Assembly: GCA_900208305.1 (NCBI GenBank)
Contig: OAPG01000004.1
Span: 434,001 to 498,000, forward strand
Reading direction: 5' to 3'
DNA: 64,000 bases
Origin: Melanopsichium pennsylvanicum
Lineage: Eukaryota; Basidiomycota; Ustilaginomycetes; Ustilaginales
Part shown: piece after piece, positions 1 to 64,000 of the stretch
How positions within the stretch are numbered: the first letter of the stretch is position 1
Layout: each line of letters opens with the position of its first letter
Program-made: the position numbers and the translations under genes
Notes under the pieces: model-generated
The model's database searches: none
What the model was told of the DNA's origin: nothing
The model's input: the letters and a program-made list of their open reading frames with translations, nothing else

Positions 1-147
1 GCAACGTACCGCTTGGGCAACTCAGATAGTCTAGCAAGAGTCGCTCTTTGCTGAACTTGGCATTTCACTGTACAGTAATTTACAGTCTACTGCAGACTCG
101 ACCACCGAAACAGTCAGTATTGTAATTGGGCGGGGGAAGGAGGGGGA
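1..147. repeat. Direct repeat, copy 1
   Basis: About 147 bases match positions 279-425 with only a handful of substitutions, so the offset is 278 bases. The left edge is cut by the window, so the unit may be longer and part of a longer tandem array. The similarity fades in the G-rich run after position 140. The repeat contains a copy of the TACAGTAATTTAC motif. Confidence 0.85.
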
Positions 148-278
148 CAGACCGGGCTTCGGAAATCAGCCGACGGTACGGATCTCCTAGCGCTTCTAGC
201 GGATAGGATGTGCCTGTAGATCACAAAGGATCCCATAGGGACCGACGTAAAGGCCATGATGGAAGGCGGCATCAGATT

Positions 279-425
279 GCAACGTACCGCTTGGGCAACT
301 CAGATAGTCTAGCAAGAGTCGCTCTTTGCTGAACTTGGCATTTCACTGTACAGTAATTTACATTCTACTGCAGACTCGACCACCGAAATGTTCAGTATTG
401 TAATTGGGTGGGGGTAGGAGGGGGG
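279..425. repeat. Direct repeat, copy 2
   Basis: This is the second copy of the repeat starting at base 1. Differences seen include g to t near the motif, a three-base change in the CCGAAA context, and changes in the terminal G-rich tract. The 131 bases between the copies show no similarity to the repeat. Confidence 0.85.
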
Positions 426-1297
426 GAATAGGGGTGGATTTACGCCTCTTGGCGCTGTACTGATTGAAACACTTGTTGCTCCATTGTGTTGCTGGAAGTT
501 TGTTTGGCGGAGATGAAGTGGGAGCAGTATTGATACGAGCGGGACAGGCGACGCGTCGGAGACGCCTTGGAGGAGAGAGAGTTTGACTATTCTGCGTCCG
601 ACGTTTTGGCCCTTTGTTGCCGAGTCAGGCTGAGTCCTGCTCACTTTCGTCTTTCGCACTATCTGAATCGCGAGCACTCTTTCATGGCTTCATGCTTTGT
701 TCTTGGAGCTCTCAGATAGTCGCTAATTCCGTCATCGGCACGTCCGTCAGCATCACACTCGTTACGGATCACCTCCGTTTCCTATGGGTGTTCTCGCGGC
801 AAAGATTCCGCATCGGCAAAGCCGGTGAGGATGCGAGACAGACACGTTTAATGCAGTCATAGGCAATCGCCGTGCCAGCCTTTGATCTGCTACGCAACAA
901 TTAGGAAGCTGAGTAGTATCAAGTTAGCGTAGGGAATCTGTTGGCAGACGAGCACGAAGAGACACAGTGGGAGAAAGGAGCGGTTCTTGATCGGCGGCAT
1001 CTCCGCTCATTCTTTTTGTCTCTTCGCTGCTGAAAAGATAGCACAGGAAATCCGGCTAAGGCTGTTCAACAGGATCTCAAGACAAGCAGCCCAGTCAAAA
1101 CGAACAAGTTTGCCTCGCTCGAGATGCGAACGGCAGAACAACCGAGCATCGCTCCGAAGAAGATAGAGGCTCGGGGTTGACTGCCATTTTCCTGCACCAG
1201 CCTCAACGTTCTGAGAAGAAGACGTGGCTCTGCGCATGGGTTGCTGAGACCCTGTGAAACGTGGCAATTTCTCTGTTTCTTTCCCAAACGTAAATAG

Positions 1298-1348
1298 TTT
1301 TTTTATTTTTTATTTTAATTTTATTTTTATTTTTATATAATATTTTAC
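1298..1348. repeat. T-rich low-complexity run
   Basis: The run consists of T stretches interrupted by single or double A bases, ending in ATATAATATTTT. A similar run lies at 16596-16640. It may be an A-rich tail read on the minus strand, or simple low-complexity spacer. Confidence 0.6.
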
Positions 1349-1871
1349 TCCCTTCGGTAAGGGCTCAAGTCAACATGCTAGAACAAAGGCTTTCTTAGTT
1401 CGCTGTTCTGCGAGGCTGCATCAACCAAAGAGAGGCGGTGCATTGTTCCTTAATCGACCTTCACATGACCACGATACTTTGTGCCAACTCTGCCGAGTAG
1501 CTCGGAATCGAAGAAATTTTACGTCCGAGTGTCCGCGATCGAGTGTTAGTCGAGACCAACACTGGAAACAAACTTGCCCATCCCGATCAAGACTCCATCG
1601 GGCGTAATGATATTCGATGGGGTGGAGATTGGACTCGCTTCGGAAACTTCACATGTCGAAACGGGGCGGGGCGGGAAATTTTTCGAAAGCAGGGCTTCTG
1701 AAGCAACTAAGGTACGACATCCGGAGAAGCAAACGTCCAACTCTAACTTCCAGTTTCATCGTATTCGCTTATCTTCGACTAAGTCACTTGCACGGTATAC
1801 GTATTGCTTCTGAGTACAGAGCCTCACTTGGCCGGCAAGCACATTTTCTGGGGTGCTCAGAAGCGAAGCCT

Positions 1872-3536
1872 ATGCGAGGTGCTCTGTCGCTAAGCACCTT
1901 CTTACGATCAAAATTCATCCCGCGACGTGATCTTTCCAACCAAATCGACTTGCCCAAGTCGATGAAGAAGTTGGCAACAATGTCCGCCTCAATCCCACCA
2001 GAGTCCTCGCTAGGCTATCCAGACCGAACGTTCACGACAGAAGTTTTATCATGTGATCCCAACTCTCCGGTCACGTTCACTGAAGCAGCCGGACCTTCGC
2101 GCACCAGTTTATCAGCTGAACCATTCCACAAGGCCAGTCCTCTCATTTCCTCTCCAATCACCCAAGCATCGCTCATCACCGCTTCGTTACACCTTCAAGA
2201 GGGACACCTGGTCTCCTTTCCCAGCGAAACAGTCTACGGTCTAGGTGCAAATGCCCTATCCCAATCCGCCTCGTCCAAGATCTATGCTGCTAAGAAAAGG
2301 CCTGCGGACAACCCTCTTATTGTGCACGTGTCCGACCTCGAGATGCTTTCCACCCTTTTACCTTCTTTTTACAATATTTCAGAAGCATATGAGGTGCTAA
2401 TCAATGCGTTCTGGCCAGGAGCTTTGACGCTTTTGTTCCCAGTCGATGCGGACAAGCCGGCAGTGCCAAGGGTGGTCACATGCGGACAGAAGAGCGTAGC
2501 TGTGAGGATGCCCAGCCATCCGATCGCCAGAGCACTCATTGCCACGAGTGGGCTCCCAATGGCAGGGCCTAGCGCCAATGCCAGTGGGAGACCGAGTCCG
2601 ACGACTGCAGGGCACGTGATGAGGGATCTTGGTGGACTGCTGGAAGAGCAATCGTCGGCCGCAGGGAAGGATGAGCCAAAAGGTAGATTAAAATACATTC
2701 TAGATGGAGGACCATGCGCAGTTGGGGTGGAGAGCACAGTGGTGGACGGTATTACGGCTGAGGATGAGATCAGGGTGTTACGCCCGGGTGGGGTTACAGT
2801 CGAGCAAATCAGAGAAGTGCTCAACAAGGCGGGGCTGGGAGAAAAGGTCAAGTTGAGGGTGTATGGTAAGGACATGGAAAGGAGCGCACAGCAAGAGAGT
2901 AATCCGACCACTCCGGGCATGAAGTACAGACACTACAGTCCTACCGCGAGGGTGGTCATGTTGCTATCTGCGAGGTTGTTTGGTGCTGCCGTTGAATCGA
3001 ATACAGCTTCAGCCAAGGCGGATCGCACTTGGGGCTCTTCCTCCGCCAAGGTCGTTGATTCTCTCATCAAAAACGCAACAACTTCCACAACCACCACTCC
3101 GCAGACGTTTGCGTCCATCATCCAAGCTCAAATGATCAATCACCTCTCCAAACGTACAGCCAATACTCGACTCAACATTGGCATAATGATGACTTCCGAC
3201 TCACCGCTCTCCCAACTCGTCCGTTCCTCTTCCAGGCCCCTCACTCCTCCTTCTTCCACCGATAATGCCCACCCACATCTCCTCTGTCCACTGACCCTCA
3301 CCGATCTCCCCAACGTCACCGTGCATCCTTTTGACTTGGGCCCCTCCGCCCGGGCAGAAGCCTACGCTCGGCGAATGTTTGACGGTCTCCGAACCCTCGA
3401 TGAAGGGCCTTTGCTCCATGGTGCGGAGAAGTGCGAGCTGATTTTCGTGGAAGCGTTGGATGATGCGGGGGTGGGATTAGCTGTTATGAATCGGTTGAGG
3501 AAAGCTGCGAGCGAAACCGTTGTTCTGAACTGTTAG
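1872..3536 (+). CDS. SUA5: Threonylcarbamoyl-AMP synthase (Sua5/YrdC family)
   Basis: The protein makes threonylcarbamoyl-AMP from threonine, bicarbonate and ATP, the first step of t6A37 modification of ANN-decoding tRNAs. The YrdC core is clear: an SETVYGLGAN motif near 2226, then KKRPADNPLIVHV, a GPSANASGRPSPT segment and a VESTVVDG segment. A C-terminal Sua5 domain follows (MKYRHYSPTARVVML onward). The frame is open from 1617, and three in-frame ATGs are plausible starts: 1872, 1962 and 1980. I chose 1872 because the residues after it (MRGALSLSTFLRSKF, then RR) look like a mitochondrial presequence. Starting at 1980 gives a cytosolic-looking protein. Fungal and animal t6A enzymes serve both compartments, so both starts may be used. 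No intron is needed. The family call is secure and the start is not. Confidence 0.93.
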   Translation: MRGALSLSTFLRSKFIPRRDLSNQIDLPKSMKKLATMSASIPPESSLGYPDRTFTTEVLSCDPNSPVTFTEAAGPSRTSLSAEPFHKASPLISSPITQASLITASLHLQEGHLVSFPSETVYGLGANALSQSASSKIYAAKKRPADNPLIVHVSDLEMLSTLLPSFYNISEAYEVLINAFWPGALTLLFPVDADKPAVPRVVTCGQKSVAVRMPSHPIARALIATSGLPMAGPSANASGRPSPTTAGHVMRDLGGLLEEQSSAAGKDEPKGRLKYILDGGPCAVGVESTVVDGITAEDEIRVLRPGGVTVEQIREVLNKAGLGEKVKLRVYGKDMERSAQQESNPTTPGMKYRHYSPTARVVMLLSARLFGAAVESNTASAKADRTWGSSSAKVVDSLIKNATTSTTTTPQTFASIIQAQMINHLSKRTANTRLNIGIMMTSDSPLSQLVRSSSRPLTPPSSTDNAHPHLLCPLTLTDLPNVTVHPFDLGPSARAEAYARRMFDGLRTLDEGPLLHGAEKCELIFVEALDDAGVGLAVMNRLRKAASETVVLNC

Positions 3537-3555
3537 AGTTTGTATTTAATGTATG

Positions 3556-3696
3556 TCAGCATCGAGTCGGCTCTACGAGCATTCCAACGGCGATATACCC
3601 CACTCCATAGATCAGAAAGGGCACGATCCGGTTTGTCGGTCCGAATGAGTGATAAGATCTTGTCGGCTTCTGCGGTCGAGAGAGTTGTTCTTGCAT
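3556..3696 (-). CDS. Possible 46-residue single-span membrane protein
   Basis: A short minus-strand frame starts with MQEQLSRPQK and ends in LVEPTRC. Its middle, IVPFLIYGVGYIAVGML, would form one transmembrane helix after a polar, basic N-terminus, the layout of many tiny mitochondrial or ER membrane proteins. I do not recognise the family. It sits tail to tail with SUA5, 19 bases from its stop. Its promoter side is full of TACTGTA motifs. With no homologue recognised, it could easily be chance. Confidence 0.25.
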   Translation of the reverse strand: MQEQLSRPQKPTRSYHSFGPTNRIVPFLIYGVGYIAVGMLVEPTRC

Positions 3697-3908
3697 GAGC
3701 GTCCGCGGGAAGTACTACAGTACTACACTTTAATCTACTGTAAGTTACTGTACGTCGGGCAAAAGCCGTAGTCCAAGGGTGGGGAACAAACATTCGAAAT
3801 GAAACATAACTTAAGAGCAGATAATAACAAAATCAAAAAAAGAGGTCTCTGGCACGGACCAATCCGGGCCTTTCACCTCCACCTTTTTGCTGCACTAGAA
3901 GCTAGATG

Positions 3909-3925
3909 TACAGTAAATTACAGCA
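3909..3925. promoter_or_regulatory. Copy of the TACAGTAAWTTAC palindromic motif
   Basis: TACAGTAAATTACAGCA matches the left half and centre of the 17-bp palindrome seen complete at 41999-42015. It lies about 280 bases upstream of the glutathione transferase start. Function is unknown. Confidence 0.5.
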
Positions 3926-4128
3926 CAGTAAGCTTGCAAGAAGAGCCAGAAGAGAAGGAATGCTTTCTCCGCCGAAAAGTGACACACCTGTGCGATTGCG
4001 CATTGCTATCCCCGAGGCGTGGCGTGGCCTGGCTACATAGCCGGGCTGGTTTGACATGTGTGCGCACCCTACCGCGGGCCGCTCTGTCCTACAGGCCTTT
4101 AAGTACACCATGCGTCCTCGCCTCTCCT

Positions 4129-4136
4129 TATAAATA
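4129..4136 (+). promoter_or_regulatory. TATA box of the glutathione transferase gene
   Basis: TATAAATA lies 67-74 bases upstream of the ATG at 4203 and is followed by a C/T-rich stretch, a typical fungal core-promoter arrangement. It suggests an inducible promoter, as expected for a stress enzyme. Confidence 0.55.
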
Positions 4137-4202
4137 TTCTCTACACACCACATACTCTCATCCAGTCGCGCATTCTCACTCTTTCACCAGAAATTAACAA
4201 GC

Positions 4203-4994
4203 ATGAAGCCCGTCGTTCTCTACACAGCCCCCACCCCCAATGGACAGAAATGCTCCAACTTTGCCGAAGAACTCAAGGCGGTCTACCCTGATTTTCAGGT
4301 GGAATATCATTCGATCTCGCTGGGCAAGAATGAGCAGAAGGAGGATTGGTTCCTCAAGATCAACCCCAACGGTCGAATTCCCGCATTGAAAGATCCAAAC
4401 CGCGGTGATCAATGCGTATTCGAGACCGCCAGCATCATTCTGTACTTGGAGAAGCACTATGATCCCAAACACGTGTTTAGCTGGTCTGACGAGGGCGATG
4501 GTGTTGACAAGAGGACCGAGGTGCTTTCCTGGCTTTTCTTCATACACGGTGGCGTGGGACCCATGCAAGGTCAAAGCAATCACTTCGTGCGCTACGCACC
4601 GGAAGATATTCCGTATGCAAAATCCCGCTACATTACTGAGACCAAGCGACTGTACCAAGTCCTCGACACGCGTCTCAAGGATCATGACTGGTTAGTTGGA
4701 GACAAGTACTCGATTGCCGACATCAACGCCTACCCCTGGCTCCAATACTACAAATGGGCAGGCCTCAAAGATGAAGATGTTCCCCAGAGTGTGAAAGACT
4801 ACATTGATAGGATCTGGCAACGCCCCGCTGTTCGCGAGGGCATGAAGGTTCCCAATGGTACGACTGATTTTGTCGAGAAGATGAGGAGCCCTGATTTCCA
4901 CACAGTGCATGCTGAAGAGGCAGCAAAGAAGGCGGCAGATGCGTCCAAGTGGATCCAGGACGGCATGAAGAAGGATCGGGAGAGCAAGGCCTAA
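4203..4994 (+). CDS. Glutathione S-transferase, Ure2/GTT-like class
   Basis: This 263-residue cytosolic enzyme should conjugate glutathione to electrophiles or act as a glutathione peroxidase. The N-terminal thioredoxin fold is visible: VLYTAPTPNGQK, then NPNGRIPALKD with the conserved cis-proline, and VFETASIILYLEKHYD, where Glu-Thr/Ser would bind the glutathione gamma-glutamyl group. The helical C-terminal domain includes WLVGDKYSIADINAYPW, the usual GST N-capping/Asp element. The start is the first ATG after the TATA box and leader. A lysine- and alanine-rich tail follows the domain. There is no intron. The family is secure; the exact subclass is inferred from the YTAPTPNG opening. Confidence 0.93.
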   Translation: MKPVVLYTAPTPNGQKCSNFAEELKAVYPDFQVEYHSISLGKNEQKEDWFLKINPNGRIPALKDPNRGDQCVFETASIILYLEKHYDPKHVFSWSDEGDGVDKRTEVLSWLFFIHGGVGPMQGQSNHFVRYAPEDIPYAKSRYITETKRLYQVLDTRLKDHDWLVGDKYSIADINAYPWLQYYKWAGLKDEDVPQSVKDYIDRIWQRPAVREGMKVPNGTTDFVEKMRSPDFHTVHAEEAAKKAADASKWIQDGMKKDRESKA

Positions 4995-5260
4995 ATTGGT
5001 CGTGGTGCTTTCTCTAATGTCCCTTGACCTCGAGTCTTGTGATTTTGCTTCACTTTAGTGAATGCCCAAATCATCCGTGTTCCGAGTGAAAATCAATATA
5101 CTGGAATACTTTGTAAGCTTAAGATCAGACAAGTGTGTCATGAAAAAGAATTCGATGCCGGCAAGGTGCAAGAGCTGGCTGAGATATGCTAAAATGCTGC
5201 TAAGGTTGAACAAGAAGTGGATGATACAGATACAAATGCCTCATGAGGTAGGAAAAGGGA

Positions 5261-5820
5261 TCAGACGATCTCGTAAACGGCCATGATGAGGCACGCTAAT
5301 GAGACGTATGGACTCAAACGTTCGCCTATTTGTTGTGTTGTTGATTCCAAGTGGAGATATAAGCGTGAAGCGATGGGGAGCAACGTATTTTGTACAAGGG
5401 ATCTGGCCAATGAGGTCAGTTTCCATGCGTTCAAGTTTCTTGTCACAGCTTAACGTAATGAAAGGTACTCACCGATGCGTGCACCCTTGTAAAAGACCCC
5501 GAGAAAGCTATACAGTGGCATCAGAGCATTGTGAGATGAGAAGGTATGAGCACAACTCGTCCAAGTATGGTTATGGGTGTGTATCGGGGATTGTGTTTTC
5601 TTACCCTTCCTTGTTCCTATCGATGAGTGCCGGTGTGGTAGCGCGAACGTACGTGCAAGTGCAAATCATGAGCAGGATGACTCTCAGAAGCGAGTGAAAG
5701 TTGAAGAGCGCCGACTGTTGCACCAAACAACAAAAGAGACGGATCGGGTGAGAATGCCAGACCTAGACTCGGTACTCAACATGCCGAGATGGAAGACAGC
5801 CAGCCAGTCGAACTTACCAT
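5261..5820 (-). CDS. KSH1: Kish/TMEM167 family Golgi protein, four exons
   Basis: The coding exons are 5820-5818, 5714-5605, 5507-5473 and 5325-5261 on the minus strand, giving a 70-residue protein. It opens [16 protein letters not shown], carries a CTCTYVR segment, a [10 protein letters not shown] turn and [17 protein letters not shown], and ends in a second hydrophobic segment. This matches the Kish family of small two-span membrane proteins needed for early secretory/Golgi traffic (yeast Ksh1, human TMEM167A). All three introns have GT-AG ends and the phases fit exactly. The coding part of the first exon is only the ATG. No single exon is long enough to be noticed as a reading frame, so the gene is easy to miss. 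It is convergent with the GST gene and divergent from ERG7. Confidence 0.92.
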
Positions 5821-6547
5821 TCTGGTAAGATGGTTAGATGTGACGCTTTCGATCGAGAAATACAAATGCAAGCGCTGGATGTCGGAAGTAGCGTTGTTTA
5901 GGGGCGATAACAAAAGCGGTGAAGCCGACAACTGTCAAAGGTAAAAGCTGAACAGCGGCGTTTCTGGAGGTCTGTGCTGCTGCCAAAACTGCCAATTTTT
6001 GCAACTTGGTGGCATTCTGTACATACACAGCTATATCGTGAATCTGACGAGAGCCGAAATCCGAATTTATTTTGAGCCACTAAGAGGAGTTACAGTATGC
6101 CTGTCACACTTGTACCCTGCAGCACATTACAGTACAGCACACTCTCACGCTCGCTGGGTTTCAACAAAGTAGTGTCAATTTTTCGCATGAGAGCGGTTTG
6201 AACTCGTATGACTTTCCCGAGAACCTTCAGGCTGTTCATATCAGATCATCTCTAACACCGCCCCATTTTTCTTAAGGATCTGTCGGCGTTGCTCCAACCA
6301 ATTGTACTGTTTATGTACAGTAAATTTTATATTTACATTAACCATTATACTTTTCAAACATTTGCATCTAGAAGCTGTAAGATCCAGTCGGGGGGGTTTG
6401 GATTTGGCATCTTTCAAGACGCTCCGTCACAATTTCATTCATTTCTCTTGAACAGGCTTTCGCACGTACCACACAAATGGCTGCACCACTTGTAGTCACG
6501 TCAGATCCACATTAGAGTACTCCTCTCATCGTCACACTCAGCATAGT
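5821..6547. other. Divergent promoter region KSH1/ERG7
   Basis: The region holds no supportable gene. Short open frames in the first 200 bases are the likely 5' leader of KSH1. It contains TACAGTA-type motifs near 6091, 6130 and 6316, a partial palindrome TACAGTAAATTTTATA at 6316, and a pyrimidine-rich stretch before ERG7. Confidence 0.6.
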
Positions 6548-9019
6548 ATGTCGGCTCAAAAACCACCCCTCGGCCAAACCGATCCTTTCCGCTGGAGACT
6601 ACGAGTCTCTGATGGCGGTCGACATGTTTGGCACTACCTTCGCGACGATGCCGAATGCAAAGCTTGGCCTCAGACCATCGAAGACAAGTACTGGCTTGGC
6701 CTTGACACCCAGCTACCCCAACTCCCAAAACCCACCACACCACTCAACTCAGCCAAAAATGGCCTCTCCTTCTACCGCCACCTTCAGTCCTCCGACGGTC
6801 ACTGGGCCGGCGAATACGGAGGTCCCATGTTCCTCCTTCCCGGCATCATCATCGGCATGTACGTCACCAAGACGCCCATACCTCAAGAATGGAAGATCGA
6901 AGTCGCTCGTTATCTTTGGAATCGTGCCGATAAAGCAGATGGCGGCTGGGGAATTCACATTGAAGGTTGTTCCACCGTGTTCGGAACCGCACTCAACTAC
7001 ACTGTGCTGCGTATCGTTGGTGTATTACCAGACCACCCAATGATGGTCAAAGCACGAGGTACGCTACATAAGCTTGGCGGTGCCGCGGGCATTCCGAGCT
7101 GGGGCAAGTGCTGGCTAGCCATCCTCAACTGTTACGAATGGGAGGGAATGAATCCCATCCCTCCCGAATTGTGGTTGTTGCCCGACTGGTTGCCTATTCA
7201 TCCTTGGAGATGGTGGATACACACTCGCATGGTATACATCCCCATGGGCTATCTGTGGGGCAGGCGCTTCAAAGCCGAGATGGACCCACTAATCGCATCT
7301 TTGCGAGAAGAGTTGTACGTTCAACCCTACGATTCAATCAACTGGCCCAATCAGAGGAGCAACATTGCCCAAGTGGACGTCTTCTACCCTCACACAAAAA
7401 CCCTCAAGACCCTCATGGCCATCGTCGGTGCCTACGACAACTGTCACATCCCCCCTCTCCGAAAAGCGGGTATCAAGCGCGCTTACGAGCTTCTCGTGCT
7501 CGAAGACGAAAACACTTCGTACCAATGTCTTGGGCCTGTCAACAAGATGCTCAACTACATTGCGCGATGGGACGTCGAAGGACATGACAGCCACGCCATG
7601 CGCATGCACCGCGAAAAGTTGAAAGACTTCATGTGGATCGGAGCCGAGGGCATGATGATGACTGGTACCAACGGATCCCAGCTTTGGGACACATCTTTCA
7701 TCGCTCAAGCCATGGTCGATTCTGGTCTCGCCCAATCGATAGAGAATCGCCAACTCACACAGAAGCTCCTCGACTGGCTGGACGAGTGCCAGATACGCGA
7801 GAATCCAAAGCATCACGAATCATGTTATCGGTTTGCTACCAAGGGCGCCTGGCCTTTCTCAACGAAGGAACAGAGCTACGTAGTCTCGGACTGCACGGGC
7901 GAAGGTCTGAAAGCCGTCATCATGCTTCAGCAAAACGTGTCTTACCTAACCAAAAAAGTGTCGCCCGAACGCATGCACGATTCGATCGACCTGCTTCTCA
8001 CAATGCAGAACCCCGGCGGAGGGTTTGCTTCATACGAAACCATCAACGGCCCTGGCTTGTTGGAGCTCATCAACCCAGCTGAGGTGTTTGGAGACATCAT
8101 GATCGAATACGCCTATCCCGAATGCACCACCTCGGTTGTTACGGCCTTGTTGCAATTTACCAAGATCGACGATTACCGCAAGGCTGACATCAAGAAATGC
8201 GTCGACGACGCGGTCAAGTACATTCTCAAAGCACAGAGGAATGACGGAAGCTGGTTCGGATCTTGGGCCATCTGCTTCACCTATGCCACCATGTTTGCAG
8301 TCGAGAGTTTGATGTTGGCGGGCTACACGTATGAGAACAGCGAGGCCGTTAGGAAGGCCTGCGAGTTTTTGATCAGTAAGCAGATGGAGGATGGAGGATG
8401 GGGCGAGACATACAAGGTAAGTTTTTGAATGGGCGCTGAAAGAATGACATTGAGTGTGATTCGTGGTACTTGGAGAATAAGAGCTGACAGGGTATATTCT
8501 TCTTGCTTTGGCTTGTTTTTGGGGATCTAGTCGTGCGAGACGGGTGTATATACCCACGCAGCAAAATCGCAAGTGGTACAAACAGCTTGGGTGGTCATTA
8601 CGCTTTTGCACGCAAAGTATCCTGAAAAGGATCGCATAAAGAAGGCCGTCAAGGTCATCATGGACCGTCAACTGGCGGATGGCTCTTGGGCGCAGGAGCA
8701 AATCGAAGGTATTTTCAACAGGTAAGCGAACCCCACTTAGCCCTCGATTGACCAACGATGCTGTAACTCTTATGCTGATCTTCTTGTCTTTCCTTCCGAA
8801 CATGGCTTTTCGACGACGCTGCTGATTTGATCAGAAATTGTGAGCATTTCTCTCGAGTTCGAAGATTTCTCGATGTGTAGATGTACACAAGCTGACCGTG
8901 GTTTGTTTGTTGGTTTCTGCTTCATTTTGACAGGTGCGATCTCGTATCCGAACTACAAGTTCAGCTTCACCATCTGGGCGCTCGGCAAAGCCGCTCGGGA
9001 GTTGGACTGGAGCTCGTAA
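6548..9019 (+). CDS. ERG7: Lanosterol synthase (2,3-oxidosqualene cyclase)
   Basis: The enzyme cyclises 2,3-oxidosqualene to lanosterol in ergosterol synthesis at ER or lipid droplets. Exons are 6548-8416, 8531-8721, 8835-8839 and 8934-9019, giving 716 residues, the usual size. QW-type repeats are visible ([45 protein letters not shown]). The catalytic aspartate motif reads DCTGE (Asp448) instead of the usual DCTAE. The C-terminus runs [14 protein letters not shown] and then [14 protein letters not shown], as in the family. Only inclusion of a 5-nt exon (AAATT) restores this conserved end: skipping it shifts the frame, and reading through its donor hits a stop within 16 codons. Phases and GT-AG borders agree throughout. 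Confidence 0.96.
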
Positions 9020-9114
9020 AGCATCAGCTTTTGTGCGTATGCAGCGAAGAACATTGCTTTGACTGACAATCATCAACCTTGCTTGATTTGCACATGTGGC
9101 TGGCGTGAAGAGTA

Positions 9115-9591
9115 TCAGGAAGCACTCGTACGAGATTCGGTGGCTTGATCGGTCTGCTGTGTTGCTTCAGAGGGTTGTTGCGAGATCGATTGGACTGTCT
9201 CTACACTTTTTTGGGCTGGCTGACGCTGCTCTGACACGATCGACTTGATGTGAGGAATTCCAAGCTTGTCTTCGAGCTCACACCATGGATTCTCGACAAA
9301 CGATGTGTGAAAGTAGCCGGGATGAGGTGGTTTAGGTGCGAGTGCGGGATCCATTGAAGGGTCATCGAATGGTGCGGGTGGCCTACCGCGGCCATTCGTC
9401 CCAACTCTTGCGCCTCTCAGTCCTCCCCCACGACCACCATGACCACCTCGTTCGCCGCCTATGTGACCGTTTTGGCCCCAACTCCGACCTCGGCCTCTGT
9501 CGCCTCCTCCGCCTCTGTATGGTCCTCTGTATGGTCGGTGCCCTCGAGGATGTGAAGGTCGACCTCGACCTGAGGAGCCTTCCGAATTCAT
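9115..9591 (-). CDS. Small RGG-rich protein with an MPLKIP/TTDN1-like motif
   Basis: The 158-residue protein has an N-terminal half rich in Arg-Gly and Gly-Gly repeats (residues 9-70), typical of RNA-binding or condensate-forming tails. Next comes a short conserved-looking segment, YFHTSFVENPWCELE (93-107), and a Gln/Ser/Thr-rich tail. The segment resembles the C-terminal motif of metazoan MPLKIP (TTDN1), which has Tyr-Phe, a hydrophobic pair, Glu-Asp-Pro-Trp and Leu-Glu in the same spacing after a Gly-rich region. MPLKIP partners with the lariat-debranching enzyme DBR1. The relation is my inference from one motif. It is convergent with ERG7, 95 bases apart. There is no intron. Confidence 0.7.
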   Translation of the reverse strand: MNSEGSSGRGRPSHPRGHRPYRGPYRGGGGDRGRGRSWGQNGHIGGERGGHGGRGGGLRGARVGTNGRGRPPAPFDDPSMDPALAPKPPHPGYFHTSFVENPWCELEDKLGIPHIKSIVSEQRQPAQKSVETVQSISQQPSEATQQTDQATESRTSAS

Positions 9592-9987
9592 GACTGATGC
9601 TTTTTTGCTTCGGTTGTTCCGATGTGACGGCAGTCTAGGGCGTGATGGTGGGATGCGCTTTCGAGGCTTGGGAGCATAAAAGTTCAGTGGAGTATCTGCT
9701 GGAAATTTTTATTATTATTCGTTTTTTGCTGGGGCACCGTGCACTGTGCCGGGATTTCTCAAGACAAACGCTTGACAGCCCAAGTAATGACACATTTGCT
9801 ATCCTGGGCACTGCAGCAGTCATGCGGTGATGCGAAAAGCACAATTACGCCTGCACTTCGCCGATACAGCAGAGAACAATGTGCGGTTGCTGCCACACTT
9901 GTATTCATTTTCATAATCACAAAATGGCGAGCTCGCATTCCATCCATCAAACCCTCATTCTTCCCAACCATTAACTCTGACACAAGA
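9592..9987. other. Divergent promoter region, RGG protein / DUF155 protein
   Basis: This 396-base spacer holds no gene I can support. The frame of the downstream protein is open back to 9739, but the ATG at 9988 begins the part that looks like the conserved protein's own N-terminus, so the upstream part is treated as leader. Confidence 0.5.
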
Positions 9988-12900
9988 ATGTCGTCAGGAT
10001 CACATCGCAAGGGCCTGTTGCCCATATCTCGGGACAATTCGTCCAAAGATAATGCTTCTGATCCCATCAATCCATCTCCCTTGGTCCAGCGACGATCTTC
10101 TCAGCCACTTCCAGGCATCTCGGCCACCGCTTCCTCACTCCGAAGCCGAAGAGCTGGCTCTGCCTCTGCAGGCTCTGCCGCATCCAAGTCCAATCAACAC
10201 CTCAACTATATCGACGACAACGACTTTGACGACGAGACTCCAGGCGACTTTGACCCTGGTATGCAACCATCCTCCACCAATCGTTCCGGTCGTGGTAACC
10301 TTCCCGCCAACCTTTTAAGAGCTGCACTCGTACCTGGATCATCTCAGAATCAGCCACCCAAAGCTGTTTCCAACCCACCCATCAACGCTCCTAGGAAGCA
10401 AGGATCGACTACTCCACTTTCACCACCTCCCGTGCCATCCAATCGTTTCAAGGGTACGCCCGCTCGCACTACACGCTACTCGCTGCCTGTCCGAGCAGAG
10501 AAGCCCGTTAGAACCACAAAGACTTCGGGAAAACACGTCGTACTGCCTTCAGAGTCTCAACTGGCTCCTCTTCCCGGGGAGGACGACGATGAAGATGACG
10601 AAGACGATGATGACGAGGAAGGATCGGAGGAAGAAGAAGCAGAAGAAGAAGAAGAAGAAGAAGAAGAAGAGGTGCTTGATGACGAAGCCGAAGCCGCGGA
10701 TCAGTCTGGCACAGCACCTGCAAAAGCTGGTCCGTCAGCTCAGGACGGAAAACAAGACGCAGTCCTACTAGGTGGGCGTGGTGTTGGAGCAGTAGCTGGC
10801 ACCAAACCGCCCGCAAAAGTCCCCGTCACCACTCCTCGTCCCGGTCCCACCATCCCTTCGAACCGACACACTGCGCCCGCCCCCGTCCCAGGCAAACTCT
10901 TCACCCCAGCCTCCAAAGGCTCACAGCGACCAGCAGCATCCTCTGCCCTCGCGAGAGCCGCTATCTCGTCCGTCTCTGCAGCTCAAGCCCGTCATGCCCA
11001 AAAGGCAAAGCCGAAAGCAGCGACCACTTTCCGCAATGCCGCTACTCGAGCGCCTCCTCTTCGCCCACACAAATCGGGTCCTGTGTACCACAACTTCGAA
11101 CGCATGCCTCCCAGTGCCAGGCTCATGACGCCTCTTCCCCGTCTCACAGCGTACAGCATCTCCACTTCCATCCACCTCGGAACGTTGCTCGGCTTTCTCC
11201 GTCGTGAGCATGGCGTCAAGCCCCGTCTGTACGACGAGTGCGCATATGCTGTTTATACAAAGCCGCTCTTGCCTGGGTTCGGAAGGGCCAATGTGAGGTC
11301 TGCTCCTGAACCTCGCAGTGCCAGTCCGAATGCAGAGTCGAGGAGGGAAAGAGAGCTTGAGCAGCGCGAAGAGTTTGGCTACCTTGGAACGTACTTTGAA
11401 CAACGCCAAGAGGAAGAAGAAGACATCGATCAAGACGGCTACATCAAGGGCGGCGAGGGGAGAGGTTCAGATAGCGAGAGTAGGAGACGCGGTGACGGGC
11501 ATCGAGGGGATGGTGGGGGTGGAGGTGAGACGAGTGCTTGGGAGAGTGAGGCTGAGAGATGGACCGCGAGCGAGAGGAGGAATAGTCGAGGCAGAGAACA
11601 AGGGGACGACGCAGAAGCAACGGCCAACGCAGCTCATCAGCATGCTCGCAATCAGTCCACTGACAGTGCCACCGTCCCGATCAGTAGCAGTCTCGATGAG
11701 GATGAAGAAATGCTCGCCACTCCCCTTGCTCGTCCCACTGCTGTGACCAGAAATCTTTCAGGCAGTGACAGCGAAGCAGGCGTGGAGCGAAGGCCTTTTC
11801 TCCTGGAACGTCGAAGAGGAAGCCAAAGCTCAGTGTCGGACGTCGAAGCGCTTCCACCTTACCGATGCGGCTCTCCCGTGGATGTCGCGACAGACAAGAA
11901 CGAACTGGCGATCAATACCTCGGACTCGGCGGGTGCACGTGATATGATGTTGCAACAACGTGCCGAAGAACGCGGCGAGACCGAACCCATGGCTCATTCG
12001 TACAGGTCGAACGAGATGAGTATGACTTCGGATCTGGATGAGATTGCCAACACATCCAGGGAGGAGAACAGGGATAGCGAGGTGGCGCGATTAGTTGCTC
12101 CCGAAGTGCTCACTACTCTCGACGAGAACGCCATTCCCGGCGATGATGTCAAACCCAGTCTCGCGAAGATACACAACGGAAACGAAAAGCAGTCGGAAAC
12201 ACAGCCCGATCCAGAACGTCGAACGCGCAAAGTCAAGCTTCGTCGTCGAAAACGTCGTTATGCGGGGCCCAACATGGCCTCGCACAATCATGACACTTCG
12301 GCCAACCTCAATACCCCACGTCCCATTTTGGAAGCGCTCCAATCTGCCGAACTGGTCATCTTACCTTATGGTGTGTTGGTCATGTACAATTTCAGCGCTG
12401 CCGAGGAGCGGAGTATCATTGAAGACGTTTTGTCTTCGGGTTGCGCTCGTGAACCTATGGATGAAGCTGCAAGGGAAACCGAAGCTTTCCATTTTTGTTA
12501 CGACCCCAACATCTCTGCTCCTCGCATTTTCAACGACTTTTTCACGTTCCGTGCACCCAACCATCTGCTCAAACTTTCGCTCGCGCATGCGATTGCACAG
12601 TCGACCAAACTATCTGTGTTTGAAGAACGAATGCAGGCAACGCTAGAATTGACCTCGCACATCCCAAAGGAGATGGCTTCGAGTGGAGAATTGAAACTCA
12701 AGAGAAGAGAGGCGTTGAGATTGACGGGGAGGTTGTTCAAATTGAGGGTGGATGTGAATTTGACATCCAACGTGTTGGATACGCCAGAGTTGTTTTGGTC
12801 AGAGGCGAGTTTAAAGGCGTTGTACGATGCGATTCGGGATTATTTGGAGATTGACGAAAGGGTTGAGAATTTGAATGAGAGGTTGGCAGTGGCGAATGAT

Positions 12901-13378
12901 TTGTTGGAGATCATTCATGAACATATTGCCAATACGGCCATGAGTAAGATGTAAGTTGACTTTAACTTTCCCCCCATTCCTTCTAGTTCCTTGTGTTTTG
13001 ATATACTCGTGTTTACCCTTATTGGAAGGGGTGAGAGATGGGTTTTCTTCGGCAAGTGAAAAAAATAAAGTGACAAGAACAAACATTCATTCATTCATTC
13101 TTTTTTTTTTCTTTCTCTTCTCCATCTTTGTCGGGATACCAATTTGTTGGTGGTGGTGGGGGATGGACAGTACGTGGATTGTCATCATCCTCATCATTGT
13201 AGCGTGTGCCGTGGCGGTGGGAGAAATCTCGGCGAGGTTCATCGTTGGTGCCAACAGAACTGCGGGTGACGAAGGTTTCAAACCGTTCGCAGCGTTACGA
13301 AGTGCACCATCATTCCAGTCGACATTCGTACCCCAGGCTTCGAGATACTTTGCTATCGACGGTGTAAACTCACTTTGA
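9988..13378 (+). CDS. DUF155/RMD1-family membrane protein (Rmd8/Sif-like)
   Basis: Two exons, 9988-12950 and 13171-13378, encode 1056 residues. The DUF155 domain is split. Its first part (TAYSISTSIHLGTLL and PRLYDECAYAVY, from about residue 387) and its second part (ELVILPYGVLVMYNFSAAEE onward, residues 780-985) are separated by roughly 350 residues of charged, repetitive sequence. A transmembrane helix (WIVIILIIVACAVAV) is encoded by exon 2, the usual C-terminal anchor of this family. The N-terminal 380 residues are disordered and include an acidic run (Asp/Glu, about 10582-10677). Yeast Rmd1/Rmd8 affect meiotic division, and fission-yeast relatives interact with the envelope protein Sad1. 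The biochemical role is unknown. Splicing joins AT|T with GT-AG ends. Confidence 0.88.
10582..10677 (+). repeat. GAA/GAC-rich run encoding an acidic tract
   Basis: Imperfect GAC, GAT and GAA triplets encode over 25 nearly consecutive Asp/Glu residues inside the DUF155 protein. The run is prone to length change. Confidence 0.8.
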
Positions 13379-13743
13379 TATATTTCTCTTTTCATCTCTC
13401 TCATTAATTCCTTTTTTTTTTTCCCAATAATGAGAAACAAGACAGCAACTCCGAGTTTTGCGTTTTGGTGCATAGTGAACAAGAATACTTTTGACGTGAA
13501 AAAAAAACAACAACGAAAAAAAGGTGTTTTAAGAGAGAGAGAGGGAGAGAGTGGAAATGTAGTTGAAGATTTTTGTTTGGTGGTGTCGTAAGATAAAATT
13601 AGAAAATGGTTGTTTTTTTTGGTGGTTTCAACACAAGAGCTCTTTCAGTCTTGGTTGGTGCGAGAGCAAGATGGTGTTTACAGACTCGAGAAGAATGTGA
13701 TTAGGGGTGTGTTTGTGTTGCGTATTTGTTTTTTTTTTTTAAA
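13379..13743. other. Convergent 3' spacer
   Basis: This is a 365-base A/T-rich spacer between the DUF155 protein and DUS3, with several homopolymer runs of T and A that would serve as terminators or poly(A) regions for both genes. No gene is seen. Confidence 0.6.
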
Positions 13744-16443
13744 TTAACCCTGCTGTTCAGATGAATCAAGATCTGAATAAGAACTACTCTTGTGTTTCGG
13801 AGTAAAGTTCCACTCGATTGGTGATTTTCCTAAAAACATTTCGGTAATCTTTACCCAATCGTTCGAATTACTACTTGCCAATAGCGTCTCAAGTTGATCT
13901 CTTCCTTTGAACAATGGAGGTCGATCGTTTAATCTTGCAGGTAGGAATTCCAACAACCCAGTTGGAACGTATCTATGTGTAAAAGACATCATTTCACACA
14001 TAAATCTTCGCGTAGTATTAACACCATGTGTATCCGAACCCCAATGATTTAAACCATATTCTGCAAAATTTCTCATGATATCCAACCTTTCTCTAGAACT
14101 TATATCCCAATCCCTCCTTTGTTTAATCTCAGTAAATAACCATGGTTTAATCAATGCTCCTCTTGCAATCATTTCTCCATCCACTCTTGTTTTTTCCATC
14201 CTTTCATAGTAATCTTGCCAACTATAAACATCTCCATTACCATACACCGGAATTGGAACCATCTCTGCTTCATCAGCATATCGCGATTCTTCATTCCATT
14301 CATTCACCGAAGTACGCAACGTTTCAGCACACGTACGAATGTAAGACCAATCCGCATCATTTTTATACCTCTGTTTCCTACTTCTACCATGCAAAGTAGC
14401 TGCACTTGCTCCCCATTCTGTTTGAAGTTTTCCAAACAATTTGTGCGTTGTCTGTTTAGCTCCAGTACCCGTCCTCAATTTGATCGTCAAAGGTGTATCA
14501 CCCAATACACTATTCATACCTCTTACAATCTTACTGAGTTTGGAAGGATGATCGAGAAGTGCAGATCCACCACCTTTGTTGAAAACAAGGTCGATAGGAC
14601 ATCCGCAATTGATATCGACAAAATCTAACCCATCCCCAACTTCGGCTTTCAAAGCTTCAGCAACGGGCACGAGCAAGTCCGGTTTACCACCGCACAACTG
14701 AGTTCCAAAAACTCGTTCAGATTCATGTCGACGAACTAAAGACCATTCGGAACTGTTACCATGCAAGAATGATTCCGCAAGCCCCATCTCTCCACAGTGA
14801 ATATCCGATCCAAATCCGGTACAGATTCGACGGAAAGGCAAGTTACCAGTGGTTGTGAGAGGCGCCAAGTAAAGATCGTTTTTCCACTGAAGTCGACGTT
14901 TTTCACTTGGTCGGATACGTGCCAAATCGATGGATGTGTGCGTCGTAGCTGCCTCAGCAGCACGTTCTGCCGCCGCCGCTCCTGTCGCGGTTGCGGTGGC
15001 GGTTGCAGCTGCATTCCTTGCTGCATTTTCCAGTTCTTCGAGCTCATCACCATCCATACCATTCTCTCCACTACCAGGATTCGTGCAAGATTCGAGAGTT
15101 GTTGAAGACGCATCCGTGCTCGACTGAAATAAAGCCTGGGCAACAATTTGTGAAGGAATGGGCTTCCTCGACCTTGCCAACGCTTCGGGATCATTGGTGC
15201 TCAGATCCTCGCTTTCCTTTTGCAAGTATTTCAACACGGCCTTGGTTTTGAGCAAGGGGAACTTTTTGATTCGCATCTGTTTCATGCCTTCGCTGGTGCC
15301 AAAATTCAGTTCGTCCTGATCGCCATCCTTTTCGCTTTCCGCTTGTGCTTGCCCTAGGCCTTCCTTTCCGGTGGCGGAAGAGAATGCTCGAGAACGACGC
15401 CTCCAAGCGGCCAATTTGTCTTGATCCCTAACCAGCTCTAGACCCGACTTTGCGAAACCAGCAGCATTCTCACCGTCAACCAGTGACGAAGGTCCAACGA
15501 TGCGAACGTGGGAACCGAGGAAACGACACTTCCAAGCCATTGTACAGAATCCCTTGACAGCAAAGATCGGACAAGTCGTCGTGGGGTCCAGACTGTGATG
15601 TGCTGGATCGGTGGATTTTGGAATTGAACCCATGGGAGGTGCAACTGCAGAAGAACAAGCTTTGACAAACGTCTCAACTACACGCTCATCGTCCTCACCC
15701 TCTGTGTTTCTTGCTTCTTGCTTGATCCCATTCCCGTCCGCAGCGGGCAAAAGAGTGAGGCTATACCGTTGTTCGAGCCACTGCTCCTTTTGCTTAAATG
15801 ACATCCTTTCCAACTCTGCGTGTGGCACTGGGGGAAGAAAGAGATCTTTGTCCTTGTGTTGGAGGTATGATACCAAATCATGGCTGAACCTACAGCCTCC
15901 GGTGATGGCGAATTTACAACCTTGTTCGCCTTTGGAGAGGAAAGCGTGACAATGACCTTTGGCGTCCTTGATCGAGTTGAAGTGCCTTGCCTTATTCTGT
16001 GCGCCCTTGTTGGCGCCACCATGGGCGATGGTTGGTTTGGATTTCTTTTCGGCACGTTGGGCGGCGGCTAGAGCAGCTGCTTCCTCTCTTCGTGCTCGTT
16101 TGCGTGCTGCTCCTTTAAGCTTTTTGGGAGGTTCTCCATTAGTGTCAGTAATAGGGGTGGGATTGGAGGCGGAAGATGAGGAAGAAATGGCGGCGGTTGC
16201 TGGGTTTGTGGAGCGTTCAGCTGCGTCATCATCGACGAGTTTGACGACGGGGGCAGAAGAGGAAGATGCGATGGATTTGTGGAGGATGTATTCGGGTTTG
16301 ATGGGTGCAATGCCAGGTGTATATTTGTCTGTGGGACCATAGACTGGATGTTTCCATTCCGAGTCGACAGCGGAGATGGGGATGGAAGATGATGATGCCG
16401 AGGTATCAGCGATGGCTGTTTGTGTTGGAGTGACTGTATCCAT
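13744..16443 (-). CDS. DUS3: tRNA-dihydrouridine(47) synthase
   Basis: The 899-residue single-exon protein reduces uridine 47 in the variable loop of tRNAs, using FMN and NAD(P)H. Two CCCH zinc fingers lie near residues 165-190 ([14 protein letters not shown]) and 288-312 ([10 protein letters not shown], then CRF and a histidine). The Dus barrel starts near residue 519 ([16 protein letters not shown]). The catalytic loop [21 protein letters not shown] is near residue 607, with the active-site cysteine in NCGCP. Later parts include HGRSRKQRY and [11 protein letters not shown], which bind FMN phosphate in this family. An alanine-rich linker ([21 protein letters not shown], in two parts) precedes the barrel. 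The last third of the gene is visibly richer in A/T than the first part. Confidence 0.95.
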
Positions 16444-16472
16444 CTTGAAGCGATCTTCTTGTTAGCTTGTAC

Positions 16473-16473
<1 letters not shown>

Positions 16474-16505
<32 letters not shown>

Positions 16506-16528
16506 AAGACAGAAAGACAGAAAGAAAG
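16474..16528. repeat. GAAA microsatellite
   Basis: The run is a set of AAAG tetranucleotide units that decays into AGAC/AGAA variants. It lies in the 5' leader of DUS3, 30-85 bases upstream of its ATG. Confidence 0.85.
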
Positions 16529-17073
16529 GTGGTGAAGAATGGAAGTGACAAAAATTGAATTCAACTGCCGCTCGCATGTCATCGAGATTTAGAGCCATTA
16601 ATTTTTAATTTTTAATTTTTTATTTTTATTTTTTTTTTTTTGGGTTGAACTTCCCAGGGCTAACGCAAGCCAGTGCCATTACAGCAGGAAGTTTGGAGCT
16701 TCCGTCTACTTGCCTTTGCAAACCAAGCAGACCTGGATACGGACCGTGTCCTCCCCCAAGACTTGACGGTACTGCAGGGACCTCGCCTGCTAAACCCCTC
16801 GTTGCGCGCCAGAATGGCATGTCCTACACTTGCGTGCGTCGACCTACTATAATTCTATCAACCAACAGAAAAGAGGTGTTAAAATTTGAATTAAATAGTA
16901 AATATTGGACTGTTAAAGACAAAACAAAAACATTTTGCTTACGAGATACTTAACATACTTCCCACAGTGCTTCGACATTGAATTCTCAGAGCCGTAGTCG
17001 AACTTCATCTTATAACGGCTGGCCTACAGTATCACACTTGTAAGCGTCAAAAAGGAAGCAAAAGACAATACTG
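16529..17073. other. DUS3-5S intergenic region with an A-tailed segment
   Basis: On the minus strand a GC-richer segment (about 16850-16642) runs directly into an A-rich tail (16641-16596), as a retroposed sequence would. A minus-strand frame of 64 codons crosses it and ends in lysines encoded by the tail, and a plus-strand frame of 102 codons overlaps it. Neither resembles a known protein. The remainder, up to the 5S gene, is A/T-rich and empty. Confidence 0.4.
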
Positions 17074-17191
17074 AACTGCAACACCTAGGATTCCCGCGTG
17101 GTCCCCCACCGCAGTACTGACTAGGCGATACCTTGCTTAACTTCGCAGATCGGACGGGATGCGGTGCTTTCAAGGTTCTATGGTCGCAGAT
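17074..17191 (-). rRNA. 5S ribosomal RNA
   Basis: The minus strand reads as a complete 118-nt fungal 5S rRNA. It contains GAAAGCACCGCATCCCGTCC, then GATCTGCGAAGTTAAGC, and GGTGGGGGACCACGCGGGAA. The ends pair as helix I (5' ATCTGCGAC against 3' GTTGCAGTT), with one T-T mismatch at the second pair and a G-U. The internal control regions for TFIIIA/TFIIIC look intact, and a TTTT stretch about 10 bases downstream could end Pol III transcription. It stands alone between protein genes, as dispersed 5S genes do in many fungi. Confidence 0.95.
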
Positions 17192-17406
17192 GCTCAGACA
17201 CCCTTTTTGTAGCATTATATAGTCTTTTCTACAGCGATGAGATAGACGGGGTCCACGTGTTTTCTTTTTTTTTCCACAGACGACACGTTGAACACGGCAT
17301 TTATTTTGGGCAGCAAAGTGCTTTGGTTCACGTTGCTTTATGATGCTGAACATGGTGTTGTGGTACAACGCAAGTTTTGATTCAGTGTGCCACTTGTGTT
17401 GTGTTT

Positions 17407-18843
17407 CTAAAGCGTAGGATACTTTGGCTCGATCTCCTTATGTGCCCACTTTCTACCTTTGTTGAAATCGGCTGCAGTCTGTGCACCATTCTTATTATTC
17501 CCACCGTCACTCTTGGCAACGTACTTATAAATCACCAGCCCATCCAATCCGACCGGACCCCTCGCATGCGTTTTGCCCGTACTAATGCCCACTTCGGTAC
17601 CCAATCCAAACCTGAACCCATCCGCAAATCGAGTCGAAACATTCACAAACACGTTGGCACTGTTGATACTCTTGACAAACTTTTCGGCGCTTGCGTTGGG
17701 CGAAGCGGTACTGGTGAGCATCAAATCTGTATGACCCGAAGAGTGGGTTGTAATGTGTTCGATTGCAGCATCCAGAGAAGCGATCGAGGCCACGGCGAGC
17801 GTGAGGTCGAGGAATTCGGTCTGAAAGTCGCTTGGTTTCGCCTCAATAACCTTGTCAGAATATGTTGTGAGCAAATCAGGCTTGAAACTCTTCAACGCGT
17901 CCAAACATGGCTGGTCGAGTCTGAGCTCGATTCCAGCAGCAAGCAAAGCCTCGGCGAGAGGAGGCCAGAAATCATGCTTGCTTAAAAGCTGTTGGTTGAT
18001 AAGCAAGGTTTCCAACGCATTACACGCGGCAGGGTAATCCGTCTTGCTATCCACCACCGTACCTTTTACCATCTCGAGATGCGCATCCGTATGAACATAA
18101 CCGATGCACAATCCATCAGCGTGACCCATGACGGGCATCCTTGCATCGCGCTGAATCGCTTTCACCAGCTCATTCGAACCCCTCGGAATGACGAGATCAA
18201 TGTAGTCATCGAGATGGAGCAGGCTCTGGATGTCGTCTCTTGTTTCCACGGTTTGAATGAGATGCTTTGGCAAACCAACTTGCTTGAGAGCATCCGAGAT
18301 GATGGTTGAAAGTACAGCGGCTGTATGCTTGCTCTCTTTACCGCCTTTGAGGATGGCCGCGTTGCCACTCTTGATGGCCAAGCTCGCAATGTTGACCACC
18401 ACTTCGGGCCGAGCTTCAAAGATGCACAACAGTACGCCGATGGGGCATGTGATGCGGTACAGATCAATGGCTCCCTGGAGGTCAGTGGCATCCGCTAATC
18501 GTTTGGCCCATTGAACCTGGTCTAGTGGACTGGGAAGCGCTGCAACATCCGATACACCTGCGAGGAGACTTTCCCACTTGCCAGCTTTGGAGAAGAGATC
18601 GAGGCGAGATGCTAGTGCGGACGAGAGTTTTCCTTGCTGGACCAACACAAGCGCCGCTTCCATATCTGCCTTGTTGGCAGATTGGATGCGGGATCTGTTG
18701 GCTTCCAGGGCGGATCGGATGGAGAGGAGCGCCGAGGAACGAGTTGAATCGGCCGAAGGAGAGGTGGAAAGAAGCTGTGAAGCTGCTTCGAAAGCAGCTC
18801 GAGCAGCTTTGGCGACAGAATCTGCTGATGAAGTGGTCTGCAT
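17407..18843 (-). CDS. PRO2: Gamma-glutamyl phosphate reductase (proline synthesis)
   Basis: The enzyme reduces gamma-glutamyl phosphate to glutamate semialdehyde with NADPH, the second step of proline synthesis. The 478-residue protein spans the aldehyde-dehydrogenase-like fold: CPIGVLLCIFEARPEVVVN and LAIKSGNAAILKGGKE (cofactor side), VIPRGSNELV, the catalytic cysteine in YPAACNALETLL near residue 272, and near the end TRFADGFRFGLGTEVGIST and HARGPVGLDGLV. I chose the ATG at 18843. The frame is open 41 codons further upstream, but those residues have no family counterpart. There is no intron. It is divergent from the bL34m gene. Confidence 0.96.
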   Translation of the reverse strand: MQTTSSADSVAKAARAAFEAASQLLSTSPSADSTRSSALLSIRSALEANRSRIQSANKADMEAALVLVQQGKLSSALASRLDLFSKAGKWESLLAGVSDVAALPSPLDQVQWAKRLADATDLQGAIDLYRITCPIGVLLCIFEARPEVVVNIASLAIKSGNAAILKGGKESKHTAAVLSTIISDALKQVGLPKHLIQTVETRDDIQSLLHLDDYIDLVIPRGSNELVKAIQRDARMPVMGHADGLCIGYVHTDAHLEMVKGTVVDSKTDYPAACNALETLLINQQLLSKHDFWPPLAEALLAAGIELRLDQPCLDALKSFKPDLLTTYSDKVIEAKPSDFQTEFLDLTLAVASIASLDAAIEHITTHSSGHTDLMLTSTASPNASAEKFVKSINSANVFVNVSTRFADGFRFGLGTEVGISTGKTHARGPVGLDGLVIYKYVAKSDGGNNKNGAQTAADFNKGRKWAHKEIEPKYPTL

Positions 18844-19173
18844 GGTAAACAAAGGCGAATATGATGGTTGCAGAGTAAGAAGAGAGAGATATGATATTTT
18901 TGCAACACCGATCAGCAAGATGGCGTCGGTTAGAGAAAGAAGAAACTGAGCCGAGTCATTTTTCATTATTAATAATAATATGGATGGGCTTTTGAGATTG
19001 CTTTCAAACTTCGGTCTTTTGCACGGACACTAAACATGCTGCTGAATAAATTTTTTAGAGATTGTTAGACCTTCATAAAATAATGTGATTGACATGAAAT
19101 CATAAATCACGTGCGCAAAGCAACGAAACTGTCATCACTTTCTCACTGCCGCCAATATCATAATTTCGTCTTG

Positions 19174-19205
<32 letters not shown>

Positions 19206-19260
19206 CATCCTCATCACTACCATCTTTATGCTGTTATGAAACCGCACACAAACACTTAAC
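18844..19260. other. Divergent promoter region PRO2/bL34m
   Basis: No gene is seen in this 417-base spacer. It contains a long CAT/TCA triplet repeat at 19174-19218 just before the bL34m gene. Confidence 0.6.
19174..19218. repeat. TCA trinucleotide repeat
   Basis: About ten TCA units are followed by TCC/TCA variants. The run lies in the 5' leader of the bL34m gene. Confidence 0.85.
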
Positions 19261-19680
19261 ATGCCACGCCTTTCACCATTCCGACCTTTGCTGCGACTCG
19301 CAGCTTCCACACCCGTTGCTTCGACCTCTTACGCCGTCCCCACTGTTGCTGCTACTACCATCACACGCAACTCCTCCTCTCCATCTGCCCTCGTTTTCAC
19401 CCGTGCACAACCTGCTTCATCGTCGCCACTTTTCGGCACAAAATCCTCCATCCTCTCTCTTTTGTCATCATCATCCTCCACCACACCAACCCGACCACTT
19501 GGAGCACTACTACAACTTCAACAACAACAAGTTAGGACAGTAACCTACGGTTCGGAATACCAACCTTCGCAACGTATCAGGAAAAGGAGACATGGTTTCC
19601 TGTCGAGAATTAAGACCAAAAATGGTCGAAAGACCATTATGAGGCGAAAATTTAGGGGAAAAGCAAAGTTGAGCCACTGA
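19261..19680 (+). CDS. MRPL34: Mitochondrial large-subunit ribosomal protein bL34m
   Basis: The 139-residue precursor has a long Ser/Arg/Ala-rich mitochondrial targeting region (residues 1-85, starting [16 protein letters not shown]) and the highly conserved L34 core at the end: [19 protein letters not shown], then a [16 protein letters not shown] tail. Bacterial L34 is about 45 residues, and the core here has that size. It is a basic protein placed near the 23S-like rRNA in the large subunit. Single exon. Confidence 0.95.
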
Positions 19681-20288
19681 TGCTTTTAAGCATCGCTGGA
19701 CAAATCTTCTTAAAAGAAAGAAAAGAAAAAAATAAACTTAGGATTACTCTTTCTACTCCATTCATCATCATCGTCCAATTGTGGTTTGGTCGATGGGATT
19801 TGCTCGATGCGATATATACTCTATCAATCTGAGAACCCCGTTTCACATACGCATCAGGATTGTAATCAGGCTTGCATTCATTCATATCACGTCGAAAATC
19901 CTACCTCGACCCTTACCTTTCCATTTATTAAAACAGTGTTCATCATCATCATCCATCATCATTACAATCTGTACATCTCTTGTCTTACCATTTCCATCTC
20001 GATTCTTTTGGATGACTTTTGTCGTTTGGTGATGACATCCACTCTACATTATCCCCCACCCCTCCGCTTTGTTTGTGTTTTTTACCTTTCTCTGGATCTT
20101 TGATTTGAATCGATCGATCTGTGTGTCCAAGAGTTACAATCAGCAACCATAGTGATAGTTGTGTATGTTTGTGTTTTCTTTATCTACAAAGCAGAATGGA
20201 GTAACGATCGATTTTCTCAAAAAAAAAAAAAAAACGTTTTCTCTCCAAAACCACCATCTACCCTCGTTCCTCGCTGTAAACTTTGAAC
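19681..20288. other. Convergent 3' spacer bL34m/VMA16
   Basis: No gene is seen. The spacer contains CAT repeats near 19948-19970 and a run of A at 20220-20234. Confidence 0.6.
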
Positions 20289-21149
20289 TTATTTGAACTC
20301 TTCAGCAGCACCTGTCATGATCAATCCAACAATCAAACCAAACAAACCCAAGATACTACTGAAAACCTCTACAATCAAAATCTTTACAAACAACTGTGCA
20401 TCCGCCGCATCCGCAATAGCCGCGTTACTTCCCGTTATACCCACAGCAACTCCACAACACAAATTACACATTCCCACCGTCAATCCACCCCAAAACAAAA
20501 CATGCCCAGTAAGATAATTGTTGGCAGACCAAACACCATCACTTCCCGCCTCGAGATTTCCGGTGATCTTGGCAGAAAACACAATCGCCATAATTACTCC
20601 ATAGATGGCTACCACTTCGCAAAAGATGATGCTACAACCAAGGCAGGGCGCAAAAGGGTGAAGAGGAAAAAAGAAAGGAAAAAAATTCCATCATATCAGC
20701 ACCAGCATCAGTATTGGTAAGAATGATAAGCTTCACAGAAGTAAAGACGACTTACGAGACTAAATTCTTGGTTGTGATCCTAGGAGCTCTTACACCAGCA
20801 CCTAAGATGCTTGCGCCCGTGATGAAAATGCCCCAACCTGCACCAATGACGGACAAACCTATACAAAGACCGATCCCCATCATAGCCCAAGCATAAGGGC
20901 TTGTTTCCTCCAAAAACGCTCCAATGTTGAAACTCTCTCCATTGCCTAACAAGCACCCCATCAACATGACCATGAGTATCAAATCGAATGCGAAATTTTT
21001 GGATTAGTGACACCACCAAAAATTGTGAGATAGAAACAGGAGGAGAAGCTAGGGGGTTTCAAGTGCTTACCTGTGAGAAGCATGTACAAACCAAGAGCAG
21101 AAAGTGTGGTTAGACCCGAACCTCCGGCAAGTGCTAATGCCGAAATCAT
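20289..21149 (-). CDS. VMA16: V-type proton ATPase proteolipid subunit c''
   Basis: Exons 21149-21071, 20945-20756 and 20631-20289 encode 203 residues. The protein is one of the ring proteolipids of the Vo rotor in the vacuolar/Golgi membrane. Four to five membrane helices are visible. [19 protein letters not shown] contains the essential proton-carrying glutamate, and [20 protein letters not shown] and [14 protein letters not shown] match the c'' subunit (not c or c'). The gene ends [15 protein letters not shown]. Both introns (124-125 bases) have GTAAG donors and AG acceptors and interrupt codons cleanly. The start follows directly from the conserved first helix. Confidence 0.95.
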
Positions 21150-21975
21150 TTTTGTTCCAAAGCTTTCTTGCTTGCTTGAGTAATTTGAGATTTGTTTGTT
21201 TTTGGTTTGATTTTGATAGATATGAGAATTGTGCTGTTTAGTACAGTAATTCCTTCTTGTTCTGGATGTTTGCGGTTAGAAAACGATAACTCGATGCTAC
21301 TTTTGAGGATTAGTCCTGGAAAGTTTCCATTAGTACGCTGCTTGTTTAATAGTGGAGTTGAGACGTGGAAAGCAAAGAGAATGCAGGATCCGCGAAATAT
21401 CAATAAAAGGGAAAGACGGATGCGGTTTGATCAAGGTGATGGTGGCTGTAGAGTGCAAGTGCAAATATGGAGAGATGAGATGGTAAATGATATTTGGCTC
21501 AAAGAGTATTTGTTGGTGGTCGGTGCGAGTGCGTGTCCAAATTTTCCAATTTCCAACGACCAAGCGACTGAATAATAATAATTACGACATTTTTCGGTGC
21601 CTCACCTCATGTTATTGTAATTTCAACCTTAAATCTAACAAACTCACCAATGTCTTTTCTTGACTTGACTCTCTCCTCAATATCATCATACACAACCCCA
21701 TCTTTACACATCAAATTGCATCTCACACTCACATTCGTCATTCACACTCGGATCTCACATCATGCTCTCTGGCAGAGCCATTCAAAACATATCGAAAACA
21801 ACAAAACAAGTGTCTTTTTTCTTTAAGATGACAAAAGTAAACAAATCAAGAGGCAAAACGAAATCAAAATCTACACTTGCAACATTTCACAATCATCGAT
21901 AACACACAACCTATGCGTCATCTTGGAACGACCTTACAGACGTGTGCAGTACAAAGAAGAGATTGGAATCGGGGT
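21150..21975. other. SSE1-VMA16 intergenic region
   Basis: This 826-base stretch separates two minus-strand genes: the SSE1 3' end on the left and the VMA16 promoter on the right. I see no supportable gene. A TACAGTAATTCC partial motif lies at 21242. Confidence 0.55.
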
Positions 21976-24820
21976 TTAGTCGACATCCATCTCACCAGGA
22001 CCATCGTTCTTGTCGGCATCGGCATCGGTGGGCTTGTCGCCTTCCGTCTTATCCTCCTTAGCCGGAGTTGGTGCTTGAGTCGTGTCTACGCGAGGCTTGA
22101 CCTTGCTCATACTGTATTAAGAGGATGGAGTAGTATCAAACGTGTGGACAGAAGAAGAAGAAAAAAATGAATTTGATGGTAAGTTATTGTTCAAAAGAGG
22201 AAAGGAAAGGTGCCGTGCGAGCTCCAATCCTAGATCAATTGACTAGGGCTGTTGATTCTCTGACGCTGACAATCAGGCCCTCCATCAATACTACGCGTCC
22301 ACCATAGCCAAGGTGATGCGAGAGGTTGCAAGACGATGACAAGAGGTTCGGCTGACTTGAACCTGAGCGCGTCTCGGATCTTTGACGAACGCATTCAGTG
22401 ACCTGCGATTGCAACACCTGGTATCGCAGCAGATTCATTGCTGATGTGGACCGCTCTCTTGCACGTCAGGAACTAGTAGCAGTAGCAGTGGCTAAGTTGT
22501 AGTTGTCGTTGTTGTTGTTGTTGTTGGTGGTGGTAGTAGTAGGGGAACTCGGCAGGGGTTTAGCTTGTACATACATTGGGTGGCAGAAGTAGATAACCTC
22601 ATCCTTCTTCTTAAGCATATCGGCGCTCACAATCTTGGGATCAGCATTCTTGGGCTGCTCGCTCTGCTTGTAGAGCCCGTCATCGAGCCACTTTGCGACA
22701 GTGGCGCACTTCTCAATCACCTTTTGCTTATCTTGGTCCGAAATGTGGTTGTACTGTTCATCGCCGCTCTGAGCCATCTCCATGTACTTGTTGATGGCCT
22801 CACGCAATGTGGAAGCAGCCTTGGGTCGCTCCTGGAACTCCTTCTCCCTGAACTGAATGGGACCACCGATCTTCTGAAGAGACTCGATACGCTCGACGTA
22901 CGCCGACTTGGTGGCATCCTCGCCGTCGTCAGAGTAGAGCCACTCCTCCTGGGCGTTGAGCGCAGCGAGGTATTTCTCCTTTTCCTCTGGAGTGACAAAG
23001 AGCTTGAGTCGGTCGTCGAGCTTGGATCGCTGGTCGTAGATCATCTCTTCGAGTGCGTTCTTTCGGTCCTCGGTGTCGATAACGAGCTTGTCGTTCGAGT
23101 AAAGCTGGCCCTCGGTCTCCTTCATCTGGGCAACAAGGCTGGCATCCTTGCCACCGGTGAAGCCAGACACAATGGTGAGGTCAGCTTTGCGCTGTAGCTT
23201 CTTAACCTTTCGAATCTCGGTCTTGGGTGCAGCGGCGGAGGCGGCTTCCTTGTCACCGTCAGTGTCCATGGCAGCGGGGTCAGTGACGGGGACCTCCTCC
23301 TCCTTTTCGACCTCCTCGACAGTGTAGGCGGACTCAAAGTTGAGCACGCCGTGCAAATTGAGGCGAGCCTTGACCTTGACGATCGAGTGGTCGCCCTGAG
23401 CGTTGGGGGTGACACCTTTGATGGAGAACTTGCCAATCCAAGGGTTAATGCCCTGAGGGATCAACTCGGGGTTGGCATAGTGGGCCTCGAGGTCAAAGTT
23501 CTCCTTGCGGTAGAAGGTGAGGATCTTGGTGGAAGGGATAGGGTTGTTGGGCTGGAAGACGACGAGCTGGGTGTCTTCATCGGGAACATCGGCGGCCTTG
23601 TCCCAGGTGACCTTGATGGAGTAAGGGGTGGCATCGTGAATGCTGAAATCACGCACTTTGAAGACGGGCGAGAGGACGGCACAGGCGAGGGTGCAGCCAC
23701 GGGCGACGGCCTCGTCCTGGTTGGAGGTGAAGGAGAGGGGCTTGGAGAAGAAGGCAGAGATGCGCTCCTTGAGGGCGGGGACACGCGAAGAGCCACCGAC
23801 CATCTCGATCGAATGGATTTGGTCCTTGGTCAAACCGGATTGGGCAAGGGCGGCGTCAAGGGGCACAGTGATGCGCTCGAGGAGGGGAGCGATGAGTGAC
23901 TCGAACTCGTCACGCTTGAGTTGGGAGCTAGCGTCAATGTCCTCCATGAGATTCTCGACATTGAGAGGAGCGAGTGCGTTGGCGGAGAGGACCTTTTTCA
24001 AGCGCTCGCAACCTGCGGCGAGACGGAAGGTGGCCTTGGGGCTGGAAAGGACGTCGATTTTGTACTTTGCCTTGAACTCGTTGGCAAAGTGAATTAGGAG
24101 AGCGCGGTCAAAGTCACGACCACCAAAGTTGCGGTCAGCAGCGGTGCCGAGTACGGTGAGCTGACCCTTGGAGAAGGAGACGACGGCGACTTGGTAGGAT
24201 GAGTGGCCAATGTCGCAGAAGACGACGTTGCGCGGGTTGTCAGCCTCGGGGAGGTCAGTCTTTGTGATACCGTAGCCGAGAGCGGTGGCGGTGGTGTCGT
24301 TGAGGAGGCGGAGGGGGTTGAGACCAGCGATCTCTGCAGCGTCGAGGTAAGCACGTCGCTGTGCGTCGGTGAACCAGAGAGGGGTGGAGAGGACGACGTC
24401 GCTGACACTGGCGCCAGCAAGTTCCTTGGAGGTGGTGTCGCGGAGCTTTGCAAGGTACATAGCAAGAAGCTGAGTGGCGGAAAAGATTTGGTCCTCACCT
24501 GCAAGGCGAACCTTGACACCGACCTCACCCTTTGCATCGACGAGCTCGGCATTGATAAAGTTTTTTTCGACATTCTGAACTTCAGGATCTTGGAAAGTGC
24601 GACCGACGAGACGCTTGAGGGAGCCAATGGTGTTCTTGAAATTAGAAGTCTGAGCGGTAGCAGCGGCCTCACCAAGGGCTCTTGCCTTTTGACCGAAAGA
24701 GACGAGCGAAGGGGTGGCTCGGTTGGAAACCTCGTTGGCGATAACGTCGACACCACGAGCACGAGCGACACCGATCTTGGATGCGGCGTTACCAACGTCA
24801 ATACCGACTACGGACGACAT
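21976..24820 (-). CDS. SSE1: HSP110 chaperone (Hsp70 nucleotide-exchange factor)
   Basis: Exons 24820-22575 and 22111-21976 encode 793 residues. The N-terminal ATPase domain opens VVGIDVGNAASKIGVAR and contains NDTTATALGYGI and MVGGSSRVPALKERI. The substrate domain has an acidic loop (EEVEKEEEVPVTDP, then MDTDGDKEAA), and helices follow. Hsp110 proteins exchange nucleotide on cytosolic Hsp70 and hold unfolded clients. Splicing uses a GTATGT donor inside the codon after CHP, and the second exon adds IMSKVKPRVDTTQ and an acidic end, GEMDVD, typical of fungal Sse1. If the 463-base intron is kept, the frame continues for about 36 codons of Thr/Asn-rich sequence and stops. That makes the unspliced form look deceptively complete. 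Confidence 0.94.
22500..22545. repeat. GTT/GGT/AGT triplet repeats in the SSE1 intron
   Basis: Consecutive GTTGTT, GGTGGT and AGTAGT units near the donor side of the intron. They encode Asn/Thr runs only if the intron is retained. Confidence 0.75.
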
Positions 24821-24926
24821 TATTGAATATATGTGTATATGTGAGCGGAAGAAGTTTTTTCGGGGAAAGGAAAAGGAAAATTGAGCTTTGAAGCAAAGAG
24901 CTGTATTGAACAGAAGCTTTACGAGG

Positions 24927-24969
24927 TGTTGTTGTTGTTGATGATGATGATGATGATGATGATGAGGAG
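24927..24969. repeat. GTT then GAT trinucleotide repeat
   Basis: Four GTT units are followed by about ten GAT units, about 110-150 bases upstream of the SSE1 ATG, within its probable leader or promoter. Confidence 0.85.
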
Positions 24970-25429
24970 GATGATATTACGAAGTTATGAAAAAGAAGAG
25001 GAAGAGAGTGAATCCGGAAAGAGGATATAATGCCAATCGAAAGCGTAGAGGAGGATGATGGTGGTCAAGACGAGATATAAGTGTGTGGGATTGTGGTGAG
25101 TTTGTTGAATCATGTGCTCGAGCGTTTGAATGAATTGGGCTTTACATTGAAATAAATTGACTGTACAGTAGAAATTCTACGGAAAATTGAATACAGTCAG
25201 TCTACAGTTGATATTTGGAAATTTTCCGCAATTTCTTCTCAACCAACACACACACAAACCCTTTTCGCGTTGACTGAAACCTTTTCCCTTTGAAAACATC
25301 ACAGAACAACGCAGTTCAATTTCGAAAAAGAAAAAGAAAAAAAAAAAAAAAAAAAAAGGAAAGGGTGCGAAAATTGTTCTTCTTGCTTCTGCCAAAAGCT
25401 TCTTGAAAATTCGCGATCCTCACTCCCTC

Positions 25430-25470
25430 ACTCTACAGTATATCACTCTACAGTATATCACTCTACAGTA
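25430..25470. repeat. Three tandem 15-bp units carrying TACAGTA
   Basis: The unit ACTCTACAGTATATC occurs twice in full, and a third copy matches for its first 11 bases. Each unit holds the TACAGTA core that is scattered elsewhere in intergenic DNA of this window. The arrangement resembles a clustered protein-binding site. Confidence 0.8.
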
Positions 25471-26657
25471 TGAGATTACTCTGCTTGCAAGATCATCTTG
25501 GCAAATTCCCTACAACACTGTAGTGCTCGAAATTCGCACAGATCTGCTGTTTAGATATCAAACCTCCGCTTCCAAGTCTGAAATAACTCCACGTCACCAT
25601 GTGAGCCGACATACTCAGCCATATGGAGTAGCACATTAACATTCGATGGCAATTTCAAGCACGCTTTGTTTTGTGATCGCGTGCAAAAAAATTGTCGGAA
25701 GTCGGATCTCTCCTCCCCTTTTTTGCTTTTGGTTTTTCGGCCGGATAGCTCATTTTCTATCAGCTGTTAGACCTTTTACGTAGTCTACATCATTTGTAAA
25801 TAAGTTGAAACGCCGGCCTGCACTATTACCTCATCTAGCGTATGTCAGACGTACGTAAGTTACTGCGTATGTCACCAGTTGCACAACACACAGGTACAAA
25901 TACTGTAATTTAGGCTCTGCTGTACTCGATAGAAACCAACAATTACGATTTCACACTCTCTTGCGAGCCTCTTATTGAACAATAGCGCTATGGTTTATGG
26001 TATCATCTCATTTGTATGATTCAGCATCAATGTTGTTGCCCTATGAGACAAGAGGCCGTGTCCACCAACCTTGACCATTTCGTTGTCTTAGCACAGATTG
26101 GACCCTTGATTTCCAAGTATTCAACATCGTCATCGCCCGTCATTTTCTCCCCTCGTCTATGGCAGCAGCTGCACCAAATCGCCGATCAGGGTCCAATTAC
26201 ATCTTTTGCTCCACCTGCTCCTCCTCCCTGCTCAACGATTTGCTCATCTTCCTCCATCCTTCTTCCCCCCTTGCCTTCCCCTCCACTCCACGTAGCCTTG
26301 TTACTTTGGTCCGACTACCTTTCTCAACCCCCAACGTAAGTGCTTTACTTGAATCTGCTCGGTCATCATCGTCATTGTTAACGTACATTTCTTTTTGCAC
26401 TCCAAGCCCAACTTGAGCTTCCTTATCATCTCAACTTCACCAAAAAGCCCAAATCGTCTCCCTCCCTTTCTTCCGACCTCACAACAATCCACCCCAAACT
26501 TGTCGCAAACCTGCTTCAGTAGCAGCCACCTCATCATTTCTATCAACTGTCACTGTTGCTGTTGCTGTTGGACGTAACCACGATAACATCGACTCACTCG
26601 GCCATATTATCAACATCTTAGTGTTCAATCACTGCTTTCTCTCTGTTTGTAACAATC

Positions 26658-28689
26658 ATGTCGTCTTCGCGAAATATCCTCATCGCGGTGCTTCGAAACG
26701 ATCTTCGACTTCATGACCATCCCATCTTTCATTTGTGTTCCGAACCTACGCCTTCTAACGCTCAGTTCAAGCAACCCGTCACCCACGTCTTACCCGTCTA
26801 CGTATGGGACCAGCGTCACTTCGAAGTAGGTGGATTTCCCAATCTAAAAAAGGCAGGCAAGGATGGTGGTGGTAAAGGTCAGACTCAATTCGCAAAGACC
26901 AGGGAACTTGGCATTTGGCGTAGTGGAATTCATCGTACCAAGTAAGTGTTTTTTTTTTTCTTTCAATCCGCCTCCAACCGCTTGGCAAAACAGAAACGGT
27001 ATTAACACTCGCTCTCCTTCTCCCGCGGCCGAACTTGTATTGGTACATATGCTTTGGCTATGTTTCTTTCTTTTTTTTTTTTTTTGCTGGGTTGAGAACA
27101 GATTTATCAATGAAAGCGTATTTGATCTTGGCGATCGACTTCGATCGATTGGATCCGATCTTGCCATGTTTGCAGGTACACCCGAAAGTGTTCTACCTTG
27201 TCTGATCAAGTCGATTCGCGATAAAGGCGATACAGTCGAAGCGGTCTACCTTGGTCGTGAGATCAATACAGAAGAAGTCAACGTACAAAAACGACTCGAT
27301 TCCATCCTCTCAAACCTCGAATGTCCTTTCAAATTGTTCGAAGGTAAATCCTTGATTCATTCCAGAGATCTCGGATTCCCCGTCAAACAACTTCCCGACG
27401 TTTTCACCCATTTTCGTAAACAGGTGGAAGGTCCCGACATGTTTCGTCCACCTTTAGATGCTCCTAATAAACTCAAACCTTTTCCGCAAGATATTCACGT
27501 GAAAGACGATCAAGGGGTATTCTACGTTTCTACGAAAAAGGATCAAGGTTTGGATAAGAAGGAAAGAGTGGAAGAGTTTTTACTCAAACCATTGTTGGAT
27601 CAAGCTGTATTGGGTCATAGAGAGATACTTTCTGGGGTGATTTCGACAAGTGGAGAGGTGAATGTACCACATTCTGCTTTTCCATACAAAGGTGGAGAAA
27701 CGGAAGCATTGAAACGTCTTGATCACTATTTCAATGGTGGTAAATTTTCACCTGGAGCGAATTACAAGCAAACAAGAAACCAAATGCTAGGAGCGGATTA
27801 CTCTACCAAGTTCGGCGCAGCTTTAGCTCATGGTTTACTATCACCTCGTTTAATTGCAAAAAAAGCGACCCAACTCGACGAATCCACTGGTAATCCTAAA
27901 GGAGGAGGATATTGGATTCTATTCGAACTTCTTTGGCGTGATTACTTTTACTTTGTTGGATGGAAGTTTGGTTCGAACCTGTTCACATTAGGTGGAATTG
28001 AGCAAGTGATTTCACCCAAAAGTGCAAGTTCGAAAGTCTACGAATGGAAATCTTCCTCTTTCCCCTCTTCGTCTAGTGGTAGGAAAATGGATTCGAAAGA
28101 TGAATTTGTGCGTTGGGCAACTGGCAAAACTGGAGTACCTATGATTGACGCCAACATGATTGAATTGATTCAAACTGGATTTATGTCGAATCGAGGACGT
28201 CAAAACGTTGCATGTTTCCTGACGAAAGATTTGGGAATGAATTGGAGATATGGAGCAGAATGGTTTGAAAGTTGGTTGATTGATTACGATGCTAATTCGA
28301 ATTGGGGAAATTGGCAATATGTAGCAGGAGTAGGGAATGATCCAAGAAGTTCTCGACAATTTAATCCTATTAAACAGGGGAAAGATTATGATTCTAAGGG
28401 AGAATATGTAACCACTTGGATACCCAAATTGAAAGAGGTGAAACCAGAATTTAGACATCATCCTTGGACTCAACCTTTTGGTGTTTGGGATGGTGGAAAA
28501 GAGTATCCAAGTCAACCTATTATTGAACAACAAATGTGGAAGAAACATTATTCCAATCATGGTACCAATCATGGTACCAATCATGGTACCAATCATGGTG
28601 CAAATGGTAGTAAAGGAGCAAGAGGAAACAAAAGTCGTCGTGGAAACCATTCTAATCGTAATTCCAATCCAACCACCAATACCTCCTAA
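26658..28689 (+). CDS. Cryptochrome DASH (photolyase family)
   Basis: Exons 26658-26941 and 27102-28689 encode 623 residues. The N-terminal antenna domain opens ILIAVLRNDLRLHDHPIF and VLPVYVWDQRHF. The FAD domain carries YWILFELLWRDYFYFVGWKFGSNLF and TGVPMIDANMIELIQTGFMSNRGRQNVACFL (in two parts), and VAGVGNDPRSSRQFNPIKQ, which is diagnostic of the DASH branch and not of CPD photolyases. DASH proteins bind FAD and a folate-type antenna and repair CPDs mainly in single-stranded DNA; in fungi they act as blue/UV-A light photoreceptors or repair enzymes. The C-terminal tail is an NHGT tandem repeat and then a basic Asn-rich end. The intron (160 bases) joins AA|A. Confidence 0.95.
28555..28602 (+). 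repeat. Four tandem 12-bp units encoding NHGT
   Basis: The unit AATCATGGTACC is repeated three times, and a fourth copy has two changes. It is in frame within the CRY-DASH C-terminal tail. Almost no sequence drift suggests recent expansion. Confidence 0.9.
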
Positions 28690-28720
28690 CTTTAAATATC
28701 TACAATTTTTTTTATCAAGT

Positions 28721-31032
28721 TCATTTCGATTCGGTTTCAACCAAATGAAAACTTTCCCTTACCAAATCAACAATCTCCTTCCAATCCAACATTGCACCCA
28801 TCCCCACATCACCACAAGCCAAAACTTTACTAACCGGACCTAAAATTCGATAACCCAAAACCTGATCTATCACCCTCAAATGATGTGTAGTTAAAGGATG
28901 TAACCACATTAACGTGTTCATAGCTGGAAAGATCCAAACCTTGTCACCCAAACCCAAAGCTCTCAAATAACTCGTCAAAACATCATCGCACAATCCACCC
29001 GCCAACTTGGCAATCGTATTGGCAGAAGCGGGTGCAATCAATGTCAAATCCGCCCAACGTCTCAGTTCGATATGTAAAATCGAATCCCCCACCTTTTCAA
29101 AACTACTCCATTCGTCCAAATTCGTCCACAAATGAACTCGTGGAAGTACCAAATTCGAATCCAAACTTTGAAAACCTCGTCGATTCTCATCTGCTAAATT
29201 TTTCACCCCATACACCTTACCATCCAAAGAATCGTGGTTAGAAGAACACGTGTACTTTTTGTTCAGTTCCGAAATCAATCCTCGATCGTAAAAATGTAAA
29301 GAATGATCGGTAGCAATAACCATAATCCGAACATTGTCAAATTTTAACAATCCTTCAACAATCAATGGTATCTTGACGCTTGCAACACTCCCAGTACAAC
29401 CCAAAACCACGTGCAAAGGTCGATCCTTGGTAGGTGGCATCGTCAAACGTGGATACGCTGAACGTAGAGATGTTGCAAGTTCTTCTTGTCCCGCCGAATC
29501 CTTATCTTGGATCATCGTAGTGGTGTTGGTAGAATTGGTTCGTGGCGCAGTGATTCGATTGAGCTGTGCAGCAAGGTAAGATGAAGTGGTGGTTCGAGTG
29601 GTTGAAGACAATTTGGATGGAGCAGGTGCACCTGCCACTTGTCTCGAGTCCGTCCGAGGCATGACCATGCAAGAGGATGCAGAGCTACTACTACTACAAT
29701 TACTAATCGCGCCATCGTTTGGCACTCCAAGTCCGAGCGAGGATGAAGGAGACGAAGAGAGAGCCGAAGCACCAAGTCTGCCTAGTTGGGCCAACCGATC
29801 TCCAATGCTAAGTTTGTTCTCGCTGGTGGTCGTCGTGATAGAAATGTCTTGTTCCCTGACGTGCTCCTCGGTGCGAGAATAGTCGGTTGACACTGTTGCG
29901 CTCGATGAGGTTCTGCAGCGCGTCGAGGGGTTGCAACGAGCGCGGTCAGCATTCTGCATTGAGCCACCGTGAGTGGCGCTGCTGTGTGAAGATGCGGTGC
30001 TTTCCGTGCGCCTTGGTCCGCTTAAATCGGCCAGACTCGCATCTCCGGTATTGGAACCAGCGTAGGTATTTACGCCCATCATCCTACTAAATGCTGACAG
30101 ACCCGATCCCATCACCCCTGTAATCACCTTGTTGCTCGCTCCCGCCAAATCTCCAATCTCCTGCGTCAACCTTCCTCGGATACGCTCCGGCATCGCCAAA
30201 CCGACGGCTGACTGCCCATCACTGTGCGCAAATGAATCGAGCCGTCCTCTCTCTACCATATTGCCACCAATGCGAGCTGTTTGCTCAACATCACCATCAC
30301 TACCACTCACCCTCAGATGCGCACCGATTTGGCTCGAATCCAACCCAAGATCTTTCACGTCCACCTTCTCCAGAAACGCTACAGCCGCCTGAACGTTGAC
30401 CAAGCAATACGACGTTTCGCCTGCTACCAAGCTCTCGGCGCGAAAGCGCTGGATGTACACCAAATTGCTCGCCAATCTCGATGGATTTGACGAAATAATG
30501 CTGTAGATGAGAATGGGCAGGATGAGATCCGCACTTGTCGGTTCGCGCCATGTGTTGGATGATGTGATGGGCATTGTTTCTGACTCGGTCTCTGTATTGT
30601 CGTCGCGCATCTTGATTTTGGGCAGCTTTGCTACGCCGTCGACTGCGATCTTGTGCGCGCGCACCAAAACTTCGAGCTTGGCCTTTGGTGATCGACGTGA
30701 TGCACTTTCCAGCTGCTGAAGCTCCTTTCCGCACCTTTGCACAATCCGCTCCAGCCCGTCCAAAAGCGCATTACTTTGATTCGATTCTTCATTTGGTTGC
30801 TCCGCTCGTTCCACCGGCACGTCCAACCCGAGATGGCGCAACGTTACACCGAGTAAGTTCAAAGCTGCAATGCGAGATGCCAACGCATCATCGTGATACC
30901 CATCACGAGATGTGGTGGGACAGAATATGCGATCGTACACTTCCTCGCATACCACACTTTCGATCGCCTCGAGTTGCTGTTCGATGCGGTCGTGCTGATT
31001 GCGTTGCGAGCTAAATTCAGATTCGTTCTTCT

Positions 31033-31064
<32 letters not shown>

Positions 31065-33136
31065 GATTTCGACGAGTCTGCTTTGTAGAGCTCATCACGA
31101 ATGCTATTGAAAAAATCCTGAAAGTTGTCCGACATGTCATCCGGGTCAGCCATGTACCGAGGGTTGACAATGTTGATGGGTGAGCTTGCTCGAGGTCGAG
31201 TAATGCTACTGTTTGAGCGTGATTCGGCTCCTGCTCCTCCCGCCGAAGCATCGTTGAGCGTTGGAACAGGTGGAAGGTAGGTAGCGGCAAAAGTGGCAAC
31301 CACCTCGGAGATGGAGCTGTCGATGCCGAACGCAGCAAGTCTGATCTTGACGCGAGCGTCGAGGGTTTTTCGGATTGAGCGCATGACGGCTGATCGGCGA
31401 ACAAGGTGGTCGACGACCCACACGGAGATGGTCCTGCGCGATCGATCTGTATCGACGGTCGAGCTGCCGGGCTGTGTGGTTGATTCGTTGACACTCGCTG
31501 CATCCGCTTGCTTGGTGTCCTCGCGCAGATCGAGGCCAACGCTGGACGGCGACTGTGCACCACTATCCACTTGCGACATTTCTGCCAAAGATAAATTGGA
31601 TCGAGCATCGAGGTAAGCAGCATTAAGCGAAAGAGCTTGCGCGTCGACCATCTCGCAGCCTACCATGTCTGCCGCTGCCTGTGTTTTGCGCTCTCGTCCG
31701 CTACCTCCAAAGATGCTTGCGAACGAAGCCGAGGCTTTCGAGCCGGCGGCGTTGAGTTTCGAGTTGGAGCGCATCCTGTTGCTGTCATCCGACGGATTGT
31801 TATGCGTGATTGCTCGAAAATTGAGCGGTGGTGGCAAGGGAAATTGTGCATGAGAAGCGGAGAGAGTGAAGCTTGGATATCTACAACTCGAATTGTTGGG
31901 TGAAGTTACGACGGGAAGCGGTGCTAGACCTTGGAAAACCTCTTGTCTCGAGCTGGCATGTTTGAGGTTGGATACGCAAGTTTGGGATGATGCTACGATA
32001 AAGGATTGCAACGTCAAATCGAATCGGTCGGAGCTGTTGTATTCATCTCGCACTGTTGAGCTCGTTGCGGTAGTTTGCCGAACCAGATTGCCGCGCAAGC
32101 CGGACAATGTCAAGATCTGAAGAGCGGATGAAGTATCGGTGGAGGCGTGTGCGGGCAGAGCAGCAGGAGCAGGGTGCGCAGCAGAGGCAGGAGAAGCGTT
32201 AAAGATGGTGTGGTCGTAAGCAAACGATGCACTGAGTTGTGATGCCAAAGTGAACACGGAAGGAGGATCGCGCGGCAGCAGCAGGGTAGCGTCTCGGTTG
32301 ACGAGTAGATCTGCCACTGCAGCCCATTCGCCTTGAGTTGCAGCCTGCAATGCTTCTAGAATGAGCCAGCCAGCACTTTTTTCGGTGAGACCCAATTTTC
32401 GGGCTTGGTCTTGCATCTGTTTGAGTTGCATTTGTGCGATTGTAACCCGAGCAGAGTCGGGTTGGGATGAGCGCATGGTGCGTGTTGCTGAGCTATCGCG
32501 CGGCGAAATAACGTCGGGGAGCGAGATTGTGGGATAAGAAGGTGAAGAGCTGATGTAAGAGGTTGCGGTTAGAGGCGAGGCACGCGATGGAATACGGCTA
32601 GCGGTTTGATTGGGGTTTGACAAAAGCTGAGAAGATGATGCTGAGCTTGATGAGACCAAAGGCGAGTGTTGCTGCTGATTGAAATGTGACGAGTGAGATT
32701 GAAAGATGGATGCAGCATTGGGACGGAGCACCGAGTTGCGTTGGCGAGGCGCATAATTAAGGCTGTGGTATGTGCGCGAAGTTGATAACGGCGTGGTAGG
32801 AGTGGAAGGGGCAGAGGAGGCAGGGGATTCGTAGCCATTGTTTGATTCGTAGCCATTGTTTGACTGGTCATTCAAATTCACATTCGAGCTCTCAAATGTG
32901 CGATTGGCGTCGTTGGCAAAATTGGGTCTGATGGTGTTGCTGTACCATTCTGCCCTATCTGTGGCTTCTAGCCTTGTGATTGGGAAGCGCGGTGAAGTAG
33001 TTTGAGAGGATGTGGTGGAGCCTTGGTATGACGAGCTTTTCGACCTAGTTGAGCTGGAGTTAGGGTTCAATGAGTCGCTGGGTGTTTGCTGAATACCTGA
33101 CATGTCTGTGGCAGCCTGCTTGACGAGGGTGATCAC
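28721..33136 (-). CDS. VPS9-domain protein fused to a Hal3/PPCDC flavoprotein
   Basis: One uninterrupted frame encodes 1471 residues. The first 200 are Ser/Asn-rich. A helical region (residues 565-630) and a VPS9-like region follow: residues 715-770, and the hallmark segment at about 865-930 with PTSADLILPILIYSIISSNP, SNLVYIQRFR, GETSYCLVNVQAAVAFLEKV. VPS9 domains are exchange factors for Rab5-type GTPases. The last 240 residues (from about 1230) are a complete HFCD flavoprotein: HVVLGCTGSVASVKIP, LHIELRRWADLTLIAPASAN with the active-site histidine, FPAMNTLMW, and LACGDVGMGAML with the catalytic cysteine. This is the Hal3/Cab3 family: phosphopantothenoylcysteine decarboxylase in CoA synthesis, or inhibitor of Ppz phosphatases. 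A polyglutamine run is near 31040. Starts at 33136 or 33103 are both possible. It is convergent with CRY-DASH by 31 bases. Confidence 0.9.
31038..31064 (-). repeat. CAG repeat encoding polyglutamine
   Basis: Nine glutamine codons in a row on the minus strand, inside the VPS9-Hal3 protein between its helical and VPS9-like regions. Confidence 0.9.
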
Positions 33137-33343
33137 GGGAGTGAAACTTTTTCAAGGTTCTGATACTGGTTATGGTTCTGTGGTCACGTCCAGTCAAGAT
33201 GGACAAGTTGAGGTGATGACGAAAGGCATGTGTGGTTGAGAAAGGGTGGGGAAAAGGTGTTACAAAATAATGTATTCAGGGTCTGAGCGGTGAAATATAC
33301 ACAGTAAATTTATATTTTTAATTAATAAACAAAGGTTAGTGTA

Positions 33344-34966
33344 TTATGTTGCTTGAAAGGAATCGAGCAATTCTTGAGCGGTTGGTCTTTGACTAGCACT
33401 TATTCGTAAAGCCTTTTGGATGACTTGATGCACTAGTTTTTCCAATCCAGCTGCTTGTGCCTCGTTCTTGTCCTGCAGAGCCTTGTAGATGGGTAAGCCT
33501 TGCACCAGTCCTTTACCTTTTGTGGCAGCGAATGGAAGACGATGCAGCGAAGGTTGAAAATATTCAGCCTCTGGCCAGTCAAATACCGAATTTGGAAGAC
33601 CCAAAAGCCCAAAGATACTTGCTGCTAATGAAATGTCTCCCTTGTCGCTTTCGAACAGCGGCGCTCGTATGTAGCCAGATTCACTTTTAGATAAAGACGT
33701 AAAACCATCTAGTTGCAATGCTCGATCAGAAGACTCCTCCTCCTCCTCCTCCTCCTCCCAATACAGATCGTCTTGGTCATCATCAGAAAGCTCGAGCGGT
33801 TTTGAATCGTCAAACGCTCTCTGCCATTCCCTTCTCTCATCCTTTGATCCGGATGCGTCATATACATTCGAATCTACATCGAGATTAGGCATAACGTTTT
33901 CTTGTCCTCTGCTATGATTTGATGATGATGATTTGAAAGCACAGATGGGAACGAGACAAGTGAAAAAGTGAGCCAGAACTACACCAGCACTCCACACATC
34001 CACTTTGTAAGCATCATACCCGCGAGTGGGTGCAAACAGCAATTCGATTGCTCTAAATCCACCCGTTCCAACTTGACAAACCATGCTTGGCTCATTTCCT
34101 TGTGCATCGTCCAACTCTGGAGTGAGATATTTTGGTTTTGAGGAAAGCGGATCGAGCAGAGGTAGGGTAGTGTATGCGGTGCCGAGGTCAATCAATTTGA
34201 GTGTGCCTTGAGTTGCAAAGAGAATGTTGCAAGGTTTAATGTCTCGATGTGCTACCTTGTTGGCGTGCAAGAAGGCGAGTCCACTCAAGAGCTGCGTGGC
34301 TGTGCTTTGGACGAAATCCGCGAATCCGGTGTCATTGTTCCATAAATGAGATATGCTTAGTGCTGGTCGAGGTTCACTCTGAAACAATGGTAATGGTATT
34401 GAAGGAGGATAGAGTGTAGGCTCTTGTAATACTTGTTCCAGAGTTGCGGCGTACAGAGGCATGACCAAGTCGATAGTACTTGCGAAAGGATGGGTAGTGT
34501 CGTAAATTGCAGAATAGAGCCGCACAAGGTTGTCATGTTGTGGCAGTTTTTGTAACAGAGCAATCTCTCGAGAAATGGAGTGAGGCCGAGGCTGTTGATC
34601 TGGATCTGAGCGTTTTATGCATATCCAACCTTGGACGGCGTGTGCTGCATTGTTTGCGCTATTGAGAGGTGCAAACGGGTTGGAAGGGGTAGGTGTGCAA
34701 GTGGGAGTCAAGGGCCATGTAGCAGAAAGGTTTAGCATGCGGCGATACACTGTGCTTGTCAAACCATTCGAATGCGGGATGAGAGATGTTTGTGTGATGA
34801 GTTTCCAGTCGATGATTTGGGATGAGTCCATGGGAGAGACTGTGTCGACGATCATGTAACGTTTGAATGTGTTGAGGGGTGAGGATGACGATGCTTGAGC
34901 GGATTCGGATGCGGATGCAAGTGTAGGTGCAGCGAGAGCATCTTGAAAGCGCTCAATAGTAGACAT
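33344..34966 (-). CDS. Divergent CDK-family protein kinase, Csk1/Cak1-like
   Basis: The 540-residue kinase has a catalytic loop HRDIKPCNIL near residue 239 and a DLG in place of DFG at about 260 (LIDLGTAY). The activation-segment end reads GFRAIELLF, where the usual APE is AIE, and is followed by DVWSAGVVLAHFF. The ATP lysine is in GWICIKRSD, with a helix-C glutamate in SREIALLQKL. No glycine-rich loop is visible, a trait of the monomeric CDK-activating kinases Cak1/Csk1. The YRAPELLF-like segment (here GFRAIELLF) supports the CDK group. A long insertion (about residues 345-450) is rich in acidic residues, including a run of eight glutamates. The CAK assignment is inference; kinase membership is secure. 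Single exon. Confidence 0.85.
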   Translation of the reverse strand: MSTIERFQDALAAPTLASASESAQASSSSPLNTFKRYMIVDTVSPMDSSQIIDWKLITQTSLIPHSNGLTSTVYRRMLNLSATWPLTPTCTPTPSNPFAPLNSANNAAHAVQGWICIKRSDPDQQPRPHSISREIALLQKLPQHDNLVRLYSAIYDTTHPFASTIDLVMPLYAATLEQVLQEPTLYPPSIPLPLFQSEPRPALSISHLWNNDTGFADFVQSTATQLLSGLAFLHANKVAHRDIKPCNILFATQGTLKLIDLGTAYTTLPLLDPLSSKPKYLTPELDDAQGNEPSMVCQVGTGGFRAIELLFAPTRGYDAYKVDVWSAGVVLAHFFTCLVPICAFKSSSSNHSRGQENVMPNLDVDSNVYDASGSKDERREWQRAFDDSKPLELSDDDQDDLYWEEEEEEEESSDRALQLDGFTSLSKSESGYIRAPLFESDKGDISLAASIFGLLGLPNSVFDWPEAEYFQPSLHRLPFAATKGKGLVQGLPIYKALQDKNEAQAAGLEKLVHQVIQKALRISASQRPTAQELLDSFQAT

Positions 34967-35546
34967 AGTGTATCTTCTGCTGGCCTCAAAGTGTTTGATG
35001 AGATTGATGGAGAGAAGGATACAAGGAGAAAGACCAACACCGTTCTTGTCTTACAGTATATTGCCTCCACCTACGAGACCAACACTTTTTTACTTTTTTT
35101 TTTGCCGCGTACTTTTTCCATCCGCATTTCTCATCCCCCATTTTTGTTTTTCTTTTTTTGGCATTCGTCTCATATATAATTCGAAATAAAAATTGCAAAG
35201 CTATAAATCGGTTCGCCTGCAATATAGTGCAGTGCAGTGCAATTCAACAAAAATGACGCGATAACCAAAGTGAATGAGAACAATCTTTGCCCCAAAGATT
35301 ATTATTACCATCGTTTCCTCTCTCTTCCACAACATACACACAACAAATCAAGCATACACCACACAAACTTCAGCATAGCCTTTCATTGATACACGATATT
35401 ACACATAAGGGATCATCTCATCTTGAACACTCAATTTCAACCCGCTTTTGGTCTCACTCGACGGAAACAACTATCAAGCTATCAAGTGCATATTCATCCG
35501 TAGAACAACATAAGCAACCAATCAATCGTTCATGGATACTTGAAAC
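34967..35546. other. Divergent promoter region kinase/DUG3
   Basis: No gene is supported in this 580-base stretch. It contains T-rich runs near 35085-35160 and a GTGCAGTGCAGTGCA run at about 35228. A frame through 35287-35625 overlaps the first DUG3 exon, lacks family similarity and is rejected. Confidence 0.55.
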
Positions 35547-36857
35547 ATGTGTCGGTTACTTGGTACGTACTGCTTTCACTTTACATGAAAAAACAAAACA
35601 AAACCATCCAACTTTATCAGTCTGACCATTACCTTGTTTGTTTTCATTTTGATTTGACATCTACTACGCATTTGGCTCGGACTCAAACATTGCAAAACAC
35701 ACAAAATAGTGTTTAAAGGAACTCAACCTATTCAATTATGCCATCTGGTTACACGTCCTGCACATAGTATCATCAATCAAGCGTTTGATTCACGTCTGCG
35801 TTTGGATGCGACACGTGCAGTAAATGGAGATGGGTTTGGTGTTGGTTGGTATGATAGTAGTCCTGATTTGGAATTAGGTAATGCACCTTGCATCTTTACT
35901 TCGGTCACTCCAGCTTGGAACAATCAGAACCTTTGTCGTATTGCTGAAAAGATTAAAAGTCCTTTGGTTTTTGCACATGTTCGAGCATCCACAGCTGGTG
36001 CACTTAGTGAAACCAATTGTCATCCATGGAGATATGGAAGGTTAATGTGGATGCATAATGGTCAAATTTCGGATTTTGGTAAAATCAAACGTAGAGTACT
36101 TGAAAGTTTAAACCAAGATTTATTTTTATTTCCTCAAGGTCATACTGATTCCGAATTTGCTTTTGCAGTTTTTCTATCTCATCTTGAAAATCCATTACAA
36201 ACTCAGGAGTTTGGTTATAAACAACTTAGGAAAGCAATGTTGGATACTATAAACGATTTTAATAATTGGTCTAGGCAAGCTGGAATAGTTGAACCTAGTT
36301 TAATGAATTTTTGCGTTACAGATGGTCAGAGTATAATATGTACGAGGTATGTTAGTAGTAAAACCGATCAAGCTGCATCTTTGTACTTTTCATCCGGAAC
36401 AAGTTTTTATGAACATACTCAAGGAACGTATAGGATGGTAAAAACAGATAAGAGGGAAAAAATCATTGTGGTTGCAAGTGAACCTTTGACATTTGAAAAA
36501 GCGGATTGGATGGAGATACCTACCAATACTTTAGTCGTCGTAACTGCCAAAATGAATGTGTTGATGATGCCAATTACCGATGAATATGCGATACAAAGTG
36601 GAGAACAAGGTCTTGTCAAAAGGGATCCTCAATTTGCTTTAGGTAGAGGTTTCCCTCCAAGTATGAACAACAACAATCATCATAATAATAATAATAATAA
36701 TCCGGCGGTCATGGTACAAGCGCAAGCGCAAACAACGTTGAATCCTATCAACAGTGTAGCACCTGCTGAAAACAAGATTCAACATAATCATCTTCACTTG
36801 GCAACAGCACAACCATTAGCGCATGCGTTAAGACCAGTACATGATAACTTCTTTTGA
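35547..36857 (+). CDS. DUG3: Class II glutamine amidotransferase Dug3 (glutathione degradation)
   Basis: Exons 35547-35562 (16 bases) and 35710-36857 encode 387 residues. The first exon supplies MCRLL, so the N-terminal nucleophile Cys2 of this Ntn-type amidotransferase comes from it. The second continues FKGTQPIQLCHLVTRPAHSI and NGDGFGVGWYD, with FAHVRASTAGALSETNCHPW and WMHNGQISDF for glutamine-site binding. Dug3 acts with the peptidase Dug2 to cleave the gamma-glutamyl bond of glutathione in the cytosol. The C-terminal 60 residues contain His/Asn runs with no family match. The gene is noticeably A/T-rich at third positions relative to most of the window. The intron (GTACGT donor, AG acceptor) splits a Val codon and phases exactly. 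Confidence 0.94.
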
Positions 36858-37493
36858 TTCTACCACACAATCAAGTTGTTTCAAATCCCATAAATCGAGC
36901 AAGACCAACTCCTATTCACAAAAAAAAAAAAACCCCCCCCGACTTCGGTCACACACCACCATCTACTCTACAATACTTTTACTCTACTGTAATCTGTTCT
37001 GTGCCAATTCCAATAACCTAAATCAAACCAAATTTTTTATTTTATTTTAAATTACACTCGTCTTTTGCAGATCCAAATTTTGCTTGCTCCCCTTGAGCCT
37101 CTCAATCGCGAATGATGGTCAGAGCTCTAGACATTCAATCCTAGGATATACTCTTTTTAAGATTACCACTGCATCTTCCTGCAGCGCCACCTCTTCGAGC
37201 CAGGAAATCCTCAGCATCCATGGCTGACTGACGAGGTATACTAGCTGAACACAGAATCCAACATGAGAGTTCAAGCAAAATTAGAGGAGAGCGAAAAAAC
37301 GTGCCTAGGGAGAGGAAGAGATGTCATGTGGTGTGGTGATACAAAATGCAATGATGGTTACAGCAACGAGAAATGAAAGTGCAAGGGAAAAAAAAAAAAA
37401 AAGAGATAAAAGGGGATACGTGGATGCATGCAGACAACCGAGAAAATCGTACACAAACAAGATTGCGAAGCTTACCCATTCCAGACATCGACG
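36858..37493. other. Convergent 3' spacer DUG3/cyclin
   Basis: No gene is seen. It includes runs of A and C near 36920-36942, a T/A-rich run near 37030, and a poly-A stretch near 37388. Confidence 0.6.
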
Positions 37494-39117
37494 TCAGACG
37501 GAAGTGGGATGGACAAGCAAAGAGGACAGAGATTGGATCTCAGCCGAGATTGCGACCGCGCTGGGTTTTGCACGCGGAAAGGGCAGAGCCAATGCCAATT
37601 CGGCCGCGGAGCCAGGTTGAGCGTCGAGATGCCGATACTTTGGCTGTACTTGAGAAGGCAGTCGAGGACTCGCTGCTCTGAGCTCAGTGTCCAGTGCCAC
37701 AGCAGCGCCAGTCACATTGTCGCTTTGCGATCTGCTAAGGTTACTACGTCGGCCAGCGACACCGCTGCCGCTAACCTCGGTTAGACCATTGACCTGGGCT
37801 GTCCACTTTTCCCACTCTCCTTCGCTGACCATTAAGCGATAGTCGATAGCTTTCAAAAAGGCGCGTTCCAACTTGCCGAGATCCTTCAAGGGAAGACCCG
37901 AGATCTTGGACCAGGCTCTATTCGAGTAGGTGCGGTCCTGGACAAACTTGGATGCGACCATGATGGAAGCAAGAAACATGCGACGAGGGCAGCGAACGAG
38001 GCAAAGCTCCTCCTTGGTCATGCCATGGAAAGCGGAGGTAGGTTGAGCTTCGACTTCGACAGAAACGCCGGCAGCGCGCGTCGACTCGTGAAGCGACATT
38101 TGCTTGGATCGCTTGGCTGCCTCGCCCAGACGGACGCAGTAGAGCAAGCTGGCCTGAAGAGTGGAGCAAGATGTGCGACCACGACGAAGAGTCTCGCGAA
38201 CAAAGACCTGGAGAGGCAGAGCACTCTTGCCCTTGGCGAGATCACAAGACGCCGAAGGGTTAGAGGCGTTCCAGATGAGGTCGAGGGTTCTGCATGCGGC
38301 GTCTATTGGGAGTGATAAAGGGTAAAGGGACGAACGCGTATTCATGCGGATCAGCGAAACTGTTCAAGACAGCTCAGGATGCGGTCGCTTGCAAGACCCA
38401 TGACAAGCAGCATCTCTGAACGAAGGCCCGGAGAGTGACACGCGGTGAGGGAATAACATTTTACTTACCAACCAGAGTGTCGACCAAAGCATTCTTCTCT
38501 TCGGTTGATGACGAAGACGAAGAAGCGGATAAGATGCTCGAAGTTGAGATCGATGCGACCGCAGCCGGGACCGCAATGGCAGGCTGAGCGTCAGAGTGCG
38601 ACGATGAAGCGTTATGAACGACTTCGGAAGCGAGTCTGACGACTTGGCCTCGAAGATCGCGGATGCGCTTGGCGCAACGCTCTCGCTCAGACTGCTCCCG
38701 TGCCAACAGCTCGGCACGCCAAACCGCAAGGTCGTCGAGGCTGTGTTGCGAAGAGGTGCCTTCGCTCATGGAGCACTTGCGGGAGCAAGGCGTTTGCTCG
38801 CCGATGCTGGTCTGGGAGCCATACTCGTTATCGGAGGCATCAATTTCTGACGAGAAGACCGAGGCATGGCTAGAGCCAGCTGAGGACGAGTGGCATGAGG
38901 AGGCGTCCGAGTTGGATCGAGATCGTTTTCCAATGATGGTGGGGGGCATCGATGAAACGATGTTGTGCTTGGGCAAGAGATGCGGCTTGCCGAGCACCGA
39001 CTGCTCGAGAGCGGTGGTGTGGCTGGCAAGGTTGAAGCCATTGAGCTCGACATAGTCTGGCATAACCATGGTGAGAGCGGCGTCGGGGTGGAGGTGCTGC
39101 ATGGCTGCAAGCTGCAT
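37494..39117 (-). CDS. PHO85-type cyclin (PCL family)
   Basis: Exons 39117-38469 and 38302-37494 encode 485 residues. The cyclin box lies around residues 212-350: LVDTLVDAACRTLDLIW across the splice junction, LPLQVFVRETLRRGRTSCST, then RRMFLASIMVASKFVQDRTY and SNRAWSKISGLPLKDLGKLE. This pattern belongs to the fungal Pcl/Pho80 cyclins that partner Pho85-like CDKs in polarity, phosphate or cell-cycle control. A competing acceptor about 70 bases upstream would also keep frame, but it inserts residues into the first helix. I chose the acceptor giving the family-like join. The N-terminus is Ser-rich with a short Arg/Glu-rich helix. The flanking 3.5-kb gene-free upstream region may indicate complex regulation. 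Confidence 0.87.
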
Positions 39118-40435
39118 AGTATATCAGAACGCTGAGGCTACAGTGTATCTGAATGGATCAAGACAGTCGATGAGGCTTCGCTGGGTGTGGGACAGCAAAG
39201 TGGGATGGACTGAAGCTTGGAGACAACAAGGTGAATGCCGAATGGATGAGAGATATGGAGGGTTAGGAGCCAGTGCGACGAAACCAATTCACGTAGATAA
39301 GGACCGGGTGGATGGCGATAAGGACCGCAATCCTGAAGATGGAAAGAGGTGCGAGATCCTACTTTAAACAAAGCAGGATGTCTCGCTGATGGTACCTAGA
39401 ACGCAATGATGTAAAAGAGGTTCAGGAGACAGGAAAAGACTACTTTGTGGAGTAAGTAGTGTTGAGTGGCGAGTTATAAAAAATGGCCGCGACTGAGAGG
39501 GCGTATTGGAGGCTGAGGCGCGTTGATGTTGAGAGGGGAACTCAAACAACTGTTGTGTGAGATACAGATAACCGTCCTTAAAGGTCCCGCGAGGGGACGA
39601 CGATGTGGGAAATCATTGTATGTGCTGAGAGTTGTGAGAGTAAAGAGCGGGGCTGTGTTGTGTGCGTGTGGTTTTGAGTGCTGCTCTTGGTCGAAGGTCA
39701 ACAGTGTCACAGTGGATAGTAGCTGAATCGCGACGATGATGATGACGAATCTAGTTGGGGAAAAGAAGAGTTGCGCTTATGTTGGACCGAGCTGATGATA
39801 AGTGCTGAGTCGAAAGGAATCAAGCTGAGTTGCCGAGTCGGTGGTGACGAGAGGGGGTGGCGGTGTGTTTTACGAGGATCAAAGTGTCGAGTATAAGGGA
39901 CAATGTGGACGAAAAGTGAGGAGGTGGGATCGGATGCGTCAAGCTGCTGTTGGGTAGCGCGCGAGTCACTCGAGGAGAAGGGAAGAGTTGGTAAAAGTAA
40001 AGCGCAATGGGGTCAACTATGCTTTGACAAGGCTAGGCTGTGCTGTGCTTTACTATCAACTGTTTAATTCTGAGACTCGAGTGTGTCGAGTGGCGAATCG
40101 GGATGGTTGAATCAAGCGATGCTGAGCGCCAAGCTGAAGGACGGTCTTGCGCGCCTAATTGACTGAGCTCGAGATAGAGATATCAGCTGAGTCGAGTATG
40201 AAAGATTGGTGGTGATGACGACGATGTAAGAAAAGAGTGGCTGAGTAGATGGATTCGACGGTAATAATGTGATCAAGAGGAGGAAAGGAAAGCTATGATT
40301 AGATACAGGCCAAGCCGATTCGAGAGGTCGTAGACAGTGTGGCGGAGATAGGCGATACAAGACAGCTAAGGCAGAGGCACAGGGTACAGTATACTGTGCT
40401 GTACTGTAATGTTCTCTCTGAGTCACAATAAGCAG

Positions 40436-40457
40436 GAGGAGGAGGAGGAGGAGGAGG
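40436..40457. repeat. GGA trinucleotide repeat
   Basis: About seven AGG units in the intergenic region upstream of the cyclin gene. Confidence 0.8.
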
Positions 40458-41998
40458 GTCAACCACTCTCAATCAATCAGGCGCAGATAGACAGCTGCTC
40501 TATTGTAAAGTCGATTTTAGGCGAGTGAATGGACAGGCACTCTCACTCTCACGCCTCAGTTGCAGTGCCTCGCCACCCACCTCTCCTCATAAGGGAAATA
40601 ATTCAATGAAAGAGGAAGGCCCGAAAGACCCTGGCTTGGGGATACGCAGGGGCGAAGCCACACAGTCTTTAGGTAGATTTGACTGAGCACCACACCGCAC
40701 TTTGTTTTGCTCCAGTTTCAAAATCAGACACACACCCACAAAATCCTATTCTACTCCAAACCGGCGCGCGTTCCGACTTGGCAGAGTCACACAACTGTGT
40801 ACCTGTTCGGGTGTTGTCACCTCGTTGAGTTTAACCTATGCCTTCATTCACTCCAGCCTGGAATGTGTGAGCCTCGATCTGTACAGAAATGAAATAGTAC
40901 GTAGAGGAATGCACAGCTATGCCAATGTCAACCGTCAAAGAAAAAGAAAAGAATCATCATCACATTGGCCTGGCTCTGATTCGAATCACAGCATGATCAG
41001 AGGGACGAGTCACGGTTGCGGGCTTGGTGGCAATCACGGCGTGAACTGCGATGGCCCACTCACGCACTTTACCAGCGGCGGATGACTCCTTTCCGGAATT
41101 TCAAACCAGAAGGCAAAATTCACGGATTGTTAATTTTGGCACCACATCAGTGTCTAGCTGCCTCCACTTGTGCAATTTCAATCAAGCACACTGCTCAAGT
41201 GTTTTGGTAGACAGATGGCGAATTTCACGTTAGAAATATGAAATTTTGCGATCTTTTTTGATTATCATTAATATTAATTATTTTTACACTGACTGGGCTG
41301 CCATGCCATCGGCAGCTCGATTAAATCCCGACCAAAGACGAGTCATCTCTGTACACAAGGCACCATCACTCGCCAGCTGAGCCCAGCCCGGCCAGGCCGA
41401 CTCGCATCCATCTCGATCTTGGGACAACGATCAGACCCCTTTCCCGAGCATGCTTCATCCTCCTCGCCTGCCTCTGAGACACCAGACTCTTTCTTCCCTT
41501 TGGCGCGCTCTGCTCAATTGTATGCACCTTCTACAGCATGGCACCCACCAAAAGGCGTGCCGCAAGCCGAAAAATGCGCTCATCCTCGTTGGTTGGAATC
41601 AATCCTCTCTTTGCTTGCTTTCTGATCGTTTAGCTCCTTCTGACCCGTCGTTGCAACCAGACAGAAGCCACCAACGTTGCTCGTCATTGAGATGGCAAAC
41701 ACTGCACAGTAACAAGCGAATTCATCTTGGTAACAAGGCCGCAAGGCTGTTGCTACCCTGCACATCGCTACGCTTCATCAAGGTCTCGGCCGGAGCGTCT
41801 GAGCATCGGAAGCAGCTCTGAACTTCTGCCACACATCTTTTCTGCCATCTAGAGGTAGGTAGACCTCCGACAATTATCCGAGCGGTGCGCTCACCATTAG
41901 TGATCGTAGGCACCGAGATACGAACGAATTAGGCTTTTTTGACATTGCTTTTCTGTTTTGACCAAATCAAAGCGTTGCATCATCTTGTACATACAGTG

Positions 41999-42015
41999 TA
42001 CAGTAATTTACTGTA
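41999..42015. promoter_or_regulatory. Perfect 17-bp palindrome TACAGTAAtTTACTGTA
   Basis: The two 8-base arms are exact reverse complements around one central base. Partial copies recur at 71, 349, 3909, 6316, 21242, 25164 and 33300 among others, all intergenic. This copy lies about 590 bases upstream of COQ6-COQ7. A dimeric transcription factor site or a transposon-end remnant are both possible. Confidence 0.55.
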
Positions 42016-42605
42016 TTTGTTCAATCCGCCGGCCGGCCAACAGTCCGGCTTTGCTTTTGCATCCAACGAGTAAGAACGCAGAGCCTCAGAAACCCATCTC
42101 TCCTGCAGAAAAGCATCCCACCCAAAGTGCTGTTGTGCTCGAAAAGCAGGTTTTCCATGCACCTCCGCTCAGACCCTACAGCAAGCTGCATAAACCCGAT
42201 TCGAGCTTTCGGCCTTAAATTCGGGTTTCGAGGTCGCACCGCGCCAAGATTCATGCAGCCTGAAATCATTCGTGCGAGAAGCAATCAATTTAAGGATATC
42301 GATATGATCAGTCATTGCTTTGTCTCTTTTTTTTCCATCGGGAGATCTTGGGACCTATATTGGATCAGCATGACATATTACGACCCGCTAAGCTCTCCAA
42401 TTGCGCAAGAAATGTAGCGCTTAGTTGAGCTGTTCATAATTCATGGTGTTGAATCTTTGTGACATGCATCGATAGCTATCAAATGACATGAAATCGTTTC
42501 TTCATTCCATCTCTCGCGCTGGTATCTAACTATCTCATCACAACCATCTGCACCCGAAAGGCATAGCTCAATCAAACGTCTCTTCTCGCCAACGCCATTG
42601 CGACA

Positions 42606-45503
42606 ATGTCGAGACTCGCACATACCACGTCGACTCGACCACTTGTGGCGGCTCGCTCGCTATTGCATATTGGTCGCTCCACTGCATCTGCAGCGCAGGT
42701 ATCTACACCTCGACTCATAAATGCGTCTCTTTCACGCATATCCAATCCTCTGACCGCTTCGTCTCGCCCAGCTAGCCATGGCGCTTCGTCCAAAGCCCGG
42801 TATGACGTCTCGGCTGCGTCATCTTCGACTCGCACCCTGGTCACTTCCACATCTTTGCCTAGCTCATCGGACCAAGTGGATTCCGATATTGTCATAATAG
42901 GTGGCGGCGTCGTCGGCCTCGGTCTCGCCTGCGATCTGGTTGCCTCACACTCTGTCTCGTCATCCTCTGACGCTCAGCCAATCACCTTGATCGAAGCCTC
43001 GGACCTGACTCGTCTTCGCTCCTGGAACTCCGACCGTGCTGCACACCTTTCTTCCACCAACGCTGCCTCCTCTTCATCTTCCACCAACATCATCTCGGAC
43101 GGCCTTGATTGGGAGAACCGGGTCATCTCGCTCACTTCTGAAAACTTGAATTGGCTCAAACGGATCGGTGTTTACCCGTACCTGGTGGAGCACCGACTTC
43201 GGCCAATCACCTCTATGCGCGTATGGGACGGTCTTTCTGGAGCTCTTTTGGACTTTGACTCATCCGACCTCGCTTCCCCAAACACCTCGTCATCATCTCA
43301 AATCTCAGTCATGGTCGAGATCTCAAATCTTCAACAAGCCATGCTCTCTTACCTTGAACATGGACCTGGCAAACGCATCGTTACCATCCTAGACAATGCA
43401 AAGGTAGATTCCATCATTCCTCAATCAAAGGTGGACCACCATTCCACTGAGTCGATCGAACAAGACCCTTGGCCGCTGCTACAGCTCTCTACAGGCACTG
43501 CGGTGCAAGCTCGACTGTTGGTGGGCGCAGATGGACCAAACAGCCCGGTGAGAAAGTATGCCGGCATCGGCAATTATGGGTGGCCCTACGATCGACATGG
43601 GTTGGTTGCGACGTTGAGGTGTAAAGGTCTGGAGAGCGGTGAGCCGAAAGTGGATCATTCCGCATATCAGAGATTCTTGCCAAGTGGGACGATTGCGTTT
43701 TTGCCTTTGTCCGATAGATCAGCATCAATGGTATGGACTCTCGCCCCCCAAGTCGCGGCTGCTTTAACGCAGTTGCACAAGGATACACTGGGGAGTGTCG
43801 AAGAGCCATTGGCACGCATGATCGATGCTGCCTTCCGCTTACCTTGGAGTTATATCGACAGGTTGTTCGAGAGGGTGGTTGCCTTTACCAAACATCCACT
43901 GCCTCAAGGTGAAAAGAGAAACTGGAGCTGGTTGGACTCGGAAATTCCAACCGAGGCAGAGTGGGTGGAGCGTGGCTTGGGTGGGCCTTTACCGGAAAGC
44001 GGGACCGGAGAGGTGCCACCCAAGATTTTAAGTGTGGATGCAAATAGTGTCGCTGCATTTCCTCTGAATCTCAAGCATGCTGATGCGTACCTAGGTGCGA
44101 GTCTCAACGGCTCGAGTTTGCTCCCATCTGGTCTGCTTGCGGGAGCAATGGCTGCAGTGGGATTTGCTGCAGAAGGCGCAGGTCAAGGATCTGGACGAGG
44201 TCGAACGGTTCTCGTCGGTGATGCGGCTCATACGATCCATCCTCTGGCTGGACAGGGCTTGAATCTTGGCATCGCAGACGTTAGGTCGTTGAGTGGCACA
44301 CTCAAGCAAGCGTTGGGAGCCGGTGCGGATGTGGGCAGCTACAACGCATTGAAGGGTTACGCAAGGGAAAGGTATTGGGAGAACCAAAAGATGTTGTCTG
44401 CCGTGGATCACTTGCATTGGGTGTTTGCGGCCACGCCGGTACCGATGAGTCAGCAGATGGATGGTGGTAAGGAGCAGAGGGAGAGGGATGGATTGGTCAA
44501 GAGTGCTATCAAGGAGGTGCTGGGTAGAGGAGTGGTTTGGGGTAGGAGTACGGGAATGGAGGTGATCAATGAACTTGGGTTTGTCAAGAATTTTTTCATG
44601 CGACAAGCTGGGTCAACCACAACTACTACTAGCTCAAACACACCTTGGTCGACGTCGAGGCGCCGCTTCTCCACGCAATCGAGGGGTTCGCACACACTTG
44701 GACAATCACCAGCTGCATCGATGATGCTTTGCAACAGGAAGCTCGGTCAGATGAGGCATCACTCTTCTCAAACAGCGAGACGTTTGGCATCCGACGCATA
44801 CACCTCGGCAACGCGAGCAAATTCTTGTGCAGCCACAAGTTGGACTCCATCGCTATCGACGCTGACTTCATCCCAAGTTCGAGCATTGCAAGATATGCTT
44901 AGGGTGGATCACTCTGGAGAGATTGCAGCCAACACGATTTATCAAGGTCAAGCCGACATGTTTGGAGCGCTTGGAGACACCAAGAATCGTGATCTGAGTA
45001 TTGAAATGTGGCAGACGGAGAAGAAGCATTTGGAAGTGATGCGTGCGTTGTTGAGGCAGCACAATGTAAGGCCATCGTTGCTGTTACCGGTTTGGTCTAT
45101 AGCAGGGAGGATTTTGGGAAGTGTAACGGCGTTGATGGGGCCTAGGAGCGCCATGGCTTGCACTGAGGCGGTGGAAAGTGTGATTGGTGAACATTACGAT
45201 GATCAACTTAAGGAGTTAAGATCGATTTTGGAAAAGGAAGGTGTGTTGAAACGAGAAAATGAGTTACCAGAGGAAAGTGGGGTTCAAGAACGAGTCAAAA
45301 ACGAGGAGAAGGAAGGAGAGGACAAAGTTCATCCATCATTGCCATTGCTATCGGATATCATTAAGGAATTTAGGGATGACGAATTGGAACATCTGGATAC
45401 TGCGGTGGAGAACGAGTCGCAACAGGCGGCAGGACATGCATTGTTGAGCGCCGTTATTGCGGCTGGTTGTCGTGGTGCGATTCGAGTAGCTAGTCGTATA
45501 TAG
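42606..45503 (+). CDS. COQ6-COQ7: COQ6-COQ7 fusion: two ubiquinone-synthesis hydroxylases
   Basis: One open frame of 965 residues contains two complete enzymes. Residues 1-85 look like a mitochondrial presequence (MSRLAHTTSTRPLVAARSLL). COQ6, a flavin monooxygenase that hydroxylates ring position C5, spans about 90-671: IVIIGGGVVGLGLACDL, LLVGADGPNSPVRK, and VLVGDAAHTIHPLAGQGLNLG near 535. A Ser/Thr/Arg-rich linker (672-757) includes STSRRRFSTQ. COQ7, the di-iron demethoxyubiquinone hydroxylase, spans about 758-965 with all ligand motifs: DHSGEIAANTIYQGQ, EKKHLEVM, AVESVIGEHYDDQL and DDELEHLDTA. Both act on the matrix face of the inner membrane in the CoQ synthome. An internal ATG at 44721 begins a second presequence-like stretch, so separate COQ7 expression is also possible. 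No stop or splice signal forces a split. Confidence 0.93.
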   Translation: MSRLAHTTSTRPLVAARSLLHIGRSTASAAQVSTPRLINASLSRISNPLTASSRPASHGASSKARYDVSAASSSTRTLVTSTSLPSSSDQVDSDIVIIGGGVVGLGLACDLVASHSVSSSSDAQPITLIEASDLTRLRSWNSDRAAHLSSTNAASSSSSTNIISDGLDWENRVISLTSENLNWLKRIGVYPYLVEHRLRPITSMRVWDGLSGALLDFDSSDLASPNTSSSSQISVMVEISNLQQAMLSYLEHGPGKRIVTILDNAKVDSIIPQSKVDHHSTESIEQDPWPLLQLSTGTAVQARLLVGADGPNSPVRKYAGIGNYGWPYDRHGLVATLRCKGLESGEPKVDHSAYQRFLPSGTIAFLPLSDRSASMVWTLAPQVAAALTQLHKDTLGSVEEPLARMIDAAFRLPWSYIDRLFERVVAFTKHPLPQGEKRNWSWLDSEIPTEAEWVERGLGGPLPESGTGEVPPKILSVDANSVAAFPLNLKHADAYLGASLNGSSLLPSGLLAGAMAAVGFAAEGAGQGSGRGRTVLVGDAAHTIHPLAGQGLNLGIADVRSLSGTLKQALGAGADVGSYNALKGYARERYWENQKMLSAVDHLHWVFAATPVPMSQQMDGGKEQRERDGLVKSAIKEVLGRGVVWGRSTGMEVINELGFVKNFFMRQAGSTTTTTSSNTPWSTSRRRFSTQSRGSHTLGQSPAASMMLCNRKLGQMRHHSSQTARRLASDAYTSATRANSCAATSWTPSLSTLTSSQVRALQDMLRVDHSGEIAANTIYQGQADMFGALGDTKNRDLSIEMWQTEKKHLEVMRALLRQHNVRPSLLLPVWSIAGRILGSVTALMGPRSAMACTEAVESVIGEHYDDQLKELRSILEKEGVLKRENELPEESGVQERVKNEEKEGEDKVHPSLPLLSDIIKEFRDDELEHLDTAVENESQQAAGHALLSAVIAAGCRGAIRVASRI

Positions 45504-46013
45504 ATTTTTCTTTTCTCTTTTCCTTTGATTACTGCCACCTTTGTAGTTCTGGTTTGTCAAGATCAAGAGGAACCTCATGCATTCTAAACTTGTTTACAAA
45601 CGTTGACTTAGTGTTGAAGATTTTTGTGATAATTCATTTAGGTTGGAGCGCGGACGATTATAAGAAGCACGGATAGTGAGGGTCACAGATAGGGAAAAAA
45701 AGGAAGAAGCACCAATGGCGCAAAGTCGATCATGGTGGTAAAATACGTACTGTAATTGGCGAATTTTTATTCTGTTATTATTATTATTATTATTATTATT
45801 TTTGTTGAATAATCATGATTTACCCCGCGATAAGTTAACAATTACGCTCAATGTGACGCTCAAGCTAACAGCTAGTGTCAATGGTTGTCGATATCAAATT
45901 ACTGAGAAGGAAATTGGTTTTCCAAACAGATCTGATTTTGCGGATGGTATATCATTACAATAGTTGTGTTGAGGATTGGGTCGTGAAAGTGGTCGGTAAT
46001 GAATTGAGATTGT
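45504..46013. other. Convergent 3' spacer COQ6-COQ7/FEN1
   Basis: No gene is seen. An ATT trinucleotide repeat sits at 45775-45802, and a TACTGTAATT half-motif at 45748. Confidence 0.6.
45775..45802. repeat. ATT trinucleotide repeat
   Basis: About eight TTA units in the spacer between the COQ6-COQ7 and FEN1 3' ends. Confidence 0.85.
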
Positions 46014-47230
46014 TCACTTTTTGCCTTTCTTCTTTGCGTTCTTCTTTTCATCTTCTGCCTTTCGCTTGGTTGGTGCCGAATCGGATTTGACACTGTATAT
46101 ATGTTGCCAAACATAATCAGAAAGGTGATCAAGGTCAGTAATTATCACACACTTGATAGTGTTTGGTTTTCTTTGTGCACTTACGTAAAGAAGCCATCCA
46201 ACCTTCCCTGTTGTTTCTTACTCAACGATTTTTGCAACTTGTCACACCCTTTCCTCACCCTATCCTCTGAAAACCCTTTATCCTGACATAAAAATTTGAC
46301 CATAGCTTCCACATCTGGTGCCTCCCATTTCAATTCCAGATCGTTCCCCTTTTGCACGTCTGGATTTTCAAAGATCTTCCTAGCTTCCTGAAATGGCCAA
46401 TGTTCTGGGATATGTACGCTCTTTTTAGCCTCTTGCTTTAGATGTTCCACCACGTTTTCGAGCGTCTTGTGTTCGCGAATGAGCTTGAGCGCTGTTTTGG
46501 GACCAACACCTTTGATTGGATCGAGGTAATCGCAACCTAGCAAGATGCACAGATCGATAAATTGAGGCATGGACATTTCAAGACCTTCGAGTGCTTTGGA
46601 TAGATCGACCTGGTGAACGGCCAACTTTTTCTGTTCGGAAGCAGTGAGGTGTTTGAGCAAGATTGGAGTGCCAAAGGTGAGGGTGTCCATATCTTCTGAG
46701 CCAGCAGCGTAGACTTTTCCGGTACGTGCGAGTTCGGCACACTGAGCTTCTGCTTCGGAGGGAGCAATGACACAGGGGATGCCCATAAGTTTGAGCAATT
46801 GTCGTACTTCTTCATTGTGCTGTCGAGTGGGACGCACTTGTCGCCTGGCGAGCTGATCCATTTTCTCAACGTCTGCCACATCCTTTTGCTCCTCTTCCTG
46901 CTCTCGTGCTTCCTCACGTCGACCGAAACGCTTTTGGAGCAATTCCTTTTTGAGGTCAGGAGGTGTACCGTCAAAGACATACATTGGCTTAATACCATAG
47001 TCAATCATACGGAGTGTACGGTAGAAAAAGCCAAGAAGATGAGAAGTGGTTTCACCCGATTCAGTCATGAGTTGTTGACCATCATTTTGTCGTACTGCGA
47101 TGAGGAACTGGTAGAGAGACATGGAGGCATCGATGGCGACTTTGCGACCAAAGTAGGTTTTGATCTCCATTTCTTTGATGGCTGCAGGTGCTTCGTCCGA
47201 GATGAGCGCGGTGAGGCCTTTGATACCCAT
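46014..47230 (-). CDS. FEN1 (RAD27): Flap endonuclease 1
   Basis: Exons 47230-46185 and 46092-46014 encode 374 residues. The enzyme removes 5' flaps during Okazaki-fragment maturation and long-patch base-excision repair. Present are the start [15 protein letters not shown], the N-region [25 protein letters not shown], and the I-region [20 protein letters not shown] with [11 protein letters not shown]. The helix-hairpin-helix [19 protein letters not shown] follows. The PCNA-binding motif QGRLDGFF ends exon 1. Exon 2 adds [18 protein letters not shown] and a lysine-rich nuclear tail. The frame is open 52 codons upstream of the chosen ATG, but family members start at MGI. It is divergent from ATRIP. 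Confidence 0.96.
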
Positions 47231-47913
47231 CTTACCGTGAATTGAATTGCGACAAGTTTCGGGTGTTAGATTTTGATTGAAAGAACGGGCGAGATGACGA
47301 TGATGATGATGATGGTGGTGGACAGCAAGGTGAAGGGATGTGGGAAAGTGCGGGACGAGGTCAATGTCAGCATCAAGCGCAGGCACCTTCAGGGTCTATT
47401 GTATATTTACTACGTATGTGCGCTTTGGCCGCCAATCTGAACTGTGTATTTTCTTCTCACTCCACATTTTTTTCTTTTTCTTTGAGTGGGCGAATGAAGA
47501 GTGTGAGTGACAAAGTGCTTTACGCGTCTCTTTAGAGTTGACGCGCCGCGTTGGAAGACTGAACCAAATTAAGCCAATTTAGCAGCCTCATTAATCTACA
47601 TGTGTGCTTAAAGAGGCTCAGTATTATACCACACATGTAATACTGTGATAGAAATGGTTGGCCGAGTTCCGCGATTTGTGCAAAGGTGTCACTTTTGGTG
47701 TTGCTCTTTTGCAACGAATTGGATTGGACTCAGCTTTGTACGTTTGTATCTCATCTTCCATTCCATATCTTTCCCCACTTGATCCTTTCCCCACTTGATC
47801 CTTTTTGGGTATACATGCATTCGATCACATAGCCGTACGAGGCATGACGTAAACACTTAAGCTTTTTCACAGTCGCGTACCTATACCCTAGTGTAGCTTT
47901 GCTTGCGTACAGC
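47231..47913. other. Divergent promoter region FEN1/ATRIP
   Basis: A 683-base spacer shared by two DNA-replication/repair genes. I see no gene. A CATCAT-rich stretch near 47297-47322 lies in the FEN1 leader. Confidence 0.6.
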
Positions 47914-50900
47914 ATGGTGCTCACTTCTCGCCTTCATCACACTAATCACCAAGATGAATTTGACTCGCTCTTCGACGATGATGCCTTTCTTGACCCAGAG
48001 CTCGAACAGAGCCTCGCCCAAGCAGAGGCGACGTATACCGCATCCCAGGCTATTCAGCCAGCTACCAACTCTTCCTTTCGTCTTCACACACAACCTTCTC
48101 GCTCTGCTTATCGCACAGGTACCTTTGTCCCACCTGCACCAAAAAAGCAACGTCTCGATCACACTTCCTCCAACATAGGCCGAGCTACTGCTGCTGCTGC
48201 TGTACCTTTATCCTCGCTGTACCGCGAGCCAGATCCAGATCAGGTCATCATCCGCGATCTTCGCGACGAAGAGTTTGCCGACAAAGACGATGACCAATGG
48301 TGGGCAGCCAACAACGCCCTCGACCAAGTCGAACAGGACGCCATCCGCATGTCACAGCAGATACCCTCCTCGCAACCTCACACGTCTACCAACGCTAATG
48401 TCAATGCTAATGCCAATGCCAATCCAGCGCGACTGAGCCAAGATCATGTCCGCGAATCAGCGCGTAAATCGTTCATGGCAACCTCGAACAATCCACCCGG
48501 TTCAAGGCCAAATCATCTTCCACCAGATCGCGGCAGTGCTGGAAGTGATGAGCTCGCGCAACTTCGAGCCGAAGTTGAAAGGCTGCGCCACGAAAAGAAA
48601 GCTCAAGATGACATGGTAGACAAGCTCAAGCAAGAAGCATATCGCAAGTCAGGAGAGGTGGCTGTAGTACGTCAAAATTTGACCAAGATCAATCAAGAAA
48701 ACTCCAAGCTCAGGGAACGAGAGGTGGTGAGAGAGCAAGAACATCGTGCAGCCCTCGATCGTATACAAAAGGAACAGGAGAGGAAACTACAGCGACTCGA
48801 GACCGAGACTGCCTTTCGCAGAGTAGAGCAAGACACGAGTAGACGCATATGGCCATCCAGCGTAGCTCGACTTCCACATGTGGGTCTGCAGAGTGTCGAC
48901 AGACGGCAACAAAGCCAGGTCAGGGCCGGTCTCACCACTCCCACCAAAGCTAATCATTTTGGTGTGCGAGGCGGAAGCGGAAGCTCCGGAAATCGTCACA
49001 GGTATGCAGATACCACAGTTGCCCGCGATGAGCCGGGTACCCCAACACGATCAGGCATCAAGCCTCTTGCGCAATTTCCAAGACCACCAACAGCGAGCAC
49101 GTCGGCTTCCAAAAGCAAGGCTTTCCGGGGCCTGCAAAACTCGTTTGCTGACTTTGGGCCGGTCCACGAAAAAATCCGCCAGCAAAGACAGTCCCCAGCC
49201 AAGGCAACCAAGCCAGGCACCACATTGGCACCGGCTGAGTGGGACGCGGACCAGCCTATGGCGACAGGTCACGCAGATCAAGAGAATGTGCTTATGGCTG
49301 ACGATCATCAATCTACACCGCCGACAAGAGCAGAGTCAGCAGGACAGCACGATCACCGAGCAGAAGATATAGAATCGGTACGTGCCAAACAGAGGGAGCA
49401 CAACTACCTTGCTGCTGTGTTCGAGATCCTCTCCCGACGCACTCTGATTGTGTCTCTTCTTCTTAGTCATTCCTCACCGAAGGCTGCCGCACCAACATTA
49501 TATCCAGCCAATCGTTTCAATCCGACAGGTTCGCGTCCTCATCCTCGCCCATCGCACGTTTCGTACGATACGGCTCCCAGCAGCAGTACTCTCAGCCGCC
49601 TCATCTCAGCAAATCTCGTCGCCGACTGTCCAGATCTCCTCGTCTATCGCTACCGCAGAGCCGTAGAGTCGCTTCTATCCAATCTCAGCCGTGCCAAGGC
49701 TCTCGAGCCCATGGAGCGCGAAGACGCATTCCAACTCCTTTCTGCGGACGACAAGGACCAAGCCATCGAGGAACTTGACTTTTCTTCAGCCACAATGCAG
49801 CTCTCCCACGCGATTGCAACTTCGCTCATGCTCATGGCGGGTGTACTGTTGCGATTGTGTCAGACGGACCTGCTGGTGGACGTTTTGCGCTTGGTCTCAT
49901 GCTTAGTCTGCGTGCTGCCAAGATTTGGAATGGATCTAGAATGTTTGCAGACTGATCAAGACGTCAAGCGGGACGAGATGGAATTCCTTGGAAATGGTGA
50001 GGGCGAGGGCGAGTGGGACAAGTATGCGACGCCGATTCATGTGCTTGACATTTTGGCGCAGTGCATTGACGGCTGTCAACCACCAGGTGCGGCAAGAGAC
50101 AGTGGTGCAAGTTCGTATGCTGTCAACCGTGAAAGCGAAGGGGCGGATATTCTAGGGGCTCAACGGACCAGAGACAACACCGACCGGCTCGTCCTTGGGG
50201 ACAAAACGCTCTCGCCTGAAGCGCAAGACGACCTTCTCACCTCCGTTGTCATCCTCCTGGAGTCCATGTCTCAATCTTCCGCATCCAATCTCACCTCGCA
50301 CCACCATCCCCTCCGACTGCTCTCTCGTCCAGGCCTTCTGCACAAATTTTTGCACCACTCCCGATCGCCTTTTATCCTCTCTTCCACTGTCCGCCTGCTC
50401 GCTTCAGCCGTTTCAAATTCAGCCCTTATTCACGAGTGTCTTGCTTCTAAAGCCGACAACAGCAACAATTCTTCAGTGCGACGTGGCAATGCCAAATTCC
50501 CCATATTGGAGTTACTGGTGAAGCATTTGGTCGATCGGAGGTTCGATCTTGCCGAAAGCGAATGGCATCCCTTGCATTGTGGAATTCTGACCTTCTTGAC
50601 GCAAGCTGCGTTGCGAAGTGCGGACACGCTGTTGGTGCTGGCTGACAGCGCAGCGTTATTGGCCGCGTTGATTCGATGCTTGTCGCTTGATAGCGACTTT
50701 GTATGGTTGCAGTCTCGTCCTACATTCTTCCTACCTGCTCGGCTGCCAACTTTTCGTAAGCGCTCGAACAAGCTCGTCTCTTCTCACTCTACAGGCTTGG
50801 ATATGTTGGCGGGCAATATGGTTAATGCAACGGAGAGAATCGTCGTAGATACACGACTACTAAATCTCCTGTACAATTATCCTCTTCCTCTCGCTTCTGG

Positions 50901-51720
50901 TTCGGTACACCATTTTGAGTCCGGTGGTGGATTGCAGGAAGAGAGGATGGCAAATATTTCTCTCGCAACCAAGCTCGATCAACCAGAGACGTATAGTATG
51001 CTCAACGGGATTCGGCAGAGTTTCATCGTTGCACTTAGTAGAATTGCATATTGTTCTGAACCGGATTGGATTCGGACTGAGCGAAAGCTCTTAGCCAACT
51101 TGTTACCAGAATTTCGGCAACGTTCAGAACAAAATGTCTGCCAGTCGAACGAGGTTGGAACGCAAGAATTGAACAAGATGCAAGAAGATCTCAAAGAGGT
51201 GGTGGAAGAGGTGGAGAAAGAGATTCAAAGGTTGGATCGAGTATCGATGCTTTTGGAAGCGATTGCCGATGTAGCTGGGGATTTGACGGATTTAGTGCTT
51301 AGTCCTGAAGAAGTGGATGCAGTGTACGATCTACTTGGATCCGAAGAGGATGAAGACGAGTTGGAGATTGACGAGAAATATGTACAAAGAGAGAAAGAGG
51401 GGCAAGAGCAAGCGATGGATGTTGATATGGAGGAATTGAATAGACAAGAGCAACAAGAAGAAGAAGAAGAAGAAGAAGAAGAAATGGTACCAAATACTCC
51501 GCTGCAGGTAGGAAGCGAGGAAGAATCAGAGCCAGAATTGCATACCAGCAGAAGGAAAAGCAAAAGTCTATCAAGGACTACGTCGATCAAGACGGGAAGT
51601 AAGAGCGTTTCGCCGAGAAAAGCCCAAGCAATTGACGGCAGTGGCAATGCTGGTGATGGTGGTGATGGGGAAGGAGGGGAATCGATTGTGGATGTGATTG
51701 AGATCGATGATTCCGACTAA
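47914..51720 (+). CDS. LCD1: ATR-interacting protein (ATRIP/Lcd1/Rad26 family)
   Basis: The 1268-residue protein (starting at MVLTSRLHHTN; an ATG 15 bases upstream is also in frame) is the regulatory partner of the checkpoint kinase ATR/Mec1. An acidic N-terminal patch, DEFDSLFDDDAFLDPE, fits the RPA-binding acidic motif of this family. A coiled coil (about residues 210-300: LAQLRAEVERLRHEKK) carries the family-type KSGEVAVVRQNLTKI segment. A long alpha-helical region follows, presumably HEAT-like repeats, and then an acidic C-terminus with a run of glutamates near 51455-51484. The last residues, IVDVIEIDDSD, resemble a SUMO-interacting motif. Single exon. The family call rests on the coiled-coil motif and architecture. 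Confidence 0.82.
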   Translation: MVLTSRLHHTNHQDEFDSLFDDDAFLDPELEQSLAQAEATYTASQAIQPATNSSFRLHTQPSRSAYRTGTFVPPAPKKQRLDHTSSNIGRATAAAAVPLSSLYREPDPDQVIIRDLRDEEFADKDDDQWWAANNALDQVEQDAIRMSQQIPSSQPHTSTNANVNANANANPARLSQDHVRESARKSFMATSNNPPGSRPNHLPPDRGSAGSDELAQLRAEVERLRHEKKAQDDMVDKLKQEAYRKSGEVAVVRQNLTKINQENSKLREREVVREQEHRAALDRIQKEQERKLQRLETETAFRRVEQDTSRRIWPSSVARLPHVGLQSVDRRQQSQVRAGLTTPTKANHFGVRGGSGSSGNRHRYADTTVARDEPGTPTRSGIKPLAQFPRPPTASTSASKSKAFRGLQNSFADFGPVHEKIRQQRQSPAKATKPGTTLAPAEWDADQPMATGHADQENVLMADDHQSTPPTRAESAGQHDHRAEDIESVRAKQREHNYLAAVFEILSRRTLIVSLLLSHSSPKAAAPTLYPANRFNPTGSRPHPRPSHVSYDTAPSSSTLSRLISANLVADCPDLLVYRYRRAVESLLSNLSRAKALEPMEREDAFQLLSADDKDQAIEELDFSSATMQLSHAIATSLMLMAGVLLRLCQTDLLVDVLRLVSCLVCVLPRFGMDLECLQTDQDVKRDEMEFLGNGEGEGEWDKYATPIHVLDILAQCIDGCQPPGAARDSGASSYAVNRESEGADILGAQRTRDNTDRLVLGDKTLSPEAQDDLLTSVVILLESMSQSSASNLTSHHHPLRLLSRPGLLHKFLHHSRSPFILSSTVRLLASAVSNSALIHECLASKADNSNNSSVRRGNAKFPILELLVKHLVDRRFDLAESEWHPLHCGILTFLTQAALRSADTLLVLADSAALLAALIRCLSLDSDFVWLQSRPTFFLPARLPTFRKRSNKLVSSHSTGLDMLAGNMVNATERIVVDTRLLNLLYNYPLPLASGSVHHFESGGGLQEERMANISLATKLDQPETYSMLNGIRQSFIVALSRIAYCSEPDWIRTERKLLANLLPEFRQRSEQNVCQSNEVGTQELNKMQEDLKEVVEEVEKEIQRLDRVSMLLEAIADVAGDLTDLVLSPEEVDAVYDLLGSEEDEDELEIDEKYVQREKEGQEQAMDVDMEELNRQEQQEEEEEEEEEMVPNTPLQVGSEEESEPELHTSRRKSKSLSRTTSIKTGSKSVSPRKAQAIDGSGNAGDGGDGEGGESIVDVIEIDDSD

Positions 51721-52040
51721 CTATCTCTTTTTCTCAGTATCATTATGTACAATGCAATGCTCTTTAAGGATGACCTGAGATTATACGCAAAAAGTTCGTT
51801 CTATTCGATTCAACATACTTTGAGCGGACGAGAGGCCTACAATTCCATGACGGTCTTGAAAAAGTTGCTTTTCCAACTCAGTATGGTATTTCAATAAGAA
51901 GTTTGGATGATCTCGAAGGACATCACCTTGAAAACGATGCGAGACAACATTAGAGTATATGTTCCCCTTTCCTTTGGGGGACTCGTCCTCCTTCTTGTTT
52001 CCTTTTTTTTTTCCTATCCCCCCCCCCCCCCCTTCTGGTT
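51721..52040. other. Convergent 3' spacer ATRIP/sorting nexin
   Basis: It contains a poly-C tract (52020-52033) next to a T run. A minus-strand frame through 51781-51960 reads plausibly (DHPNFLLKYHTELEKQ), but no splice site joins it convincingly to the nexin gene. Confidence 0.45.
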
Positions 52041-53327
52041 TTACAACCACTGATCCTTACTCCAACCCGAATCTTGCAAGAAAGCAGCCATAACTTTACT
52101 TCCGGTTTGCAACAAAGGATGACCCGCCACCACTTGCAAAAACCTCTCCAAACCCTCTCTCCTACTTTCAATCACCTCGTCCGTAAACCTGTTTGTAAAA
52201 ACCTTTCCTGGCAAAGGTGGAATATTCACCCTGGTACTCTCCCTTTCCAGGATATCACGAAAGTATTCGAAATCGCTGTACCTTCTCCTCACCGACGAAT
52301 ACCGAAGTTTGAATGCGGGGATGTTGGTACGTGTGACGATTTCGTAATCGGTATACATTTTACGTCCTACACCGTGAGTGAGAGGATTTCGTACCTCGAC
52401 TTCGAGAAAGTTTTCAGGAACTCCATACATGTCCTCAACAGTTTCGCGTCGAGGAGTGCTAAGCGAATCGACTCGTGCAAAGGGAGAGTAAGTGGGTATG
52501 GTGTAGTTGGATGCAGGAAGTGGATAGCCGGGAGCCAATTGACGAGGTGCATTGGAAGAGGAGGATTGAGTTGAAGTGAGTCCTGGATGTTGATTGGGTA
52601 AGAGTGTAGATGGGGTGTGCGATTGAAAGCGCGGTGCAACACCTGCAACACCACCAACGCCAGCGGTTTGGGAGGGTTGATACTGTGCATTGACACCGCT
52701 TGGGAATGCTCCTGATTGCGCATGTTGCTGTGCTTGTGTTTGAAAGTGTTGGCCAGCAGCGGTTGCGGTGGACGGGTAGGACGGGGCGAGTTGCGTATCC
52801 TGCGTCACGGCGCGTTGAGCTACAGAGTTTTGTTGATCTGTAGAGCTGATTGCAGAGCCATACGTGCTCGGGCTAGAGTGTGAGTTGGAAACATGCGATT
52901 GTGTTACTCCTCCACCACCGCCAGCTCCAACTCTGTCTTGCGCACTGCTACCACCAAAACCTGAACCAGCTCGTTGCAGCCCAGACGCGCCAAATCCAGA
53001 GCTGTCGTTGGTCTCGCCATACGCATCCGCCTCCTGCGCAAGACTGACACCATAATATCCTCCTCCTCCTCCGCCTCTTCCTTCTGCTTCCCCATGCGAA
53101 CGTTGTGATTGCTGCTGATGCTGAGTAGAAAAGGAAGTGAATCCTCCGCCGTTAGGTGGGGATGCACCAAAGCCGCCAGATGGGACAGCAGGTGCATTGT
53201 TGGCATGTGAGGAGGAAGAGGCGCCTGGAGCAGCCCAGGGGTCTTCTTCAGCAACGTTATCGTTGCCTCCCCAGGCCGAGGTAGAATTGTAACCCGGTGA
53301 TAAGGGCCCTGCGCTGTAAAATGCCAT
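52041..53327 (-). CDS. Sorting nexin with C-terminal PX domain (Snx3/Grd19-like)
   Basis: The 428-residue protein ends with a PX domain (about residues 300-420) that binds phosphatidylinositol 3-phosphate. Visible are [12 protein letters not shown], the [13 protein letters not shown] motif with its lipid-binding Arg, IPPLPGKVF, and [12 protein letters not shown]. The end, [13 protein letters not shown], fits the single-PX Snx3/Grd19 group that sorts cargo with retromer on endosomes. Snx3 proteins are normally about 160 residues. Here nearly 300 residues of Gly/Ser/Gln/Ala-rich sequence precede the domain, including EEDPWAAPG near the start. I chose the ATG at 53327; the frame is open a further 44 codons upstream without family similarity. 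Confidence 0.87.
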
Positions 53328-53801
53328 GCTTGTTGAGAATGCGTCGCGATTCGGGTATACGTAATGGTGTTGTTGTGGAGCGATACTGTAGATGTAGTCA
53401 AGGCACGACAGACGAAAAGGAGTGCATGACGTGGGAGGTTGGAAGGTTGAGCTCAGCACAAAGTCGAGCGCCGGATTCCATTGTCAGCAGGCGAGGCGGG
53501 GATGGCCTTTGCACGGCACAGAGGATGTTACATCTCCTCTGCGCGCTCTCCCCCTGAACCTTTTGGCGCTGTTGATCTAGAATTCCAACACTCAGCTCTG
53601 CGACGGAGGCGGAGTTTCAATTGTTTAAGTGTGTGTATGCAGTTCATCGGGGGATCGGGAGTTGCAACTGAATCCTTGGGTTTCGCGTGCTTCCTACGTC
53701 AAAGCTTCCGGGATCGAAAACTCTCCACTTTGCAAAGCACCTTCACTTCCATTTCAATCTACAACGACATTGTCGGGATCACCTCAAGAACACAAGTCAC
53801 T
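53328..53801. other. Divergent promoter region nexin/SmD3
   Basis: No gene is seen in this 474-base spacer. Short frames on both strands overlap and show no domains. Confidence 0.6.
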
Positions 53802-54457
53802 ATGGGAACCATCGGTATCCCCGTCAAGCTTATTCACGAGGCGGTTGGCCACGTCATCACGGTCGAACTCAAAGGTGGAGCTTCTTATCGTGGCACGTTG
53901 TACGATGGTACGTCTAAGTTCCCCTCCTTCATCCTCCCAGAACATATTCTCTATCAAACGCTCTGAGTGTGCTGACAACTTTTGCTCCTTCTCTGATGGA
54001 ACTTGCTGGCAATCTTGACTTGCTGTGTCGATCGCAGCGGAGGACAACTTCAACATTGCAATGAAGGACATCACCGTGACTGCACCCGATGGCAAGCAAT
54101 CCCATCTCGAAAACGTCTATATCCGCGGCAACATGCTGCGATTCATCATCGTGCCAGATATGCTGCAACAAGCACCCATGTTTAAACGCATCGGACCAAA
54201 TGCTATGAAAGGAAGAGGCATCGGGAGTGCTCGTGGCCGAGCCACAATTCTCAGAGGTAAGCACATCATCCCCTTTTAATTTTTCTAGATTGAAGGGATC
54301 AATGTTGCATGTATGCTAACAAATATTCTCATGCTCGGCTTTTTCTGATGATGGAACAGCACAAGCACGGCGCGGAAGAGGTGGCTCAACCGGAGCAAGC
54401 TCGAGTGTTACTGGTGGTGGAGGTGCCCCAGGTGCTCGACCGCCAATTCGAAGATAA
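53802..54457 (+). CDS. SMD3: Small nuclear ribonucleoprotein SmD3
   Basis: Exons 53802-53907, 54038-54256 and 54360-54457 encode 140 residues. Sm motif 1 reads [20 protein letters not shown] and [20 protein letters not shown]. Sm motif 2 reads [17 protein letters not shown]. The tail is Arg/Gly-rich ([13 protein letters not shown] and RPPIRR), a site of arginine methylation in SmD3. It is one of the seven ring proteins on U1, U2, U4 and U5 snRNA. Both introns have GT-AG ends and split a Gly/Ala codon after its first base. Long leaders are likely. Confidence 0.96.
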
Positions 54458-56372
54458 AATCCTATTCAGACCAAGATCTCGAAAAGATGCGCCCCACAAT
54501 TCGTTCCTCAAAGGCGATACCTCGCCGTGTACTTCTAGTGAATAATCAATGCTACACTCACGCAACATGAACGTCTTCTCATGTGCCAAGCTAATAAGGA
54601 TCGGATTTCTAGGTCGGATGGGATCCGAATAGATAATCCCACACTAAAATCTTTGGCTCGGATCGTTCCGACGCATCTTGACGTTCAACCTCTTTCCTGC
54701 GATCTCACAAGCTTGGAGAACACTTTGGCAGACTTGCACGTCTTCTTTCCATCCATCCCTGTCTTTATCGGGGATGATCCTTCGGTTGCACTGTTCTTTC
54801 CTATTGGGCGCATCGACCTGGTCGGGGTCTCCGACGCCGGACACGACATGGGAATATTGAGTCAGAATGTGTTATAGCCGGACGCAACCGAAGTATCTAA
54901 TATGATTCGAGAGAGTTGACCATACGTTCATCAAAATATACAGCGTGCTGCTCAGCCTGAGCTTCCCAAGTTGACACTCTGGTTGTGCGTATGCAGAGAA
55001 GAAAGCCAAGCTTCATGTGGAACGGTGCGCTACTTTGACCCTGCTGCTTCTTTTGTATTTCACTAAACTAGACGCATTTCAAGATTTCGACGCGTCCACT
55101 TACTCGATTTCAAATCCTATGCCTTGAAATCAAATCCACTGCGGCCCACGGGCAGCGAAATGAACAGGAAGGCCATGCTCATGGTATAGGACGCGGCAGA
55201 GCAGAGCAAAGCTGGTTGGGAAGAGGAGCGTAGACCTAATTTGTTGCTTCCCAAGTCAGAACAAAGTGTGAGTGGGAACCCAGTTCAATCACACACGGAG
55301 TTCCTGCTTTTCTTTCTTCAGAATCAGACAAGAAGAGAGCCAAGCAACGAAAAAAGAGATTCGAAGCGAAGCGACGCAGAACCACGCACACCGCTGTAGC
55401 TTTGGTACGGTGAGCGTTTTGGGCCATTTTTGACACCACCACTCCACCTCATCGCCTCTTCCTTCTCACTCCCACCTTTCTCCTACACCCTTTGTTCTTC
55501 TACACCGCGTCGATCGGCTACGCTTCGACTCTCCTTCAACTTGTGCCCTTCCATCTGCACGTCACTCTCGCAGGCTCGACTTTTCATTCCGATCAAACCA
55601 CAATCGAGTAGTGTTCGACGGGCTCAGATTGGATTATTCTTCGACCAGGCTCAGCATCCTTTATCACTTTCTGCGTCGACGCCTATTGTCAATCGATTGC
55701 GGCCATTCAAATCTCATACCACCTCGTAGCTATACAGCTGTCTTACTCTAAGACGCCGCCCATATACTCTTTACCAAGGCAACCAAAGTCAAGGTAAGTC
55801 ATTCCGAAACGTTCTCGCCTGAATACCTGGTTTTAAGGCCGTGAACACCGTATCATCGCGCACTGGACAAATCAAAGTTTAGGCTCACGCAGGACGGCGC
55901 AGTCATCGCATCCTGTTGCACTTTTTGAAGATGACGTCCTCACAGCAGTCTCCTCGCAATGCCTGCAAAGACGAGCAATATTGCGGATGATTTGAGGTTG
56001 TTTTCAGCGTCACAGAACCCCAGCTGTCCCCTTCACATTCCTAGAATCATATCCACTCTTCCTCTTCCGCTCATCCAGACGCTGAACCAGGTTACCTATT
56101 CCATCTTTCCATTTGCGTCCTCACCTACGCCTCGCAATTTCGCCAATTGCCTCGCCACCACAGTCGTACGCAATCTCCTGATCCGTCCATCATCCACCTT
56201 TGATACCGCCTCCCTTCCTCCCTGCATCCCGACTGGACCTGCTCAACTTTCTTCTCTCCCAAACGCCTTCCCGCCCGCACTTCCTCAAATCGTTTTGTCC
56301 CTCTCGTGCCTCAACAAGGCTGGATTGTGATTACTGATCAACACAAGTCCTTCTCTCTCTCCCGGTCAAATC
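54458..56372. other. Intergenic region and probable long leader of the KH gene
   Basis: No gene can be supported over 1.9 kb. A GTAAGT donor-like site at 55794 fits an intron in the 5' leader of the KH-protein gene. A 124-codon frame (55959-56330) lies in that leader and ends 42 bases before the next ATG; it lacks domain similarity. Other frames are short. Confidence 0.5.
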
Positions 56373-57845
56373 ATGTCAGAAGTCGCAAAGCGTCAACGAG
56401 ACACGTCCAGCACTCCTGAACCCGAAGCCAAGCGACCCAACGTAGAGGCTGAATCCGAACCCCAGCCCGACACAACAGCCACGACCGACGAAGACGCCCC
56501 CGCTTCCCCTGACCACACCGCTACCGAAAACATGGCATCGGACTCTCCTGTCAAACCTGTCTCTGAAGAGAAGGACGCCGTTGATCTCGGCTCTGGCGCC
56601 ACCGCAGATGCCACCTCTAGCAGCGACAACAAGGCCGACAACGGATCGGTTTCTAACGGTGCTGATGGTGACCAAGTTGCTGGCAGCGCTGGCAGCGTCG
56701 GAGACTCCTCCGAGACGCAGGCGACTCAGATCTCGATGCGCACGTTGATTGTGACCAGCGACGCCAGCATCATCATCGGCAAGTCTGGAAAGCACATCAA
56801 TGAGATCAGAGACAAGAGCAATGCCCGTCTCAACATCGTGAGTGTTTCTGTCGCATCCCAGCTTCGCATCGAGACTGCAAAACAAAAGCTGACCTCATAT
56901 TTCTCGTCTTTTTCATCCTTGCTTCCCTCAGAGCGAAATTATCCCTGGCAACCCCGAGCGCATCTTGACCGTCTCAGGTCCCCTCGATGCAGTCAGCAAG
57001 GTAAGTTGCGCCCAATACCCAACTTGTCTCATATTCATACATTTTGCTGACGACTCTGTCTCTCCCCACACCATTGCTTCTGCCGCTTCTGCTTCGCTCT
57101 TCAGGCCTTTGGTCTCATCGTACGCAGAATCAACGACGAACCTTTTGACCAGCCCTCAGTTCCCGGCTCGAAATCTGTCACCATTCGCTTCATCGTTCCC
57201 AACTCCCGCATGGGCTCCGTCATTGGCAAGCAGGGCTCCAAGATCAAAGAAATTCAGGAAGCCTCTGGCGCTCGTCTGACCGCAGGCGAAGCCATGCTTC
57301 CCGGCTCCACCGAACGCGTCCTTTCTATCTCTGGTGTTGCCGACGCGGTCCACATCGCAGTCTATTACGTCGGAACCATCCTTCTTGAACACCAAGACCG
57401 CAATGCCAACAACCTTCCTTACCGCCCCACTGCAGGCGGCTCATCCACTCGCCCACCTGTCCCTGGCGCCAACCCCTACGCTGTGGCCCAGCAGCAGCCT
57501 TTCGGCTATGGCGCGCCCGCCCCCGCTCCTTTCGGTGCAGCTCCACCTGCGGGCGGAGCACCGCAACTCCCGCCCGGCAGCCAGACTCAGCAGATTTTCA
57601 TCCCCAATGACTTGGTGGGCTGCATCATCGGCAAGGGCGGAAGCAAAATCAACGAGATCAGGAGTATGAGCGCGAGTCATATCAAGATTATGGAGCCCGG
57701 TGCAGGCATCGCCGCTGGGGGTAGTGGGAATGAGAGGTTGGTCACCATCACGGGTCCCCCACCCAACATTCAGATGGCAGTCAGCCTGCTTTACCAAAGG
57801 TTGGAACAGGAAAAGATGCGACTTGCACAGGGTGGTGCTCCTTGA
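56373..57845 (+). CDS. Triple KH-domain RNA-binding protein (Hek2/Rnc1/PCBP-like)
   Basis: Exons 56373-56837, 56932-57000 and 57105-57845 encode 424 residues. Three type-I KH domains are seen by their GxxG loops: IIIGKSGKHINEIRDKS, completed across two introns by SEIIPGNPERILTVSG; SVIGKQGSKIKEIQEASGA near residues 200-270; and CIIGKGGSKINEIRSMSAS near 340-410. The acidic N-terminus and the Pro/Gly/Ala-rich spacer before KH3 look disordered. PCBP-type proteins bind C-rich single-stranded RNA in mRNA stability, localisation or silencing. The exon joins preserve the KH1 fold exactly. Confidence 0.93.
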
Positions 57846-58252
57846 AGTGTTGGTTCACCGGCTTTCTTAACCAGGTCGGGAGGGCAAAAGAGGTCTGACA
57901 GCTCTTACCAACTTGTCCCTTGCCAGTCTCCAAAAAAATGTCATGAGGTCACTCACTCTTGACGATATCTTCCCGCAAGCCAAGTTACGCGTTCATGTAA
58001 AAATAAGCTACCGCTGTCTATGTTCTCACTTTTGATTGAATCGTTTGTAAATTTTGTTGGATGCCTGTGCGCTTGCACGCTTTCAAATTAGGATGCAAAC
58101 TTGAGAGGTGGTTGCAGACCAACAAAGAGATTGTGTGTGCCTATGTTGTTGTTGCAGAGAATGAATTTGCAATTGACGAGTGCAAAGGGGTTCGTCGGTG
58201 TCATGGTTTTAAGAGGGTGAAATATTGATTTGATTTGATTTGATTTTTGAAG
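57846..58252. other. Convergent 3' spacer KH protein/coiled-coil protein
   Basis: No gene is seen. A TTGAT repeat at about 58224-58245 ends near the coiled-coil gene's stop. Confidence 0.6.
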
Positions 58253-60802
58253 TTACGACAATGTTGAGGGAGGGATTTGGTTAGGACTGGTAACGTCTCC
58301 TCTTCTCATCAAGGTTCTGATACGGGTGAGTTCGTCTGTTAGATATTGAAGCTTGTCAAAGATCTCTTTGTTTTCCCTATTCTCCAACTGCTTCAAACCT
58401 TGGATCAAAGGTTGGACTTGGTTTTCGAGATACTTGTGCATATTCTCATTCACCGCTTGGACCTCTGAAATCAACTTTCGAGGTCCTGTAACATCCCCCT
58501 CCCCTTTTTCGGATTCTATTCCATACCCTTCCCAATCATGTCTCAGCCTCTCCTTGAACCCCAACACCTTCTGATACTCTTGAGCCAACTCTTCCACACT
58601 CTGTCGATGCGACTCTTTCAATTCCCTCACCTGTTCCATCAATCTTTCTCGAACCGTCTTCCACTCTCCACCCAGCGCTTCATAACTCTGCTCCGCCCTA
58701 GCCCGTTTGATCCTCTCTTTACCCAATTCATCTTCTACCTCACGAACCCTCGTACCCCATTCCCTAGAAGCCCGACCCAACTCTTTGGCTTCCGATTCGG
58801 CTTTACGTGCCCTTTCCAGCGCTTCGCTAATCTGTCGATCTTTACGAGCCAGAATGGTGACGGAGGAATCATTTTCGAGTCTAGCTCGTGAAAGAGTACT
58901 GCGCATCTCTTCCGCCGCTGCTTGATATGTTGCGGCATGCGTTTTGACTGTGGTATACGCCGAACGAGTCGATTCGAGTAACGCTTTCGTTTCGGCTAGT
59001 TCGGCGGTAAGGGCCGCAATGACTTTGCCGCTGGATCGGCTACTGTTGGGGGATGAGGATGGAGACGTCACAGCAATGGTGCGCGATGGAGTGGTTGGCG
59101 CGTTGGCGGAGTCAGGACACGAAATTTGGGCCGCCGGTGCGAGTGTGGCAGAGGACACAGCGGTGGGTGGGCTCGGGCTCTGGGAGAGGGATGCGAGATT
59201 TTGAAACGTGCTGGGAATGACAAGTGTGGAAGAGGCAGCGCCGGCAGTCGTGGTTGCAGTTTGGCTCGCAGGAGAGGCCATCGGCGCGCTGTCTGCTGGC
59301 GAGAGCAGTTTTGCTTTTGGTACGTTTTCGACTGCGCCTAGTGTCAACAAGGTAGCATCGATCGGGACGTCGCGATTTGCAGTCGCAATCTCCGCTTTAG
59401 CAGTAGCAGCAACAGAGGTGGCAGGCGTGGTCGAGGCTTTACTTTGTGCGGCAGCACCTTTCTGTTCCTCAGCTTGCTTGATGAGATCCCGAATCTTACC
59501 GTCTCGAATTGATACTTCCCTGTTCAACCGCTCGACCTCAGCCTTGATCGCGTCCAGCTCTGCCAACTCGCCAAAATTCGTATCCGAAAGTCCAGTGGGA
59601 ATATTTGACATGCTCACATCAAAGCCCTTGTCCATACTCGTGTCGCCTGCACCATTTATCTCCGCTTCACCCAATGGTCCTTCCTCCCGAAGGTCGTGCA
59701 GGATCTCAAGTCCGAGAATTGTCTCTTCCGAATTGTTCGGGGTGAATAGCGAATCCCATCGAACAGGAAGATATAATTCGATGGAGTGGGTCTTTGCCAG
59801 GTCGAAAAGTGCGCTTGCTGTTGCTGGATTGAGTTGGCGAACCGCTTTTGGCTCCATAACCAGCATTCTAAGAATGCCATTTGCATTTTTGAGAATAGCT
59901 TCCAGGAGTGGTTGCAATGTTTCGCTACTCCTCGCCGGTCGTGCTGAGCCGATGTATACCGCTTCGGCTTGACACGATTGGAGCATTCCAGAGACACTCG
60001 ATACGTCGACCTGATCCGCATGAATCATTTCCACTGGCTGGAATGATAATGTTGATGTTGATAAAAGCGACGGCGACGCTCTTGATATCAGCCCTTTGGC
60101 GTGCTGAATTGCCTCCTCCGTTGCAGTGGCTGTGAATGCGAGATGTACCATCCTGGAAGTCGAAAGTTTCGCCCCTTTCACCTCCTCCTTGCTAGGCGTT
60201 GGAGGGTCAACGATGGACCAACTGCCCGAAGTAGTCATCGTCGCGGCATTTGGCGGGTGGAACACTGCTCCATTACTTACGCTCCCTGTACCTCTCAATC
60301 TCGACATGAAACCCCTCTTGCCCACACTCCCGGCATCCTTAGCATCCTTGGCATGCTGCAAGCTCATGCGCTTATCCATTTCTCCGCCGTGTGCAGTAGA
60401 GTCGATACCATTCTCAAATTTGCTCGCTTGCGAGCGGACCGAAGTGACGGATGCGATGCGGGCTGAGTTTGCACTGGAAGCGGACGTGGTGGTATTTCTG
60501 CTTTCGGTGAGCTTTTCCGCACTCCTCCCCGCCGGACTGCTTGACCCACTTGCGAGGTTTGTATTAGAAGAGGCAGAGGAGGTGCCATGAAGAGTACGTA
60601 AAAAGGATGAAGCGGACTCCGCGGCGTCGATCAGTAGCCACGTTGAGTAGGTGGAATGTGTTGGGATCGAGCGTGATGATGATTGCTGAGCTGTGACGGA
60701 CAGAGAAGATGCGTTTTTGCGAGTGCGTGGGACGGAGGAGCCTCTGTATGGGACGGAAGAAGGGCCTGGCTCGGCGCCAGACGGGGTCGCAAGCGCGGTC
60801 AT
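58253..60802 (-). CDS. Unrecognised coiled-coil protein, 849 residues
   Basis: I do not recognise the family. Residues 1-190 are Ser/Ala/Thr-rich. A folded-looking region (about 190-360) contains SRMVHLAFTATATEEAIQHA and AVRQLNPATASALFDLAK, with alternating hydrophobic strands and helices. A predicted coiled coil begins near 405 (ELAELDAIKAEVERLNREV), is followed by an Ala/Ser/Pro-rich linker, and then a longer coiled coil from about 580 to 820 (ALTAELAETKALLEST, RERLMEQVRELKESHRQS). The end is LTDELTRIRTLMRRGD, then a short tail. Coiled-coil scaffolds of this size often act at the cell cortex, spindle pole or septum, but the sequence does not tell which. Single exon. Confidence 0.8.
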   Translation of the reverse strand: MTALATPSGAEPGPSSVPYRGSSVPRTRKNASSLSVTAQQSSSRSIPTHSTYSTWLLIDAAESASSFLRTLHGTSSASSNTNLASGSSSPAGRSAEKLTESRNTTTSASSANSARIASVTSVRSQASKFENGIDSTAHGGEMDKRMSLQHAKDAKDAGSVGKRGFMSRLRGTGSVSNGAVFHPPNAATMTTSGSWSIVDPPTPSKEEVKGAKLSTSRMVHLAFTATATEEAIQHAKGLISRASPSLLSTSTLSFQPVEMIHADQVDVSSVSGMLQSCQAEAVYIGSARPARSSETLQPLLEAILKNANGILRMLVMEPKAVRQLNPATASALFDLAKTHSIELYLPVRWDSLFTPNNSEETILGLEILHDLREEGPLGEAEINGAGDTSMDKGFDVSMSNIPTGLSDTNFGELAELDAIKAEVERLNREVSIRDGKIRDLIKQAEEQKGAAAQSKASTTPATSVAATAKAEIATANRDVPIDATLLTLGAVENVPKAKLLSPADSAPMASPASQTATTTAGAASSTLVIPSTFQNLASLSQSPSPPTAVSSATLAPAAQISCPDSANAPTTPSRTIAVTSPSSSPNSSRSSGKVIAALTAELAETKALLESTRSAYTTVKTHAATYQAAAEEMRSTLSRARLENDSSVTILARKDRQISEALERARKAESEAKELGRASREWGTRVREVEDELGKERIKRARAEQSYEALGGEWKTVRERLMEQVRELKESHRQSVEELAQEYQKVLGFKERLRHDWEGYGIESEKGEGDVTGPRKLISEVQAVNENMHKYLENQVQPLIQGLKQLENRENKEIFDKLQYLTDELTRIRTLMRRGDVTSPNQIPPSTLS

Positions 60803-61775
60803 GATGCTAGAGGAGTAGGCATTTGCTCGAGGGCTGGAAAGGTCACGTCCTCAGAATGTCGGATGAGCCGAGGATTCCGAAGCACCGTGAGAACCTTTCC
60901 CAAGAGTGATGATGGATAGGGCTCAAAGTAACTTTTGGAGCAGCCGAAGATGATGGAGAGGTCAGATGCTGAAGCCCTGTTCGTGTCGGTGGAAGACAGC
61001 AGCTGCTGAGTCCGTGCTGAGAAGAGGCAGGCCACTTCGGCTGAGTAGGTCCGATTCGACAGAATTCAAGCCTTCCAAACGGCCTTTGAGAGGTCGTAAA
61101 ACAGCAAGCCCTCTGCGGTTGATTCCGAGATCAGACGAATTCCTCAAAATCAGTTCTTGAGGGTGTCGAAAGTTAAGGTCGAAACGATAAAGCTGAAGCG
61201 AGTGCGTGACAATCTTAAAAAATCACAATGCGTGCGTTGCGGCGTGCGTGCACCAATAACATACACACACTCTCTCTCTCTTTGCGCGCAGCACCCTTTT
61301 CCTGCTCCTCCTCCTCCTCCTCGGCTAAAAAAGAGACCAACACACAAAAAAGCCCAGTCACTTCGCTTGACGCAGGCCAACACGGATGCGTACCGAAGAT
61401 TTTCCACCCAAATTAACACGAACAAGAGAAAATGTAAGGGAAGAAGAGTAAGGAAAAACAAGCTTTGCGCCGTATTTATGCAAAACCCAAAGGCAGGTCC
61501 TTAGGCATAAAACAGGCCATATTATAGTCCGCAAATGCTGTGCAAACGCTCTGACTCGGATTATGGTACAGCAGCGCTTGGATGGTGGTGCTCCTTTAAA
61601 ATCTTTGAAAGCTGTTCATCTCGTTACGGCCCCATTCACAAGTGAGGGACTCATGAAAGAGCAGGGCAAAGCGTCCCTGGTCACTACGTGCACTCGCTCA
61701 CAATCTACAGACAAAAGACATTCACTCTCACAAGAAGCAAGCATCTTTCAGTTTACATTGAATCCCGACGTTGCT
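60803..61775. other. Intergenic region between two minus-strand genes
   Basis: No gene is seen over 973 bases. A TC dinucleotide run (61269-61284) and a CTC triplet run (61303-61322) are present. It serves as promoter of the coiled-coil gene and 3' region of the mS29 gene. Confidence 0.55.
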
Positions 61776-63170
61776 CTACAGAAGGGTGCTAACCAAGCTC
61801 TTTGCAAACACCCTGGCATTTCCGCCCGACTCTACAAGCTTTTCCAAGAACAACTCATCGTTGACTGCGCTCCAATGTCTCCTTTCCTCCTTGAGTTGCT
61901 TGAACAACTCTGCTGCCTCTTGTTTGGTCAGAGCACCACTTGTATCCACCACCTCGGCCTTCTTTAGCGCTTGCTTTGCGTGTTCAAGATGTTGCGGGTT
62001 GAGCTTTGAATAAGCATTGATGGCCTGAGTCATGATCTTGGCTCCTTTCTTTTCGGCTAGTGCGATCTGGAGTTCCGCAGGCGGCAAGAATTCTGTGTGT
62101 GTGGTAGAGAGTGCAGCGATAAACGCACCTCGAGAGACAGCAGCTGAAGGGGTGGTGAGGAGCGAGAGGAGAGCTCGAGGCAGACCGAGTTCGAACGACT
62201 CCAACGCGATAAAGTCCGGATCTTTGTACAGCGAGGTTCTGAACAGTGATTGAGCGTCGTCCACTGCAACCAGTACGGGACGTTCAGTCTGCGTGGAAAG
62301 CGTCTTGAACAGCGCTTCGAGCAGAGTCTGCTTTGCTGCTGGAGTGGAGGCATCGTCGATACCACGCTTGACGAGGGTTTCGAGCGGTGTACCTGCTTCG
62401 ATCTTTGTTCCGTCGACTTCAACTACGGAGGCGGTCTGAAGTGACTTGAGGGAGGCCCCGTTGACCTTCAAGATAGCTTCGAGAAGAGCCCTGGTTGCCT
62501 CGGGTTGAAGGTATGCCTTGTGATGAGCATTGTACGTATAAAGCGTGGAGCTGTTGATAAGGTTGATCGCTCTTGGAATAGAAATCACAACCCATCCATC
62601 GTCTAATGCATAAGCGATGCTCTGAGCGAGCAACATGCTCTTTCCACTTCCTCTTTGCCCATCCAACACTACACTGACGCCCTTGTTTCCCTTGCTCGCA
62701 GCATCCAAACGATCCAACAGTTCGAGCGTTTGTTTCCTAACCAAGCTCCTCGCCTTGGGCTGCGTGTCCAAGTCCCTCTCAAGCTCTTGAGGGAGGCCGA
62801 ATGCTTCGAAAGCTTTCAGTGTGGTTGGCGAGAAAGCAAATGTTTGATTGGCAGAGGCAGGTGTGAGAGCCTCAGCGTGGAGCAACGGAAGGTGCGACAT
62901 GTCGGGAGACTCGATATGGAATTCAGACGTCTTGGACAGACCAGCCGAAGAGTCGGCGCCCCCCTTTCGACGGCTCCCCGTGGATCGAGGACCGGCATGG
63001 ACACTCTTCTTCTTGACCACGGCCTTCTTTTTGACCGGGGCGGCTTTCTTGGCGGCAGCTGAGGTAGTTGCTGATGTTGCAAAGTTGCGAATGGAAGCAA
63101 CGCTGGGACCGACGATAGGCTGCGCCAGTGCAAGTGCCCGAAGGCTGCTGATCCGCAGCGAAGAGGCCAT
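61776..63170 (-). CDS. RSM23: Mitochondrial small-subunit ribosomal protein mS29 (DAP3/Rsm23)
   Basis: The 464-residue precursor starts MASSLRISSLRALALAQP, a mitochondrial presequence, followed by a Lys/Ala-rich stretch. The GTPase/ATPase core carries a P-loop, VVLDGQRGSGKSMLLAQ (near residues 166-182), and a Walker-B-like VLVAVDDAQSLF segment. The mS29/DAP3 protein binds nucleotide in the head of the mitochondrial small subunit. The frame is open 71 codons further upstream, without presequence character, so I chose the ATG at 63170. The C-terminus ends in a helix (NARVFAKSLVSTLL). Single exon. Confidence 0.93.
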   Translation of the reverse strand: MASSLRISSLRALALAQPIVGPSVASIRNFATSATTSAAAKKAAPVKKKAVVKKKSVHAGPRSTGSRRKGGADSSAGLSKTSEFHIESPDMSHLPLLHAEALTPASANQTFAFSPTTLKAFEAFGLPQELERDLDTQPKARSLVRKQTLELLDRLDAASKGNKGVSVVLDGQRGSGKSMLLAQSIAYALDDGWVVISIPRAINLINSSTLYTYNAHHKAYLQPEATRALLEAILKVNGASLKSLQTASVVEVDGTKIEAGTPLETLVKRGIDDASTPAAKQTLLEALFKTLSTQTERPVLVAVDDAQSLFRTSLYKDPDFIALESFELGLPRALLSLLTTPSAAVSRGAFIAALSTTHTEFLPPAELQIALAEKKGAKIMTQAINAYSKLNPQHLEHAKQALKKAEVVDTSGALTKQEAAELFKQLKEERRHWSAVNDELFLEKLVESGGNARVFAKSLVSTLL

Positions 63171-63748
63171 ATTTGACAGTGAGAGAACGGATGGGATGAT
63201 GAGAAGAGTGTTCAAGAAGGCTGAAACGTTTTTGCTTGATGCGAAAAGGAAGTATGTGTGGCAGGTAGAGCGACGCACAAGTGAGGGGTTGGGCGGCAGG
63301 AAGAAAGTCGAAAAAGGCTCCTCTTTTGCGTGCGGATCCGACCTGTGCATGCAATGCAAAGTTGGGCACGTGAGTCTAACCAAAAGCCAAAGCCAAATCG
63401 GGCTACCGATGAAATTTCGTTAAGGTGCTGATTTTTGAGAACTGCGACCGATTTGTATGTGGAGAGCACGGGCGCGATGACGGAGCACCGGCCATCCCGT
63501 CAGAGCTGTGAATCCAGTGACCCGCGTGGTTTGGATTCCACTGGGCTGTGCGGGGGCGATATGGACAGACTTACTGTACCCCTGTACATTAGAGGTGTAA
63601 ATTGTCTTCCCTCCTCTTCCATTCGTTCCACCACATACACAAACACACACACACACACGCGCTTTTCCACATACCAACTTTCCTGGGAGTTGACTGCTAG
63701 TCCTTCCAGCACATATTCTACACGTTCCTGTCGGTGACACGATCCATC
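63171..63748. other. Divergent promoter region mS29/ARPC1
   Basis: No gene is seen in 578 bases. A CA dinucleotide repeat at 63635-63660 lies about 90 bases before the ARPC1 ATG, and a TTACTGTACCCCTGTACATT motif lies at 63572. Confidence 0.6.
63635..63660. repeat. CA dinucleotide repeat
   Basis: Alternating AC units ending in CGCGC, in the ARPC1 leader. Confidence 0.8.
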
Positions 63749-64000
63749 ATGGCGACCCAAGTTCACCAGCTCTCCCTGGGACCTCTGACGGCCCACTCGT
63801 TCAACGCAGACCGCTCAAAAGTAGCTGTATGCCCCAATTCGAACGTGGTCCACATTTATGCCTCCTCTCCTTCCGGTTGGGTACTTGAACACACCCTGGC
63901 CGAACACGATAAGCTCGTCACCGGTATCGATTGGGCTCCTCAATCCAACCGCATTGTCACCTGCTCCCAGGACCGAAATGCCTATGTCTGGCAGCTTCAG
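63749..64000 (+). CDS. ARC40: Arp2/3 complex subunit 1 (ARPC1/Arc40), 5' part only
   Basis: The window ends inside the gene after 84 codons. The start [19 protein letters not shown] and the first WD40 blades, [15 protein letters not shown] and [15 protein letters not shown] with [13 protein letters not shown], match the 40-kDa WD-repeat subunit of the Arp2/3 actin-nucleating complex. This complex builds branched actin at endocytic patches. The conserved N-terminus fixes the ATG at 63749. The remainder, with further WD repeats, lies to the right of the window. Confidence 0.94.

Follow-up and report, generated by a model that had tools for sequence, protein, structure and literature searches.

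A COQ6-COQ7 fusion gene of smut fungi, probably a mitochondrial tandem precursor with a retained presequence at its joint

The smut fungus Melanopsichium pennsylvanicum encodes the two ubiquinone biosynthesis proteins COQ6 and COQ7 in a single open reading frame, which lies within the 64,000-nucleotide stretch of contig OAPG01000004.1 analyzed here (the window). We consider it probable that this gene is a mitochondrial tandem precursor, the linker of which would be cut by the mitochondrial processing peptidase (MPP) into COQ6 and COQ7. Our preferred reading of the joint, from sequence comparison, is that of a former mitochondrial COQ7 presequence retained inside the fused chain: its end matches the N-terminus of stand-alone Tilletia COQ7, and COQ7 proteins often carry an arginine at position -2 before the probable mature start. 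The features of the gene are collected in Table 1.

Table 1. Features of the COQ6-COQ7 gene, in positions of the window.
Feature	Position	Strand	Remarks
COQ6-linker-COQ7, probable tandem precursor, single ORF	42606..45503	+	965 aa, 103.8 kDa
COQ6 N-terminal presequence (predicted), residues 1-81	42606..42848	+	disordered in model; acid-free and arginine-rich in relatives
COQ6 flavin monooxygenase	42879..44615	+	GxGxxG 42900-42923, DG 43524-43553, GD 44217-44258; ends at FMRQAGS
ATG of FMRQAGS, possible internal start	44598..44600	+	Met in 27/27 fused proteins
Linker, residues 668-763	44607..44894	+	end matches N-terminus of stand-alone Tilletia COQ7
RRRFST, residues 685-690, candidate processing-peptidase site	44658..44675	+	R.[FYL]ST in 19/26
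RHHSS, residues 717-721, candidate processing-peptidase site	44754..44768	+	R.H[SA] in 25/26; model order resumes here
RRLASDAYT, residues 725-733, probable mature COQ7 start	44778..44804	+	L, A, S, D, Y and T near-invariant (24 or 25 of 25 rows)
COQ7 di-iron hydroxylase	44895..45500	+	all ligand motifs

Translation of the frame yields one stop only, the terminal one. An earlier note, made from the DNA letters, had described COQ6 and COQ7 as sharing one uninterrupted 965-codon frame, and this is confirmed by the translation, by the presence of both domains and by 25 further proteins that contain the two. The linker, put at 85 residues in that note, spans 96, starting with AGS (668) and stopping ahead of MLRVDH (764). 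The first half has the GxGxxG, DG and GD motifs of class A flavin monooxygenases of the COQ6/UbiH-UbiI type (GGGVVGLG at residues 99-106, GADGPNSPVR at 307-316 and GDAAHTIHPLAGQG at 538-551) together with their fold: it has matched stretches to 4n9x, the predicted model comes closest to the UbiI fold in the PDB (4k22; TM 0.83 by target length), and the solved relatives of this half are bacterial ubiquinone hydroxylases, that VisC/UbiI protein among them. We judge the completeness of COQ6 from these motifs and the structure, because the Pfam match above cut-off (FAD_binding_3, PF01494; residues 531-589, E = 1.3e-13) is confined to positions 283-338 of the 349 in the profile; another match, to DAO (residues 94-147), stays below its cut-off. 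The second half matches the Pfam COQ7 profile over positions 2-169 of 169 (residues 760-962, E = 8.8e-60) and carries the E / ExxH / E / ExxH ligand motifs of the di-iron hydroxylase (RVDHSGE at 766-772, QTEKKH at 803-808, CTEAVESVIGEHY at 852-864 and DDELEH at 924-929). Human COQ7 (7ssp) is also its best solved relative (E = 6.7e-33). The 50 structure matches listed for the whole-chain model all fall on the COQ6 half, with no COQ7 fold among them.

A single COQ7 match was found in the genome of the window, and therefore this gene must supply COQ7. With the full-length query we detected no second copy of the gene in that genome, the sole other match being a 36-residue stretch (E = 9.8e-4). As in a tandem precursor, two complete mitochondrial proteins are thus encoded in one conserved frame, without separate copies in this genome. 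COQ7 usually partners with COQ9, but neither PF08511 nor TIGR02396 revealed a COQ9 there, whereas COQ4 was found; a divergent or intron-split COQ9 could escape these searches, and the non-detection could be due to loss, divergence, introns or an assembly gap. Elsewhere in the window, on the minus strand at 28721-33103, a 1460-aa ORF combines a VPS9 domain (residues 789-915) with a C-terminal Flavoprotein domain (1231-1451), presumably of the PPCDC/Hal3 type, and is possibly another lineage-specific fusion.

Both domains occur in 26 of the 50 matches to the full-length query, the protein of the window included (matches were scored among the 7993 candidates sharing most words with it), and a 27th protein, P0023, has COQ6 and the linker followed by a broken COQ7. 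The named sources of the fused proteins are Ustilago, Sporisorium, Pseudozyma, Kalmanozyma, Testicularia, Thecaphora and Violaceomyces, with species including U. trichophora, S. scitamineum, S. reilianum, P. hubeiensis and U. hordei. Looked up in the taxonomy with one species per fused genus, and two for Pseudozyma, these sources fall in the Ustilaginales, Urocystidales and Violaceomycetales, three orders of the Ustilaginomycetes. The Exobasidiomycetes have the same enzymes, but as two proteins, in Exobasidium rhododendri (COQ6 P0035, COQ7 P0060), Meira miltonrushii (P0032, P0062) and Sympodiomycopsis kandeliae (P0030, P0073). Stand-alone COQ7 is also found in Tilletia (Exobasidiomycetes) and Malassezia (Malasseziomycetes), for neither of which a COQ6 was among the matches listed. 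The earlier note had proposed a comparison of the joined protein across smuts, and the joined frame is indeed conserved there.

A tree of COQ7 alone, computed by a quick method from 48 rows (26 fused and 22 stand-alone), places all fused proteins on one branch (SH-aLRT 99), from which Violaceomyces (P0027) diverges first, the other 25 being united at SH-aLRT 93. Nine of the 57 rows given, which we take to be mostly Agaricomycetes, lacked the anchor motif and were left out. The simplest reading of these sequences is that the fusion arose once, early in the Ustilaginomycetes. Searching long proteins with the COQ7 half returned 33 matches, 26 of which are the COQ6-COQ7 fusion. The other seven (P0171-P0177, from Marasmius, Phenoliferia, Dimargaris, Trichuris, Mortierella, Hanseniaspora and Gonapodya) were considered as other COQ7 fusions and set aside, being single sequences in which a COQ6 domain was not seen; they probably reflect merged gene models or else unrelated events. 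Broken or fragmentary versions of the COQ6-COQ7 gene model occur in relatives (P0023, P0051, P0052 and P0152). The COQ7 frame of P0023 is lost just before MLRVDHSGE, exactly where P0051 and P0052 begin, and this break point may mark an intron in some species.

No paper describing the fusion was among the literature matches listed, drawn mostly from non-subscription sources, in line with the statement in the earlier note that no standard description was known; four database records (P0002, P0003, P0005 and P0008), however, already bear the name “related to Ubiquinone biosynthesis protein COQ6 and COQ7.”

The position of the join is informative. Stand-alone COQ6 proteins of the nearest relatives (P0028-P0041) stop within about 25 residues of the AGS block, whereas the fused proteins run on from it into the linker. 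The join sits just after the natural COQ6 C-terminus and leads into the putative COQ7 presequence. The methionine of the FMRQAGS block is fixed in all 27 fused proteins, but of 23 stand-alone COQ6 rows examined, 18 could be anchored and only 7 of these have it. At the other end, the R-x-HS...PLASDAY of the linker is also found near the N-terminus of stand-alone COQ7 in four of four cases, namely three Tilletia rows (P0054-P0056) and P0053, which groups with the Tilletia COQ7 rows in the tree. Upstream of R-x-HS the linker contains 0.8% D/E and 12.7% R (1199 residues, 25 rows), closely resembling the 0.2% and 13.0% in the first 60 residues of COQ6 (14 rows). The two controls, an equally S/T-rich insert of COQ6 (13.0% D/E and 6.2% R; 18 rows) and an insert of COQ7 (23.2% and 3.3%; 25 rows), differ from it. 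Downstream of R-x-HS the acidic share of the linker is 7.4%. It is by this composition and by resemblance to a stand-alone N-terminus that the linker is matrix-targeting-like; the amphipathic-helix score is mixed, with the linker below the N-terminus in five of the six proteins scored.

The linkers range from 60 to 125 residues across the 26 fused rows, and most contain sites of the R-2/R-3 type, as would be expected of tandem precursors cut by MPP: R-x-H-[S/A] is present in 25 of 26 and R-x-[F/Y/L]-S-T in 19, that of the window included, leaving seven without the latter; the Violaceomyces linker (P0027) has neither. Matches to R.[FYLH][SA] number 47, against 9.7 expected when each of the 26 linkers is shuffled, but because the fused rows are related, neither the conservation counts nor the shuffle test represent independent events. 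Between residues 672 and 726, only Q715, R717, H719, S720 and S721 are conserved in at least 90% of rows, and R717 and H719 are invariant in all 25 aligned. LASD.YT (727-733) is conserved as well, as are many columns from 743 onward (743-763), where the chain enters the COQ7 fold, and for this reason some of the conserved linker positions may be needed by mature COQ7 itself. When the whole chain is modeled with AlphaFold (mean pLDDT 78.8, pTM 0.67, 72 sequences), two long stretches, residues 1-81 and 676-723, are disordered (pLDDT below 50), as are four short ones elsewhere; at residue 721, immediately behind RHHS, confidence recovers to moderate values (72-76, with 72 in the block 721-730).

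In 20 of the 24 rows measured, the spacing within RxHSSxxxGP-LASD amounts to 10 residues, which fits an octapeptide (R-10) site. Such a reading is a possibility, although the octapeptide differs from the usual octapeptide consensus. Among the COQ7 matches listed (best 120 of 1412, with lengths 0.55-1.75 times the query), a LAS-x-xY-like motif was found in 82 of 118 rows (P0053-P0170), and the residue two places ahead of its L (position -2) is arginine in 38 of 81, the other eight positions tested having arginine in 3 to 21 rows. A cut by MPP plus ICP55 would be expected to leave an arginine at such a -2 place, according to the rule given in an excerpt of PMC8847149; the ICP55 consensus in the same excerpt is F/Y/I/L, and R-x-H-S has His there. 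Taken together, the comparisons indicate that the putative COQ7 presequence within the linker has kept both its composition and its arginine sites.

We weighed several other explanations. That an intron or an error hides two genes, making the joined frame an artefact of gene modeling or assembly, is very improbable. In its favor, models of several relatives are broken in this region, and codon use in the linker is not clearly coding in frame (-0.04 nats/codon, as compared with 0.06 in another frame and 0.15-0.18 in the two enzymes). Codon use alone is no proof that the linker is coding, and it is conservation at the protein level that carries the point. The base-shuffled linker was free of stops in 92 of 5000 trials, but the decisive control is the occurrence of both domains in 25 further proteins. 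The joined frame is not an assembly slip, and the 26 two-domain proteins include those of the five species named above and of Thecaphora, Testicularia and Violaceomyces. A search for consensus intron sites revealed no donor with a fitting branch site in the linker: the only GTRNG donors in 44480-44960, at 44542 and 44548, lie inside conserved COQ6 sequence, and no CTRAY fits them. A polyprotein divided by ribosome skipping (2A) was ruled out, as NPG is absent from the protein of the window.

A stable bifunctional enzyme, which would lose only its first presequence and keep COQ6 and COQ7 joined through the linker as a flexible tether, would be compatible with a linker lacking both a stop and a consensus intron, with the retention of the fusion in 26 proteins and with the membership of both enzymes in the same complex. 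Nevertheless, a tether alone needs neither an acid-free, arginine-rich make-up nor an R-x-H-[SA] in nearly every linker, and this motif is kept while linker length varies; we thus regard a permanently joined enzyme as unlikely. It is also rather doubtful that COQ7 is made, additionally or exclusively, from a transcript beginning inside the end of COQ6, with translation from the methionine of FMRQAGS and the linker acting as a normal presequence. The fixation of this methionine in the fused proteins and its lower incidence in stand-alone COQ6, the presequence-like peptide that follows it and the P0051 and P0052 models, which hold COQ7 alone, could all be read in this way. Yet the methionine belongs to FMRQAGS, a block unchanged at every residue in 25 of 25 rows, its start context is weak (TTTTTTC-ATG-C), and 31 ATGs, in any frame, lie between the main start and this one. 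Furthermore, synthesis of COQ6 would still require the full chain, and P0051 and P0052 look like model fragments, because they begin at MLRVDHSGE with no presequence ahead of it.

The tandem-precursor reading, which we favor, would proceed as follows. The COQ6 presequence would bring the whole chain into the matrix, where MPP would remove it and then cut the unfolded linker at RR(R/S)-FST and/or R-x-HSS, and trimming would give the COQ6 and COQ7 products. The predicted masses are 65.4 kDa for COQ6, 26.1 or 27.2 kDa for COQ7 starting at ASDAYT or HSS, 30.6 kDa for COQ7 if the chain were cut only before FST, and 95.9 kDa for the uncut chain. Cleavage, its exact sites and any selective advantage are what we infer. 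Against this reading count the seven linkers that lack R-x-[F/Y/L]-S-T, the Violaceomyces linker with neither motif on the first-diverging branch, the His in R-x-H-S and the mostly lower helix scores of the linker. The benefit would be that two members of the CoQ-synthesis complex are made in a fixed 1:1 ratio and imported together, and not that they stay linked. The earlier note had suggested that a covalent link could channel intermediates or fix a 1:1 ratio of the enzymes; the latter survives, as 1:1 synthesis, even if the chain is split, but channeling is weakened, because a conserved presequence-like stretch with candidate processing-peptidase sites lies between the two enzymes. COQ6 and COQ7 are members of the same synthesis complex, and the COQ3, COQ4 and COQ5 steps fall between them; with other enzymes acting in between, direct channeling is unlikely. 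COQ6 acts at C-5 and COQ7 at C-6 (excerpts of PMC5069965 and PMC11509934).

Comparable systems are known. Natural mitochondrial tandem precursors named in the excerpted part of PMC8847149 are Arg5,6, Atp25, Etp1, Rsm22-Cox11, one unnamed fission-yeast protein and rice RPS14. Like Arg5,6 of yeast, which is cut internally by MPP (excerpts of PMC8835746 and PMC8847149), the smut gene has a single ORF for two enzymes that share a mitochondrial pathway; the enzymes are different, however, and the internal cut was demonstrated for Arg5,6, whereas in smuts it is predicted. Rsm22-Cox11 of S. pombe, cut after import (excerpt of PMC12375894), is likewise a lineage-specific fungal fusion of two mitochondrial proteins, but its parts serve the mitoribosome and cytochrome oxidase, while both smut parts serve CoQ synthesis and their split is again predicted. 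In engineered MPP-cut polyproteins, an arginine before FST or FHT is an efficient short site, FST being an efficient P1'-P3' set (excerpt of PMC10450427), and the smut linker similarly has arginines followed by F-S-T (R-R-R-F-S-T in the window). Those polyproteins are artificial, whereas the smut linker resembles the relic of a natural presequence.

Overall, what reads as a new fused bifunctional enzyme should probably become a self-dividing mitochondrial precursor, of a small known kind. We find the arguments evenly balanced for the wider proposal that, in a fungal lineage comprising at least three orders, COQ6 and COQ7 both come from such a precursor, in which the end of COQ6 was joined to an intact COQ7 import tag and the tag was turned from an import signal into an internal cutting site and kept as such. 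In the smut case, three orders of one class have the fusion, related classes still show the unfused state, and a stand-alone presequence is available for alignment with the linker at the level of single residues. This suggests how a fusion of two import-dependent genes could be nearly neutral at birth, since the inner tag would still be cut, and could then be retained for the balanced supply of two enzymes of one complex. A “fused enzyme” in a database need not equal a fused protein in the cell and, if the proposal is true, the smut gene would be a natural counterpart of the engineered MPP polyprotein.
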